From Perognathus longimembris pacificus (lineage: Eukaryota; Chordata; Mammalia; Rodentia; Heteromyidae), in assembly GCF_023159225.1 (NCBI RefSeq), contig NC_063167.1, positions 7,843,734 through 7,907,733 of the forward strand: a DNA stretch of 64,000 nucleotides, given 5' to 3'. Made by a program: the position numbers and the translations under genes. The notes beneath the pieces were generated by a model. It searched no databases. It saw only the letters and a list, made by a program, of their open reading frames with translations, and was not told the origin of the DNA. Of the stretch, positions 1 to 64,000 are shown one piece after another; position 1 is the stretch's first letter; the number at the start of each line of letters is the position of its first letter.

Positions 1-87
1 TGCAATCCAAGGCAAACATCTTCAGCATACAACCTGATTTATGCAAACCAGGAATGGGGGGGGACTTTCTAAAAGCCCAGAAAGTGT

Positions 88-318
88 GGGCCACAGGTGG
101 CTCAGGCCTCTAAACCCTAGCTATTCAGGAGGCTGAGACACGAGGATCATGGTCCAAAGACAGCCTGGGCAAGTAAGTCTATGAGGTTCTTATTTCCAGT
201 TAATCACCAAGAAGCCAGAAGTGGAGGTGTGGCTCAAGTAGTAGAGTTGCTAGCCTTGAGCAAAAAAGCTCAGGGACAGTGCACAGGCCGTGATTCAAGC
301 CTCAGGACAGAGAGATAG
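88..318 (+). mobile_element. composite SINE (B1-like head + Geo-like tail)
   Basis: Head with CTAGCTATTCAGGAGGCTGA (B1-type), tail with GTGGCTCAAG ... AGAGTTGCTAGCCTTGAGC as in the Geo half of IDL-Geo. Confidence 0.75.
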
Positions 319-337
319 ACAGCCAGACCACAAATAG

Positions 338-338
<1 letters not shown>

Positions 339-383
<45 letters not shown>
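339..383. repeat. (CA)n microsatellite
   Basis: Pure dinucleotide tract just downstream of a SINE tail. Confidence 0.95.
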
Positions 384-385
<2 letters not shown>

Positions 386-765
386 CAGAAAGTTCCCTGG
401 GGCTCACCTCTATCCCTCTCCCTCAGGGCCACCCCCCTGGTCTGTTCCTAGAAGCACAGGCCAGTCTTGCACATTCTAGAATTCCACACAACTGGAATCA
501 TGCAAAGCGATCTGTTTCTCCACTCACCGCCATGCTCCCGAGTCACCAGGCGGCTCATGTTTACTACTCTGTTTCCTTTGTGTCTCGATGTAGCGTTTCC
601 ACTGCACGCTCTCAGCCCTGGGCTCGGCACAAGCTCTGAGAATCAGGACCCTACGCTGCTGGAGTAGCCCAGCGCCCTGCAGACGGAGGATCGGCTACCA
701 GAGCCCGAGGCCAAGGCCGAGGCGTGCAGTGGACGGGGTGGACTGGCTCGGGGGAGGTGGCTGAC

Positions 766-1004
766 CTGACCCTCATGCCCTGGAACATCTCGGTGCTGGT
801 GTGGAAGGGCAGCACGGTGGTGGCGTTGACGCCCGGACAGTCCAACAGCCCCAGGGTCAGGCTCTCCATGAAGGCGAAGGCCGAGGCCTTGGATGTGCAG
901 TAGTCGATGGCGCCGGGGATGGCGGACAGCGCCAGCACGGAGTTGAGGCACACGATGTGGCCATTCTGCAGCTCCAGCATGCGCGGCAAGAAGGCCTTGG
1001 TGGT
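766..1004 (-). CDS. DHRS3: DHRS3 coding exon 4
   Basis: 239 bp, from [10 protein letters not shown] to FQGMRV plus two bases of a split Arg codon. Contains catalytic Ser (LNSVLALS) and the Tyr-X3-Lys pair ([10 protein letters not shown]). Acceptor CCTCAG before base 1,004; donor GTCAGC after base 766. Confidence 0.95.
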
Positions 1005-4000
1005 CTGAGGGCGTCCAGGGAACGGGGGTCAGCCCGGAGCAGATGCAGGTTCTAATCCCTCCCCCCCCCCCCCACCCGGGAGAGTGTCCACCGGGGACTC
1101 ACAGCTCCGTCCGTGACCGAGGGAGAGCGCTCAGGTCAGGCATTCCTCGTGACCTGGGGCTGCCCCCCCTCCCCGGCCTGGACCCCAGTCTTGGTGAGCC
1201 TCCCTCCCCGCCCCTCCCCAGGTCCCCAGCTGGGCCTCACCCAGAACTGGCCCAGAGTGTTGATGTGCTGAGACTTGAGGAGAGCATCGTCGTCGCTGTC
1301 CATCAGGCTCTTCCCGTGGACCACGGCGGCGTTGTTCACCAGGATGGTGATGTCACCCACCTGCGGGCAGGGCCACGATGGCGGTCAGCCTCGGTGGCCG
1401 CCACCTGGACCGACACAGCCCAGCGCCACAGTCCTCCCCCCAGTTAAAAATGGTTTCCACGCAAGTAACCTGCTTCATGGAAAATGTTCTGGAAGGTGCC
1501 CCGGGCAAGCGGGTCTGCCCTTAGCTTAGGGCCCACGAGCATCTTTCCTTCGCCAGTGCCCCCCCTCCCCCCAGCCACGTGCTCGAGGACGGGCGGCCCA
1601 GCACCGACCTTCTCCCGGACGGCCTTGGCCGTCTGGTACACCTCCTCTCGGTTGCCCACGTCACAGATGAAGTAGTGGCACTCGGTGCCCATCTGCCGAA
1701 CCTCCTCTGTCGTCTCCTTCAGGCACTTCTCCGTCCGGCCCCAGAGAACAATCTAGGAGAGGAGAATCACTTGTGATGGGTGGTTGGGAGGCAAGCCGGA
1801 GGGCTACAACATTGCCATCAGAAATTCAGTTAAGTCATTTAAATTCCTTGAAGCTCCGGACAGCACCCAAAATAAAACGCACGGGAGCAATGGACCCTGG
1901 CAGCTTTTGAAGGACAGCACCTGCCTCCTCTCAGGCGAAGCAGCAGGTTCGAAGCCCCGGGGGTCAACCACCTGGCATTACCATCAATCTCGTTCATACT
2001 TCCCGGTCTGCTAGTCCTGCCCCAGTCTTTCCTGCAGACTCAGAGCAATAACGGAGCTCTTCCTGGAAAATGTTCTGGAATGTTCTGTTAGGAAGGAGCC
2101 CACGTTCTCACCAATGAGGTCTGGAGCTGAGATTCTTCACCTCAGTCGTCAGGAAGGGAGGATGGGGGAAGGAACCGGAAGGAACCACACCCTCACCCGA
2201 CAGGTAATCACAGGAGGTAGGTGACTTTGGCTGGCATCAAAGGGCTGAGCACATTTATGAATGGAGAGCCCATGGACGATGGGAAGAGAAGCCCCGTCCT
2301 TCCTTCTACAGGAACCAAGGGCCAGACGCCTGTGGGACTAACCACCCTCATCGTAGGCTTAATCGGCACAGAGGGAGAAGGGCGGAGACCAACAGCCCTA
2401 GGGACAGAGGCAGAAAAGCGGGTGCTGGGTGCTGCTGGGAGTTCACCCAATCAGAACACAATGAGCCAGGTGCAGGGTGGCTCTTGCTTCCCCTGTCTAG
2501 CTACTCCGGAGGCTGAGATCTGGAGGATTGAGGTTCGAGGCTAGCCCTGGCAAAAAAGACTATGAGACTCCATCTCCAAGTGGCCAGCTAAGAGCTGAGC
2601 TAGAGTTGTGGCTCAAGTGGTAGAATGCCAGTGAAGTAAGTAATCCAGTGCAAGGCCCTGAGTTCAAAGTCTGGTACTGGCAAAAAGAAAAGAATGGCTG
2701 ATGCAGGAAAGGAAAACAAGTGTTCTAACTGCGGGCTCTGGTTACATGGCTCTTTTCATGTCGAGAAAAGCCCACCTAGATGATGGGGGTGAGTGTCAGT
2801 TTCTTAGTTGCTTTGTTGGAAAGCTCACAAGTTTCACACAGACCATTCAGATTTAGCTGCGAGATGTTAGCTGCACGATGGCTTCTGACCCACTGAAGGG
2901 TTCTTTCTTTTTCTTTTGGTGATATTGGGCTTTGAACTCAGGAGTCCATACTTGCTCAGCAGGTGCTATAACCTTGAGTCATGCCCCCTGGACCTTTTTT
3001 TGGTTTTGTTTTTTGTTTGTTTTTGGCAAGTCCTGGGTCTTGAACTCAGGGCCTGAGCACTGTCCCTGGCTTCTTTTTGCTCAGGGCTAGCACTCTGCCA
3101 CTTGAGCCACAGCGCCACTTCTGGCCATTTTCTATAAATGCGGTGCTGAGGAATCGAACCCAGGGCTTCATGTATACAAGGTAAGCACTCTTGCCACTAG
3201 GCCACATTCCCAGCCCCGCCCTGGACCTTTTTTGTGTGTGATAAGGTGTCACTTTCTGGACCGTCATCCTCCTCTTTTTAGGATGACAGTCAGCCTGCCC
3301 AACACGCCCAGCTGTCCCTTGAGAAGGGGTGTGGTGAACTGTCGTGTCTGGTCTGTTCTCAGACTGCCGTCCTTCCGACCTCCACCTTCCAGACAGCTAG
3401 GATTTCAGGCGTGAGTCTACTTGGCTTGGCCTTGAGGTTTTTAAATTAGCTTTTTAACTTCCAAAAAAAATTTTTTTTTTAAAAAAAGGAAAATCAGAAT
3501 GTCCTCTCGACCCGGACGACTGGCTGGAGAGCCTTCATTCTGTCTGACCACCTCGGTTAGTCCAAGTCCTGAAACCCAGGAAAGGTTTTTACAAGGGAGG
3601 TTCCTGCACTTGTCCCCCAGCCATCAAGGGCAGAAAGATTACCATCAGACGGGCGCCAGGGGACACACTCTTGATGGCTGAACTAAAACACTTAGGTGGG
3701 ATTGCCCAGGACAGGCTGGGGTGGGGGGGCTTAATGAAGAGGAAAATGATCCAAGAATGCAATTTGGCATAAGTACCCTAAACTCTCCCAGGCCCTATCC
3801 CTGGTCAAAGTCACTGACATTCACATTTCATTTTATTGTCCCATATCACTCCATCTACTCATCCATCCATCCACCTACCCATCCATCCACCCATCCATCC
3901 ATCCATCCATCCATCCACCCATCCATCCACCCATCCATCCAACCATCTATCCATCCAGCCTTACTCATCCACCCATCCATCCACCCATCCATCCATCTAC

Positions 4001-6396
4001 CCATCCATCCATCCATCCACCCATCCACCCATCCATCCATCCATCCATTCATCCATCCAACCATCTATCCATCCAGCCTTACTCATCCACCCATCCATCC
4101 ACCCATCCACCCACCCATTTCTGAGTAAGTCCGCCTGAGATGTGAGGAATCCCAGCTTCTTTTTTCCTGCGCTGGTCACCTCTGGCTCAATGGACAATGG
4201 GGCAGTGGGGTTCACCTGTCCCCCGAGTCTGGTGAAGGCATATCTCTGGGGATCTTAGGAACTTGTGATCAAGTCAATAGAGGGCAGTTTAAGGCAGAGG
4301 AGTGTTTGGGGGAGGTCAGGGCAGCAGGCCGGAAGGCCCAGTGATGCCCTCTTGGGGTCCAGATGGCACCTTTCACTCCGGGACCTGAGGCTGTCACCAA
4401 GCAGGTGGGCATGGGGTTCCACCTAAAGGGGGCCTCGGGGCTCTACAGGCGAGGACTTCACCCCGAGGCTCAGGGGTTTTTCCGAGGGCCTGTTGAGGCT
4501 GCCCCTCCTGCCTCCCCAGACCAGGAGGCCCTTGGGGGCCTGATGGTGTCATGGTCCTTTCAGCATCCTGGTGCTAGGTGTGTGTGGAGTGGGTGCAAGC
4601 CAGTGTCAAAGGAGGGTGGGATTGGGTGGCAAGGGCGAAAGCTCTCTAGGCTGAGACACTACCCACCCTTCCTGGCAGGGTCACTCAGGGCTCCAGAACC
4701 CCCCGAGGGGTCTGTGTAGGCCGGGAGTCAGGCAGGTGCAGGGTGCCCCTGTGTGCCCTCCTGGGCTGGAACTCTGCCCGGGACAGGGCCTTAGTGTCGG
4801 GCGAAAGGGAGTCTCGGGCTGGTGCATGCAGGCCTCGCCGTGTCTATGTGTCTGCAAGTCTCTGTGTATCTGGTTTTGTTTTTATTTTTTTTCTTTTTGG
4901 TGTTGGTACTGGGGTTTGAACGCAGGGCCTGAGCTTTTTCATTCAAACTCTTACTACTTGAGCCACAGCTCTACTTCTGTTTTTTTTTTTTTTGCCAGTC
5001 CTGCGCCTTGAACTCAGGGCCTGGGCACTGTCCCTGGCTTCTTTTTGCTCAAGGCTAGCACTCTGCCACTTGAGTCACAGCACCACTTCTGGCCATTTTC
5101 TGTATATGTGGTGCTGGGGAATCGAACCCAGGGCTTCAATTGTACGAGGCAAGCGCTCTTGCCACTAGGCCATATCCCCAGCCCAGCACTCTACCTCTTG
5201 AGACACAGCGCCACTTCTGGCTTTTTCTGTGTATGTGATACTGAGGAATCGAACCCAGGGCTTCATACATGCTAGGCAAGCACTCTACCGCTAAGCCACA
5301 TTCCCAGCCCCGACTTCTGTATTTTTTTTGAGTTTCATTGGAGATAAGAGTCTCCCGGTCTTCCCCGCCTGGGTTGGCTTTGAATGTGATGCTCCGATGT
5401 CAGCTTCCTGAGCAGCCGGGATGACAGGCGCCAGCCACGGGTGCCCAGTTTGTGTGTTTTCCATAGTGTGAGAGTCTCTCTGTGAAGGTGTGTGAGTCTG
5501 TGTTTCTCTGAGTGTGTCTGTGTGTCTGGTATGCTGTTTCTCAGGTCCTAGAAGCTGGGCCTGGACGGGCTGTTTCCATGGTGATGGATGGCCAGGGCTG
5601 GGTGAGGTGGGCGCAGGGGTGGGGGGCCCGGGACTCTGTCCACCGGGTCCCCCAGCTGTACCCCTCCCTCCCTGGGAATCAAGAGCTCCTGGCTGGGATG
5701 CTACAGGCACCCCTCGAAGGCTCGGCCCGGTGATTGGACCCGAGTTCCCTGTGGAGACCCTGCAGCTGACAGGCCAGGCAACCTGCCCAGTGCCAGACAG
5801 GGCGAGGGGGGCAGAGCTCAGGGAGCCGGCTGGGCCTCTCTTTCCTCACTCCCACGACAAGGGGCAGCGGGGGGCGGGAGTGTCAGAGCTCCAGGATTGA
5901 CTCCTAAGCAGAGTTTACAGAATCAGGAGCCTGGCGGCTGGGTGACTGCTGCTCTGCTGCCCCCTCCGGCACAAGGGGCAGCCCCTGCCCTTTCCCCTCC
6001 TGTGACAGGCGGGCAGGAGGGAGGGGAGGGAGGCTCAGCGCGAGGGGACTGCCGTGCTGCCAGTCGGCACCTGAGTTGAGGACTGGGCTGGCCTTGGGTT
6101 CTTGATGTCTGCTTGCATAAGGGGAAGCGTGGTGTAGGAGCTGGAAGCAGTAATGGCTTCCTGGTAGACCTTGCTGTCAGTGGATTACATAAGCCCAGGT
6201 ATTCTCTCTAAGGTGGACCCCTTGTTTGCACTTCTGTGTGTGACATGCCAAGGTGACTTCTAGGCTGACTTCCAAGCATCCTGCAGAGCCCTGTGGGAAT
6301 GTCCCCACCGTTCTGAACCTCACAGGGTCTCCTTCCATCCTCTCTCCACGAGACTGCACGGCAGCTGACATCTGTCATGCTTCCATACTTAAGACC

Positions 6397-6440
<44 letters not shown>

Positions 6441-7435
6441 GTTTGGGGGGTACAGATGAAGCGAGGTGTCCAGTGTGAATCTATACCCTAGGGCAAACAT
6501 GACACCTGGTCTGCGTCTGTGTCAGTACCCAGCTGTCCTCCCCCTTCCTGGTGAGCGCCCACGTTTTCTGGGAAATCTCATTGCCCTCTTACACCCAGCA
6601 TGGGCCAGGCACAGAGGAAAAGCTCATCACATGTCCCTGTCATGGTCACCCATTTCTAGAAGCTTCTAGAAAAATCTGCCTGCCTAAGGGACATGGGTGT
6701 TCTCGCCTTGCCCTCCTCGCTCCCATGTCTGCACTTGGCTTTTCTTCCAGAGCTGAGCTGGGGGCCACTGTCCTGTTCTACCAGGGGGGCCCCAGGAGGC
6801 GGTCCCCCGGCAGGTCCGGGGCAGGCCAGCTTGTGTCCCAGGGCCTTGGCTGTGCAGAAGGAAGGGAATCCCCACTGGGGACCCCAAAGCATCACAGGCT
6901 GGGAGATGGGGTGGAAGGGGGGTGCGCAGCGGAGGGGGGGCAGGGGAGAGGAGAGGAGCAAGCAGGTAAAATTTACTCTGTGATCCAGTTAGATCCAGAT
7001 CGGTGTGGGACACAGTGGGGTGAGTGGGTGTGCCTCCAGGAGGACCCAGGGGAACAGAAATAGGGGCCTGGCACCTCTTGGTTATAGAGGACGGGGGTGG
7101 GGTGCAGACCCCGTGACAGAGCTCATGCCCACACGCGCAAGGCCTTGGGTTCAATCCCCAGCGGCGCAAACAACAGAAGAAGGGAGATACAGCCGGACGC
7201 CAACAGCTCATGCTGAGATCGGGGGATTGGGGTTCAAAGCCAGCCCAGACAGACAAACCCAGACAGACAAACTCTTATCTCGATTAACCAGCCAAAGAAA
7301 GTGGAAAAAAAGATGTGGCTCACGTGGTAGAGCACCGGTCCGAAGCAGAAGAGCCGAGGAAGAAAGAGCTCAAGGCCGGGAGATTAAGCCGCAGCACCGG
7401 CCCAAGCACGCACGTGGGCACGCACACGCGCGCAC

Positions 7436-7491
<56 letters not shown>

Positions 7492-7990
7492 CCTTGCAAT
7501 CCTGTCTGGAGTATCCAGACTTTAGTTAGCACGTTGGTTGGCCTCCTATCTATCCTTTGCACGAGGACGGTGAAGCTGTGGCTTCCAGCCTGGCTCTGGG
7601 CCGCCCAGCACCGTCAGGTCCGACCCCCCCCCCCCCCCCGCCCCGCGGGCTCCCTGTCGCCCCGCCCACTGCAGCACAGGCTCACCCCCCAGGGCCCGGC
7701 CCAAAGCCCACCCGCCCTGCCGATTCCCAAAGTCAACCTTCTGAGTGCACGTCTGGGGACCAGGCGCCCCTCGATCCATCTCGGCTTTCCACTCCCTGCC
7801 ACCTTTCTCCCAGGAGCCCCATTTTCAAAGTCCACATGCTCCAGGCCTTGCCCCATCCAGGCAAAGGACTAAGAGGACTCAAGGACTCTCAGTGCTCAGC
7901 AAGTCTGTGTCCAGGAGACGTAGGACATAGTCTCAGCCGCCGTCCCCTGACAACCACATTCTTGCAGGGTAGCAAGATCTTCAAGAAGGT

Positions 7991-8025
<35 letters not shown>

Positions 8026-11000
8026 ATGTGTGCATGTGTCTATGTGTCTGTGTCAGTGTGTATTTTTTTATACTGAATAATAATCAATAGCTGATTTTTG
8101 TGCGTGTGCAGCCTCGGGTGTCCCTCTGCCAACCCCAGGGGTTCTGAGGTGACAAGGCCCCCTGGGGCCTCTTTTGGGACCCCCGGTGGGTCAGCACTTG
8201 GTGGGGCAGGTGGCTGGCGGAGTGCGCATGCATCAGGGGGCGCCCGGGCTCTGCCCTGGGCAGGCACGCATGCCACGCCGGTGCTCCGTGGCCTTTGCCC
8301 TTGGTTCCTCACCAGTGCGCAGGGGCTGGTATCATGGGGTGATTTGTGACCCTAAGGATGTGCATCCAAGCCCTAACTTCTAGAAGTCTGTGAGCATGAC
8401 CTGATTCAGAAAGGTCTTTGCCAATAAAACTTAAGTAAGGCCCCGGGCGGGGTGGGAGGGAGGGAGCGGTGTGAACTGGAGGCCAGGAGGCCAGCGTGAC
8501 ACCAGCGTGACACCAGTGCGATACCTCACCAGTGCAACACCAGCATGACACCACACCACACCACACCACACCCATGGGGGCCGTCCCTGAGCTGTGGTGA
8601 CATCCCTGTGCTGGGGTGACTGTCCCTGAGCTGTGGTGACTGTCCCTGAGCTGTGCTGACTGTCCCTGAGCCGGGGTGACATCCCTGAGTCATGTGACAC
8701 CCCTGAGCCGTGTGACATCCTGAGCTGTGCTGACTGTCCCTGAGCCGGGGTGACATCCCTGAGCCATGTGACACCCCTGAGCCATGTGACATCCCTGAGC
8801 TGTGGTGACTGTCCCTGAGCTGAGGTGACATCCCTGAGCTGTGCTGACTGTCCCTGAGCTGAGGTGACATCCCTGAGCTGAGGTGACATCCCTGAGCCAT
8901 GTGACATCCCTGAGCTGTGGTGACTGTCCCTGAGCTGAGGTGACTGTCCCTGAGCTGAGGTGACATCCCTGAGCTGAGGTGACATCCCTGAGCCATGTGA
9001 CATCCCTGAGCTGTGGTGACTGTCCCTGAGCTGAGGTGACTGTCCCTGAGCTGAGGTGACATCCCTGAGCTGAGGTGACATCCCTGAGCCATGTGACATC
9101 CCTGAGCTGTGGTGACTGTCCCTGAGCTGGGGTGACCGTCCCTGAGCTGGGGTGACATCCCTGAGTCATGTGACATCGCTGAGCTGGGGTGACATCCCTG
9201 AGCTGTGGTGACATCCCTGAGCTGTGCTGACTGTCCCTGAGCTGAGGTGACATCCCTGAGCCATGTGACACCCCTGAGCCGTGTGACATCCCTGAGCTGT
9301 GGTGACTGTCCCTGAGCTGGGGTGACATCCCTGAGCTGTGGTGACCGTCCCTGAGCTGGGGTGACATCCCTGAGCCGTGTCACATCCCTGAGCTGTGGTG
9401 GCCGTCCCTGAGCTGTAGTGACATCCCTGAGCTGTGCTGACTGTCCCTGAGCCGTGTCACATCCCTGAGGCGGGGTGACATCCCTGAGCTGTGTGACATC
9501 CCTGAGCTGGGGTGACATCCCCGAGCTGGGGTGACATCCCTGAGCCGTGTCACTTCCCTGAGGCGGGGTGACATCCCTGAGCTGGGGTGACATCCCCGAG
9601 CTGGGGTGACATCCCTGAGCCGTGTCACTTCCCTGAGGTGGGGTGACATCCCTGAGCCGTGGTGGCCGTCCCTGAGGTGGGGTGACATCCCTGAGCTGTG
9701 GTGGCTGTCCTGAGCTGTAGTGACATCCCTGAGCTGTGCTGACTGTCCCTGAGCCATGGTGGCCGTCCCTGAGCCGTGGTGACCGTCCTGAGCCGGCACC
9801 CTTCCCTCTGGGGCCCTCCTAGGTATCTGGGAAGAGGAGGATCAGGACTCAGGTCCCCAGGGGGCCTTTGACTCCCCGAGCCCAGGGTGAAGGCGAGGGA
9901 CGGGGAGGGCAGGGGAGGCCGCCCGGGGGCCTGGCTGCTCTGCAGGAAGAGGGCGCCAGGCCAGATGCCCGCCTAGCTGGCAGCCAACGCTTTCCAACAC
10001 AGAGCGGCAGGTCCGGCCGGGCCGGGCCGGCTCCACGTGGGGCGGGCACGAGGCTGGCAGGCTCACAGGACCCGGGGTGGCCCCGGGGGCCACGTGGCGC
10101 TTGGTGGGGCCTGGCGGCCCTCCAGGGGGCCCCTTCTGAAAGTGGGCGGGGGGAAGAGGGGGCAGGGTTCCCCTTGCTGGAGAAGGGTGGGAGATGGGTG
10201 GGCAGGAGGGGGGTTGAGTGGCTCTGGGCTCATGGGGCAGATGGGTGGGGGTGGGGGCAGCAGAATGGGGGCAGGGTCCTAGTACAGAGGAGGGTGAGGG
10301 GGCAGCTGGGGAAGGGTGGGAGTGAGCTGGGGTAAGGAGCCCAGGCCGCCCCCCTCCGGCCCCCCCCGTCTCCCCCCCCCCCGTGAGTACTTGCCGCCCT
10401 CCTCCCTGGCTGTGCCCCCCCCCGGGGTCCCTCTGCCTCCCCAGGGGGCCTCCACACACCGGCACTGGGGAGAGTTCTGGTGGGGGTGAGGACGGGTGAC
10501 CCTATCCTCCTGGTAGGAGGAGGTGTCAAATCTGGGGTGCCCCCCCCCGCCCCGCGGCCCCCCAGGCCAGCCGGTTTATCCCAGGGAGACGCAGAGCCTC
10601 TCTGGCCTGCATTCCCAGCCCCAGCCCTGGCCGCAGCCACGTGGAAAGCGGCCTGGTCGGGCTGCTTATTCTGATTATTCCCTGGGCAACTTTCAGATGA
10701 GTCACTTGGGCTCTCTGGGCTGCGGTGGGGAAGGTCAAAAGTGTACAGAAATGCTCAGGGAGCGGCAAAGTCGGGTCAGAAGCCTCAGTGGCCAGGGAAT
10801 TTGGGGGGGGGCTCAGAGAACCCCAGGAAGCCTTCTGCCCCTCCCCCCAGCCCCCAGCCTCCAGGTTTGCTGTAAGGAGCTGGGGCTCTGAGTCCCACAT
10901 GTACACACTTCCTTAGCTGAAGCCCACTACGACTATCCTGACATTAGGTTTGGGGAAGGGGGGAGGGAGCCCCAAAGTCACCCTAGATCTTTTACCAGCA

Positions 11001-13289
11001 CCCCTGGAATGCAGGGAGGCAACACGTATCCCCTCCCCCTCACACCCTGTGACATTGTCTGCACATAGATTGTCCTATGGCCCAGTGGCAAGAGTGCTCG
11101 CTTTGTATCCGTGGAGCCCTGGGTTCGATTCCTCAGCACCACATATACAGAAAACGGCCAGAGGTGGTGCTGTGGCTCAAGTGGCAGAGTGCTAGCCTTG
11201 AGCACAAAGAAGCCAAGGACAGTGCTCAGGCCCGGAGTTCAAGGCCCAGGACTGGCAAACAACAACAACAACAACAACAACAAAGATTGTTATTAGGGGC
11301 TGGGAATGTGGCTTAGTGGTCGAGTGCTTGCCTAGCACGCGTGAAGCCCTGGGTTCAATTCCACAGTACCACATACACAGAAAAAGCCAGCAGTCAAGTG
11401 GTAGAGTGCTAGCCTTGAACAAATACTGTCATTGTTTGAGTCCATACTAGTTCGAATGTCGGGGGTGGGGGGCATCCCCTCAGGAATCCAGACCCGCGGA
11501 AGGAGAGTCAAGTGCTATGAATGAATGAAGTGATTTTTTCTCTCAAATGAACAACCCATGCTGTCTGGTGCTCAACCAGGTGGATGGGGGGAGGCTCTTG
11601 GTTGAGAAGCTACCAAGAGTTTCAGGATAGGGGACCAAGCCGAGCCACGGCCGACCCGGCGACACCCAGCGGGACCTTCTGTTAGTCCACCGGCCTTCCC
11701 GGGCTGCAGGACCAGTCACACAGTGCACCCCATCCCTGCACACCTGCTCCCCACTCTGGCTCCCCAGGTCTGGGATGGAACCCAAGGCCTTGTGCATGCT
11801 GGGTGAGCACACCCCCATCGAACCAGAGGACAGCAAAGCCGGGACAGAAAGCAGGAGATCTGGGGGCAAAGCCTGCCCTTCCCCAGGGGCTCCGCTCAGC
11901 GCCGTGGCGGGACCCATACCCCCCTTGCCTGGAAACCCTCAAGGGCTCCCACATTGTCTCTCTGTTTGGGCAGTCCTCCAGTTTGAGGTTAGCTTGCTTG
12001 CTGATGGTTGGTTGGCGCTCTACCACTTGAGTCCCGCCTCCGGCTCAGCTTTTCGCGGGTTATGCTGGAGATGGAGCCCAGGGTACTTTTCTATCTTGAA
12101 CTATGATCCTCCAGATCTCGGCTCTGATGACAGGCACCTGCCAATCAGCACCTCGCTCCATGTTTATTCTTAGTTTTGCCTGGGACATTTGGGACATGCT
12201 CTATTAGAACCCCCATGGGGCGGTTTCTCTGTTTTTGAAGTGCTGTGTTGGGGTTCTCCAGCCTGGCTGTGGGTGTCACTAACTCTGTGTGTCTTCTTTT
12301 CCTGTCTGTCTGTCTGTCTGTCTGTCTGTGTCTCTCTCCCTCTCCTCATCTCTTTTGTTTTGCTGAGACCCAGTCTTACTGCAGAGCCTAGGCTGTCCTG
12401 GAGTTCATGATCTTTCTGCCTCCTGTCAGACCCAGGACCTGGGCTTGGAGGGTGGGGGGTGGGGGGCGGGGAGGCTCAGGAAGTGAGGCCTCACAACAGG
12501 AAGTAGCCGGGTCGGGACATCCTATCCAGGCCAGGGCGGGCTGGGTGGAGCTTTTCCTTAGTACCAGCTCTGTGGAAAGTGACCTTCACTCCCCTGGTTG
12601 GAGAATTCCACTGGGACGCCCCACCCCGCTTCTGCCTACCTGGGCAGGTTGTGTACCCTTGTAGTAACCTTTTACCGGCTCCAAGTCCAGTCTAGACGCC
12701 ACCTGCAGCCCTGTGAGGTCTGCTCAAGCTCAAGCTTACCCACCCTCACCTCTTCCTACCCACCCCCTACCCACCCTCACACCTCTCCCTACCCACACAC
12801 CCTGGCTCTGGCTGTGCCCACTCCCTGGGACCCCCGACGGGAGCCAGCCTTCCTCATGGGCTCCTGTCCGGCGTTTTCCTCACTGTCCCTGCTTGCTGGC
12901 GTCTCATCTTAGACCCTGCGGCTAGATACCACGGAGCTTCCTCCTCAGGATTCGCTCCCACCACCACGGCCTGAGCTGTGTGGCCTCAGGCATGTAGCTC
13001 ACCTCTTGGGACCCAGTTTTCTTATCTATAAAATGGGAACTGTAGGGGATTTGGGGGGAAATGAACTCTTAGACACTGAGTGGAAATGCAGATGGGTGCA
13101 GCCACCGAGGAGACCAGTATGGGAAACCCTCAGGAACTAGAAATAGCTCCTAGTTCTAATCCTAGCCCCAGGGCAGGGCGGGTCTGAGGAGCTAGATTTG
13201 AAACCAGCTGTGAGACTCATTTCCAATTAGCTGAGAGGAGCTGAGCTCAAGCTCTAGTACTGGTGTAGGTGCATGCGTGCACATGGGCA

Positions 13290-13343
<54 letters not shown>

Positions 13344-14202
13344 GCATGACCTGGCCACAGCCTGGGCACATGTCAGAAGAGTGAGTGACCCTACAAGAAA
13401 GACACCCATGCGGCCATTCATCACAACACTGCTCACAAGAGCCCAACAACAGAACCAGCCCAGGTGTCCAAGGACAGATGAACAAGTGGAGGAAGAAGAG
13501 CCATGCACAGTGCACACGGTGCAGTATCACACGGCCATGGAGAAAAATGAAATCCTGCCACTTGCAGGAAAATGGATGGAACTGGAGCGTGTCATACCGA
13601 CAGAGACAAGCTGAACTCAGAAAGCCCAAAATGCTTTCCCTCTTACTTAGAAGCTAGACCAAAAGAACACCACCCACTCATGGACGTGCACACACCAACA
13701 CACACACCTATGTATCTGAACACGCATACATATATACCAGTGGGTTATATGTCAATATGCATGTGTGTCTATTTACATACATATACACAGAATGATTTTT
13801 TTTTTTTTTTTGGCCAGTCCTGGGGCTTGAACTCAGGGCCTGAGCACTGTCCCTGGCTTCTCTTTGCTCAAGGCTAGCACTCTGCCACTTGAGCCACAGC
13901 GCCACTTCTGGCCGTTTTCTGTATATGTGGTGCTGGGGAATCAAACCCAGGGCCTCATGTATATGAGGCAGGCACTCTTGCCACTAGGCCATATCCCCAG
14001 CCCCACACACAGCATGATTTTAACAATGGGATTATTTAGGAGGATGAGAGGGAAAGATGGAGGGCGAATAATGTGGAAACCCATTGCGACACCGCGCGAA
14101 GGCATGAGGTGGCTCAGGGACAGCTGGCCAATGGAGGGGAGGGGAAAGTGACAGGGAAGGTTTGGTGCAAAATAATAATGCCAGGCTGGGAGGGGGGGCA
14201 GC

Positions 14203-14256
<54 letters not shown>

Positions 14257-17200
14257 AGCCCAGTGGTTTATTTGCATGTCTGAAGATAGAACTGAGAGAG
14301 CTGCTGAGACTGTTTTCAGAAGGGGGAAGGGGAAAGGGGTTGGGGGGGGGGGTAGATCCGGCACATCAGGCCCGTGTGTGGACCCCCCCCCCCCCCGAAG
14401 CCCCCTTTGTACAATCAACGCATGCTGATAACAATGATGAAAGAAAGAGAGAACATCCGTCCAAAAAAGAATGAAAATAGGAGTAGTTACATGTCCCACC
14501 CCACACATGCGTTTGTTCAGAGGAGCTTAGCTGGTGGCAAGTGTTTTGTTAAATGAACGGTGTCTCACCTCTGAGCTCCCGCTGCCTCCTGCCCTGGTGT
14601 GCCCAGGACAGGAAACAAACCACACACACACCACACACACACACACACACCACACACACACACCACACACACACACACACACCACACACACGGGCACCCC
14701 CTACCCCCCAAAAGGCAACTGTGGCCTGAGCTGAGGCATTGCATCTAGCAGCCAGAGGTGTCTGGAAGCCCTTGGAGGGTTTGGGGCGTCCCTAGCCCAC
14801 AGGGAGCCCAACCTGGCCCGCTGCCTCCTCCCAGGGCAGGCCCGGCTCTGCGGGCTGAGACCAGAGGGCTGGGGGTGGAGCCCGGGGCAGGGCCACTGCC
14901 CACATGAAAGTCAGGCTGCCCTGTGGTCACGCTGGCCCGGTGCCTCGCGGTAACTGCCCCAGGGCCCACAGAGAGACCACAGCGTGCGGGCCACGGGGGC
15001 TCTACCTGGGGATGCCCACCCCACCACAGCGAGGCCGAAGCACCAGCCTGCCCATTGACCAATGCCTGCCCCAGAGGGTGGCTGGCCACAGGACTACGAC
15101 CTGGCCTCCTTCGCCATTCCTGTCATGGTGCCCTGAAATCTTCCAGAAGAGTCTCCAGAGGAAGTTTTGCTGCTAACCTGCTGGACCCCTTTGCTGGCTG
15201 TGTATTTTTGCTCAACCCTGCAGTCCGTTCTCTCCTCCTGCCTGCTGGGGTCAGTAAATGACCTGGCTAGACTCCAGGGCGGCCTGGCACAGGCCTGGGT
15301 CTCTGGCAGTGTCTTTGGGGGTGATGGAAAGCTCCCCGCTGCCTTTCCGCTAGGAGGTGTGCTAGATGGCTGGCTCCCCGCTTGCTTGCTCAGACCGGCC
15401 TGTGGGCTGGGGCCCCCTGGAAGAGCCGCAGCAGAGGGGGAGGAGGGAGGGGAGGGGGGGAGAGCCAGAGTCCGGAATTGGCATGAGCCTCTAGAGCCAG
15501 ACCTGAAGTTAGCCAGACTTGGGCCCTTCTGGTCCCAGCGTTCCCGCCCCCAGGCAGGCTGGCGTGGCCTTTGTGTGACTGGGTGAGCCACCTGGCTGCT
15601 AGGACACGCTCTGCAGTCCCCACGGGGTGCGGCCAGCGTGATCTCGCCCCACACCGCAGAGGTGCCCTACTCTGGTAGGAAGCAAACGTCCCTGGGATGG
15701 AGTAGGTGCTCAGTCAACACTGGTTCTCACCAGCTGTGAAGGGTGGTTTGTGCACACTCCCCCGGGCACCCCGCCGACTGTGTACAGGATACCGGGCCAG
15801 GTGTCAAAGCTATGAGAGAAACAGCTCCGGCCCTCTCCAGTCTTGGAGAGCAGAGGTGTCACTAACCCCCTGCAGAGCGTGCGGGGTTGCCCAGGTAACC
15901 GCTGGCCCCGCCTCCTCACAGCCCAGCCCCCACCAGGGAAGCCACTGGATGTGGAGACAAACATGACCCAGGCCCCATGGAGAGGACCTGGGGTGCTGTT
16001 CCAGCTGCGTCAGTCAGGTCTTTGCCTTTTGCTCCTGGTTCCTGGTTGAGCACTGGGTCCAATAGGCAAGAGTACACCATGGAGGCGGGGGGGGGGGTGG
16101 TGGCCCCCCCAAGTCATGGTCCCCGGGCTGGGAAGGCTGCAGAGGCCTGCAGTCCACTCTGGTGGGCCTCTGGCGGAGGATTCCGGGAAGCAGGAGAGCC
16201 TTGGGGGGGGCGGGGTGGAGGGGGTGGAGGACTTGGGGGCTCTCTGGGCCTGGGCGGGAGGGGCCTGGGGCCTGCAGGGCAAAGGTGCTAGCTAAGCAGG
16301 GGCTGTCCTAGCCTGTGGGATCCAAGTGGGGTCGGGGGGGGGGGGGGATTGGCATCTTCGAGCCTCATCTGTCCCTTCTCTAAAAGCAATGGCCCCTGCC
16401 CCTCCAAACACCCAGAAAGATGTGGCGTGGAATTCTAAGCTACCACACGGGAGCGAAGCTGGTCGGCTTCATGGGGTTCCTCTGATTGCACGCTCCAGCG
16501 TGGACGACACAGACTTCAACGGTCACAATGCTTCCCAGCCCTGTCCTTGAAATGGTCGTGGACAAGGAGGCCTGATGGCACGTTTCTGAAGCCGGATGGG
16601 GCACTGGTACCTCTGCCTGCAATCCTAGCTTCCTCGGGAGGTTGGGACCTGAGGATGGTGGTTCAAAGCCAGCCTGAGCAGGAAAGTCTGTGAGACAATT
16701 TATCTCCAAGTGATTGGCAAAAAGCTGCAAGTGGAGATGTGGCTCAAGTGTATCGCCCTAGCCTAGAGTGAAAAGAGCTAAGGAAGCATGCCCAGGCCTT
16801 GAGTTCAAGTCCAAAAAGTCACATTTTTGCAACAGTGTTTCGATCTGGAGGACTTGGTTGGTTATTTAGTTTGTTTGTTTTTGACTTTGGGAGCCCGGAT
16901 GAAGCCCAAGGCACTGCACACACTGGGCAAGCGCTCTTGCCCCTGGCCACACCTCCAGACCCTTAGCTGGGTTTTAGTGGGATGGTGTAAGCCTGTGGAG
17001 AATCCCTGGAAAGTCCAAATGTATACTGTGTCTCTTCCTAGCTAGTACTCCTTTCCTTAGACCCTCCCACCAGGGACAGACTTTAAGACTTTGTATAAAT
17101 GTCCCTGGGCGATCGCCTCCTAGAGAAGTCTCCCAGGATTTCCCACCATGCACAGTGATCTCTCCCTTCTCTGTGTAACCAAAGCTCACAGGTGGCATCT

Positions 17201-20200
17201 GAAAGTCCAGCCTGGTGACTACAGGCTCTGCAGGAAAAGATGCCCCACTGAGCTATTTCCCTGTGGGGTCGGGTCTGCTGGGTCTTTAAAATAACCCACG
17301 GTAGCTGAGGCCCGCCCAAATCCTTAGGCCAGCATCGGCTTGATTGTGCGTGTGAATATGGATCCTGCTGGGGTCAAAGGAAAGATGTGTGAAGGTAGAG
17401 TTAATGGCGGCCCTGCCTGCATCCTGTCAAACTTCCTCCAGAGCCCTCAGTGCAGCTGAGGCCCAGAGTTAACAGCTTTTCTCTTGACCTCAGGGTAACC
17501 CTGACGGAGGCAGGCTGGGCCAGGCAGAGATTATCTACCCTAGTTTGGAGAGCTCTGGCCTTTTGTTTTCTGGGTTGTTTTTCTTTTCTTTCTCTGGTCT
17601 GAAGGATTGAACTCAGGGCCTGGCACTTGTTTGGCTTGCTTGCTCAGGGCTGGCACTCTACCACTTGAACCATGGCCCCAGTCTGGCATTTTGCTGGTGA
17701 ACTGGCGATCGAGTCTAGGATTTCTCTGCCCCTGCTTGGGCTGGCTGCCTTGGATGTGAAGCTTGGAATTGCAGGTTCGATGTTGGTCTCCAGCAAAGCA
17801 ACCACCCCTCCCTCTCCACCCCCACCCCCCCACTGCACTTGCATCTCAGAAATGGGCCACAGGTGGTACCTGCTTCTGAGCACGCTCAGGGCACGCAGAG
17901 CAGCGCGTGTGGAGACACGTGGTGTGGCCACGTAGGGGATGAAGTCCTAGCCACCGCCATCGCTGTCAATGTTGCCTCAGCCCCGTCTAGACCACCAGCG
18001 TATGTGATGCCAGTCAGAAACACAAGCAGACGTGCATACTGCAAGACCACACGCACACTCATGCACACACGTGTTCACACACACCTACTCAAGCATGTGC
18101 ACACGTGCACACTCAGCCATAGTCATGCAGGTGACCACGTTGTCAGGCTCCTTAAGAATCCAAAGAAGCCATCCACGCGACGTTGAGAGCTGCAGGGTTG
18201 AAGCGCAAGGTGGAGGGTGGACTCTCGCATCTGCCTTTTCCTCCCAGCTTCCTAGGGTCCCCCAGAGCCCCGACAAAGGCAGGACATCATGGCTGACGGA
18301 CTCCCAAAGACGCCCGAAACTCGCTGTGGCAGAGCTTTTGAGGCCAGTAGGTGGGCTTGAACTCGAGCCCCACACATCCATGGCTGGTGCTCTACTGCTC
18401 GAGCCACGTCTCCAACACAGCTTCAATGCACCACTTGGGCTGCTTTGAACTTGGGTCCTCAGATCTCAGCCTCCTGAGTAGCTAGGATGACAGGTGTGAG
18501 CCACCGGTGCCTGGTGGATTGATTCTGCTGTCTCCTCTCACGCCTTTGGCCTCTGTCCTGGTCACAGTCATCAGTTCCTCCAGTGAGCTGACTCAGAATG
18601 TGAAGGGTGGAAGGGACCCAGCCCCCCCCCCCCCCCAGTACACAATCTGTGTCCCACCTGCTTAAAGGGCACTGTCTGTGGGAAGCTCAAAGGCCAGGAA
18701 AAGGTGCCCAACTCCTCATGGGCCTGTGTGACCCCCCAGAACCTTCTGGAACAGTTCCTATGCCTCAGTAGTTTTAAAAAAGCATCCGCTACTGGCTTCT
18801 TCCTCTAAGTCACCAACAAAACTCCCAGGCTGGCCATGGGACTTGACGCGGCTTCTCATCTCTGCTCACCTGCGCCCGCCCAGGGGTCTCTCCCAAGCCT
18901 CCATTCCAGGACTTTCTCCAGTGTGCACTATACCGACAGTCTAGAACACAGTAGAGAGTCGCTGCTTCCCTCTGGGTGCTGATGCAACAGGTGCTTCAGT
19001 GCTGATTTCGCTGCAAAGTTCCTGAAGGAACTACAAGCAAGAGGCAAGCTTGGCAACCCTGCCACCATTCTGGATGTGTCTCTGCTCTACGCCTGTCGCT
19101 CTTCGGATCACTCTGCAATCATTTTGGAATTGGGGGTGGGGTGGATATCGTCTTTGTGGGGACCGAAACCACCCCCCATGCAGCAATACAGCCTCCTCAG
19201 GAGAGACCACCAGCCAGGTCCCGATGACATGTTGAAGTTATGTCTGCACCCCAAAGGTGGCTGAAGATGTGCTGTCTTCCTTTCCCTGCCCTTCATCCTG
19301 TCTCTTTATTTGGCATGTAGAGGTGAATGCTGGACCCAACAGGTAGAGTCCCAGGAGTTTGGGCCTGGAGCCTAAAGCTCTGGCTTCACTGATACAATGG
19401 ATTTTATTTTGTTCTCAGGGGGGTAATAGAATTACCATTGAAAGTCACCTTGTTAGAGCTGAGCATGGTGGGGCACACCTGTAATCCAAGTTATTCAGGA
19501 GGCAGAGACAGGAAGATCTCCAATTCGAGGCCCACCTGGCCTATCCTATGAGACCTAGTCTCCAAAACAAATTGCATAAACAAAAAGGCTGGAAGCGTGG
19601 CTCAAGCGGTAGAGCACCATCCTCCAGGAATGCTACGAGCCACCGGGGTGGGGGAGGGGGGGGACCAGGCTGCCATGGCTCCCGGTGGCATCTACAAGGC
19701 CACATTTGCTCAGGAGACAGGGACAGAGTCACAGCTGTGTCACCTGGAGCTTGCCCATCATTTCTCATCAAGTTACCAGCAAGAGCAGATCAAGGACCAG
19801 TTGCGAGCAAGTTGACCCTACGGGGTGGTGGGCAGACACCAGGTTTGGGTGGCGATGATGACCGTGGCCTATCCGGGGTGCCAGGGGCCCATCAACCCCT
19901 TGGGCTTCGCAATCCCAGCGGCCAGGCCATCCCACCAGATGTCACCACTACTCGAACCCTGCCACAGGCCGGCATCGACGCCTCACGCCTGTAATCCTAG
20001 CTACTCGAGGCTGTGCGCTAAGGACTGAGTTCCAAAACCCCAGCAGACACATCTGAGGAATGCTTATCTCCAACTAACCAGCAAAAAGCTGGAAGTAGAG
20101 CTGTGGCTCAAATGGTAGAGCACCAGCCTTGAGAGACAAGGGAGAGCCTGTAGGCCCTGAGTTCAAGCCCCAGTAAATAATGGCGCAAACTGAACCAAAC

Positions 20201-20859
20201 CAAACCAACCAAACAACAAATCTCCATGGCACAACTTCACTCAGGGTCAAAGTCATAGCTGGTTCTGCATCAGAGGGGGACTCCTGGACCACTCCCAGCC
20301 CACCGTTCAAGCCTGTCCCCCAAAGCACCCAGCCCCCCAACATTTGACCCACAGGACCCCAAGACACTCCTGGTGACAAAAAGAGGAAGGCTCCAGTAAT
20401 TGGCTAGATGAGGTACATGGAACCCTGGTGGCCATCGCCTTTGGGTCTCTGGAAGTTTCCAGGCTCCTGTGGATCCTTTTTTTGGGGGGAGGGAGAGGAC
20501 AGGGGGAAGACTCAGCCATCAACTTAAGCATACTCCTCCCTCCCTCCCACCCTCCCACCCTCCCTCCCTTCCTTCCTTTCTTTCCAGTCCTGGGGCTTGA
20601 ACTCAAGGTCTGGGCACTGTCCTTGAGCTTCTTTTGCTCAAGGCTAGCACTCTACCTCTAGAGACACAGCGCCACTTCCAGCTTTTTCTGTTCATGTGGT
20701 GCTGAGGAATCGAACCCAGGGCTTCATGCATGCTAGGCAAGTGCTCTACCACTAGGCCACATTCCCAGCCCTTAACGCATATTTCTAATTGCTTCAGAAG
20801 AAGGTGCTTCTCCCAAGTCAGGTGGGGTCGGGGCTCTCAGGCCCAAACTATGTGCTGTG

Positions 20860-20913
<54 letters not shown>

Positions 20914-22819
20914 GCCATCAACTCAGGATGGTTAACAGTCTGGTCAAGTTTTTCCAGATTGTCTCGGCCCTCCTGGTAAGCCTACTTGAGCCAGTCATTA
21001 GAACAGAGAAGAAGCCTCAGGACCGGAGCCAAATGGAAGATTCAGAAGAAAGTTTCCAAGAGATTCAGACAGCTCAGGAACCACACGCAGACATCCTGAA
21101 TAATCCAGTCCCCAGCGACTCCCGGCTCCACCCCCCCTCCCGGCACAAAGGGCTTTGGAACCCTTCCATGGAGAAAGTGCTGGAGACCAAGTTTCTTCTT
21201 GTTCCTCAGTATGTCCAAGGGTTAAAAACATTTTCCAACTCCCCTTCCAACTGCAAGGTCAAACAGCTGTCCAAAACCACCCAAGGAGTGAGGGAGTCCT
21301 GGACAGCTGGAGCCCCCCCCCAGACACCCCCCCCCCCCAGTGTGGTCTACAGGCCAGCAAGGGAAGAGTTAACACAGCCATCAGCTTTGGCTGATAGTTC
21401 AAACTCCAAAGTTCACGCTCAGTCCCAGCCACCCCGAAGGAATTGTAAATCTCAGGGCAGTATTTAACACAACAAAAGCAACCTGGAAAGACACGCAGGT
21501 TTGGTTTTCAACAGTACATATTTACTTAATCCCAGAGGTATGTGGCCCCACGTCAGATCAGCTGGCTTGGCTGGTCCTTTCAACAATCCCACCCCCCCGC
21601 CCCCCCCTTCCTTCACCACAGTTTAAATTTCAAACTAATTCTCTGTTTTCACTCTTCCTCTTCGCCCGGCCAGCCCGGCCTGCTGGCCTCAAATCCCTCT
21701 CTCAATTGCCCTGTCACTGGGTGAGTCAGTCCACCCTGAGTTGGGAGCTGGGTGGGTGACCGGAGTGGGGGGGGGGTGTCACCCTCCCCACACTCTGGCA
21801 CCAGGTCTCCAAACTCATCACCATGCGAGGTTGGCACCATTAAACAACAACAACAAAAAAAAGTGAAGGGCAAGAGGTGCACAGTGGCTCACGCCGGCCG
21901 GGAACCCTAGCTACTCCGGAGGCTGAGATCTGAGGGTCTCCAGGGAAAGCCCTAGCTCCAATGAGCCACCCCAAAGCCAGCAGCCAAGGTGTGGCTCAAG
22001 TGGCTCAGCACCAGCCTGTGGGAAAAAGTTAAGCAAGAGCCTGGGGCAGTGAGTTCAAGCCCCAGGACTGGCAAGTGTGCACACATGTATGCACACACGC
22101 GTGAACACACATACACACAGAGAATGAACGGCAAAGCCCAGTCTCAGTAGCGGTGAAAGGTTCTTTATCGGTTGCTGGCTACCCTAGCCCCCCCCCCCCC
22201 CCATTCCAGTTCCCGACACCTGGGCCTCCCGGCGCTCTCAGGCCAGGCTAGACCATGCAAGACCCTCTCTCCACTTTCCTTTGCAAACCCCAGCCTGCAC
22301 CCCATCTCCAGTGTCCTCGGAGCTGCAGCCGCCCAGGTTGGGGGCTGCGAAGTCGGTTGCCAAGGAAAACACCGAGCGCCGGCTAGCAGGCGGCTCCCGG
22401 CTCTGCCCAGGGGCGCGCGCGCCTCGCCTCGCAGGCAGCCGGGGAGGCGGGCGAAGAGAAGGTGGAGCGGGGAGGAGTGGGGTGCGGGGATCGGGGCGCC
22501 CCACACCCTCCTCCCAGCCAGGGGCGCTCCCCGCGTGGCGGGGAGGAGGGATCCCCTGGACCCTCGGCGTCCCCAGTCCCAGGTGTCCCGGTCAGCCCCC
22601 CCACTTCCACCCCCGACCTCGTACCTTTCTCGCGCCGCGCTCTGCGAACTCGCGAGCGAGCTGGCGCCCGATGCCTCGCCCACCGCCGGTGATAAGCACG
22701 TTCTCCCGCGACAGGTCCCGCAGCCTGGCGGGCAGCAGCGAGCCCACGGCCGCTTTGGCCACCAGGTAGATCAGCTGCAGGGGGAAGGCCACCAGCGCGC
22801 CCAGCCAGCGCCACACCAT
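766..22819 (-). CDS. DHRS3: DHRS3 (retinal reductase, short-chain dehydrogenase/reductase), 3' end outside window
   Basis: Minus-strand gene in at least four coding exons: 22,625-22,819, 1,609-1,752, 1,241-1,360 and 766-1,004, all joined in phase (65, 48, 40 and 79.67 codons; about 233 of the usual 302 residues). DHRS3 (retSDR1) reduces all-trans-retinal to retinol with NADPH at ER and lipid-droplet membranes, limiting retinoic acid; that is family knowledge. Seen here: a hydrophobic N-terminal anchor (about residues 5-28), the Rossmann TGGGRGIG motif (44-51), NNAA (122-125), catalytic Ser175, and YCTSK giving Tyr188/Lys192. The start ATG at 22,819 has A at -3 and G at +4. The C-terminal exons (about 69 residues) lie left of base 1. 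Intron 1 is about 20.9 kb. Identity is near-certain because the residues match DHRS3 as I know it over long stretches, and because AADACL4 follows as in human. Confidence 0.96.
1241..1360 (-). CDS. DHRS3: DHRS3 coding exon 3
   Basis: 120 bp, 40 codons, from [14 protein letters not shown] to NTLGQFW. Contains the SDR NNAA motif. Acceptor CCCGCAG, donor GTGAGG. Confidence 0.95.
1609..1752 (-). CDS. DHRS3: DHRS3 coding exon 2
   Basis: 144 bp, 48 codons, from [10 protein letters not shown] to VREK. Acceptor CTCCTAG precedes base 1,752. The donor reads GAGAAG|GTCGGT; C at intron position +3 is unusual but GT is intact. Carries the CDVGN stretch where SDR enzymes contact the cofactor. Confidence 0.95.
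2464..2690 (+). mobile_element. composite SINE (B1-like + Geo-like)
   Basis: Contains GCTACTCCGGAGGCTGAGA and a diverged GTGGCTCAAGTGGTAGAATG block. Confidence 0.75.
3020..3217 (-). mobile_element. IDL-Geo dimeric SINE
   Basis: Reads antisense: TTTTTGGCAAGTCCTGGG ... CCACATTCCCAGCCCC. An older ID-like piece lies beside it at 2,915-2,995. Confidence 0.85.
3860..4118. repeat. (ATCC)n microsatellite with 118-bp higher-order unit
   Basis: Tetranucleotide tract with ATCT and ACCC variants. The interruption AACCATCTATCCATCCAGCC occurs at 3,941 and again at 4,059, showing a 118-bp duplication. Open frames of IHPSIHP type are artefacts. Confidence 0.95.
4982..5311 (-). mobile_element. IDL-Geo SINE followed by a partial second copy
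   Basis: A full antisense dimer (4,982-5,184) ends in CATATCCCCAGCCC. It is directly followed by a partial copy (5,185-5,311) that again ends CCACATTCCCAGCCCC. A B1-like block follows to about 5,450. Confidence 0.8.
6399..6438. repeat. (TG)n microsatellite
   Basis: Pure TG run of about 40 bp in DHRS3 intron 1. Confidence 0.95.
7190..7410 (+). mobile_element. composite SINE (B1-like + Geo-like)
   Basis: Contains GGGGTTCAAAGCCAGCCCAG, then CTCTTATCTCGATTAACCAG, then GTGGCTCACGTGGTAGAGC. It is preceded by an ID-like piece with GGGTTCAATCCCCAG. Confidence 0.65.
7441..7489. repeat. (CA)n microsatellite
   Basis: CA run at the end of a composite SINE whose tail is rich in CACG. Confidence 0.95.
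7992..8024. repeat. (TG)n microsatellite
   Basis: Short TG run followed by degenerate TGTGCATG repeats to about 8,060. Confidence 0.9.
8581..9795. repeat. minisatellite, about 19-20 bp unit
   Basis: About 1.2 kb of imperfect tandem copies built on CCCTGAGCTGNGGTGACAT. Variants differ at the GAGGTG / GTGGTG / CATGTG positions. A larger unit of exactly 96 bp repeats at 8,896, 8,992 and 9,088. The tract has no stops in several minus-strand frames, producing spurious proteins up to 355 residues. It lies in DHRS3 intron 1. Confidence 0.95.
11074..11283 (+). mobile_element. IDL-Geo SINE with (CAA)n tail
   Basis: Full dimer with A/B boxes (GGTTCGATTCCTCAGCACC). The tail is (CAA)n instead of poly(A). 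Flanked by AGATTGT at 11,067-11,073 and 11,284-11,290, a target-site duplication. Confidence 0.88.
11295..11430 (+). mobile_element. ID-like SINE, partial
   Basis: Starts GGGGCTGGGAATGTGGCTTA, B box GGTTCAATTCC; right monomer cut short. Confidence 0.8.
12303..12329. repeat. (GTCT)n microsatellite
   Basis: Short tetranucleotide run. Confidence 0.9.
12965..13060 (+). mobile_element. MIR SINE fragment
   Basis: Core and tail features: GAGCTGTGTGGCCTCAGGCA, then CTCACCTCTTGGGACCCAGT, then TTATCTATAAAATGGG. Confidence 0.8.
13293..13342. repeat. (CA)n microsatellite
   Basis: CA run immediately upstream of an L1 3' fragment. Confidence 0.95.
13797..14004 (-). mobile_element. IDL-Geo dimeric SINE
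   Basis: Antisense poly(T) head, TGGCCAGTCCTGGGGCTTGA, and end CATATCCCCAGCCCC. It sits inside an L1 3' region. Confidence 0.88.
14205..14251. repeat. (GT)n microsatellite
   Basis: GT run within the same L1 3' region that starts near 13,395. Confidence 0.95.
14621..14690. repeat. (CA)n with regular CC interruptions
   Basis: CA tract broken by CC dinucleotides at several points, giving a compound repeat. Confidence 0.9.
16590..16820 (+). mobile_element. composite SINE (B1-like + Geo-like)
   Basis: Contains TGCAATCCTAGCTTCCTCGG, GGTTCAAAGCCAGCCTGAG and GATGTGGCTCAAGTG. Confidence 0.75.
18345..18515 (-). mobile_element. composite SINE, antisense, diverged
   Basis: Contains TCTACTGCTCGAGCCACG and CCTGAGTAGCTAGGATGACA. 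A Geo fragment of similar age is at 17,585-17,710. Confidence 0.6.
19985..20185 (+). mobile_element. composite SINE (B1-like + Geo-like)
   Basis: CCTGTAATCCTAGCTACTCG then GCTGTGGCTCAAATGGTAG. A related broken copy is at 19,455-19,620. Confidence 0.7.
20585..20772 (-). mobile_element. IDL-Geo dimeric SINE
   Basis: Antisense CCAGTCCTGGGGCTTGAACT ... CCACATTCCCAGCCC. Confidence 0.85.
20862..20910. repeat. (CA)n microsatellite
   Basis: Pure CA run of about 49 bp. Confidence 0.95.
21870..22080 (+). mobile_element. composite SINE (B1-like + Geo-like)
   Basis: Contains CTAGCTACTCCGGAGGCTGA, then GTGTGGCTCAAGTGGCTCAG and GTTCAAGCCCCAGGACTGGC. It lies about 0.5 kb from DHRS3 exon 1. Confidence 0.75.
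22625..22819 (-). CDS. DHRS3: DHRS3 coding exon 1
   Basis: Encodes residues 1-65: membrane anchor starting [10 protein letters not shown], then [17 protein letters not shown], the nucleotide-binding glycine motif. It ends in ...RGARK, followed by donor GTAC at 22,624-22,621. It ends on a whole codon (phase 0). It sits inside the CpG island. Confidence 0.96.
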
Positions 22820-23449
22820 CCTCCCCGCGCGCGCGGGGCCGGGGCCGGGGCCGGCGCGGGGTGGCGATGGCACAACTCCCCCGAGGCCGAACAAAACCGG
22901 AACGGAACGCTCCTTGGAGCGGGGGCGGGGAGGGGGAGTCAACCCCCAGCGCCGGGCTGGTGATCGGGCAGAGAGGGTGGGGATTCGAACAAGAAGTTTC
23001 TTGCCCGGGCAGCCGCGTCTCGGCTGGGGACGCTCAGGTAATGTTTACCGGACGAGGAGTTCAGGCTGGGGAGGAGAGGGGGGGGGGGAAAGAAAAAGAA
23101 AAAAAGGCTCTAACCACGCGCGCCCCGCGGGTCCAAAGTGCAAGACAGAAAAAAAATAAAAAGGCCGATTCCGAAACGGAGCTTCCTCGCCCGCCACCCC
23201 ACCCAGCCCGGCTCTCCGGGGTGGGGAAAACAAAACAAAACAACAAAGTAGGGGATAAAAGTGCTGGGCGCTCCCGATTTCAGCCCGCGAAGGTCTCCCG
23301 AGGGCTCATGGCGACCCCTGGGCTCAGGAAATTGCTTAGACGCCAGTTGCGGGCCGGCGGCGCGGGCGAGGGAGGCGGGGGTCCCCGGGTCCGGGATCCC
23401 GGGGTCCCGGGCCGGCTCGGGACGCGCGCGCTCGCTCTCCCGGCTCCCC

Positions 23450-23480
23450 TCCTCCTCCTCCTCCTCCTCCTCCTCCTCCT
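23450..23480. repeat. (CTC)n in the DHRS3 upstream region
   Basis: Trinucleotide run upstream of DHRS3; part of a wider pyrimidine-rich zone continuing at 23,690-23,795. Confidence 0.85.
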
Positions 23481-24200
23481 GGCTCTCGCTCCCAGCCCCT
23501 CGCCGGGAGTTGCCGCTCGATCCCGGCTCCCCTCCTTCTCTCTCCCTTTTAGCATCTACAGCCTGCGATCCGCCCTTTCCAACTTGGAGAGGGCCCCGGG
23601 GCGCAGCACGCGTGGAGCGGCCCCCGGGGGTGGCGGCCGCCTCAATCCTTCGCTCCCCGGGCAGCTGCGGCGCGCAGCAAGCGGGCACCCTCCTCCCTCC
23701 CCTCCCTTCCTTCCCCCTCCCCCTCCCTCCTCCCCTCCCTTCTCCCCTCCCTCTCCTTCCCTTCTCCCCTCCCTCCTCCCTCCCCCCCCCCATTTTTTAA
23801 TACCCCATTAAGTCTGATTGACAGCTAAAGTTGTTGGGAGGCTTCCCTCCCGTGTCTCTGAGTGGCTGCAGCCGCCTCCCTCTCCTCCCCTCCCTCCCCA
23901 CCCCCCCCCCCTGCCGCGCCGTCGCGGGCCGCGCGCCTGGGCGCGCACCCGGGCTCGCCGCCACCCGCGCTCGCTCGCTGCAAGCCGGGACTTGTGGCTG
24001 GCGTCCCTGCGGGCCAGCAGCTGGAACCCAAACACGCTGGAACCGACTCCCGCGAGCCGGCTCCCTCCCGGACACATTCCTCCCAGCCCGGGCCAGGTGA
24101 TCACCCCTGCTTGCCAGGGACTGGCCCGGGGGCGGGGTGGGATGGGGGGGGGGGGACGCTAGCACGCCGGGAACCGACCGGGTCGCCTAGGGTTTATTCC

Positions 24201-24214
24201 AGGTCACTTGGTCA
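24201..24214. promoter_or_regulatory. candidate DR2 nuclear-receptor element
   Basis: AGGTCA and TGGTCA separated by CT, about 1.4 kb upstream of the DHRS3 start codon. DR2 elements can bind RAR/RXR, and DHRS3 is known to be induced by retinoic acid. The second half-site has T at its first position, so it is imperfect. Functional use is inference only. Confidence 0.3.
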
Positions 24215-24929
24215 CAGCCCCCCCCCTCGCCCCCCCCCCCCGCCTCCCGTGTCCCCCGGCCTTCCAGTAGGACCCGGAGGCCACGCCCCGCCTTTGCCCC
24301 ACCCCACCCATGTTTCCCCACTTTTGGGGGGGCAAGACCCCACCTTTGCCTCCTAGCCCCATCCACGTTTCCCCACTTTTGGGGGACGGGAGGGTGAGAA
24401 GGGTTTGCTCTGAAGGGGGGTGGGGTGGGGTGGGCAGGGTGAAGAAACCGCCTAGATGCCAGGGAACACACCTTCGGTGAGCTAGGAGTATTTTTATTGC
24501 GCATCGGGGCTGGCATCCGCTGGACGGACAGCAGTTTCCCGAAGAACAGAACCTGTGCCCCGGTGACCCCGCCGGCAGCGTCCCCTCTTTTGGGGCCTCC
24601 TGTCTGGGATCCGCCTCGTAACCCCCCAGCCCTCCCCAGCCGCAGGCCGTCGTCCCCGCGGGGAGTCTGAACCGAGCTGGTTAGAGTGGTCGGTAGCCCG
24701 GGAGCTGAGTCACCCGGACGAGCCAGCCGCCGGGGTGCACAGCGCCGACGGGACTTGCCTCCTCCGAGCCCGTATGGGCGGGAGCCTGGGGTTCTGCTCT
24801 GGAATCTGGTGCAGGCCTCTCCAGCCCCAGACTTGTTCAGACGGGGCGCCGTGGGCCTCGCTCGGCCCCGGAGACGATCCGGCAGGCCGGGGTGCGCAGG
24901 AGTGGGCAGTTTTAACGCCAGCGTGGGCG

Positions 24930-25010
24930 AGCTATGCAGATCGAGGGGGCGGGGCCCGGGGCGGGGCCGGGGCGGGGCCCGGAGGGCGGGGCGGGGCTGG
25001 GGCTGGCCTT
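24930..25010. promoter_or_regulatory. GC-box cluster
   Basis: Repeated GGGGCGGGG-type Sp1-like boxes about 2.1 kb upstream of the DHRS3 start, in a second GC-rich block (about 24,540-25,090). Could be an alternative promoter; no transcript evidence is visible. Confidence 0.45.
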
Positions 25011-26469
25011 CTCACCTGCTGGGCCGCTGGGTTCCCACCGGTGAGGTTCTTCCTTCGGGGCCGGTCCATCGGAGTCACTGGGAAAGCAGGGGGAGGGGAG
25101 AGGGGGAGGAAGGAGCTTTAACGACCTTGCGGGCTTCCTCCACCCACCGTGCAGGTTACTAGTGCCCAGGAAGTGGAGATCCACTCCGGATCCACCCTTC
25201 TGCCCACTGGGCTCGGCGGCGCTGGCCGGTAGGGAGGAGGCTCCTGGGCAGGCCATTGTCCTCCTTTGCTCCATCCCATCACGGTGACAGCCACTTCCCA
25301 TCAGATGGGACAGGAATCTCAGCCTGACAGAACCAGGCCTCACACCTGGGTATGTGGGTGTGGGTTTGGGGGTGTGGTGTCCCCCAACTCCTTGGATGCT
25401 ATCTTTGCTCATCTGTTATCCTTGAAGCCACCTAGCGGTCGCTGTTGGGCACTGCACCTCCAGTTGCCCCAGCCTCTGGCAGAGCCCCTAACTAACTAGA
25501 TGTACTTTCTCCCCTGTAAGGTTAACACCCCAAGCACAAAACTCCTCCCCTCTGTTTTATGGCAGAGGACATCACACACACAACACACACGCATCCAGCG
25601 ACTTACACGAGGAGAGTGTGTTCCCGGATCAGCAGTTGCTCAGATGCCAAACCAGTGGCCATGCATTGGGAGATCCCAAAAAGAGTGGGTAGATCTCCAC
25701 CTACCATCTTTGGGATGTGAGCTCTGAGGCACCCCTGTGAGCCTCGAGCTTCCCTCAGAATCCCTTCCCCTGAAAGGAGCTGTCACTTCCTCTATTTCTT
25801 TCCTCCACCCAAGTCAGCTGGCAGAAAAGGGCCAAGAGGACTGGGGCTAGAGGGACACGGCTCAGCAGGCCCAGACTGGTCCCGAGTGTCCTTGTGGCCT
25901 GGTTTCAGTGAGACCTGCAGGAGACCCCCCCTCCCCTCGCCCCCTGGCTTTTTCTCCTTGGTACCTTCCTCTCTGTTTCCTTGGGGGCAGGAGGTGAGCA
26001 ATCCAACTCCAGGAGTGAAGGTTGGGATTTCACTTCCCAGGCCTGGGTGGAGGGCCTCACATTTTAAAAATTTTTTTTTTTTTGCCCCTGAGGATGTGAA
26101 AGGAGCCTTTGTAGACTTGGTGGGTGAGGTGCGCTGCAGGACTCAGTTTTTCCATAGCCCAGCCCTGTCCAGACCAGCACAGCCAGGGAGGTGTGAGAAT
26201 GGTTCAAGCAGGGCTGGCTGGAGCCTGGTGGCCGAGCTGCCTTTCAGCCCTCGGTGAGTAGATACAGCCAGCCTCAGGGTTGGAGGGAGCCTGCCTAAAG
26301 GGCTGGCTCTGTACAGCCAAGACAAGGGCTAGCTGCTCTGGTCAGCTGCTCCCTGCCTCTGAGTCAATTTCGTTCCTCCCTTCCCTACCTCCAGAGACTG
26401 GGGGTTGAACCTAGTGCTGTGTATTAGGCAAGCACTCTACCACCCCAGTCAGCCCTTTTGTTTTTGAGA

Positions 26470-26697
26470 CAAGGTCTCCCTATGCTTGTCCTGGCTAGAT
26501 CCAACCCAAGACCTCTCTTTTCCTCTTCCTGGGCCATGAGATGAATAGTTCGCTTTGTACTCTGCTGTCCAGAATCCAATGCTATCTTGGACTGGAATCT
26601 CCACACCTGCAAGCTAAAATGAACCTTTTCTCTTTATAAGTTACTTGCTTCAAGTAGTTTGTTACACTAATGGAAGGCTAACTAAAACAAAAACTTC
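26470..26697 (+). mobile_element. MaLR-type LTR 3' fragment
   Basis: AATGAACCTTTTCTCTTTAT then AAGTTACTTGCTTCAAGTAG and CACTAATGGAAGGCTAACTA resemble the ends of mammalian MaLR LTRs. A similar end fragment is at 40,237-40,305. Confidence 0.5.
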
Positions 26698-27183
26698 TAT
26701 TTCCAGGGTACTACATTGTTTTTAAAAAGAGAGACAAGAAGGGATCAGGGTCCCCTAATCCTCTTTGAAGGCACAGCCCCAGTAACTTAAAGGCCTCTCA
26801 TTAGGCCCTGGCTTTCAATGGCTCCATCACTCCCCGGGCCCCCAATAATGCCACCCTGGAGATAGAGCCTTTACCACGTGGACCTTGGAACTGCTTCAGG
26901 TTAAGCAGCTTCACCAAGATCATGGAGCTTGGAGAAGGGCCAGATACAGAGTTAGAACGTAGCTCGCTTTCACCTGGAAGCTCATCAACTTGGCTCCGGT
27001 CTCTGCTCCCTGCCCCTGGAGCTTTGTCTGCCAACGTCTCTCCCTAGGAAACAAGCACGGACACACATGCCACAGTCACACACATCTGTTCGTGATATAT
27101 ACCTCTGCGTACAGAAAAACAATGCGAAGGGCACGCAGCAGCACCCCTATTTCTGGATGTGAATGTTCTGATGGCTGTCGTGT

Positions 27184-27225
27184 ACACACACACACACACA
27201 CGCACACATACACACACACACACAC
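27184..27225. repeat. (CA)n microsatellite
   Basis: CA run with one CGCACATA interruption. Confidence 0.9.
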
Positions 27226-27321
27226 GGGTACTACAGTATTACAGCTTGAACTCAGGGCCTGGATTTGAGCCACAGCTCCACTTCTGGCTGTTTGGTGATT
27301 AATCAGAGATAAGAGTCTCCC

Positions 27322-27361
<40 letters not shown>
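27322..27361. repeat. (TCTG)n microsatellite
   Basis: Tetranucleotide run abutting the tail side of a minus-strand SINE. Confidence 0.9.
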
Positions 27362-27362
<1 letters not shown>

Positions 27363-27364
<2 letters not shown>

Positions 27365-27645
27365 GCTGGTCCTGGGGCTTGAACTCAAGGCCTGGCACTG
27401 TGTCTGAGCTTCTTTTGCTCCACGCTAGCATTCTACCACTTGAGCTCCCATGCCACTTCCGGCTTTTTCTGTGTATGTGGTACTGAAGAATCCAACCCAG
27501 GGTTTCGTGCATGCTAGGCAAGCACTCTACCACTAGGCCAAACTCCTGGCCCCTAGATAAGAGTCTCATTGGACTGGCTTTGAACCATGCCCCTCAGCTT
27601 CTTGCATAGCTAGGATGACAGGTATGAGCCACTGGTACCCTCAAT
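27363..27645 (-). mobile_element. IDL-Geo SINE plus B1-like block
   Basis: Antisense dimer to about 27,553, followed by GCATAGCTAGGATGACAGGT, a B1-like antisense block. Confidence 0.75.
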
Positions 27646-27940
27646 CCCTATGTTTTATACTAACATCTTGTTACGAAGAGTTACTCAGTAAGCTTTTTTT
27701 TGGAAAGTGGACTGTTTCAGAACCGGTATGACCAGAAGTCCTTGTGTAAGACCACAGATTTCCTGACTATGAGGTCTCTAAAAACCTCCTAAAAAAACAG
27801 AGAATGAGCCAGGACCTCAGCTTTTTGGAATCACCTAATCCATCCTATAATACCATGATTTGTAGGAAAGTTCTGCACATAAATCCCATAAAATCCTATA
27901 ATGTAGAGCTGACATTAAGCTTGCCCAGAACTAAATCTGC

Positions 27941-27943
<3 letters not shown>

Positions 27944-28027
<84 letters not shown>
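27944..28027. repeat. (GA)42 microsatellite
   Basis: Uninterrupted GA dinucleotides for 84 bp, the longest pure dinucleotide tract in the window. Confidence 0.97.
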
Positions 28028-28030
<3 letters not shown>

Positions 28031-28459
28031 CTTGCCAGGAGCCTGCAGAAAACCATCAGACATGCTGAACGCCATGCCAACCTCCTGCCTGAGGCCTTTC
28101 TAAGAAGGCCTCTTTTCATGAGTTTATACAAACTCTTTGTTCAGATCCTGTTGGGTCTTTCCTTCAACCTGGTGGAACACTGGATTTCTGTGGGGCCAGA
28201 AAGGACTGACATCTACCTTGGGATTCAGGGACCCAGAGAAAACAGCAGGTTTGGGAAATTGGGGATGGTCACCTGATTCCCACAATGCTCTGCTTCCCAC
28301 AATGCTTTTCACTACCAGGGGATGGGATCATCCCAGGTCACTTTGGGTGGACAACATGGCAATGTAGGACAGGGAGAATGAGGGCAGTGACAGCCCCACC
28401 TAGCAGGGGTACTTGGCAGTGGGTGCTGCCTCAACAAAACCTGAAATGATGCTGAACAT

Positions 28460-28572
28460 TCCGTGCCTCAGTTTCCCCAGGTTTAAAATGAGAGTTGGAT
28501 TAATAGTCTTGCATTGCTCTTGTTAAGACCATAAACATTGTCTGGCAATTGATAGATGTATAATAAACATCC
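28460..28572 (+). mobile_element. MIR SINE fragment
   Basis: GTGCCTCAGTTTCCCCAGGT and AATTGATAGATGTATAATAA are typical of MIR 3' halves. Confidence 0.7.
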
Positions 28573-28679
28573 TCCCCTCCCTCCCTTCCTTCTTTCCTTC
28601 CTTCCTTCCCTTTGCCATATTACCCCTAGCCATTTACCTACTGTCTAATTTTGCAGTCTTTAAAAGTATTTATCTTTTT

Positions 28680-28985
28680 TTTTTTGGCGGTGGAGGGAGT
28701 TGAACTCAGGGCTTAGCACTTGCTAGGCAAGCACTCTATTATGTATCAGTATTGGGGCTTGAAATGCTGTCCCTTACCTCTTTCTGCTCATCCTACCATG
28801 TGAGTCACAGATCCATTTCTATTTTTTGGGTTTTTTGTTTTTTTTTTAGTAGTTAATTGGAAATAAGAGTTTCCTGGATTTTCTTGCTGGCTTTTCTTGC
28901 TGGATTTTCAAACTGTGATCCTCAGATCTCAGCCTTCTGAGTAGCTAGGATTACAGGTGTGAGCCATTGGCACCTGGCTTGGACA
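28680..28985 (-). mobile_element. old ID-like and composite SINE pieces
   Basis: GTTGAACTCAGGGCTTAGCA, then CTCAGCCTTCTGAGTAGC ... GAGCCATTGGCACCTGG. Confidence 0.65.
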
Positions 28986-29171
28986 TCCTGTTTATGTTTT
29001 CTATGTCTAGCTGGGCTGATAGATGTGTACCACTACACCCAGCTTTATTGATTGAGATGGAATCTTGCTAATTTTTGCCCAAATTGGTCTGGGACCAAAA
29101 TACTCCTGATTTGAAATCTTAGATGTAAGCTCCTGTGGGTGGCTGGATAATAAGTCTTAAGAAACAGAAAA

Positions 29172-29372
29172 GTGGGGCTGGGAATATGGCTTAGTGGTAA
29201 AGTGCATGAAGCCCAGGGTTCGATTCCTCAGCACCAGATATATAGAAAAAGCCAGAAGTGGCGCCGTGGCTCAAGTGGCAGAGTGCTAGCCTTGAGCAAA
29301 AAGAAGCCAGGGACAGTGCTCAGGCCCTGAGTCCACACCCCAGAACTGGCAACAAAAACAAAACAAAACAAA
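29172..29372 (+). mobile_element. IDL-Geo dimeric SINE
   Basis: Sense copy starting GGGGCTGGGAATATGGCTTA with a (CAAAA)n tail. Followed by GAAACTGTAACCCCTCTGTA, a motif shared with 42,205-42,310 and 59,380-59,415. Confidence 0.85.
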
Positions 29373-29603
29373 AAGAAATGTACTTGCCTTACATATGAAA
29401 CTGTAACCCCTCTGTACTTCACTTAAAGAAAAAAATAAAAAAAAGAAAGAAATAGAAAAGTTGCAGAAGTAGAATGAAGAATTCCTTCACAGCCTTTATA
29501 TGTTAACACTTATTCCATCCATCCACCCATTCATGACCTGTTTTACTCAGAGTGCATTGCAGGTATGTTTTCCTGCCAGCCTCAATTTCTTTAGTACATA
29601 TTT

Positions 29604-30070
29604 ATTTTTTTGCTGGTCCTGGGGCTTGAACTCTGGGCCTGGGTGCTATATCTGGGCTATTTTTTTTGTTGTTGTTGTTCAAGGAGAGCACTTTGCCTCT
29701 TGAGCCACAGCTCCGCTTCTGGATTTTTTGAGTAGTTTATTGGAGATAAGAGTCTCATGGAGTTTCCTGCCCAGGCTGGCTTTGAAACATGATTCTCAGC
29801 TTTCAGCCTCCTGAGTAGCTAGGATTAGAGCTACCAGCACCCAGCATTTTTCTTTTTTCTTTTTTTTTTTTTTTTTGCCAGTTCTGGGGCTTGGACTCAG
29901 GGCCTGAGCACTGTCCCTGGCTTCTTTTTTGCTCAAGGCTAGCACTCTGCCACTTGAGCCACAGCGCCACTTCTGGTCGTTTTCTGTATATGTGGTGTTG
30001 GGGAATTGAACCCAGGGCCTCATGTATATGAGGCAAGCACTCTTGCCACTAGGCCATATCCCCAGCCCCG
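29604..30070 (-). mobile_element. two antisense SINEs in tandem
   Basis: A composite B1-like/Geo copy (about 29,604-29,845) is followed by a full IDL-Geo dimer (about 29,850-30,070) ending CATATCCCCAGCCCC. Confidence 0.82.
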
Positions 30071-30097
30071 TCAGCATGTTTCTTAAGATCAACAACT

Positions 30098-30215
30098 TCC
30101 TTGCTGGGCATGCTGGTGCATGCCTCCAATCTCAGCACTCAAGAGGCTGAGGCAGGAAGATTGAGAGTTCAAGGCCAGCCTGGGCTACATTGCAAGATAG
30201 TCTCAAAATGAAAAT
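30098..30215 (+). mobile_element. B1 SINE
   Basis: GCTGGGCATGCTGGTGCATG ... AGGCAGGAAGATTGAGAGTT ... GCCAGCCTGGGCTACAT, a classical rodent B1 (7SL-derived). Confidence 0.85.
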
Positions 30216-30381
30216 AAATTAAACAACATACAAAATAAAGAGCTTCTTATTACATAATTATAATACTTTTTTTTTCAAATCAAATTCAGGAAATCAACAC
30301 TGGTACAAGACTGTTATTTAATCTGTTGATCTTATACAGATTTTGCCAATTGTACCACTACCTCTTTTTATAACATAAGAT

Positions 30382-30421
<40 letters not shown>
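30382..30421. repeat. (CA)n microsatellite
   Basis: CA run directly upstream of a plus-strand composite SINE. Confidence 0.9.
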
Positions 30422-30423
<2 letters not shown>

Positions 30424-30424
<1 letters not shown>

Positions 30425-30655
30425 GGGTGCCAGTAGCTCAAGCCTATATCCAAGCTACTCAGGAGGCTGAGATCTGAGGATCACAGCTCGAATCCAACCC
30501 AGACAAAAACGTCCATGAGACTCTTATCTTTAGTTATCCACCAAAAAGCCAGAAGCAGAGCTGTGAGTCAAATAATAAAGTGCTAGCCTTGAGCAAGAAA
30601 GCTCAGGGACAGTGGCCAGGCACTGAGTTCAAACCCCAGGACTGTCACATAAAAA
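30424..30655 (+). mobile_element. composite SINE (B1-like + Geo-like)
   Basis: CCAAGCTACTCAGGAGGCTG and GCTAGCCTTGAGCAAGAAAG; poly(A)-like tail at 30,650. Confidence 0.8.
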
Positions 30656-31033
30656 AAGTCACGAATCACTTGGGGCCAGCAGTCTCTGGGGGAAGGGCCG
30701 CTTTTGGATCAGTGGCCTCTGGGATGATAGGAGAATATATTTGTTGTTTTCAGCCATCCAGGCTGTGGTAATTAATTACACAACAGGAGGACATAGGTCC
30801 ACCTCATTCTTTACTTGTCTGTGAATTGAGGATCTGTGGATTGACTATAGGGGGAGGCGGGGCTGTGAGGGATGGAAGACATGGTGGTTTTCCCCTAGAG
30901 TGCCTCTCACTTAGTGTCAAGCACTTATTTGTTGTTTTATGGTGCTGGGGATAGAGCCCAGCTCTCACAAGTAGATGCCAGCCAGAGAGCTCTACCACTG
31001 AGCCACCCTAGCCAGGTACTGAGCATTTAAGGT

Positions 31034-31262
31034 GGTACAGTCCACCTTCAGTATCAGGAGGCTCTGCCCTGGCAGATTCAACCAATCACAGATTGCAAAT
31101 AATTTTTAAAATTGCATCCGTACTGAGCATGCGTAGATGCTCTTTTTTGTCTCATCATTATTTCTTAAGCAACACAGGGTAACTATTTACAGAACATTGA
31201 CAGTGCATTATGTATTATATGTAATTTAGAGATGATTTTTAAGTATGTGTGAGTTGCTGTAG
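31034..31262 (+). mobile_element. Tigger-family DNA transposon fossil
   Basis: ACAGTCCACCTTCAGTATCA, ATTCAACCAATCACAGATTG, TTGCATCCGTACTGAGCATG and TTTAGAGATGATTTTTAAGT follow in the same order as mammalian Tigger1-type non-autonomous elements. No transposase reading frame. Confidence 0.7.
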
Positions 31263-31429
31263 GTGTATCTCAGCGACAATGCTTGCCCAGCCTGTATAAG
31301 TTCCTGACTTTGATTCCCAACACTGCTTAAAAAAATAAAAAAAATAGAAGGATGTGCCTAGGACTATGCCGTTTTGAAATAGGGAAACAAAGAAGACAAG
31401 GGAGGACAGACAGAAACAAGTAACATGGT

Positions 31430-31625
31430 CAGGTGTGGTGGCACATGACTGTAATCCCAGCCACACAGGAGGTAGAGGTAGGGGAATCATGCTCCAAGAT
31501 CAGTACAGGCAAAAGCACGAAACTAATGGAAGCCAAGAGGGCTGGGGTTGTGGCTCAAGCCAGTGAGTGCTTACTTAGCAAGCACCTAGTCCATAGTTCA
31601 AATGCCAGGACTGCCTTGAAAATGT
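31430..31625 (+). mobile_element. composite SINE, diverged
   Basis: GTGGTGGCACATGACTGTAA (B1-type) followed by an ID/Geo-like part GGCTGGGGTTGTGGCTCAAG. Confidence 0.7.
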
Positions 31626-32219
31626 AAAATAGTAAACCTTTCACAGAGGGATCCCACCTCAGAGGGATACAGCCTTACTAACACATGCAGTGGATTTGCA
31701 AGAGAACAGGTTGTTTGTTTCCAATGCCAGCATGTACTGTAGGATGGTCAGTATTGTAGAATGACCCCTTCCACTGAATGAACACCAGCAACTGTCAGAA
31801 AAGGCTCTCACCACTGCCGACAAAAGCCATCAGTCAGTACCAAGAAACCTCGTGTAGATCAGACTGTAGCTCCAAACATAAGTATTGTTTACTGAAGATA
31901 GGATGGTGTCTCTTTCACACCTGCAGCCTACCCCAAGTGTGTATTTTTCTCTCTTGCTAATATTGTCTTGTATCTATTCACTCCGACTCACTTTTTGGAG
32001 GTGAAGTCAAGGCTTCCGTTGAGCTCCCCTTTCCTTTCTCTTTGGGAGGTCTCCTCTGAGCTCTATAGTACACCTGTGGATTTTATTATTGCTAGGGGCT
32101 CCTGGAACCCATCAGCGCAGACACCTGAGTACAGGGAGATCCCAGGATTAGCCAACAGATATGCCCATCAGCAGTGTGGTCCCTATTGGCAACAATGATA
32201 TTTAAGAAGCTCTGTGTGT

Positions 32220-32427
32220 CGGGTCTGGGGATATGGCTTAGTGGCAAGAGTGCTTGTCTCATATACATGATGCCCTGGGTTCAATTCCTCAGCACCACAT
32301 ATACAGAAAACGGCCAGAAGTGGCACTGTGGCTCAAGTGGCAGAGTGCTAGCCTTGAGCAAAAGGAAGCCAGGGACAGTGCTCAGGACCTGAGTTCACGG
32401 CCTAGGACTGGCCAAAAAAAAAAAAAA
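32220..32427 (+). mobile_element. IDL-Geo dimeric SINE
   Basis: Full dimer with an A17 tail. Target duplication AAGAAGCT...GTGTG on both sides. Confidence 0.9.
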
Positions 32428-32433
32428 AAGAAG

Positions 32434-32434
32434 C

Positions 32435-32467
<33 letters not shown>

Positions 32468-32483
32468 GTGTGTGTGTGTGTGT
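32434..32483. repeat. (TG)n grown from a SINE target-site duplication
   Basis: The right flank of the SINE at 32,220-32,427 begins AAGAAGCTGTGTG and continues as a TG run. The left flank has AAGAAGCTCTGTGTG at 32,205-32,219. One copy of the duplication expanded and the other did not. Confidence 0.85.
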
Positions 32484-33003
32484 TTCCTCCCTTAGAATAG
32501 ATCCAGCTCATCAGGGGGCTACCAAAGTCTCTTTGTAGGGAAGGCTGACAGCCCCATTCCAGGGTACCATTTCTCCTCAGCCTCTGACTCGAAGCCACTG
32601 TGCCTGGCTCTGTGGTGTCATTTTTAACCCTTCAGCTAAAGGGAAAAGGCAGAATCCTCCACTGGTCAGACAGCAGACACGGGAGCTCAGGGAGGCTCTC
32701 CAAGTGTGCACTGCAGCTCTGTTATTGTTACCTCAGAAAGGTTACTTAATTTCTGCCAAAGGGTGAGAGTACAGTAATGGAGTGTAAAGACCTTAAATGT
32801 CTTTATTCTACATTCTTGAGCCAGGTGACATGGAATTCTGCAATTCTAGAGGATGGAGAACAGGTTGGTTTTAGAGGTAGAAAAGGACTAAAGAAGGTGG
32901 AAGAAAGAAGCAGACTGGCCATTTCAAAATGGCTGTGTGTGCGCGCGCGTGTGTGGTGGCCAGAGAGATGGAACAATAGAAAAGTCACTGACGGATTGCT
33001 ATC

Positions 33004-33044
<41 letters not shown>
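33004..33044. repeat. (GAT)n microsatellite
   Basis: Trinucleotide run ending in a short TG run. Confidence 0.95.
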
Positions 33045-33272
33045 TGTGTGTGTTTGTGTGTGTGCGCACCCGCACGCCTGTGTAAGGATTAAGGTCAAGG
33101 GAACTTCATAATCACAGGAACCTGAAACCGACTTGTTTCAGAAGTTGGCTGTTACCTTCCTAATCTGGATATCTCAGATCTGATAAAAAGCTTAGTTTCT
33201 TCTTGGTAAAGTGGAACTTTAGCATGAGTGACTCCATTTTATCCAAAACAATGGCCATGGCTTTCTGAAATA

Positions 33273-33345
33273 ATCCTCCTCCTCCTCCTCCTCCTGATCC
33301 TCCTCTTCCTCCTCCTGGTCCTTCTCTTCCTCCTCTTCTTGTGAT
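33273..33345. repeat. (CTC)n microsatellite
   Basis: Imperfect CTC/CTT pyrimidine tract. Confidence 0.9.
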
Positions 33346-34314
33346 GGGGATGGAACCCAGGGATTCATGCATGTTGGACAAGTGCCCTACCACAGAGGTA
33401 CACTTTCAGCCCAGTCTCCTATAATCCTTAGCACTTGTCTGTTCCTCAGTTTCCTGGCTTATAAAAGAAGCACCATATCCATTACATTGGTATTAAGTAT
33501 TATGCTAGTATTCGAAGTCCATAGCCTGGTGCTAGCAAATGCGATGTGTGGTTGGGAGAGAAAGGTCAGACCCATTATGGAGGACATTCCTGTGAGTTTG
33601 AAACTCCACCAAGTTTCCACTGAAACTAAGGCTCTCCACCGTGTACCCCCACCCTGCCCCCAAGGGCAGCTCGCACCCTGGGAAAGTCCAGTGGGCAGGG
33701 TTTTTCCAGCCGAGGCTGCTGAGCCCTGTGGTAGAGTGGGTGAGTACGTTGGCCCTTGCCTCTGCGTGCTTGGGTTTCTCCCGCAGGAGGGAGGGCCACC
33801 CCTGTGTCCCAGCGTGAGTCCTCCCAGGCCAGGGACATCAGCCCAAGTATCAAGTCGCTGGCCTGTTTTCTTGAGGGCTGCCCTCTTGAATTCTCGGAAT
33901 TCTTGGCTCTTGGTAGTTTCCCCAAGGGATCTGCTCCCATGGCTGGGTCAAGTGGACTGATTTACAGGGTCCAGGCCTGCTGGCCGGCATGGGTCCAAGG
34001 GAATGGGAAGGGCAGGGGAGGGGGGGGGGCATTCGTGAAGCCAGGCCGTCCTGCTGGGACACGGGCCTCACCCCATATTCCTCAAATACTTTGGGCCCTC
34101 TGGAGGATGCCAAGCACAACAGAGCATTGTGAAATGCCGGCTTTCTTCTCTCCCTCCTGCCCCTCCCAAGGCCAAGGCCACTGCAAGATGGAGCCTGGCT
34201 GCGACCGACCAGCGTGGAGTCATGTAGTGTTGGAGGCTGAGCTGACTAGGGATGAGGATGGGTTCTGAATGTCTGTCCAGCTCCTCCCTCCCCCCCCCCC
34301 CCACACACAGTGGG

Positions 34315-34720
34315 ACTGGGGATGTAGCTCAGTAGTAGAGCACTTGCCTAGCATATGCAAGGTCTGGAGTTCTATCCCCAGTACGGAGAAACACAAATGG
34401 AAGCAAAAAGCTGGTCGTGGCGGTTCCCACCTGTACTCTTCCCGAGTAGAAAATTGGGACGACTGAAGTGGAAGGCCATACCTATCTCGACCAATAAAAA
34501 GCCGGACATGTAGATTCACGCTTGTCCTTCCAGCTCTATGCTGCTGGAAGCCTAAATAGGAAATCAAGGTCTAGGCTGGATGAACATGAACCAGAGACTG
34601 TATTTCCAAAATAACTAAGTCCAAAAGGGCTTGGGGTCTGGCTCAAATGGCAGAGTTCCTGCCTGGCAACTTAGAACCCCTGAGTACAATTCCTAGTACC
34701 ACCCAAAATAAAAGAGCAAA
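34315..34720 (+). mobile_element. ID-like SINE and degenerate composite copy
   Basis: GGGGATGTAGCTCAGTAGTA and GGAGTTCTATCCCCAGTACG mark a tRNA-like ID half. The later part carries GGCTCAAATGGCAGAG. Confidence 0.65.
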
Positions 34721-35869
34721 CAAGCCAAACCAACCAACCCCCTGAAAAACCCCAAACGGCAACGAACAACAACAAAACACATTATCCCCAAATCAAAAGG
34801 AAAAAAAAAGTAAGTCCAATAACCCACTCTACCCGACAGCATCAGAAAGCACCTCTGCGTACAGCACAGAGGATCCTGACAGTGAGCCTCTGTCCATCTG
34901 TCCATCCATCTGTCCAACCGGAGAGGAGACTGGAAGTTGTGTGTCCTCATCCTGGTCAGGCCCTTCTCCGGCCTGGTTCAGCAACCCGCACTTGTAAGGT
35001 AGGGATAATACCAGTCTCCACCTCTAGAGGGTGCAGTGGGCTAAAAATTCTATTGCTGCTGTGGCTGCATTGCCATGGGAACCCGGTGGCCACCATTTCA
35101 TTCCAGTGCTCACTGCAAATGGCTGTTGACCCTGGGCATGGAGGAGTCCTAGGCGAAGGGCAGCTCTGTTCAGTAGCTGTGGTAGGCTGTGGCTTTCGCC
35201 AATGTCAGAACAAAACTGGACCCTCTACCTGCTGTCCTCGCGGGCCCCATCCAGACTCCATCCTAGTCTCAGCGAAGCCACATGCCGATGGAGATGGCAG
35301 AAGGGCAGGTTTGGAGCTTTCCTTGACCTGTGTGTGCCTCAGAGGCCCACGCCGGAGCAAAAGAAGCTCATGAGGTACAACTGCATGCAGAAGGCAAATG
35401 GCGCCCGGGCTTTTTTTTTCTGGTTGGCCTTGCTATAGTTTGCATGATGAACGTCCTGTCAAGGACCCATTACGTTTGGAGGCCCCAGCGAGACAATCCA
35501 CCTGTACGGCAACGGGCCTTGGCCCTCAGGGGGTGACATTTCTCAGCCCCCAAGGTTTCCCCAGCCTCCCTCGAGCAGTTTCCCGAGGACCAATGTGGAA
35601 ACCCTCCCTGGGGGAGTCTGGGCAGGCTTGTAGGCCTGCACCCGGGGACCCTTAGTGAAAGGCTGGACACGGCACTGAAATCTGAGGCTGGGATGGGACG
35701 TTGCTTGTGCCTCCTGAGACTTCTGGGACTTCTTTGAGAAATCATCTGGGACTTCCTGGAGAGGTCATCTGGTAGATGTAGGCCATGTGGGCTGTCTGTG
35801 GCTACTTGCCTGAGTTTGTTTGTTACTAATTCTATCTGTGTCCTTTATACACCTCCACGCACTCCTTTT

Positions 35870-36284
35870 GTCCAGGATGGGAAAACCATTTCCTGAAGTT
35901 CTTGTAAGTGAAACTGTAACTGAAAAATCTTCTCCCCCGGTGTTGCAGGAACTCCTGGAAGAGGACCGGCTGGTGCATTCTCCCCCTTATTCTGTGCCAC
36001 CAGCACCTCCAATGTTAAGCCCCCTCCATACCAAAAGTGGTTCCTTGTACCAGTCTGAGGTGGTAAGAGGTGATACAGCCCCCTTACTACCCTTGAGACA
36101 GGTGCCAATCCTTGGGGGCGACCACGGACCTGTCCCCTTTCTAGTGTATGTTCCCTTTCTAACTAGTAACCTGCAACATTGGAAACACCAAAATTGGTCC
36201 TTTTCTGAAAAACTCCAGGGGTTCTTCTCATTACTGGAGTCTGTATTCTTTACATGCCAGCCCGCCTGGGATAATTGTCAGCAA
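35870..36284 (+). pseudogene. ERV gag remnant, p12 to start of capsid
   Basis: One open stretch shows a proline-rich part with SPPYS, a degraded PPPY-type late motif, followed by PLRQVP and a capsid start with SLLESVFFTCQPAWDNCQQ. It resembles gammaretroviral capsid. It is cut by a solo LTR at 36,285. Confidence 0.75.
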
Positions 36285-36544
36285 TGTAAGCTTATAGAAT
36301 GTTCCCCGGCCCATAAGCTCTGCCCTTGGCAATGCAACTCTGCCCCTGGCTACCTGAGGGGCAGGTGGAGCACCTCCCACCTTAGTTGCATGAGGGTATA
36401 AAGATCCCCCTAAAAGAGAGTTCAGGTGCCATTTTCCTCTCCTCTGTGGGAACTTGGCCTTGCCGGTCCTGCTGGCAATAAACTCTTTTGCTCTACGTGA
36501 CTTTGTCTATGGTCTGTGGTTCTTCTGGGACAATTTTCCTTTCA
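36285..36544 (+). mobile_element. solo LTR inside gag
   Basis: 260 bp from TG to CA. It has a TATA box (GGGTATAAAGA near 36,395) and AATAAA at about 36,478. Flanked on both sides by AGCAA (36,280-36,284 and 36,545-36,549), a 5-bp target duplication. The gag capsid reading resumes right after it, so this LTR jumped into the older ERV. Confidence 0.85.
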
Positions 36545-36549
36545 AGCAA

Positions 36550-37215
36550 CTGCTGTATGTGCTTTTTACCTTGGAAGAAAGGGAGCGTATTCATCCAGCA
36601 TAATGCCTTGAAGGCGGTCCTTGGACTAGATGGCTCCCCCACTGATGACCCAGTCCATTTGGAATGAATCTTCCCCCTGACTCACCCAAGCTGGGACTAC
36701 AACAGTGATGGAGGTAGGGAGGCATTTACCAGTTATCGCCAGACTCTGTTAGCAGGGATATGGGCAGTGGCTAGGAAGCCAACTACTTTATCTAAGGTGA
36801 ATGAGACTGTACCACTCCCCAGTGAACCCTCTGCTGCTTTTCTCTATAGGACCTATACACCTATAGATCCTGAGGCCCCAGAGAATCGAAGAGCCCTACA
36901 TATGGCCTTCGTTACCCAGTTGGCCCCAGATATTAGGAAAAAAGCTTCAAAAGCTAGAAGGCTTTGAGGAAAAGGTGTTATCTGAAATAGTAGCAGTTGC
37001 CCAGTGTGTGTTTGATATCAGAGACACACTAGAGGAAAAGCTGTTACAAAAGGCAGTTTAAGTTTTAGTAGCAACACTAGGACAGGGATCAAGAAGCCCT
37101 CAGTGGTGGCATAACTCATTTGCAAATGGAAGTAGGGAACCTCTAGGATGAGACCAATGTGCTTATTGCAGGCAAAATACACATTGGAAAGGGGAATGTC
37201 CAAGGAGGAGAAAGA
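36550..37215 (+). pseudogene. ERV gag remnant, capsid to nucleocapsid zinc knuckle
   Basis: Contains the capsid major homology-like part (PEAPENRRALHMAFVTQ ... APDIRKK) and a nucleocapsid knuckle CAYCRQNTHWKGEC near 37,155-37,200. The spacing C-X2-C-X4-H-X4-C is kept, but the glycine before His is Thr. Several frameshifts and stops. Confidence 0.78.
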
Positions 37216-37257
37216 TGGGAAATGACAGGTTAAAAGCACACTAACTGCCGGGGAAGT

Positions 37258-37603
37258 ATGTTCCTACCTCCTGGGAGACATGAAAAGGAGCTTGAGGCTC
37301 TAAAATCCAACTTTGTTGAACTGAAAGAGCAGTTAGCAGAGCAGACACAGAAGTGCCATGTCAGAGAAGAAGAGGTCCAGGAAAGTGAGCAGGAAAAGGA
37401 CAGGCTCAAGAAGGAAACTGTTACACATGCTCTGATGGGGAATGCCCGGGAAACGGAAAGAGCATTAGGCAGAAAAACAGAAGAGCTCAACAAACAGTTG
37501 AAAGATGTCACAAAAATAGAGGTGAAGAACAAGGAAGAGAAGGTACACGGGGAAAAGGCCAAGCAGATGGCCAAGCTCCTCGCCACACAAAGTCGAATGC
37601 TGG
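37258..37603 (+). pseudogene. UACA: UACA-derived coiled-coil segment (5' part)
   Basis: Reads as a coiled coil with LKEQLAEQTQKC and RALGRKTEELNKQLKD, which I recognise as UACA (uveal autoantigen with coiled coils and ankyrin repeats; a cytoplasmic/nuclear adaptor linked to apoptosome control). The first few codons from 37,258 may be ERV. No introns, so RNA-derived. The same open frame runs on into the HDAC-like segment, to a stop at 37,902. Parent named from memory; RAI14, a relative, was considered, but the 3' part fits UACA better. Confidence 0.7.
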
Positions 37604-37878
37604 AGCAGCAGATCCAGCGGCAGATCCTCACCGCCGAGTTCCGGTGGCAACAGGAACAGCGCTCCCAGCAGCAGGAAGCTCAGGTGCATGAGCACATCAA
37701 GCAGCAGCCGGAGCTGGAGAGACGCAGCGCCTTGAGCAGAAGCTGTAGCAGCTCAAGGACAGGGAAAGGGCAAAGAGATGGATGTGGCCACACCACACCA
37801 GTACCCCTGGACCACCCGTCCCCGCTGCTGGAGCAGCAGCTACAGCAGGAGCTCCTGGCCCTGAGGCAGAAGCAGCAA
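37604..37878 (+). pseudogene. HDAC4: class IIa histone deacetylase (HDAC4-like) segment in permuted order
   Basis: Two parts of the glutamine-rich N-terminal coiled coil of HDAC4. First (37,604 to about 37,778): QIQRQILTAEF, then QEAQVHEHIKQQ, then in another frame EQKL and QLKDRERAK. Second (about 37,779-37,878): DVAT-like start, then EQQLQQELLALRQKQQ. In HDAC4 the second part comes first and runs straight into the first (...LLALKQKQQ-IQRQILIAEF...). The order here is therefore reversed, with a junction where the end of the KNKEKGKE region meets DVAT. Only the N-terminal scaffold region is present, with no deacetylase domain. Sequence is spliced and shows a frameshift and one in-frame stop. 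Confidence 0.68.
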
Positions 37879-38200
37879 GTCCCAATGGAACAGAGGCCCT
37901 GAACACGTCTCTCAATAGCACACTTGAGAACTCAAAGGAGGAGCTGAAGAGCAAGCAAAGCTGCCTGAGAGAAGGAGCAGCAGGCTGCCACCAACAGCAA
38001 CTGGACAACCCAAGGAACTCTTTTTGTGTCCCCTCTCCCCCGCCACACACCCGGGCAGGACACTGCCATGTTAACGAGGACTTGGAGAAGGAGGTTGGGA
38101 TAAAGAAAGCAAGCTTGGGAGAAAGGGAGGAAGAAGTCTCCTAGCTCTAGACTGAGCTTCAGAGTACTAACTAGGTGTTAAAGAAATTAGAGACCCCTGA
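37879..38200 (+). pseudogene. UACA: UACA-derived coiled-coil segment (3' part)
   Basis: Resumes with VPMEQ, then shifts frame to EALNTSLNSTLENSKEELKS, later NEDLEKEVGIKKASL and LKKLET. These match, in order, the UACA stretch that starts HVPLEQVEALKKSLN and continues to EKEVGIIKASLREK. Broken by frameshifts and stops; loses similarity near 38,190. No poly(A) tail seen at its end. Confidence 0.72.
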
Positions 38201-38439
38201 GAAACAGCAGAGCTGATCAGGCAGCTTGGGAGGCCGCCCTAAAGCCAGTGGGGCCCCCTAGAGCTACTAGTCATCAAGATTAAAAGAAGAGGCATGAAAA
38301 AGCTGTGCTAACAATTATGACAGCGTGGAGAGTGCACTTGCGAAGAAAGGTCACAGGCTCAAAGTCTTTTATGTTTATATCTAAATTGCTCCGGGCCACT
38401 GCCTAAAACTGTCTGGAAAGACAGTGGGGACAAGGCTGG

Positions 38440-39235
38440 AAAGACAGAACATGTGGAGAGGAACCTCACCTGGTGAATTTTGGGAAGTGGACTTCACGGA
38501 GGTAAAGCCTGGAAAGTCAGGGGAATCGGTATCTGTTAGTACTCGTTCTTTTTCAGGCTGGGCTGAGGCATGCCCAACAAACACAGAATCCGCTCAGAAA
38601 ACAGGCAAAACCTTTGTGAAATAATTCCTCCATTTGGCTTACCACTAGCAATGGGGTCCCACCATGGCCCTGCCTTCATGGCCCAAGTCACTCAATTATT
38701 AGCTAAAGCCCTAAGAATAAATTGGAAGTTACATTGTATCTATAGACCTCAGAGTCCAGGACAGGTGGAATGAATGAATAGTGTCTTAAAGGAAACTTTA
38801 ACTAAATTAATCACAGAGACTGGCCATGACTGGGTAAGCCTCCTCTCCTCTGCTCTTCTCTGAGAAAGATGCACCCCATATGTTAAAGGGTTCAGTCCCT
38901 TTGAAATAACTTATGGTAGACCACAGCAATGTCTAACCACAATCCTGTACAGTCACTGCACGCTTTGCGACGTGTTCTTTCACGTGCCCGTCCTTTGGTG
39001 GCCCAGGCCCACCGGCCTCCTGAGAAAAACTCCATCAACCCTTTCTTGCCTGGACAGCTGGTGTGGGTTAAGAGGCATCCTGCTCCTGAACTGGAACCCG
39101 AGAATGGTAGGGGCCTTACTCAGTAGTGCTAACTACACCGTCAGCTAGTAAGGTTGCAGGAAAACAGCACTGGATCCAAGTGTAATGGGCAGTGGGACAA
39201 TGTCCAGAGACAGCTGCAAGATGGACTGTTAATGA
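38440..39235 (+). pseudogene. ERV integrase remnant
   Basis: Gammaretroviral integrase core: FWEVDFTEVKPGKSG carries the first catalytic Asp. The second catalytic Asp is replaced (GSHHGPAF where GSDNGPAF is usual). PQSPGQVE keeps the Glu but is followed at once by a stop. The C-terminal part has LVWVKRHPAPELEP. Clearly inactive. Confidence 0.82.
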
Positions 39236-39306
39236 GACCTACCAAGTGTTAATTAATTAATGTGTTCAACAGGAACACGGGATTTTTTGTTATGGTTATC
39301 CCTCCT

Positions 39307-39508
39307 TGTTTTTTTTTTTTTTTTTGGCAGTCTTGGAGCTTGAACTCAGGGCCTGAGCACTGTCCCTGGCTTCTTTTTGCTCAAGGCTAGCACTTGAGGC
39401 ACAGCGCCACTTCCAGCTTTTTCTATATATGTGGTGCTGAGGAATTGAACCCAGGGCTTCGTGTATATGAGGCGAGCACTTTACCACCGGGCCACATTCC
39501 CAGCCCCC
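39307..39508 (-). mobile_element. IDL-Geo SINE inserted in the ERV
   Basis: Antisense dimer with poly(T) head and CCACATTCCCAGCCCC end. It splits ERV sequence and is therefore younger than the ERV. Confidence 0.88.
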
Positions 39509-39689
39509 TGCTTGTTCTTAATGTGTTACTGTGGGGAGAGCTTTTCTGCCCATACCTCTGTACTGTACAGGTGGCCTGTTATTATTTGTAGGCTTTGCCA
39601 CATTTTTGTTTGATGGGGGTGGGAGGAGTTTAGGATTTGGCCCAAAAAGAGAATCAATGATTTGATTGGATATAAAAACCAGTGGGGAA

Positions 39690-40222
39690 TGTGATAACCA
39701 GTGGGCCAGGAAGTCCCGCCCTGTGCTGGTGCTATTGCCATGATGGCACTTTCAAGTGGGCCAGGCTGCTGGAGGGGGTGGGGCGGCAGAGGGCCGGAGC
39801 ACATAGATAGGCTGCCTGTGCGGAGGAAAGGAGGAGAGGGGAGAGAGGGAAGCGGCGAGAGGGGAGAGAGGGAAGCGGCGAGAGGTGCTTGCCCGGGCTG
39901 AGCTGAGTGGTGAGGTGTCTGGGCCTGCTGAGAGTCCTGAGGCCTGAGGAGAAGTCTGAAGCCTGACATGGAGAGGCCCAGGCCCGAGGCCTGCCTTTGG
40001 GAGAGGCCTGAGGCCTGAGGAGAGGCCTAGAGGCCCGAGGCCTGAGGAGAGGCAAGGCCTTCCGGAACAAGGAATAGAAAGCAGCTCACTCTTTTTGTAG
40101 GTTTGGGGGTTGAGGCTGTTGGAGGTGTGGAGGTTGGGGCTGGTCCGGGTTCTGGGTTTTGGGTTGTAAATAAAACTCCTTTCCACCTTTAGCCATGCCT
40201 CCGTGGGTTTTTGTCACTCTCA
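39690..40222 (+). mobile_element. candidate 3' LTR of the ERV
   Basis: Follows a purine-rich tract (AGTGGGGAA) and starts TGTGATAACC. AATAAA lies near 40,170. The middle is G+A-rich with internal duplications: GAGAGGGAAGCGGCGAGAGG twice, and GAGGCCTGAGG units repeated. The right border (CA at about 40,222) is uncertain and no 5' partner LTR exists in the window. Confidence 0.5.
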
Positions 40223-41629
40223 GGTCACTACTAACCCAAATGAACCTTTCCTCTTCATAAGTTGATTATCTCAGGCGCTTTGTCATAGTCACAGAAAGCT
40301 GTGAGTCTTGCCTGTCCAAGAGCATCATGGTAACACAGATCACTTGGCTTTGCTAGGAAACTGAGTCAAGCAGATGGAAGGAGAGAAAGGAGACAGAGAC
40401 CTCATCAGACTAGAACAGGCTTGAATGAGCACTGCAGAGAAGCTCCAGGGTCTGAGAAACAAAGAGCTGCAAGTGTGTGTGTGTGGGGGGGGGGGCGGGG
40501 AGGGCTTAGGTTTTTATGCATTCTAAGGTGAGACTCCTCCAGAAATCCTCTGTGTTGCCCTGCTGGGGGTTTATTGTTCGAACTGTCCTATGTAGGTGTT
40601 TACAGTGTGAACAGTCCTGTCTGGTGGGAAGGACCATCAGGCATTTCAGAAAAGGACAGGTGTGAGGTTTTCCTGAGAATCAGGAGAGGTCCCCAGGAGA
40701 GGGTGGTCAAGGAGCCTGGACCATGAGAACCACATGGAGCTATGAGAACAAAGCAGATTTCCAGCAGGCTTCTACTGGCGGATAGAGATGCTCTTCTTCC
40801 CAAGCCATTGGCACACAGTGTGGGTTCAGTAAGCACTATTGTTCTCCAAGGGGCCCTGACCTTTCTTTTCCTCTCCAGAAGGTGTGGCATGGTGGACAGA
40901 GGGTTATCTATCTTGTCGGTGGTGTGCTCCCCGTCCCCCTACCACATCTAGCTTCTTCTTACCCTACTAAAATCTCCTGGCTGGTCTATCTTGGGGAGGA
41001 CACCCCCCACCCCCGTGTCCTCAGGGACCTCTCCAGCTGGATTCAAGATGATGCCCCACTTCCATGCCTCCCACCACCCACAACATCTCAGGTGGTCTGC
41101 TGACAGTTCATAATTTAAATCCAAACTCACACAATGGAAGCACATAGGAAAGCTGGCGGCAGAACCACACCGTCTACAACTGTGTTGCCTTGCTTTGTGC
41201 CATCAGCTTTTCTTTGGAGACAAGGAGATGGAGCCATGGAAGGCTTAAGTAAGCTTGCTCATAGTCTCAGATTTAGTTGGTGGAGGAGCCTGACACAAGA
41301 CCAGTACGTTTTCTCCCAGGGCTCAAGTTCTTAAGCTTATCCTAACTGACTTTGTTTTCTAACGGTAGCATTGTGACTGTTTGGAGTATTGCTATTGTAA
41401 TTTCAATGATTAAATGAGAATGTACATGCACAGTGCTTAACATAATATTAAGTATGTAATAGGATTTTAACCCTGGCATGACTAGTACACTAGCCAGTTT
41501 CCCAGACTCTCAGTTTAAGGTAACCCAGAAACACCAACCAAAGGCTCTTTGTCTGGAAGATGCTCAAGGAAGGTTTGAATTTCTTCTTTTTCTCCTGCTT
41601 TCCTTCCCCATCCAGATGAATTTGTGGTA

Positions 41630-41904
41630 AGTGAGGCATCTTCTACATCAATTAATGTTATCATATAGTTTTTGGTCTTGATTCTGTTTATGTGGCGTGC
41701 TACATTTATTGGTTTGCCTATGTTGAACTAATCTTGCACACCAGGAATGAACTAACTTGATTGCAACAACTCATCAAAAAGATTGTGTACCATAATCAAG
41801 TTAGCTAGTATTTTATTGAGGGTTTTCTTTCTTTCTTTCTTTTTTTTTTTTGCCTCTATGTTCATCAAAGAAATTGGTCTATCAGTCTCTCTTTAACTTA
41901 ATTT
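41630..41904 (-). mobile_element. L1 ORF2 (reverse transcriptase) fragment
   Basis: The minus strand reads like the L1 reverse-transcriptase region: AACCCTCAATAAAATACTAG, TTCAACATAGGCAAACCAAT, AACAGAATCAAGACCAAAAA. No open frame. A trimeric SINE interrupts its right side. Confidence 0.75.
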
Positions 41905-42205
41905 TTTTTTTTTGCCAGTCCTGGGCCTTGGACTCAGGGCCTGAGCACTGTCCCTGGCTTCCTTTTGCTCTAGGCTAGCACTCTGCCACTTGAGCCACAG
42001 CGCCACTTCTGGCCATTTTCTGTATATGTGGTGCTGAGGAATCGAACCCAGAGCCTCATGTACACGAGGCAAGCACTCTTGCCACTAGGCCATATTCCCA
42101 GCCCCCTCTGGCCATTTTCTGTATATGTGGTGCTGGGGAATCGAACCCAGGGCTTCATGTATACGAGGCAAGCGCTCTTGCCACTAGGCCATATCTCCAG
42201 CCCTA
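41905..42205 (-). mobile_element. trimeric SINE: two ID-like halves plus one Geo half
   Basis: After the Geo half and a first ID-like half ending CATATTCCCAGCCCC, a second ID-like half follows directly (CTCTGGCCATTTTCTGTATA to CATATCTCCAGCCC). It is inserted in an L1 ORF2 fragment. Confidence 0.85.
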
Positions 42206-43073
42206 ACTTAATTTTTTGAGGTGTTTGTATTTTATTTTTTTCCAAGGTGATGTACAGAGGGGTTACAGTTACATAAGTCGGGTAATAAATAGTACAGTTC
42301 TGTTCAGATAATATCACCCCTTCACTCGCACTTAAATTAGTTTTTAAAAATATTTTTCATTCTTAAGTTCTCTTAACTTCAAAAGGCTGCACAGAGTGAT
42401 GACAGGTTAATATGTCCATCTAAGTGTCCTGTGTTTCTTCATCAAAAATCAGCCCTTCCATCATTTTATCTCTCAAACTTGTTTCACATTTCCCACTTCT
42501 ATTATCACAGATGGCCCGGAGCAAAGCAATGATGGAGACCAAACCGTGGAACTGGTTTTGGGGTACCAAGGAATCTGCTGCCTGATGCCAGCAACAGATC
42601 CAGAGGGTCCTGTAAAGAGGGCTTTTATTCATTACCAAACCAGGGAGTACCTGGAGAAAGCAAGGTAGCAGTCTCTTTGAAGTTACCGACACCAGAGTGG
42701 AGGAAACAATCCTAGGACTAGTGACTTCCTGTAAGCAGGAGGTGAAGATGAGGAGCAAACAAACACAATTTGGATAGTCCCCCCCTTACCCCCCCCCCCC
42801 AACCTGGCTCCAAGGTCCAAGGAAGCTCAGAAGCTGAATAGATTGCACCAAGGGTGGGGTCTGTGGCCTTTGTAATGCTAAGAGCATTCAATCTTTCTTA
42901 GGCCACTCAGCCTTCTGAGAGTCAGAGAATGGCATTCCAATTCTCTTTGGCAGACATCATGGCTCCCTCATGTATGGGTTCCCACATTGGATCACTACCA
43001 AACCTGTTCTACAAAGCAAGCATTACACCGACCCCAAAACTGGATCCTTTTTCTCTTTTTCTCTTTTCTAACC

Positions 43074-43353
43074 TGTTAGCATTTCCCCTGTCTTAGGTTC
43101 TCAGCTCATCCCATTAGCCCCTAGATCTACCCACACCTAAACTCCCTGCCCTAGAACTGTAATGGGCCACTCCTACTCACCATTAAGACTTACCTACTTC
43201 TCCTTTAGCTCCAGAGAAGCTGCCACCTGGATAAGGTGTTATTCCCTTTCCTGTGGGAGATATGGCCCCACTAATAAGGAGTTAGGAACCTTCTTCTCCT
43301 GTTCGTGATTATCTCTGCATGGTCCCCAGGGATGGCTGGGACATATCCTTTCA
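43074..43353 (+). mobile_element. LTR of ERV remnant A
   Basis: 280 bp, TGTTAGCATTTCCCC to CCTTTCA. Aligns throughout with the reverse complement of 60,730-60,963 (shared blocks: TTAGCATTTCCCC, CCCCACTAATAA, GAACCTTCTTCTCC, GATGGC(T/C)GGGACA). Confidence 0.82.
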
Positions 43354-45730
43354 TTGGTGCTGGACCTGGGATAGGTTCCCTGCTGTATTTGGCCCCCATT
43401 TGTAGGGGGCCCAAGCTGCCCCCCAGGACCTGTTCTGCTAAGCCCACCCAGAGGACCACGGAGGTAACTTTCTCTTGAAGGAGCGCTCTACTTCCATCCA
43501 CCACAACTACGATGGATTTGAACCTCCATCCAGGGTGAGTGACCATTAGCCAGGGGCTTGGATTCAATTTTCCATAAGGGCACCGGGCCTAGGCCACAGG
43601 GCCACACTGACTGAAATCTTGGCATCAAGTTCCGAGCCCCACTCCAGGAGATCATAAGCCACCGGGCTAGGTGAAGGGAATCAGCAGTTGCAGGTGACAA
43701 CTCCAATTTGCTGTTTCTTCCCTCACAGTCGACTCCATTTAGGAGTCAGCTGAACAGAGCCCCAATGGGACGCTGGTGGGTAGCTCTAGCTCAGCTCCGC
43801 TGGCCACTCATCAAGGGTGGGACAGTCTAAAATGCTTCAGGAAAGCTGCTCAAGTTTGAGCCCAATCTTAAGCCTCATGCAATCAAATTTGGCCCCAAAT
43901 TTGGAAGTCCCTGTGGTTCCTTCATGGGACACTGGACCCCTGATATTTTACAGGACTTATATAACTTCTACGAGAGCTCAGGCAGATGGAATTCTCTCTC
44001 TTTCTTTTTCTGCCTCTCTCTAAACTCTGCCTGCCTGCCTGCTTGCCTGTGATATAGGATGGGCTGATACCAGCTTCCAAAGGTACCAACGTTTGTTTAA
44101 CATCTGCTTTGAAAAAGACACGTTTTTCTGTTCTTGTTATTGATGTTTGTTAAACTTGAAGATCCTGTGAAATTCTGCTTGTTGTTGGCGAAATCTTAAG
44201 TTTTCTCTAGCATTGGCCATGTGGTGGGCAGTAGAATTGGGTTTAACAAGAGCCATCTTGGTTGGCATCAGGGTTCCAAAAACTCTTGGAGGTGGAGTCC
44301 CACCCCCCTCCCCAGGTAATGGGTGTGCCAAATTCCTAGAGGAAGGTTGGGGATGTGGAAACTCAAGCTCCCTGTAACCCTGCCCCCTTGAACTCTGTAA
44401 CTGCCACCTTGCAATTCAAACAGTCAAAGGTGAAGCTGTCTTGCTGTGACCCTGTTAAGGCTCTGACCAGCTCTGCCGCCATTACGCTATGTCTGTGTTC
44501 TGTTCGTGTCCTGTCTCCTGTCTCCTGGGCCTTCTCTGGTCATAGCATCCTCCCCATTGGAGCTGAATTGGTTTCTCAAAATGTGGCTTCTCTGTTTTCT
44601 CACTGTATAATCTGAACATTTTTGTTTGCTGGAAACGTTTTTTTTGTTTTCTAACTGACCACGTGGTTCTAAACTATGGGCAAAATAATGTCATTTTGCC
44701 ACTGGAATTCCAGAAAATTTACATGGCCAATTAAAAAAAAAAATCTAAGCACACCCCAAAGCTTGTGCACAAGTGTCTGTCTGTCTGTCTGTCTGTGTGT
44801 AAAATATTTAAAACCTGGCATCATGGTTTCAAAATTACTTGCTTTCGACTACGATTTTAACTTAAATCTTGTGTTAAACTGATCCTTGCAGCCTGTGGGT
44901 GGAGTCACAGTGAACAGCCTGGAGGCAATCCTGACTCCAAGCCAAAAGAAAAAACAAACCAACCCAGTTTTAAACCCAAACTGATCATGTTTGGGTGCAA
45001 GCAAATGTGTGTAAGAAAAACTCTGAAAGGTTCAAATATGCAGCACGTGGTATAAGTTCATTGATGTAAAACCAGCGTGTTATGCCCATCAACGCTGAAA
45101 GTCAAATGTACATCCGATCCTGGCAACTCTTAGGTAAAATAGGCTAAGATTTTGCTCCTCCATTTTCTCTCCTGTGCCCTCATCAACTGTTTAAGATCAA
45201 AGGACCAGAGTCATTGTGGAATGAGTGTGCAGAGGTGGGTGCTGACCTTGATTTTCCTGACCCAGGATTGATATTTTGCTTTATAGGATGCAGGTCGACA
45301 TGTGTGCTAGCTGCGTGGACTGTGGCGGTCCGTGGCTACAGGAAGCTGCCTCCACAGTCTGCTCCCAAACTGCCTGGTTTCACTACTGGTGATTCCTTAT
45401 TCTGTCTCTCTTGCATGGGAGACTGCTCAGAGAACAAGTGAAGTGCATTTGCACCCTCAGCACGAGTGTCTTCCTGTTCCCGTCCAGCCTTGCCATATCT
45501 AGGAATCATTGGTGTGTTCCTGTGAAGATTCTGACAGGCCTAGAGCCCTCCTGCCCTGGCTCTGCCTGCCTCAAGTCACTCAGTTCTGAAAGACTCAGTA
45601 CTGTGTATACTTCCAAGATTAGAGTTGGGTTTATAGCAGGCCTGTCATGGCAGAGTTGCAGCCGAGACTTCAACTGTGCAGCAAGTTAAGACATGTCTGT
45701 GACTCTTACTCCAAGGTTAAAAGCATCACA
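43074..45730 (+). mobile_element. ERV remnant A (class I), 5' LTR to unassigned 3' internal part
   Basis: 5' LTR (43,074-43,353), then a primer-site-like TTGGTGCTGGACCTGGGAT, leader, and a gag-matrix-like reading around 43,850-43,990 (TPDILQDLYNFYESSGRWN), resembling HERV-H-type matrix. 44,060-45,145 is unassigned. 45,145-45,730 is shared, inverted, with 61,090-61,520. No 3' LTR. All frames short; inactive. Confidence 0.68.
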
Positions 45731-48339
45731 GTTATGTTTGGTGGTCACAGGGTTGCATTGGGGTAGCATTGGTGTCTTTTCCCTCCATGTCTCAGAAACT
45801 GTCATGGCCGCTGCAGAGAGCAGACATGGTTGTTGGCCTTTGGTCTGTGTGGATTTTGTGAGTGGGAAAAGGTTTGAACATGAGGACCAACTGTGAATTT
45901 TAGACTGTACTTGCAAGAAATGGTTACAGGCCCAAGCCTTCTAAAATATTTTTTTAAAGTTGTCACCCTGCTTAAACCAGTAGGGCACCAGCCTGCAAAA
46001 GCCAGAGTACTCAGAGTAAGCAACCAGGGAATACTGGGGGATTTCAAATGTCTTTAACCAGTCTGTGTAGAAATTTGCAGACAACCCAGCAGGAGGTGTG
46101 ACAATCCATCCCAAGGACTCTGAGAGATGCCACTACAGCTTCACCAGATCCAACCCATCTCTCCTGCCTGCCTCCATCACACATGACTAACGAAGCCTGC
46201 TGATTCAGGATGGAAGACACAAGCCACTTCGGATCCACTGATGCTGCGACTTTTACATTGTTCTGACCCTTTGCACTCTCGATTATTATTCATTTATGTT
46301 CTTTTCCACCTGCTGGCGCTGAATATCCACAAGTTAGACAATAAGGGGCATAAGTAGCAAAAAGCTACCATTTGGATTCTTGGCACAATGCTAGTGGTTA
46401 AATAGTCCAAGGAACTCTAATGTGCTAATCAGTTGTTGTTTGACGACTCCTATCACATCTACTGAGTTTTGTCACTGCAGAACTCTGGCAAGTACTTGTT
46501 GGTCAAGTCTCAACAAGTTACAGGTGAGCTCTACGCCTATTGGTTGCTTTAATTGGAAATAAAAAGGGCTTTTTTTTTTTTTTTTTTTTTGCCAGTCCTG
46601 GGCCTTGGACTCAGGGCCTGAGCACTGTCCCTGGCTTCTAAAAAGGGCTTTTATGGCCAAGACTCCTTTGATTTCAGTTCAAAGCCAGTCCAGGCAGAAA
46701 AAAATTCCCTTTAAAACTCCATCTCCCAACTAACAAGCAAAGAGCCAGACCGGAAGCCTGGCTCAAGAGACTCAGTAACCAGCCCAATGCCGGAAACGGC
46801 ACTGTGGCTCAAGTGGTACAGTGCTAGCCTCAAGCAGAAGTGCTCAGGGACAGTGCCCAGGCCTTGAATTCAAACCCAGTGAATGCCAACTGGGATAAGC
46901 TATCCAAACAATGAGCACCTAGTTTTTCAGGGTGTGTTCTCCCATGTTGTTCATGTTAATTGGACCTGTGAACTTGTCAGTCTTTTGCCTGACCTTTTCA
47001 GAAGTCTCTGTTAACAGGATGACATCCCTCACCCAGGACGCCACCTGGGAACTTGCAGTTCAAGGCCATCCTGTTACGACAGGCAACTGGAGGCTTCCCT
47101 TACACTGCTCTGTCCAGCGCAGATCTGGATCCTGAAGACCCCAGCGCCAGAGACTCCTCGATGTGCTCAAGCCGCAGGAGGTAGCCAGAGGAGACCATGA
47201 CACCCACTGGGTGATAACTATTCCCATGGAAATGATGTGGCTAGCAGTCAGGAGGTGTATCCTATAGGACTGTGATCTCAAAGCCAGCCGGGGCTATATA
47301 GAGAGACCCTGTCTGAGAAAAGCAAAACACAAAATAAAGATGATGATGATGATTGTCTTATGGTTTACTATCCCCAGGAGAGGGAAAATGGGGGAGAATG
47401 AGGAAGGAGTGATATTGTCCAAGAAGCATTGTACTCATAACCTGATGGTGGAGTTGTAGCCACCTTGTACAACTACTTAGTAAGAAGAACATGAAAGAAA
47501 AAGAATTGAAGCAATTAAAGAGAGAAAACAAGAGACTTACCATCTCAATCCAGGCATTGTGGCTCATACCAGTAGTAATCCTAGCTACTGAGGAAGTAGA
47601 AATGAGATGGATTGAGGTTTAATGCCAGGGTAGGAGAATAAAACCACTAACAAGTGGGTACAGTTGTTCCTGGAGGTTTACATAAGAAGTGTGAGTGGAA
47701 GGGCTGGAAGATCATCGTCGTGACAGGAAGCAAGACTCTGTCAGACAAATAACAAAATAAAAAATGGTCTGGGGGCACAGCTCAAGAGGTATCACACTTG
47801 CTGAATAAGTTCAAACCTTTTAGTTCCACCTGAGTACCATAAAGAAACAAAGGACAAACAAAGTCACTTCTGGGAAAATATTTTATGGTTATGATAAAAG
47901 TGATGTCTGGAAGGATTACCGTAACACAAAAACACATTTCTTATTAAGGTAGGAAAGGTTTCTACAGGCATCTTGTCTCCTTGTGTGGTGTGCAATTGTG
48001 CACATAGGCAATTGGCTTGTACGCTGTGGAAGGCAAGAATCCACTGTAATTCAGTTTGCACAGCAATAGCGTTCATGTAAGAAGGTAGCTGAATGGTCTC
48101 TTCCCATGAGATGTATGTGCCACAAATTTGATAGCTTGACATGATACACACCTAGTAGATGACTGAGCGTGTGGCTATAGCTTAGCTGGATTCTGATTTG
48201 TGGTCCTACTGGGATACTATGAGGTTTTTGGGAAGTCACTCTTACCAACTAGGAATGACTCCAATCCAACCTGAGTCAGGACATATGACAGCATACAGTT
48301 CCTTCAGTGTTGATGATTGAGAGCATGTTTGTTTTTTTT
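45731..48339. other. intergenic stretch upstream of the esterase gene
   Basis: SINE pieces at 46,570-46,885 and diverged B1-like bits near 47,200-47,330 and 47,550-47,640. Otherwise nothing recognised. Confidence 0.6.
46570..46640 (-). mobile_element. truncated SINE (Geo end only)
   Basis: Antisense poly(T) head and CCAGTCCTGGGCCTTGGACT ... CCCTGGCTTC, then it stops. Flanks AAAAAGGGCTTTT match on both sides (46,561-46,573 and 46,639-46,651). A plus-strand degenerate composite copy follows to 46,885. Confidence 0.8.
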
Positions 48340-48620
48340 TTCCTTGCTGTTGGTCAGACATCACTGCCCTCAGCTTCTAGAACCCATTCACAGTGACTTT
48401 CCGTGTGACTTTCTGCTAATGGCTGCTTGTCTCTTTAAATCAGCAGGACAGAGGCAAGCTGGACAAGGCAGCCACAAATCCTAAACATGTAATCATACAC
48501 ATAATGTCTTGTTTTCACCATTCACAGCCAGTCATGGGTCTTTCTGAGACAAAGCATCACACAACCATAGATTTACCTTACACAGAAGGCCACACAAGAT
48601 TGAAATCTGAAAACAGCCAA
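48340..48620 (+). repeat. upstream flank of AADACL4-type gene, copy 1 of a duplicated block
   Basis: GTTGGTCAGACATCACTGCC and the later CAGCCAGTCATGGGTCTTTC align in order with 60,452-60,690 (GTTGGTGAGACCTCACTTCC ... AGAGCAGTCATGGCTCTTCA), by eye about two thirds identical. Plus orientation in both. Confidence 0.6.
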
Positions 48621-48651
48621 GCCTACTTGTCAGCTTTCAAATTACAGGATA

Positions 48652-48863
48652 CTTTTTTTTTTTTTTTTTTGCCAGTCCTGGGCCTTGGACTCAGGGCCTG
48701 AGCACTGTCCCTGGCTTCTTTTTGCTCAAGGCTAGCACTCTGCCACTTGAGCCACAGCGCCACTTCTGGCCTTTTCTATATATGTGGTGCTAGGAAATCG
48801 AACCCAGGGCTTCATGTATATGAGACAAGCACTCTTGCCACTAGGCCAAATCCCCAGCCCCCA
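48652..48863 (-). mobile_element. IDL-Geo dimeric SINE upstream of the AADACL4-type gene
   Basis: Antisense dimer, 277 bp before the start codon of the esterase gene. Confidence 0.88.
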
Positions 48864-49073
48864 CAAAACAGTCTTTACTCATTGCTTTTCCCTTTAGAGC
48901 TGACAACAGCTGCTTGTTCCAGAAGAGTTTCCTTCATCTTGCTATCAGCCCACTTCCACTTCCAGGGAGCAGGTTCCTCCAGCTTCAGTTGACTACCTTC
49001 TATTGATATCTAATAGGCCAGGTCAGGTCACTGTGTCAGGCAGAGCTTACAAAAAGGAGCAGATGTGGCAGTC

Positions 49074-49081
49074 CATAAAAC
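49074..49081 (+). promoter_or_regulatory. TATA-like box of the AADACL4-type gene
   Basis: CATAAAAC lies 59 bp before the ATG, which would give a 5' UTR of about 30-35 bases. Weak match; position is the main argument. Confidence 0.3.
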
Positions 49082-49139
49082 CAGGCAAGGTGCTCAAGTG
49101 GTTTTCCTTGGTCAGTAGCTCTTTAGGCTCCTCAGAATC

Positions 49140-49307
49140 ATGGTTTTGTTGTTGTTGGTTCTGCTGGGAGTACTGGCTGCCTTATCCCTGGGAGTCTTTG
49201 TCTGGGTGGTGGCTCAGCACTTCCTGAAGACGAAAATCCCATTGGGCCTTCAGCATCCAATTAAGTTCAGGTTTCTGCACGTTTTCTCGCTGTATGTGCT
49301 GACATGG
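49140..49307 (+). CDS. AADACL4: AADACL4-type coding exon 1
   Basis: 56 codons: leucine-rich signal anchor, then HFLKTKIPLGLQHP as in AADACL4. Donor TGG|GTAAGT. Confidence 0.92.
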
Positions 49308-52300
49308 GTAAGTCTGCTCTCAGCCCACCTCAGAAATAACAATACTCTCTGTTCCTTGCTCATGCTTCCTTTTTTTATCTTACCAGATACTCTCATGACA
49401 GAACTTGCTATGGTATTGTATCTGTTGTTGTTTCCTCTCTCTCCTCTCCTTCCCCCATGTTTTCTTCCTTGTTTCTTCAGCACCTTACCTCTTCCCAGTT
49501 TTCCTCCTTTCCTCTCCACCCCTTTCTTCCCTCCCTTCCATTTTTCCTATCCTCTCTACCCTCCTTTCTGTTCTTGCTCTCCTTCTGTTCCTTCCATTTT
49601 CCCTGTTTCTTTCTCTTGTCTACCCCATTTAACTTCCTCTCCTTCTTTAGCTTTACACTTTTACCAAGTGCCACCTATCAGGAGCTTTTTTGAGGTCCAA
49701 AAACAATTTCAGAAAACAATTCTCACTGATTATCTCTGGTGGGCAAGTACTGAGTACAGGTGGGGAGGTGAAGAGATAAGAAAGTTGGGGCTGCATCCAA
49801 TGCTCAGTGTCTGTTGGATAGTCTTGTGGTGTTTCCCATCAGCTGTGTCATTTGGGACAATTTGCATAGCTTCTCTGTGTCTCAGTTTCATCGATGAAAT
49901 AGATGAAGAGTATTTATGGTACCAGGTTGGTAAAAGCACTGGATGACAATGTGCTGGGCTCAATATTTGGTAAACGAATATGTTCTCTGGTGGTGATATT
50001 TTTCATCACGATCTTGGATCACTTCTGAAGAAAGGTGTTCTCGTTTATAACTACCAAGTGCTGTTGATCAAAGGAGATAGGCAGGTGATGAAGAAGTCTT
50101 CGCTCCTATTTTCCTGGTTCATATTCTTCCAAGGGGTGAAGAATCTCCAGTGAGTGTCCCTACTCTGTGTGGAATTCCAGACTGGTTTGGATCCCAAGAA
50201 GTAGAAGAGAGGGCTATGGATTTCTAAGTAGCCCAGAAAAAAAAAAGATAGATATTTTTCCAATCTTTAGTGTTTATCTTCAAGCCTGGCCCATGAATTC
50301 AGCACCTGCTGAAAACATCTGCTACAGGCGCTTCACAGGAACCTCTGTGACGAGTGTGGCTGGCTCTGGAGGGCGAGTTCAGCCTAGGCTCTGTCTGCAT
50401 CTGCTGTCCCACGGGGCACACTGTCTGTGACAGACACGAGGAAGAGAATATCCACCTGTGACTGTCCATGTGACCTCAGAAGAGGGGCAAGGGAGGAATA
50501 AAACGTTTCAGGAGACTGAGAAAAACCTGAACCACATGCCACCCAGAGTCCTTTTGGTATCAAACAACTTTGGGTCTGAGTCCCCTGCCTTAGGCACTAG
50601 CCTGTGGCCTCGTGTTTTTGTGTCTCTTTTCTTCTCTAAAATAGGAGTATAGGAAGACAGGGTTTAAAAATTGTTTTTCTTTATTTCAGAAACTTGAGAT
50701 TAAGAGACATAAAAAGACGGAATTTCAATAGCTTTTTTTGGTGAGAAATTAGAATACACATTTCCTTGGGTCAAATGTCACTGCTTGATTTTTGTCATCC
50801 CTTTCAAACTGATTTCATAGGGCAGAGGTGAAGGGTACTGTTAGCTCCCACCTGTCATCTTAGCTAGAAGAGGCTTTTTATAGGTGTGATGGGAGGGTTA
50901 AATAAGAAAAGCACTGGAACTAGTCATCCCAGTGCTAGGAACTTACAGGTACGCAGTCGAAGTAGATTGCTAGGAGTGTGTTTATTGTTTCCAAAAGGAA
51001 GCATGTTAAACTACTACAGATATAAAGATTGGTAAGATTGATCTTAGCCCTAGTAAAAGATAAAGAACTGAAGATGTAGCTCATTGTAGACTGCCTAGAG
51101 TGTATGAATCCATGGCCTTGATCCTAAGAATGACTACAAAATTAACATGAACAATAATGTAACAAACACTAGTGATGTTAAGGACAAATAATACCAGAAT
51201 ATTTTATAAAGGAGTTTTAGTGTTCCAACTTCTAAACTCCAAATATTGTATACTAATAACAGTATTTTTCCTCCTCCTCCTCTTCTTCCTCCTCCTCCTC
51301 CTCCTCCTCCTCCTCCTCCTCCTCCTCTTCCTCCTCCTCCTCCTCCTCTTCCTTCTCCTCTTTTTCTTCCCCCTCCTCCTCCTCCTCCTCCCACCTCTGT
51401 CCTAATTTTCCAGCTTGGATTAATGTAGATACATGTTTAGAAACATCAAGCCAAAACAAAACAGTGGCCTATGTCATGATCCTTCAGAATATGAGGATTA
51501 GGAGGTGTCATATCCCATTGCATTGTCCAAAATTCCTTGAACAACTGTTTACTAGTCTAGATGATGAAAGGAGCTAGAGGTGGATACTTGTGGTCTTTGC
51601 TCACTGGGATCATTCAGTTTGTTGGTCGGGACACATCTACAAAATCTTATCCATGCAATACAGTCTTAGGCAGTGTAGAGCAGGTGAAAGAGGGCTTTCA
51701 AGGTGAAATACCTGTGCATTCAAAGGGGAGGATGATGGCTTTCTGAAGATCATGATACCTGAGACTATAAAGGAAAGAGAGTTCAGTGCCCATCTATACA
51801 GAGGGCATGTTTGAAAGGCTCCACAGAAACAAGAAGGTAATAATGAGGGAAGAATGTGTGGGGAAGGTATTGTTAGATATGGTGCTAACCTGTTCAACAA
51901 CAAGTGCCTTTCAGGGTGTTCAGCATGAAGGAGCTGATTTATCCTGGAGGCCAAATGTTCTCAGATGCTTTCAAAACACAAAGGGAAATCTAGGCTAGCT
52001 TGAGCTAGCGTCTTTTGACTCAAGCAGGTCAAGAATTATTCAGAGTTCCCTTTGGGGAGCCTTCATGTAGAGACTGCATTGGCACATTCTACTTGTCTTG
52101 GACCAAGGCAAAATATATGCAAGGAAGACACACTGAGACCTCACATGTGGCCAGATCAATCTATCCTACCACTTGCTCCTTGATCTAGGCTATCACTTTA
52201 TCTTACACTGTAAATGAGACCGAGTGAAGCTCATTGCTTATCATGGACAGGTTCTCTCAGTTAGTTGGTGATTTGACTGGAAAGCGAAGCTCTTTCTGGT

Positions 52301-55300
52301 TTGTTGGTCAAGAACATATAGTTTCATATTCACTGGCAAGCCTCTTTAGATTTCCACATCCCCCAGTTTCCCCTTCGGTAAAACGAAGTTGATAATGTTA
52401 CTTGTGTTTGAAGGGTTTCAGAAATATAAGAATGTTAATCCAATTGTACCAACACTGGCACTTTTTTTTTTTTGGCCAGTCCTGGGCCTTGGACGCAGGG
52501 CCTGAGCACTGTCCCTGGCTTCTTTTTGCTCAAGGCTAGCACTCTACCACTTGAGCCACAGCATCACTTCTGGCTTTTTCTATATATGTGGTGCTGGGGA
52601 ATTGAACCCAGGGCTTCATGTATATGAGGCAAGCTCTCTTGCCACTAGGCCATAGTCCCAGCCCCCACTGGCACTTTTTTAGAGAGCAAATGATTACCAG
52701 CTGTTATTGTGTTTTACCTTCCCATCATACTGTTCTCCATATGACAAAGACATAGCTCAAAAGTGAAGTCTCTTGAAGAGATAATTCAATGTCATCACAA
52801 ATGAATCTAGTCATGCAATGAGTATACCGTAACTCGTTCACAAAATATTAAGACACTGGCTTGTAGAAGATTTTCAGAGGAGTTTAGGAAACTCTCTTAG
52901 CCCTGAGCCATTACTGCACCTTCCAGAGCGTGCAATACATATACCTAGTTGATCACATTATTACTCTATCCCATGACGCATAATCGCGGGATCCTTTGTC
53001 ACCAGAACTCCAGGTGTGCCATGTTATGTGTTGACACAGATGATAGACCGTTTTTTCCACCTCACCTGGATACAGCCAACACGGAGCAATAGAGTCAGTG
53101 AGCTTAGGGTCAGGTATTCAGGACAATTGGCTTTGTCCAGAGTTTTCTCCACTTACCCCCAAACTGGATTTTGACTTTGACAAAGTCATTTTCATCCTAG
53201 TCTTTTTGCCTGTTGCTCTAACAATACTACAGACCAGATGATAGATACAGAGTAGAAGTTCATTTTTCTTATAGTTCTGGCAGCACAGGGTGCCATGTTG
53301 TTGCATCAGACCTTTGCCAATAGGTAAGTGGGTTGTTGTTTCTAAGACAGAGCAAACCCAGCTGAACTTACCATTCAGAATCTTATCTCCAACAGGGGAA
53401 TATACTGGAGAAGCTGAGCATTTGCTCCCAGTTCCACTTTATCCAGTTTGTGGAATCCCTAGTGCTTGTAAAGAAGGACCCCAAAATGGTGGTGACCAAC
53501 CTGCAATTTGGGACAATCCCCGCGAGGCTATTCCAGCCTAAGACATCATCGCCCAGCCTTCGGAGAGGAATCATCTTCTTTCACGGAGGGGGCTTAATGA
53601 TGGGCAGCCTGGGTAAGGACCTTCCGGGCGGTGTGAGTTATTCACAGAAGGGCCTCGCTAATCCCACAGCCTTGGCCAGTTCTACTGCGGACTTGGGGAA
53701 GGGGTTCAGTGAAGTAGCACTGGAGCTTGGTGTAGGAGGTCAGCTAGAGGCTGAGGGTCAGGACTATCCATGGAGTTAGTGGTAGCCTCTCTGGTAATGT
53801 TCTCTACACTACGCTGTCTGAGTCCTTGTGAGGGCGGAGCTGGGCCAGTGTGGCTGCCAGGTCTTGGTTGTGACTCCTCTTCTCCTTCCCAAGAAGACCT
53901 CAGTCCTGTCCTAAAAGCTTCATATGAATACCAAGTGCATCTGTGTCCCTCATCCATGCCGGACAACCATCGCTCTGTAATTTCAAAGTGGCATTTTTAC
54001 CACCTCTCATGAACTAGGTCACAACTTGTCACTGCAGTCCTCCTTGTAGACCTCTGTGATGCCTCTGACAGGGTCAATTGCTTCATTTTGAGCGTGTCAC
54101 GCCATAGGCTCTCAACCTTTGTGCACTGTAGACGTTCAGGAGTGCTTCCCCTTGACCTCTGCCATTGTCCATGATCCAGCCTCGAAATATGTCCTCATTC
54201 CTGAGGAGGCATGACTGAGGAGCCCTCAGTCCTCCTTCCTATCCCAAATGGCCCTTACGACAGCGGCCTCTTCAACATCTTACCTAAGCCACCTGTGCTG
54301 TAACTCTGAGGTCAGATCCTGTTCCTAGTCTCTCTCCCTCACATCTGTTCTATGTCCCTGTGGCACATGACCCAGGCTGAGCTCATGGAAGTGCACCACA
54401 GTGTCTTTCCTGTTTACTGTTTCTCTGCCCTTATTCACACTGGGGAAACCAGAAGGCAAGGGATGAGCTCTGTTGGGTTTATTGCCAAATGTATGTATGC
54501 TACTTAGGATCAATTATGAGTTGGTAAGAACTACATCAAATGCTATTTGTCTGGAAGGCAGAAGATCTTATTATCGCCTTAATCACATGCTTTGGGGCTG
54601 CCCCATTCGTGCACTGTCTTAGTCTCCTGACTCCTGTAAGCACCCCCAACAACTCCTTTTCCATACTGGAGTTGCCTGCTGGGATTTAGACAATCCTGGT
54701 GCCCAGTTTCCACCTGAACTCCTGACAGCCTAGGGTTTGGATATCCAAAGACTTCCTATTGCCTCCGCGGGGACAATGAGGCAGTAGGAGGTGCGAGTCG
54801 CAGGCTCTGTGCTCAGCACCGTGTCAAGATTCTCTGTGGCACTAACATGAAGGCATTTCCCTCCTAGGACACCAGATGAACTCCCTCTACTAATTAAATT
54901 GTCACACCCCACATGTTCATGTCTTAATCAGCATAAAGGTATGAAATTATTAATATTCCTGGGAGTCGAGTCCAAACTCCTTAGTGTGGCTCTGTCTATC
55001 TCAGAGCTTTTATTGTACCTGGACCTCAGTTCTCCCCACTTTAAATTTATGATTTGTAGAAGGCAAGTTCCAATGTTGACCTGAGTTTTGACATTGAATA
55101 GATAGTGGCGAGATGTCTGGATTTGCCCAGATAGAACTGGCAAGGTTTCTTTAAGAGGAGGCAACTAAAGGAACTGAGTGAGAATGCCAGCCCTAGAGCC
55201 TCATTGGCAGTGCTATCTCTGGCGCAGTAGTAGGAAGCCATGGAACTCTCTTTTTTTGGCCAGTCCTGGGCCTTGGACTCAGGGCCTGAGCACTGTCCCT

Positions 55301-58300
55301 GGTTTCTTTTTGCTCAAGGCTAGCACTCTGCCACTTGAGCCACAGCGCCACTTCTGGCCGTTTTCTATATATGTGGTGCTGGGGAATCGAACCCAGGGCT
55401 TCATGTATACAAGGCGAGCGCTCTTGCCATATCCCCAGCCCTCCTGGAACCCTCTTTATGGGCCATTCTGGATCTCTTCTTCTCTTGCAGATTCTTACCA
55501 CAGCCTGTGCAACTTTCTGGCCAGGGAGACAGACTCAGTGCTGATATCAGTGGGGTAAGTGGCCCGGAAAGAGGTTTATCTATAGAGATGGAGAGGGTGA
55601 GTCCTGAACTGTAGACCACATAGTGTGTGTGGGTTCACATGGCAAGAGACATCTCCTATTATTCTGACAGACACAGGCACAACATTGTCCCTAGCAACAT
55701 AGCCCAGAAAGATTCCCATCATTCTGGAGTGCAAAGATGGAGTGCAAAGTGCTGTCATAGATAGCTACTCCTCTCACCCAGGGCTGTATTATTCAATTTT
55801 AGTCATGTTGTCAAATCCCTGAGATAAACATGCAAGAGAAAAGACGTTTTTAAACTCATGGCTTCAGAGGGTCATCCACGGTCAGCTTGTTCCATTGCTG
55901 TGTGTCTGTGATGATACAGAGCACCAGTCAAGGCACTGGGAGGGCAGGCCTAGCAAAGTTCTCTTATGGCAGCTAGGAATTAGAGACAGAAAAGGTGTCC
56001 TGGGCAAAGGAAACACTTCACACATACATCCAGTGACCTACTTCCTCCAACTTGGCCTGAACTTAGTACTACTTCCATCACATTGACTCATCCCTTGATG
56101 AAGTCGGGGCTGTCACTATCCAATCACATGTCAGTGATTGGATTCTACAATTGTGCAACAAACATTGAACCCCTGAGCCTTTGGGGATACTTCCTATCCA
56201 AACCATAAGATTCTACCACAGGCACTGGAGTATAGAGCCACTTCATAAGACAGGAGTCTCTAAGGCTTAATATCGGTCTTCTAAAGTTCTAATCAAATTC
56301 CCCTTCAACTAAGTCAATTATCTGCTAATGAAGCCCTGACTCCAATCACCACACAATAATGACAAGAGATTATGAACCCACTAGTGGGTTGAATCCATTA
56401 ATGAAGTCACAGCCCTCAATATGGAATCACATCTCAAAGATTTTACCCACCACCTGGTAACCAAGACTTGAGCAAATGAGCCTTTTGGGGATACTTATTT
56501 CCAAAGTTTGAAAGAGACTGAGCTGCAATGGACTCTTCATAGGAATTAGTTTAATAAGCTACAAAGGCAGGGATGGAAAGGATAGGGAGGCAATATTGAT
56601 CATGAAGTTCTGACCAAGGTTTGTTTTTTTGTTGTTTGCAAATAAAATATTTACTTATACACCTACCAATTTTAAGGCAGGCCGGTACTGATGTAGACTG
56701 AAGCTGAAGAGCCCCAGACTGGCCTATGGGAAACCAATGGGACTTTGAGTGAAGAAAGGAGCAGAGAGCCCTTATCTGTATAATTCCAGTTCTTACATCA
56801 AGAGATGGCAAAACAGTACCAGGACACAGTTTACAGAAGGAAGAAAGAGAGATGAAACCCTCCCTATTATTCTCAGCCTCCCCTGCTGAATGCATGTCAT
56901 CTTGGCGGCCTCCAGGCTGTGTATGGTATAGCAGTGTGATTCAAAGAAGTTACTTAGCATCTCTGGTCCTCTCTAAGAATGATGAGAACTTCTCTTATCC
57001 AGTATTTGGTGACTTCTACTTTCATGGCTGCCCTGGTAACTGATCTTCCATCATTGAAACTCAAATCTCCAAAGATCCTGTAAAAGGGTAAACAGGAAGG
57101 TGTGCAGAAATAGCTGCATTTCTGTCCTCTACAGAATTTCTCAGGGTAATACCATGCCAGGTACTTGTAGGGATGTATCTTCTCCCTAGGCCATTCCTTA
57201 TTCAGGTGACCAGATGGGTACAGTGGGCAGTGACTGGAAGGAGAAGACCGAGAGGTGCTTAAATGCAAGATTTTCTTCGACTCTCGACTCTCTTTTCCCC
57301 TTTGTCCCTTCCTATTTCCTCCCCTCTACTCCCTCCACTTGTCCCATCTCCTCTCTTTGTCCTCTCCTCAGCTTCTCTGGCTAAACACAACTTTACCTTG
57401 ATCTCTTTACCCTAATTGAATCACACTGTTAGAAGCTACTCAGTTTTGTGGACACCATGGTAGGATGGGGTCAGCGGATGAGACAGAGAAGAACAGGTAA
57501 GTTTTACTTTCGGTCACTTCCTACTTTAAATGGCGTCACTCAAATGTTTCATGATCTCTTGGTGTAAAAACTGGAAATGTAGAGATCAAGTTTCTCTGCC
57601 ACCTTCTTCACCCCATTGGCGTCCTAAGAACCAGATTAATTGTCTTTCCCCTCCCCAAGCATTCCTGTTTTTCTGCTTCCAAAGAAAATATCTTTCCATC
57701 TGAAAAATCTTGTGGGGGCTTTATTTGTCTATGGAAGCAGAACATGGATTTGACTGGAGATTGTTGGCTACTCTATGGAGAGATTGTTCACGCCCATACA
57801 TAACAATGGAGATAAGAGTCCTTAGTTGCTGGCCAAGATCTCAGGATTTGGTCAGGTGTAACCCACACATGGTGGTGTGTAGAAGACAGGGCTCAAGGGG
57901 CCTTCACTGAACCCTGGGCTCATCTGTGTGCTATTTCCTCCCTAGATACCGCAAGTGTCCTGACTATCATTACCCCATCACGTTCGATGATTGCCTCATT
58001 GCTTCTATCCACATCCTGAAGGCACCGGAAATCTATGGAGTAGACCCTTCTAGAATTGTGCTTTGTGGAGAGAGTGTTGGAGCTTCTTTAGTGGCCGGCT
58101 TGACCCAGGCTTTGCTTGGTAGATCAGATCTTCCCCAAATTCGAGCTCAGGTCCTGATGTATCCTTGTGTCCAGACTGTTAATTTACAGTTACCCTCATT
58201 TCAACAGAACAAAAATATCCCTTTTCTTACCCAAGATTTACTGTTGAAGCTTTTGTGTAAATATCTGGCCATTGACCAGTCTTGGGAAGATGCCATAGTG

Positions 58301-58723
58301 AAAGGTGCTTGTGTCCCTGTGGAAGTCTGGGGAAAGTACAGGAAGTGGCTGAGCCCTGAAAACCTTCCTGAAAGGTTCAGGCAGAAAGACAGTCAGCAAC
58401 ATGATTTTCCCGCACCTTTTAATGAAGCTGCCTATCTGGAAACCAAACAACTTTTTGAAACGGAACATGTCCCCCTCCTGGCAGATGACAATATTATTGC
58501 TCAGCTTCCTGAGGCCTTCCTAGTGACCTGTGAATGGGACATCCTCCGAGATGATGGGCTGCTCTACAAGAAGCGCTTGGAAGACCAGGGGGTCCCTGTG
58601 ACCTGGTACCATGCAGAGGATGGTTTTCATGGGTGCATACTTTTCTTTGATTGGAAGCTTTTATCTTTCTCCTGCGCCCTGAAAATTATAAATGCTGCAA
58701 TCAGCTACATAAAGGAAATCTGA
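49140..58723 (+). CDS. AADACL4: AADACL4-type arylacetamide deacetylase-like serine esterase
   Basis: Four coding exons (49,140-49,307; 53,396-53,612; 55,491-55,554; 57,946-58,723) join in phase into 408 residues (human AADACL4 is 407). Family members are single-pass ER-membrane hydrolases of the hormone-sensitive-lipase group; the substrate of AADACL4 is not established. Seen: N-terminal signal anchor (about residues 2-24), HGGG oxyanion motif at 119-122, nucleophile GESVG with Ser193, Asp348 in CEWDILRD, His378 in DGFHG. The catalytic set is complete, with no stop or frameshift. GES rather than GDS at the nucleophile and the C-terminus (AAISYIKEI) favour AADACL4 over AADACL3. Rodents carry several AADACL4 family members, so it may be one of those. 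ATG context is good (A at -3, G at +4). Confidence 0.93.
49425..49650. repeat. polypyrimidine tract in AADACL4-type intron 1
   Basis: About 225 bp made almost only of C and T on the plus strand, 120 bp after coding exon 1. Strong strand asymmetry; could form triplex DNA. Open frames through it are artefacts. Confidence 0.85.
49825..49990 (+). mobile_element. MIR SINE fragment
   Basis: CAGCTGTGTCATTTGGGACA, TCTCTGTGTCTCAGTTTCAT and GATGAAATAGATGAAGAG. In intron 1 of the AADACL4-type gene. Confidence 0.75.
51269..51393. repeat. (CTC)n microsatellite
   Basis: About 125 bp of CTC with CTT interruptions in intron 1 of the AADACL4-type gene; a second strong pyrimidine/purine asymmetry. Confidence 0.95.
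52330..52440 (+). mobile_element. MIR SINE fragment
   Basis: CCCCAGTTTCCCCTTCGGTA followed by AAACGAAGTTGATAATG. Confidence 0.65.
52460..52667 (-). mobile_element. IDL-Geo dimeric SINE
   Basis: Antisense copy flanked by CACTGGCACTTTTTT on both sides, a target duplication (52,454-52,468 and 52,665-52,679). Confidence 0.9.
53396..53612 (+). CDS. AADACL4: AADACL4-type coding exon 2
   Basis: 217 bp, from GNILEKLSIC to HGGGLMMGSL. Carries the HGGG oxyanion-hole motif. Acceptor CCAACAG, donor CTGG|GTAAGG. Too short in any one frame for simple ORF calling. Confidence 0.93.
53613..55490 (+). other. AADACL4-type intron 2
   Basis: 1.9 kb; apart from the SINE at 55,254-55,444 nothing is recognised. 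Confidence 0.85.
55254..55444 (-). mobile_element. IDL-Geo SINE next to exon 3
   Basis: Antisense copy flanked by TGGAACTCTCTTT (55,241-55,253) and TGGAACCCTCTTT (55,445-55,457). It ends 46 bp before coding exon 3 of the AADACL4-type gene. Confidence 0.9.
55491..55554 (+). CDS. AADACL4: AADACL4-type coding exon 3
   Basis: 64 bp, encoding (D)SYHSLCNFLARETDSVLISV. Acceptor TCTTGCAG, donor GTGGG|GTAAGT. Phase fits both neighbours. A SINE ends 46 bp upstream. Confidence 0.93.
55555..57945 (+). other. AADACL4-type intron 3
   Basis: 2.4 kb; contains the ancient repeat at 55,860-56,520 and a pyrimidine-rich patch at 57,290-57,370. Confidence 0.85.
55860..56520 (-). repeat. ancient interspersed repeat, family not assigned
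   Basis: CAGTGACCTACTTCCTCCAA, ACTCATCCCTTGATGAAGTC and the twice-seen GAGCCTTTTGGGGATACTT are arranged like an old mammalian LTR-type repeat. I cannot name the family. Confidence 0.4.
57946..58723 (+). CDS. AADACL4: AADACL4-type coding exon 4
   Basis: Last exon, 778 bp, from YRKCPDYHYP to the TGA at 58,721. Encodes the nucleophile Ser, Asp and His of the catalytic triad. Acceptor CTCCCTAG. Confidence 0.95.
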
Positions 58724-58942
58724 GAGGAACTTTGTGTCCTAACAAGGGTTAGGAAGGTGGCCTAGCCATCTTTGGCCTTTGCTGAATTTTTTTGTGTGTG
58801 TGTGTATATGGAAATTCTAATTCAATGCATTTCACTAGAACAGAGCAGGCGGAAACAAAGATGAACTGGCTTCATATTCCTGAAAATCCAATCTGTAACT
58901 TTTCGGTACCAAGAACATTCCAGGTGAAATACTTTCAGGTTC

Positions 58943-58948
58943 AATAAA
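58943..58948 (+). terminator. poly(A) signal of the AADACL4-type gene
   Basis: AATAAA, 220 bp after the stop codon. A SINE inserted 7 bp downstream, so the original cleavage region may be displaced. A second AATAAA lies after the SINE near 59,173. Confidence 0.6.
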
Positions 58949-58954
58949 TGTCAG

Positions 58955-59158
58955 GGGCTGGGAATATGGTCTAGTGGTAGAGTGCTTGCCTCATATACAT
59001 GAAGCCCTGGGTTCGATTCCTCAGCACCACATATATAGAAAAAATCAGAAATAGTGCTGTGGCTCAAGTGGCAGAGTGCTAGCCTTGAGCAAAAAGGAAG
59101 CCAGGGACAGTGCTCAGGCCCTGAGTTCAAGCCCCAGGACTGGCCAAAAAAAAAAAAA
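58955..59158 (+). mobile_element. IDL-Geo SINE just after the AADACL4-type poly(A) signal
   Basis: Sense copy starting GGGGCTGGGAATATGGTCTA, A-rich tail to 59,158. It begins 7 bp after the AATAAA at 58,943. Confidence 0.88.
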
Positions 59159-59284
59159 GTACCCAAAGGTTAAATAAATGTCAAAATGATATATGCCTTT
59201 TAGAGGGCAAGAGAGGGCACTGAAATGTAGGGATAGCAGGTGAACAAATGCAGCAGTGGTGCTCACTAGACCCCATATAGAAAA

Positions 59285-59440
59285 TGAACCATACAACTTG
59301 TGGGTGGTGTTGGGATGGAAAGCCTGGGAGAGAGCAAGGGAAGGGGCGACACTGTCCAAAAAAGATATGTACTCTTCACTTGACTTATGTAACTGTAACC
59401 CCTCTGTATATCACCTGTTCAGTAACAATCACCATTTTAA
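59285..59440 (+). repeat. L1-type 3' end motif
   Basis: GACACTGTCCAAAAAAGATA then ACTTATGTAACTGTAACCCC. The same motif occurs inverted at 42,205-42,310 and as a short piece at 29,395-29,425, so it is a dispersed repeat end, most likely L1 3' UTR. Confidence 0.5.
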
Positions 59441-60429
59441 AATGATCAAAATGAGAAGAATGATCTTAAACTTTTCTTGAAGTTTTAACTAATATGTTTG
59501 TGCAGAATAAATGTCACCCTTGGTCATCCTGTCAATGTGAATCCTTACCCACCATGATCAAACTTTGCTGCCTCCCTCCTTGCCTGCTGGAGCAGAGGTC
59601 ACCTCATTGTTCTTGAGGTCAAGGTCATGGATCTAGGCATGACTCACCTGAGGAATTCATCTGTAATGATTCTCTTTGTATCTGGCACCCTGGGTCTGGG
59701 TGACAGGAAGATTCTTCCCTAGTGACAATTTGTAGTAAAGAGACACAGGGGAAGGGACAAGAAGGGAGAATTGGGAGGAAAGGCTGACTTCTGGGCAGCC
59801 ATGAACTTTGCCTGAACTTGGGTCTTGAGTTAGAATTCCTAAAGTCCTTCCACGGTTACCCAGTGTTACAAAGCACCTGGATGAGCTAATACTACTTACT
59901 CAGCTTCTAGGAAAAGGGACAGAAACATCTGCCCTGAATTCCAGGAGTGGCCCATAGTAGTTTTCCATGTGTTCATGTGTGCTTGAGGTATCTGTAAGAA
60001 CCCTAAGCCCTACTAATCCCCATATCCACCCAATTATGATTTCTCTGGGTACCAAATCCCTTACATCTGAGTGATGGAGGAAGGGGTTCCTGTGGATATC
60101 TTGGAATTTTGCAAAGAGTATAAGCATCCATTGGACCTTTGGGAGCCTGAGTGTACATCATAATTTATGGTTTATATATTAGAGGCTTCGATGGGAGAAG
60201 TTGTCAAATTTTCCCAACCACAAATTTGATTGTTTTACATGTTGTGCATTCATTATGTCAAAGTTTCTGATGTCTGGAAAGAGCTTTGCTGTACTCTGGA
60301 CTTTTGGGGGCTTTTACATTAGTGTGGGACTTCAGTTTTGTTTGAGAGCCAAGTAGGAATGCTCTGTATCTATCTTTAATTGTGTCATTAGTCAGAGTAC
60401 AGATCCTTCAAGATAAAGACTGAAGTCAC
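59441..60429. other. intergenic stretch downstream of the esterase gene
   Basis: About 1 kb with no recognisable repeat or gene. Confidence 0.55.
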
Positions 60430-60690
60430 ATAGTTCTTTCCTAATGTTGGTGAGACCTCACTTCCCTCTGCTTCTAGAGCCCATTTGCTCTTTCTATGTG
60501 AACTTTTCCAAATGGTGGCTCCTAACCTTAAAACTAACTAGAGAGGCAGACTTAAGTGAGGTGACACCAGGACCTACTGTGAAGGAATCATTAACAGGTA
60601 ATTACACACATACTGTTACCTTTCACACATTCTCTCAAAGAGCAGTCATGGCTCTTCATCACATACCACTAGAGGCTCTGCTCTGCATGG
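60430..60690 (+). repeat. copy 2 of the duplicated esterase-gene flank
   Basis: Paralogous to 48,340-48,620, 12 kb downstream in the same orientation. The next esterase gene would be expected to the right, but this copy is followed by ERV remnant B, a solo LTR and L1, and no exon is seen up to 64,000. Confidence 0.55.
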
Positions 60691-60729
60691 AAGACCACAC
60701 CAAAAAGTCACCAGGAAGTCAATCAAGCC

Positions 60730-61520
60730 TGAAAGGAAGTGTCCCGGCCATCCCAGGGGATCATGCAGAGACGACCACAGACAGGAGAAGAAGGTTCATA
60801 AGGAGGTTTATTAGTGGGGCCATAGTTCCCACGGGAGAGGGGGCTTCTCTCTGGGGATAAAGGGGAAGTAGGTAGGTAGTGAGGAGGAGTGGTTCATTAG
60901 ATATGGGTGGGTCTGGGGGCTAGTGGGAGGAGCTGAGGACCTGAGGCTGGGGAAATGCTAACATTCCCCCATTTGTTGTTTATTAATAACAGAGGAGGGG
61001 TACCAGGCTGGGAGTATGGGCGGAGGTTGTTTCTTCTGGAACTACTTCCTGCTGAGAAGGGGCGAAGTAGTCAGGGGGACTCTGATGCTTTTAACCTTGG
61101 AGTAAGTCTCGGCTGCAACTCTGTCATGATGGCCCTGCTATAAACCCAACTCTAATCTTGGTGGGGGGGGGGGGGCAGAGCCAGGGCAGGAGCACTCTGG
61201 GCCTGTCAAAATCTTCACAGGACTCCTAGATTCCCTGAGCAGTTTTCCATGCAAGAGAGAGAATAAGGAATCACTAGTAGTGAAACCAGGCAGTTTGGGA
61301 GCAGACTGTGGAGGCAGCTTCCTGTAGCCACGGACTGCCACAGTCCACGCAGCTAGCACACATGTTGACTTGCATCCTATAAAGCAAAATATCAATCCTG
61401 GGTCAGGAAAATCGAGGTTAGCAGCCACATTTGCACACTTGCTCCAAAATGACTATGGTCCCTTGATCTTAAAGAGTTTATGAGAGCACAGGAGAGAAAA
61501 ATGGAGAAGCAAAACTGTAG
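60730..61520 (-). mobile_element. ERV remnant B: 3' internal part and 3' LTR
   Basis: Minus-strand element. Internal part (61,520 down to 61,090) matches 45,145-45,730. Then comes an end region, a polypurine tract (CAAATGGGGGAA on the minus strand) and an LTR at 60,963-60,730. The LTR starts TGTTAGCATTTCCCC and ends CTTTCA. Both copies can read FPDPGLIFCFIGC ... RKLPPQSAPKLPGFTT; I do not recognise this protein, and the frame is short. Relation to sequence beyond 61,520 is uncertain. Confidence 0.75.
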
Positions 61521-62699
61521 CGTGATGTACCACACATGCTTAGTTTTTCCAAAAAGTCTTTCCTTAAGGAAGCTTCTTTTTATAGAACCTTTGTCATTCT
61601 CTTAGGATGACAGCTCAATTTTTCTCTTTGGAAAATCAGGGATATACTATCCCAAGTCTTCTTAAATGAAAGTTTTGTTCATTTTTTAGCACAAGCATCG
61701 CACCTAGCACAATAAGGAGAACCACTATACAAGCTACAAGAGAACATAATACATGGCATGGCTTCACAAACCAGTCCGGACCTGGAAACTGCACAGAAAT
61801 GACAACTAATAAAAACCTACAGGCAGGGCTGGGATATGGCCTAGTGGCAAGAGTGCTTGCCTCATATACTTGAAGGCCTGGGTTCGACTCCCAAGCACCA
61901 CATATATAGAAAACGGCCAGAAGTGGCGCTGTGGCTCAAGTGGTAGAGTGCTAGCCTTGAGCAAAAAGAAGCCAGGGACAGTGCTCAGGCCCTGAGTCCA
62001 AGGCCCAGGACTGGCAAAAAAAAGAAAAATTAAAAAATAAAAAGAATTACTAAGTGTCTTCTATAGTGAAAATCCTTGGATAGATTTTTACCTGGTGTTG
62101 TCACATCCTGTTCCATTTGGGATAGTTGTATATCATCTCTAACTTCCTTGCCATCAGTGATTAGTCCTGTTGAATCATCCAGTGAATTTGTAAGAAACTT
62201 CAACACAAATGCATAGAGAATAAACCCTGAAACTACTTTTCTCTCCACGTGACTTGGGTATACCCATGGTTCCCATTGAAGTTCTTCAGAGTCACTGCTA
62301 AGAAGGCTGTGATGCTATATCCACCCACCCTCAGGTGATGACTGAATGTTTTTGCAGGTCCCTTTGCAAACCTCTTTGGTTTTCTCCCCTTGTTGCTCAT
62401 TTCTAAGGAACTCCTAGGAGGCCACAGATGTAAACTAAGGAAGAAGTCCGTAAAGTAGATGTTGATATTGAGAGGGTCCTGGTGGGAACTTAGTCTGTTA
62501 TGTATTATCTTCAGGTTGGTCAGGAGGACATCTTGCACCCTGGATAGTAGATTCCCAACAGAGTACCTGTGCTTGCTACACAGTGAGCGTAAATTGCCAT
62601 CAGTGTGGCCAAGTTGAAGACCTAAGATCTTGAAGACCTTACATCTATGCTTCTCGTGTTATTTGGAATTCTCTTTTTTTTTCCTCCCAAGCTAAGGAC
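61521..62699. other. possible older retroelement sequence, unassigned
   Basis: Minus-strand readings contain a hydrophobic stretch (around 61,690-61,760) and an NFNGNHGYTQVTW-like stretch near 62,240-62,280. These could be degraded retroviral envelope of element B, but I cannot confirm this. Interrupted by a SINE at 61,826-62,022. Confidence 0.3.
61826..62022 (+). mobile_element. IDL-Geo dimeric SINE
   Basis: Sense copy GGGCTGGGATATGGCCTAGT ... AGGACTGGC plus A-rich tail; lies in the retroelement-rich region right of the esterase gene. Confidence 0.88.
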
Positions 62700-63201
62700 T
62701 GTTGGGGTCTGAACGACCCCTTTCTCCCCCCATGGGGAGAATGGTAACCACAAAATATATGAAAGAGCACTCGGCCTGGCCCTCCGCTAGCGGAAGGCCA
62801 AAGGCGTGCTCACATGGGCAAGCGCTAAGTTGAGGAAAGGTTGCTGAAGCCTCCCCTCCCCCCAGTCCCCTCACATGTTACCGAGGGCGGAGGCGAAAAG
62901 GAAGGCATCAGGGACATGCTGCGGTGGTGGGATGCGTCTCAAAGACTTTAATATGGAAAGGCACTTATATAGAAGTAATGGCGGGAAAGAAAGGGGGCTG
63001 GCCAAAGGGCCAGTCATAGGCTAAGGACCATGTCCATCAAGTGACATCACGAAACTTCCTTTGTGGGCGGGACAACCCCATCATGGTGGCACGCACGTGT
63101 TCACCTCCCAAGGGGCGGAGGCCAGAAGGTAGGAGGGACTTCCATTGTCCCAAGGCTGGTGGATGGGCAGCCTTCCCCCAAGGCCATAATAATCCCCAAC
63201 A
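62700..63201 (-). mobile_element. solo LTR, class II (ERVK/IAP-like) type
   Basis: 502 bp with terminal inverted repeats TGTTGGGG ... CCCCAACA and a perfect 6-bp target duplication AAGGAC (62,694-62,699 and 63,202-63,207). On the minus strand it has CTATATAAG (TATA) and ATTAAA shortly after. A 6-bp duplication and TGTTGGG start are typical of class II ERVs. No internal viral sequence remains. Confidence 0.88.
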
Positions 63202-63207
63202 AAGGAC

Positions 63208-63689
63208 CTGTTGCTCTAATACTTTGTTTTAGTTAAAAAGGTCTTTATGTTGGTTTTCTGTGTTCAAATGACTTTGATTGGAGATGAGTCTTTCCATTTC
63301 TTCTAATATAGGGCTCTACCAGGTATATGTGGGTAATGGGCTATAGATGTACTCAACTGTAATTTCTCTAACACTCATCCAGAAGGTTAGTGCTCTTTTC
63401 AGGCTGTCCTGCCCTACTTTGCACAATCTTTCAGGCAAGTTAAGAATGTTTCTCTGTAGTAGGGTTATAATCACTCCCAAGACCTTTTGTATGTGGACAC
63501 AGGATTCTGGGACAAGTCCAAACTGCTTGTGAACATGTATCAATGGCTGAGAGTAAGTCATATGTGAACCAGCCTGGTAGGTAAGCACTGCTTCAAAGGC
63601 CTGTGCTGGGGGCACTGGCAGTGAAAGTCAGAGCTACCATGAGCTCCAATAGCCTCAACAGTATGTGGGCAGGTTGAAAGGACTCACAG
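63208..63689. other. unassigned stretch before the L1
   Basis: Possibly L1 5' sequence, judging by what follows. The 99-residue minus-strand frame at 63,316-63,615 matches nothing I know. Confidence 0.35.
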
Positions 63690-64000
63690 TCACTCTCGAA
63701 GTTCTCAGTCTGTGTGCCAGGGGTTTGAGGTAAGTTCTCAGGTAACATGACCACTGAATTCTATACCATTAATACACTAGTCATGGCCATATTCTCAGCA
63801 GGTTCCTGCACAAAACCACACACTAGGTACATCACTGGTGTCTAGTGAAGAACCAAACTGAAATTCTGGAAATGAAAAGCTCAATAGGTCAAATTAAAAA
63901 AATACTACAAATCTCTCTAGTAGAGTGAGTCAAATTGAAGATAGACTATGAGGGCTTGAGGAAAAGGTTGGCATACTAAAACAGTCAAGGAAAGAAATGA
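63690..64000 (+). mobile_element. L1 ORF1-region fragment running off the window
   Basis: CTGGAAATGAAAAGCTCAAT, AGGTCAAATTAAAAAAATAC and GTCAAATTGAAGATAGACTA match the start of the L1 ORF1 coiled coil. A stop (VE then TGA) interrupts it. Continues past base 64,000. Confidence 0.7.

What the first reader, a model, noticed from the sequence alone, without database searches (positions are those of the whole stretch)
37258..38200. Host-derived UACA/HDAC4-like sequence in place of pro-pol inside a gammaretroviral ERV
Seen: a gag zinc knuckle ends near 37,200 and integrase core reading starts near 38,440. Between them lie spliced, coiled-coil readings, not protease or reverse transcriptase. Known: acutely transforming retroviruses arise when viral RNA recombines with a cellular mRNA, replacing part of gag-pol, and such viruses are rarely found as genomic fossils. 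Inference: this is a fossil transducing provirus carrying UACA and HDAC4 pieces. The alternative is a LINE-made retrocopy that landed in an ERV and was followed by deletion. No poly(A) tail or target duplication is visible around the insert, which favours the first idea.
Basis: partly seen in the sequence, partly recalled or inferred. Interest (0 to 1): 0.88.

Follow-up and report, generated by a model that had tools for sequence, protein, structure and literature searches.

The report
Retrovirus fossil carrying two host genes
A pocket-mouse genome holds dozens of fossil copies of a defective retrovirus that first swapped its polymerase region for a piece of the host gene UACA and then picked up a back-spliced (probably circular) piece of the host gene HDAC4, so the stages of gene capture can be read from the copies.

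Summary
In the window a gammaretrovirus-type gag runs into UACA at 37213; UACA and HDAC4 fill the place of RT-RNase H; pol resumes at about 38196. The genome (probably Perognathus longimembris) holds at least 41 proviral places with this insert; 36 were examined. They fall into nested stages: (1) gag-UACA-pol with 1.3 kb of UACA and no HDAC4 (1 complete, 1 truncated); (2) shortened UACA plus HDAC4 (12); (3) a later deletion form (21); 1 is too short to place. Two relatives without UACA keep reverse transcriptase or RNase H sequence there.

The HDAC4 piece is permuted. It consists of two exons spliced to each other and joined back exactly at the splice sites: the end of exon n+1 runs into the start of exon n in 32 of 32 copies that keep that end. 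Its two edges meet UACA at one 8-nt microhomology (GCAGAAGC). The simplest account is that reverse transcriptase left the UACA-bearing viral RNA, copied one full turn of a circular HDAC4 RNA and returned. A scrambled linear RNA is not excluded. The elements probably spread with a helper. Any protein function is unproven.

The parts
35475..35494 (+). primer-binding-site-like stretch; no 5' LTR was found upstream of it
   Evidence: match at 35477 with 1 mismatch; a similar motif in 18 of 36 copies at up to 3 mismatches; no LTR match upstream
36767..36964 (+). gag p30 (capsid) remnant
   Evidence: Pfam Gag_p30 E 1.5e-10
37158..37199 (+). gag nucleocapsid CCHC zinc knuckle, in the same frame as the start of UACA
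   Evidence: translation; sequence
37213..37325 (+). UACA segment 1 (host exon, L010 reversed, 640-754)
   Evidence: blastn 81%, E 5e-26
37318..37610 (+). UACA segment 2 (host 1293-1615), joined to segment 1 across a 546-nt in-frame deletion
   Evidence: blastn 78%, E 7e-75; joint shown
37604..37701 (+). HDAC4 exon n, 3' part (host exon n 148-245)
   Evidence: blastn 87%; Pfam HDAC4_Gln and PDB 2h8n
37702..37778 (+). HDAC4 exon n+1, 3' part (host 76-151); this copy lacks most of the 5' part of exon n+1
37778..37779 (+). back-splice joint: end of HDAC4 exon n+1 runs into start of exon n
37779..37877 (+). HDAC4 exon n, 5' part (with deletions in this copy)
   Evidence: blastn 94% for 37825-37877; 16 of 25 after the joint
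37866..38195 (+). UACA segment 3 (host 1604-1943)
   Evidence: blastn 70%, E 2e-49
38196..38423 (+). pol resumes (taken as RNase H tail and region before the integrase core, inference); joint with UACA at AGAGAC
   Evidence: 90% to L057, a relative without UACA, over window 38213-38274
38424..39110 (+). integrase remnant
   Evidence: rve and MLVIN_C weak, below cut-off; 45 genome matches to 38215-39100
36285..36545 (.). insertion not seen in the other copies that cover this place; looks like another element's solo LTR (inference)
   Evidence: sequence
39313..39500 (.). SINE-like insertion; 25 hits in the window, itself included
39690..40237 (+). 3' LTR, preceded by a polypurine-like stretch at 39682
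   Evidence: related sequence at many places

Best explanation
A defective gammaretrovirus-type provirus lineage, probably helper-dependent, that captured two host genes by reverse-transcriptase template switching. Step 1: during copying of viral RNA, RT-RNase H (and, by position, protease) was replaced by 1.3 kb of UACA through short microhomologies in gag and pol. Step 2 (order of the two changes unknown): 546 nt of UACA were lost between short repeats, and reverse transcriptase jumped at GCAGAAGC onto a back-spliced HDAC4 RNA made of exons n and n+1, copied one whole 396-nt turn, and jumped back at the same GCAGAAGC. Step 3: further deletion forms arose. The forms were reverse-transcribed and integrated many times. 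Shown: the joints, exon borders, nested stages, dispersed copies. Inferred: that the HDAC4 RNA was circular, that the jumps happened during viral reverse transcription, and the helper.
For: Own-genome search: 38 proviral places by my count, plus 1 and 2 in all. Same UACA left edge (host 640-643) in 27 of 36 examined, right edge at host 1937-1952 in 20 of 36 (recount 89). L009 has UACA 640-1951 unbroken and no HDAC4; L037 has 640-1139 unbroken, then is truncated. L057 and L059 show no UACA in the 2.0-2.5 kb fetched; L059 holds RVT_1 (5.7e-9) and an RNase H-like domain (3e-9), L057 is 81-84% like L059 there and has RNase_H at 1e-4, below cut-off. Host HDAC4 exon n starts ..cacag|TGGACG and ends ATCAAG|gtgagc; exon n+1 ends AAAGAGA|gtgagt; they are 11,860 bp apart. 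Copies read AAAGAGA|TGGATG or close: 32 of 32 with that end match exon n (16-22 of 25) over exon n+2 (8-13) and intron (5-10); at the forward joint 30 of 30 match exon n+1 (8-12 of 12) over intron (0-2). GCAGAAGC is intact at the 3' edge in 9 of 11 copies shown and at the 5' edge in 4 of 14; L002, L008, L013 and L026 have both. A host-only one-turn prediction aligns in one piece in 9 of the 11 stage-2 copies given, of 12. Tree of 24 of the 36: stage 1 outside, stages 2+3 one clade (97), stage 3 nested (100).
Against: No RNA data: a linear scrambled or trans-spliced HDAC4 RNA would leave the same joint. The 32 copies descend from one event and are not 32 observations of capture. UACA lies within one exon, so its RNA origin rests on the joints, not on missing introns. 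At the 5' edge 10 of 14 copies differ from GCAGAAGC, the window among them. Clear LTR pairs were found in 4 of 10 copies tested (L008, L009, L012, L013); L002 and L016 are weak or confused by repeats; the window, L003, L004 and L015 gave none. Clean target-site duplications were not found (L009: 3 of 4 flank bases agree). The backbone inside stage 2 is poorly supported (28-59) and stage 2b is not one clade, because L005 falls inside it. In L008 the LTR distance (0.248) is far above twice its insert branch (0.041). Protease was not shown in the relatives.
Confidence: 0.87

Rival explanations
1. The HDAC4 piece came from a linear RNA: either a scrambled or trans-spliced transcript (exon n+1 to exon n) or two separate template switches on ordinary mRNA.
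For: The DNA joints alone cannot tell a circle from a scrambled linear RNA.
Against: Two switches on normal mRNA would have to hit both splice borders exactly and also end where they began. The host gene shows no second exon n in 80 kb downstream. Scrambled linear RNAs are generally rarer than circular ones (recalled).
Confidence: 0.15
2. A LINE-1 machine made a UACA/HDAC4 retrocopy that landed in an ERV, later deleted.
For: HDAC4 introns are missing, as in any retrocopy.
Against: Longest A run in the window's insert is 5; joints with gag and pol lie at microhomologies shared by the copies; an HDAC4-free stage exists; copies sit between viral sequences at many places.
Confidence: 0.03
3. The copies multiplied only by segmental duplication of one odd provirus.
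For: Some clearly did: C4944 and C1:57453040 map identically, three C7 copies are near alike, and C21/C4212 carry units spaced about 9,402 bp.
Against: Upstream flanks of 8 copies show no cross-match by megablast at E 1e-10; LTR pairs exist in some copies; terminal branches differ widely.
Confidence: 0.04
4. The captured reading frame was translated as a gag-UACA-HDAC4-pol fusion and kept by selection for part of its history.
For: Nucleocapsid and UACA join in frame; the 546-nt and 723-nt deletions and the 396-nt HDAC4 piece keep frame. Shared changes in stage 2a lean to third codon positions (8, 12, 21; p 0.039), while stage 3, whose deletion shifts the frame, shows none (44, 40, 41; p 0.90).
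Against: p is 0.073 and 0.080 in two wider groupings, and all copies together are flat (82, 78, 88); the pol frame was read by a recalled motif; stage 3 spread although out of frame; the frame tally (5 of 6) was made after seeing the data.
Confidence: 0.2

Closest known systems
ERV-Hako in primates (PMC11905727; passages read)
   Same: ERV with several copies holding parts of host genes (SUSD6, SPHKAP)
   Different: The passages describe 3'-UTR parts of one gene per subtype, in a group II ERV; here two genes sit in one element, stepwise, with a back-splice joint, in place of RT
Crocodilian CrocERV29 (KIT-ligand) and CrocERV31 (nectin3) (PMC4299795; passages read)
   Same: ERV lineages with captured host mRNA and several copies
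   Different: KIT-ligand lies between pol and env and nectin3 replaces env; no second capture inside the first is described in the passages read
Mouse circRFWD2-derived pseudogenes (reviews PMC5345220 and PMC5408686; passages read; original paper not held)
   Same: Back-spliced exon joint turned into many genomic copies, most without poly(A); LTR sequence reported in the flanks of circRNA-derived retrocopies
   Different: In the passages read the route is called unknown or possibly LTR-mediated; here the carrier provirus, both jump sites and the stage before capture are visible
Acutely transforming retroviruses (recalled)
   Same: Host sequence replaces part of gag-pol and may be fused in frame to gag; replication needs a helper
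   Different: No known oncogene, no evidence of transformation; two unrelated host pieces
Maize Bs1 LTR element (recalled, not looked up)
   Same: One LTR element carrying parts of several host genes
   Different: Plant element; no back-splice joint known to me

Membership tests
Gammaretrovirus-type (class I) ERV | Gag_p30 capsid | tested here: met
   Pfam 1.5e-10
Gammaretrovirus-type (class I) ERV | Integrase core and MLV-type C-terminal domain downstream | tested here: inconclusive
   rve 0.0011 and 0.024, MLVIN_C 0.032, all below cut-off in the decayed window copy; multicopy DNA matches
Gammaretrovirus-type (class I) ERV | LTRs, PBS and polypurine stretch | tested here: met
   clear LTR pairs in 4 of 10 copies tested; PBS-like motif in 18 of 36 copies at up to 3 mismatches; PPT-like 39682. 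The window copy shows only the 3' LTR. PBS tRNA not identified
Host-gene-transducing retroelement | Host sequence inside the provirus at joints shared by dispersed copies | tested here: met
Host-gene-transducing retroelement | Relatives without the host gene keep the replaced viral genes | tested here: met
   L059 with RT and RNase H, L057 alike; protease not shown
circRNA-derived retrosequence | Back-splice joint at exact exon borders, introns absent | tested here: met
   32 of 32 copies with exon n+1 3' end; forward joint 30 of 30
circRNA-derived retrosequence | The parent RNA is circular | not testable with these tools
   no RNA data; a 213-bp, 96% inverted repeat pair lies in the flanking introns today but may be younger than the capture
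Acutely transforming retrovirus | Captured gene transforms cells | not tested
   no such evidence
Autonomous retrovirus | Own protease, RT and env | tested here: not met
   in the window UACA-HDAC4 fills the RT place, and under 600 nt, a SINE-like insertion included, lie between the integrase remnant and the 3' LTR; the four ORFs scanned there gave no env match. Env was not searched in the other copies

The most novel reading that the evidence does not exclude
A retroviral reverse transcriptase, in the middle of copying a viral RNA, switched onto a circular host RNA by 8 nt of microhomology, copied exactly one turn and switched back to the same spot; the product then spread through a mammalian germline, with the stage before it preserved in the same genome.
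Probability: 0.72. Interest if true: 0.92.

Novelty: new variant of a known kind. Interest (0 to 1): 0.86.

Why it matters
Fossil host-gene captures by retroviruses are known, but often only the end product is at hand. Here the relative without the gene, the first capture, the second capture and later deletion forms lie in one genome, so each joint can be compared with both parents. The HDAC4 joint suggests that circular RNAs can serve as recombination templates for retroviruses. If so, it would give a concrete route for circRNA-derived sequences, which reviews call unknown or possibly LTR-mediated (PMC5345220, PMC5408686, passages). I found no report of a circRNA captured inside an ERV in the capped listings, nor of an HDAC4 circRNA by name; most subscription papers are not in that library.

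Tried and rejected
Rejected: a LINE retrocopy; chance similarity (200 shuffles); reading L010 and L009 alike as the host gene. At first both looked like the parent; one search showed C20 to be the host gene (open frame 1163 aa, 77% over residues 411-1326), and L009 to be a stage-1 provirus flanked by gag and pol. The weak gag match at the edge of L010 turned out to be UACA, which moved the joint to 37213.

Led nowhere: protein searches for the chimera in other species (only P0121 appears as a chimera; the other 5 hits are listed with the HDAC4_Gln domain and were not inspected further). No other rodent genome can be searched here. Window 5' LTR not found. The PBS tRNA pattern gave no match. 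No paper naming an HDAC4 circRNA found. The original circRNA-pseudogene paper is not held. An FAM8A1 precedent was recalled; one search lists papers with the term, none was opened. Stage-3 copies, and all copies together, show no codon-position bias. The arrays on C15/C4565-C4568 match the integrase part and were not explained. Of the gag-only places, C24:15065097, C2:72732181, C7:80918 and C5:56214843 were not looked at.

Full report
What is in the window. Host-derived sequence lies between a gag remnant and an integrase remnant. Gag_p30 is found at 36767-36964 and a CCHC zinc knuckle starts at 37158. Compared with the host genes of the same genome, the insert reads: UACA 37213-37325 (host 640-754), UACA 37318-37610 (host 1293-1615), HDAC4 exon n 3' part 37604-37701, HDAC4 exon n+1 3' part 37702-37778, HDAC4 exon n 5' part 37779-37877, UACA 37866-38195 (host 1604-1943). 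Scores far exceed 200 shuffles. Pol resumes at about 38196. A PBS-like stretch at 35475 and a polypurine-like stretch at 39682 with a 3' LTR at 39690-40237 frame the element; no 5' LTR was found.

Which genome. The window lies at G000:C7:7843734-7907733, in a genome of 2.21 Gb. Protein P0121, annotated 'histone deacetylase 4-like' in Perognathus longimembris pacificus, is a copy of this chimera: against L003 on C23 it has 136 identical residues, no mismatch and one 11-residue gap. The genome is therefore probably that species or a very close one (inference).

The host parents. UACA lies on C20 (42876751-42899586, minus strand), with a large exon open over 1163 aa. HDAC4 lies on C4. Exon n is C4:1699390-1699634 (245 nt..cacag|TGGACG...ATCAAG|gtgagc). 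Exon n+1 is C4:1711495-1711645 (151 nt..tgtag|CAGCAG...AAAGAGA|gtgagt). The following exon starts GTGCCGTGG. The two exons total 396 nt, a multiple of three, and 11,860 bp of intron lie between them. No second copy of exon n appears in the 80 kb fetched downstream.

The family of copies. The insert search lists 75 matching stretches, which I group into 40 places, 2 of them the host genes. One more came and two, so 41 proviral places; counts from this tool are lower bounds. I examined 36. The five not fetched are four units of the C4212 array and one unit on C21. Some are evident duplicates (C4944 with C1:57453040; three on C7; the C21/C4212/C4785/C12:62351480 group; C18 with C15:17398639). Collapsing these leaves roughly 26 by my count, not individually proven.

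Stages. Stage 1, 2 of 36: L009 has UACA 640-1951 unbroken and no HDAC4; L037 has 640-1139 unbroken, then is truncated, so whether it ever held HDAC4 cannot be seen. Stage 2, 12 of 36 (L001-L008, L013, L016, L025, L026): HDAC4 present; UACA 754 joined to 1300 in eight of them, while in the other four (L008, L013, L025, L026) a larger deletion joins UACA 644 to 1367 and hides that joint. Stage 3, 21 of 36: about 25 nt of exon n after the back-splice joint, then UACA 1744 (L012, L014, L015, L017-L024, L027, L028, L038-L043, L060, L061; 20 of the 21 joints printed). L044 is too short to place. L009 cannot be a later loss from stage 2, since it keeps UACA that stage 2 lacks. A tree on UACA columns with 24 of the 36 copies and the host gene as outgroup puts stage 1 outside, stages 2+3 in one clade (support 97) and stage 3 inside (100); the backbone within stage 2 is weak (28-59) and stage 2b is not a clean clade.

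What UACA replaced. Two relatives show no UACA in the 2.0-2.5 kb fetched: L057 and L059. After gag, L059 holds reverse transcriptase (RVT_1, 5.7e-9) and an RNase H-like domain (3e-9); L057 is 81-84% like L059 there, with RNase_H at 1e-4, below cut-off, and then meets window 38213 at 90% identity about 2.17 kb after gag. So the capture took the place of RT-RNase H; protease, expected there too, was not shown. The joint with pol lies at AGAGAC, present in both UACA and L057; the joint with gag lies at AGA.

The HDAC4 joint. In the 32 of 36 copies that keep the 3' end of exon n+1, the next 25 nt match the start of exon n (16-22) better than exon n+2 (8-13) or the intron (5-10). The closest call is the window copy itself (16 against 13). 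At the forward joint, 30 of 30 copies with the end of exon n match exon n+1 (8-12 of 12) over the intron (0-2); the low values come from copies with deletions in exon n+1. These copies share one origin, so this is one event seen many times. The outer edges of HDAC4 meet UACA at GCAGAAGC, which both genes hold. It is intact at the 3' edge in 9 of 11 copies shown and at the 5' edge in 4 of 14; L002, L008, L013 and L026 have both, and the window's own 5' edge is changed. Example L002..ATGCAGAAGC|AGCAGATCC.. and ..CTGAAGCAGAAGC|AACACATCCC.. A sequence predicted from host parts alone (one turn of the 396-nt circle opened at that site) aligns in one piece to 9 of the 11 stage-2 copies given; L025 and L026 are split by later changes, and L006, alike to L005, was not given. 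The introns on either side of the two exons carry a 213-bp, 96% inverted repeat pair today. Such pairs favour circle formation (recalled), but this one may be younger than the capture.

How it most likely worked. Reverse transcriptase copies RNA from 3' to 5'. It would have copied the UACA part to GCAGAAGC, moved to the same eight bases in the HDAC4 circle, gone round once, met GCAGAAGC again and returned. This step is inferred. A linear scrambled RNA would give the same result and is kept as a rival (0.15). The window element has no place for RT or env, so a helper is inferred; env was not searched in the other copies.

Did it encode anything? The zinc knuckle and UACA join in frame, the 546-nt and 723-nt deletions and the HDAC4 turn keep the frame, and the pol joint reads in frame by a motif that I recalled; the stage-3 deletion does not keep it. 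Shared changes in stage 2a lean to third positions (8, 12, 21; p 0.039), with p 0.073 and 0.080 in two wider groupings; stage 3 shows 44, 40, 41 (p 0.90), all copies together 82, 78, 88; singletons are even (CpG sites and columns with under 4 copies dropped). This is a hint at most.

Age. LTR pair distances (K2P) are 0.142 (L013, 203 sites), 0.215 (L009, 362) and 0.248 (L008, 733); of 10 copies tested, clear pairs were seen in 4. With recalled rates of 2.2e-9 to 4.5e-9 per site and year this is 16-32, 24-49 and 28-56 million years. The L008 value conflicts with its short insert branch (0.041), so these are rough. The elements should be sought in other geomyoid rodents.

Known work. ERV-Hako holds parts of SUSD6 or SPHKAP (PMC11905727, passages). 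Crocodilian ERVs captured KIT-ligand and nectin3 (PMC4299795, passages). Mouse circRFWD2-derived pseudogenes number 33 highly credible copies, 39 of 42 related ones lack poly(A), and LTR sequence was reported in the flanks of circRNA-derived retrocopies (PMC5345220 and PMC5408686, passages; original not held). So both kinds of thing are known; an ERV with a back-splice joint, both jump sites and the preceding stage was not found in the capped listings.

Verdict.

Noticed in passing
G000:C4212:569800-608144 and G000:C21:38062527-38072664: Stage-3 chimera copies sit in tandem units spaced about 9,402 bp, so the provirus has become part of a larger tandem repeat.
   Followed up: partly
G000:C15:44112700-44115153 and contigs C4565-C4568: Several similar loci match the window's region before integrase and the integrase remnant from query base 68 on; no UACA or HDAC4 was found in the one stretch fetched (L062).
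   Followed up: partly
L058 (G000:C17:12194500-12196500): Another deletion form: gag joined almost directly to integrase, without UACA.
   Followed up: no
window 36285-36545: A stretch absent from the other copies that cover this place; it resembles a solo LTR of another element (AATAAA present).
   Followed up: no
window 34318-34380 (+) and 20697-20766 (-): Two tRNA-like matches just above Rfam's threshold, probably tRNA-derived SINEs (inference).
   Followed up: no
L066 870-1080 and L030 4625-4837: A 213-bp, 96% inverted repeat pair in the introns flanking HDAC4 exons n and n+1.
   Followed up: partly
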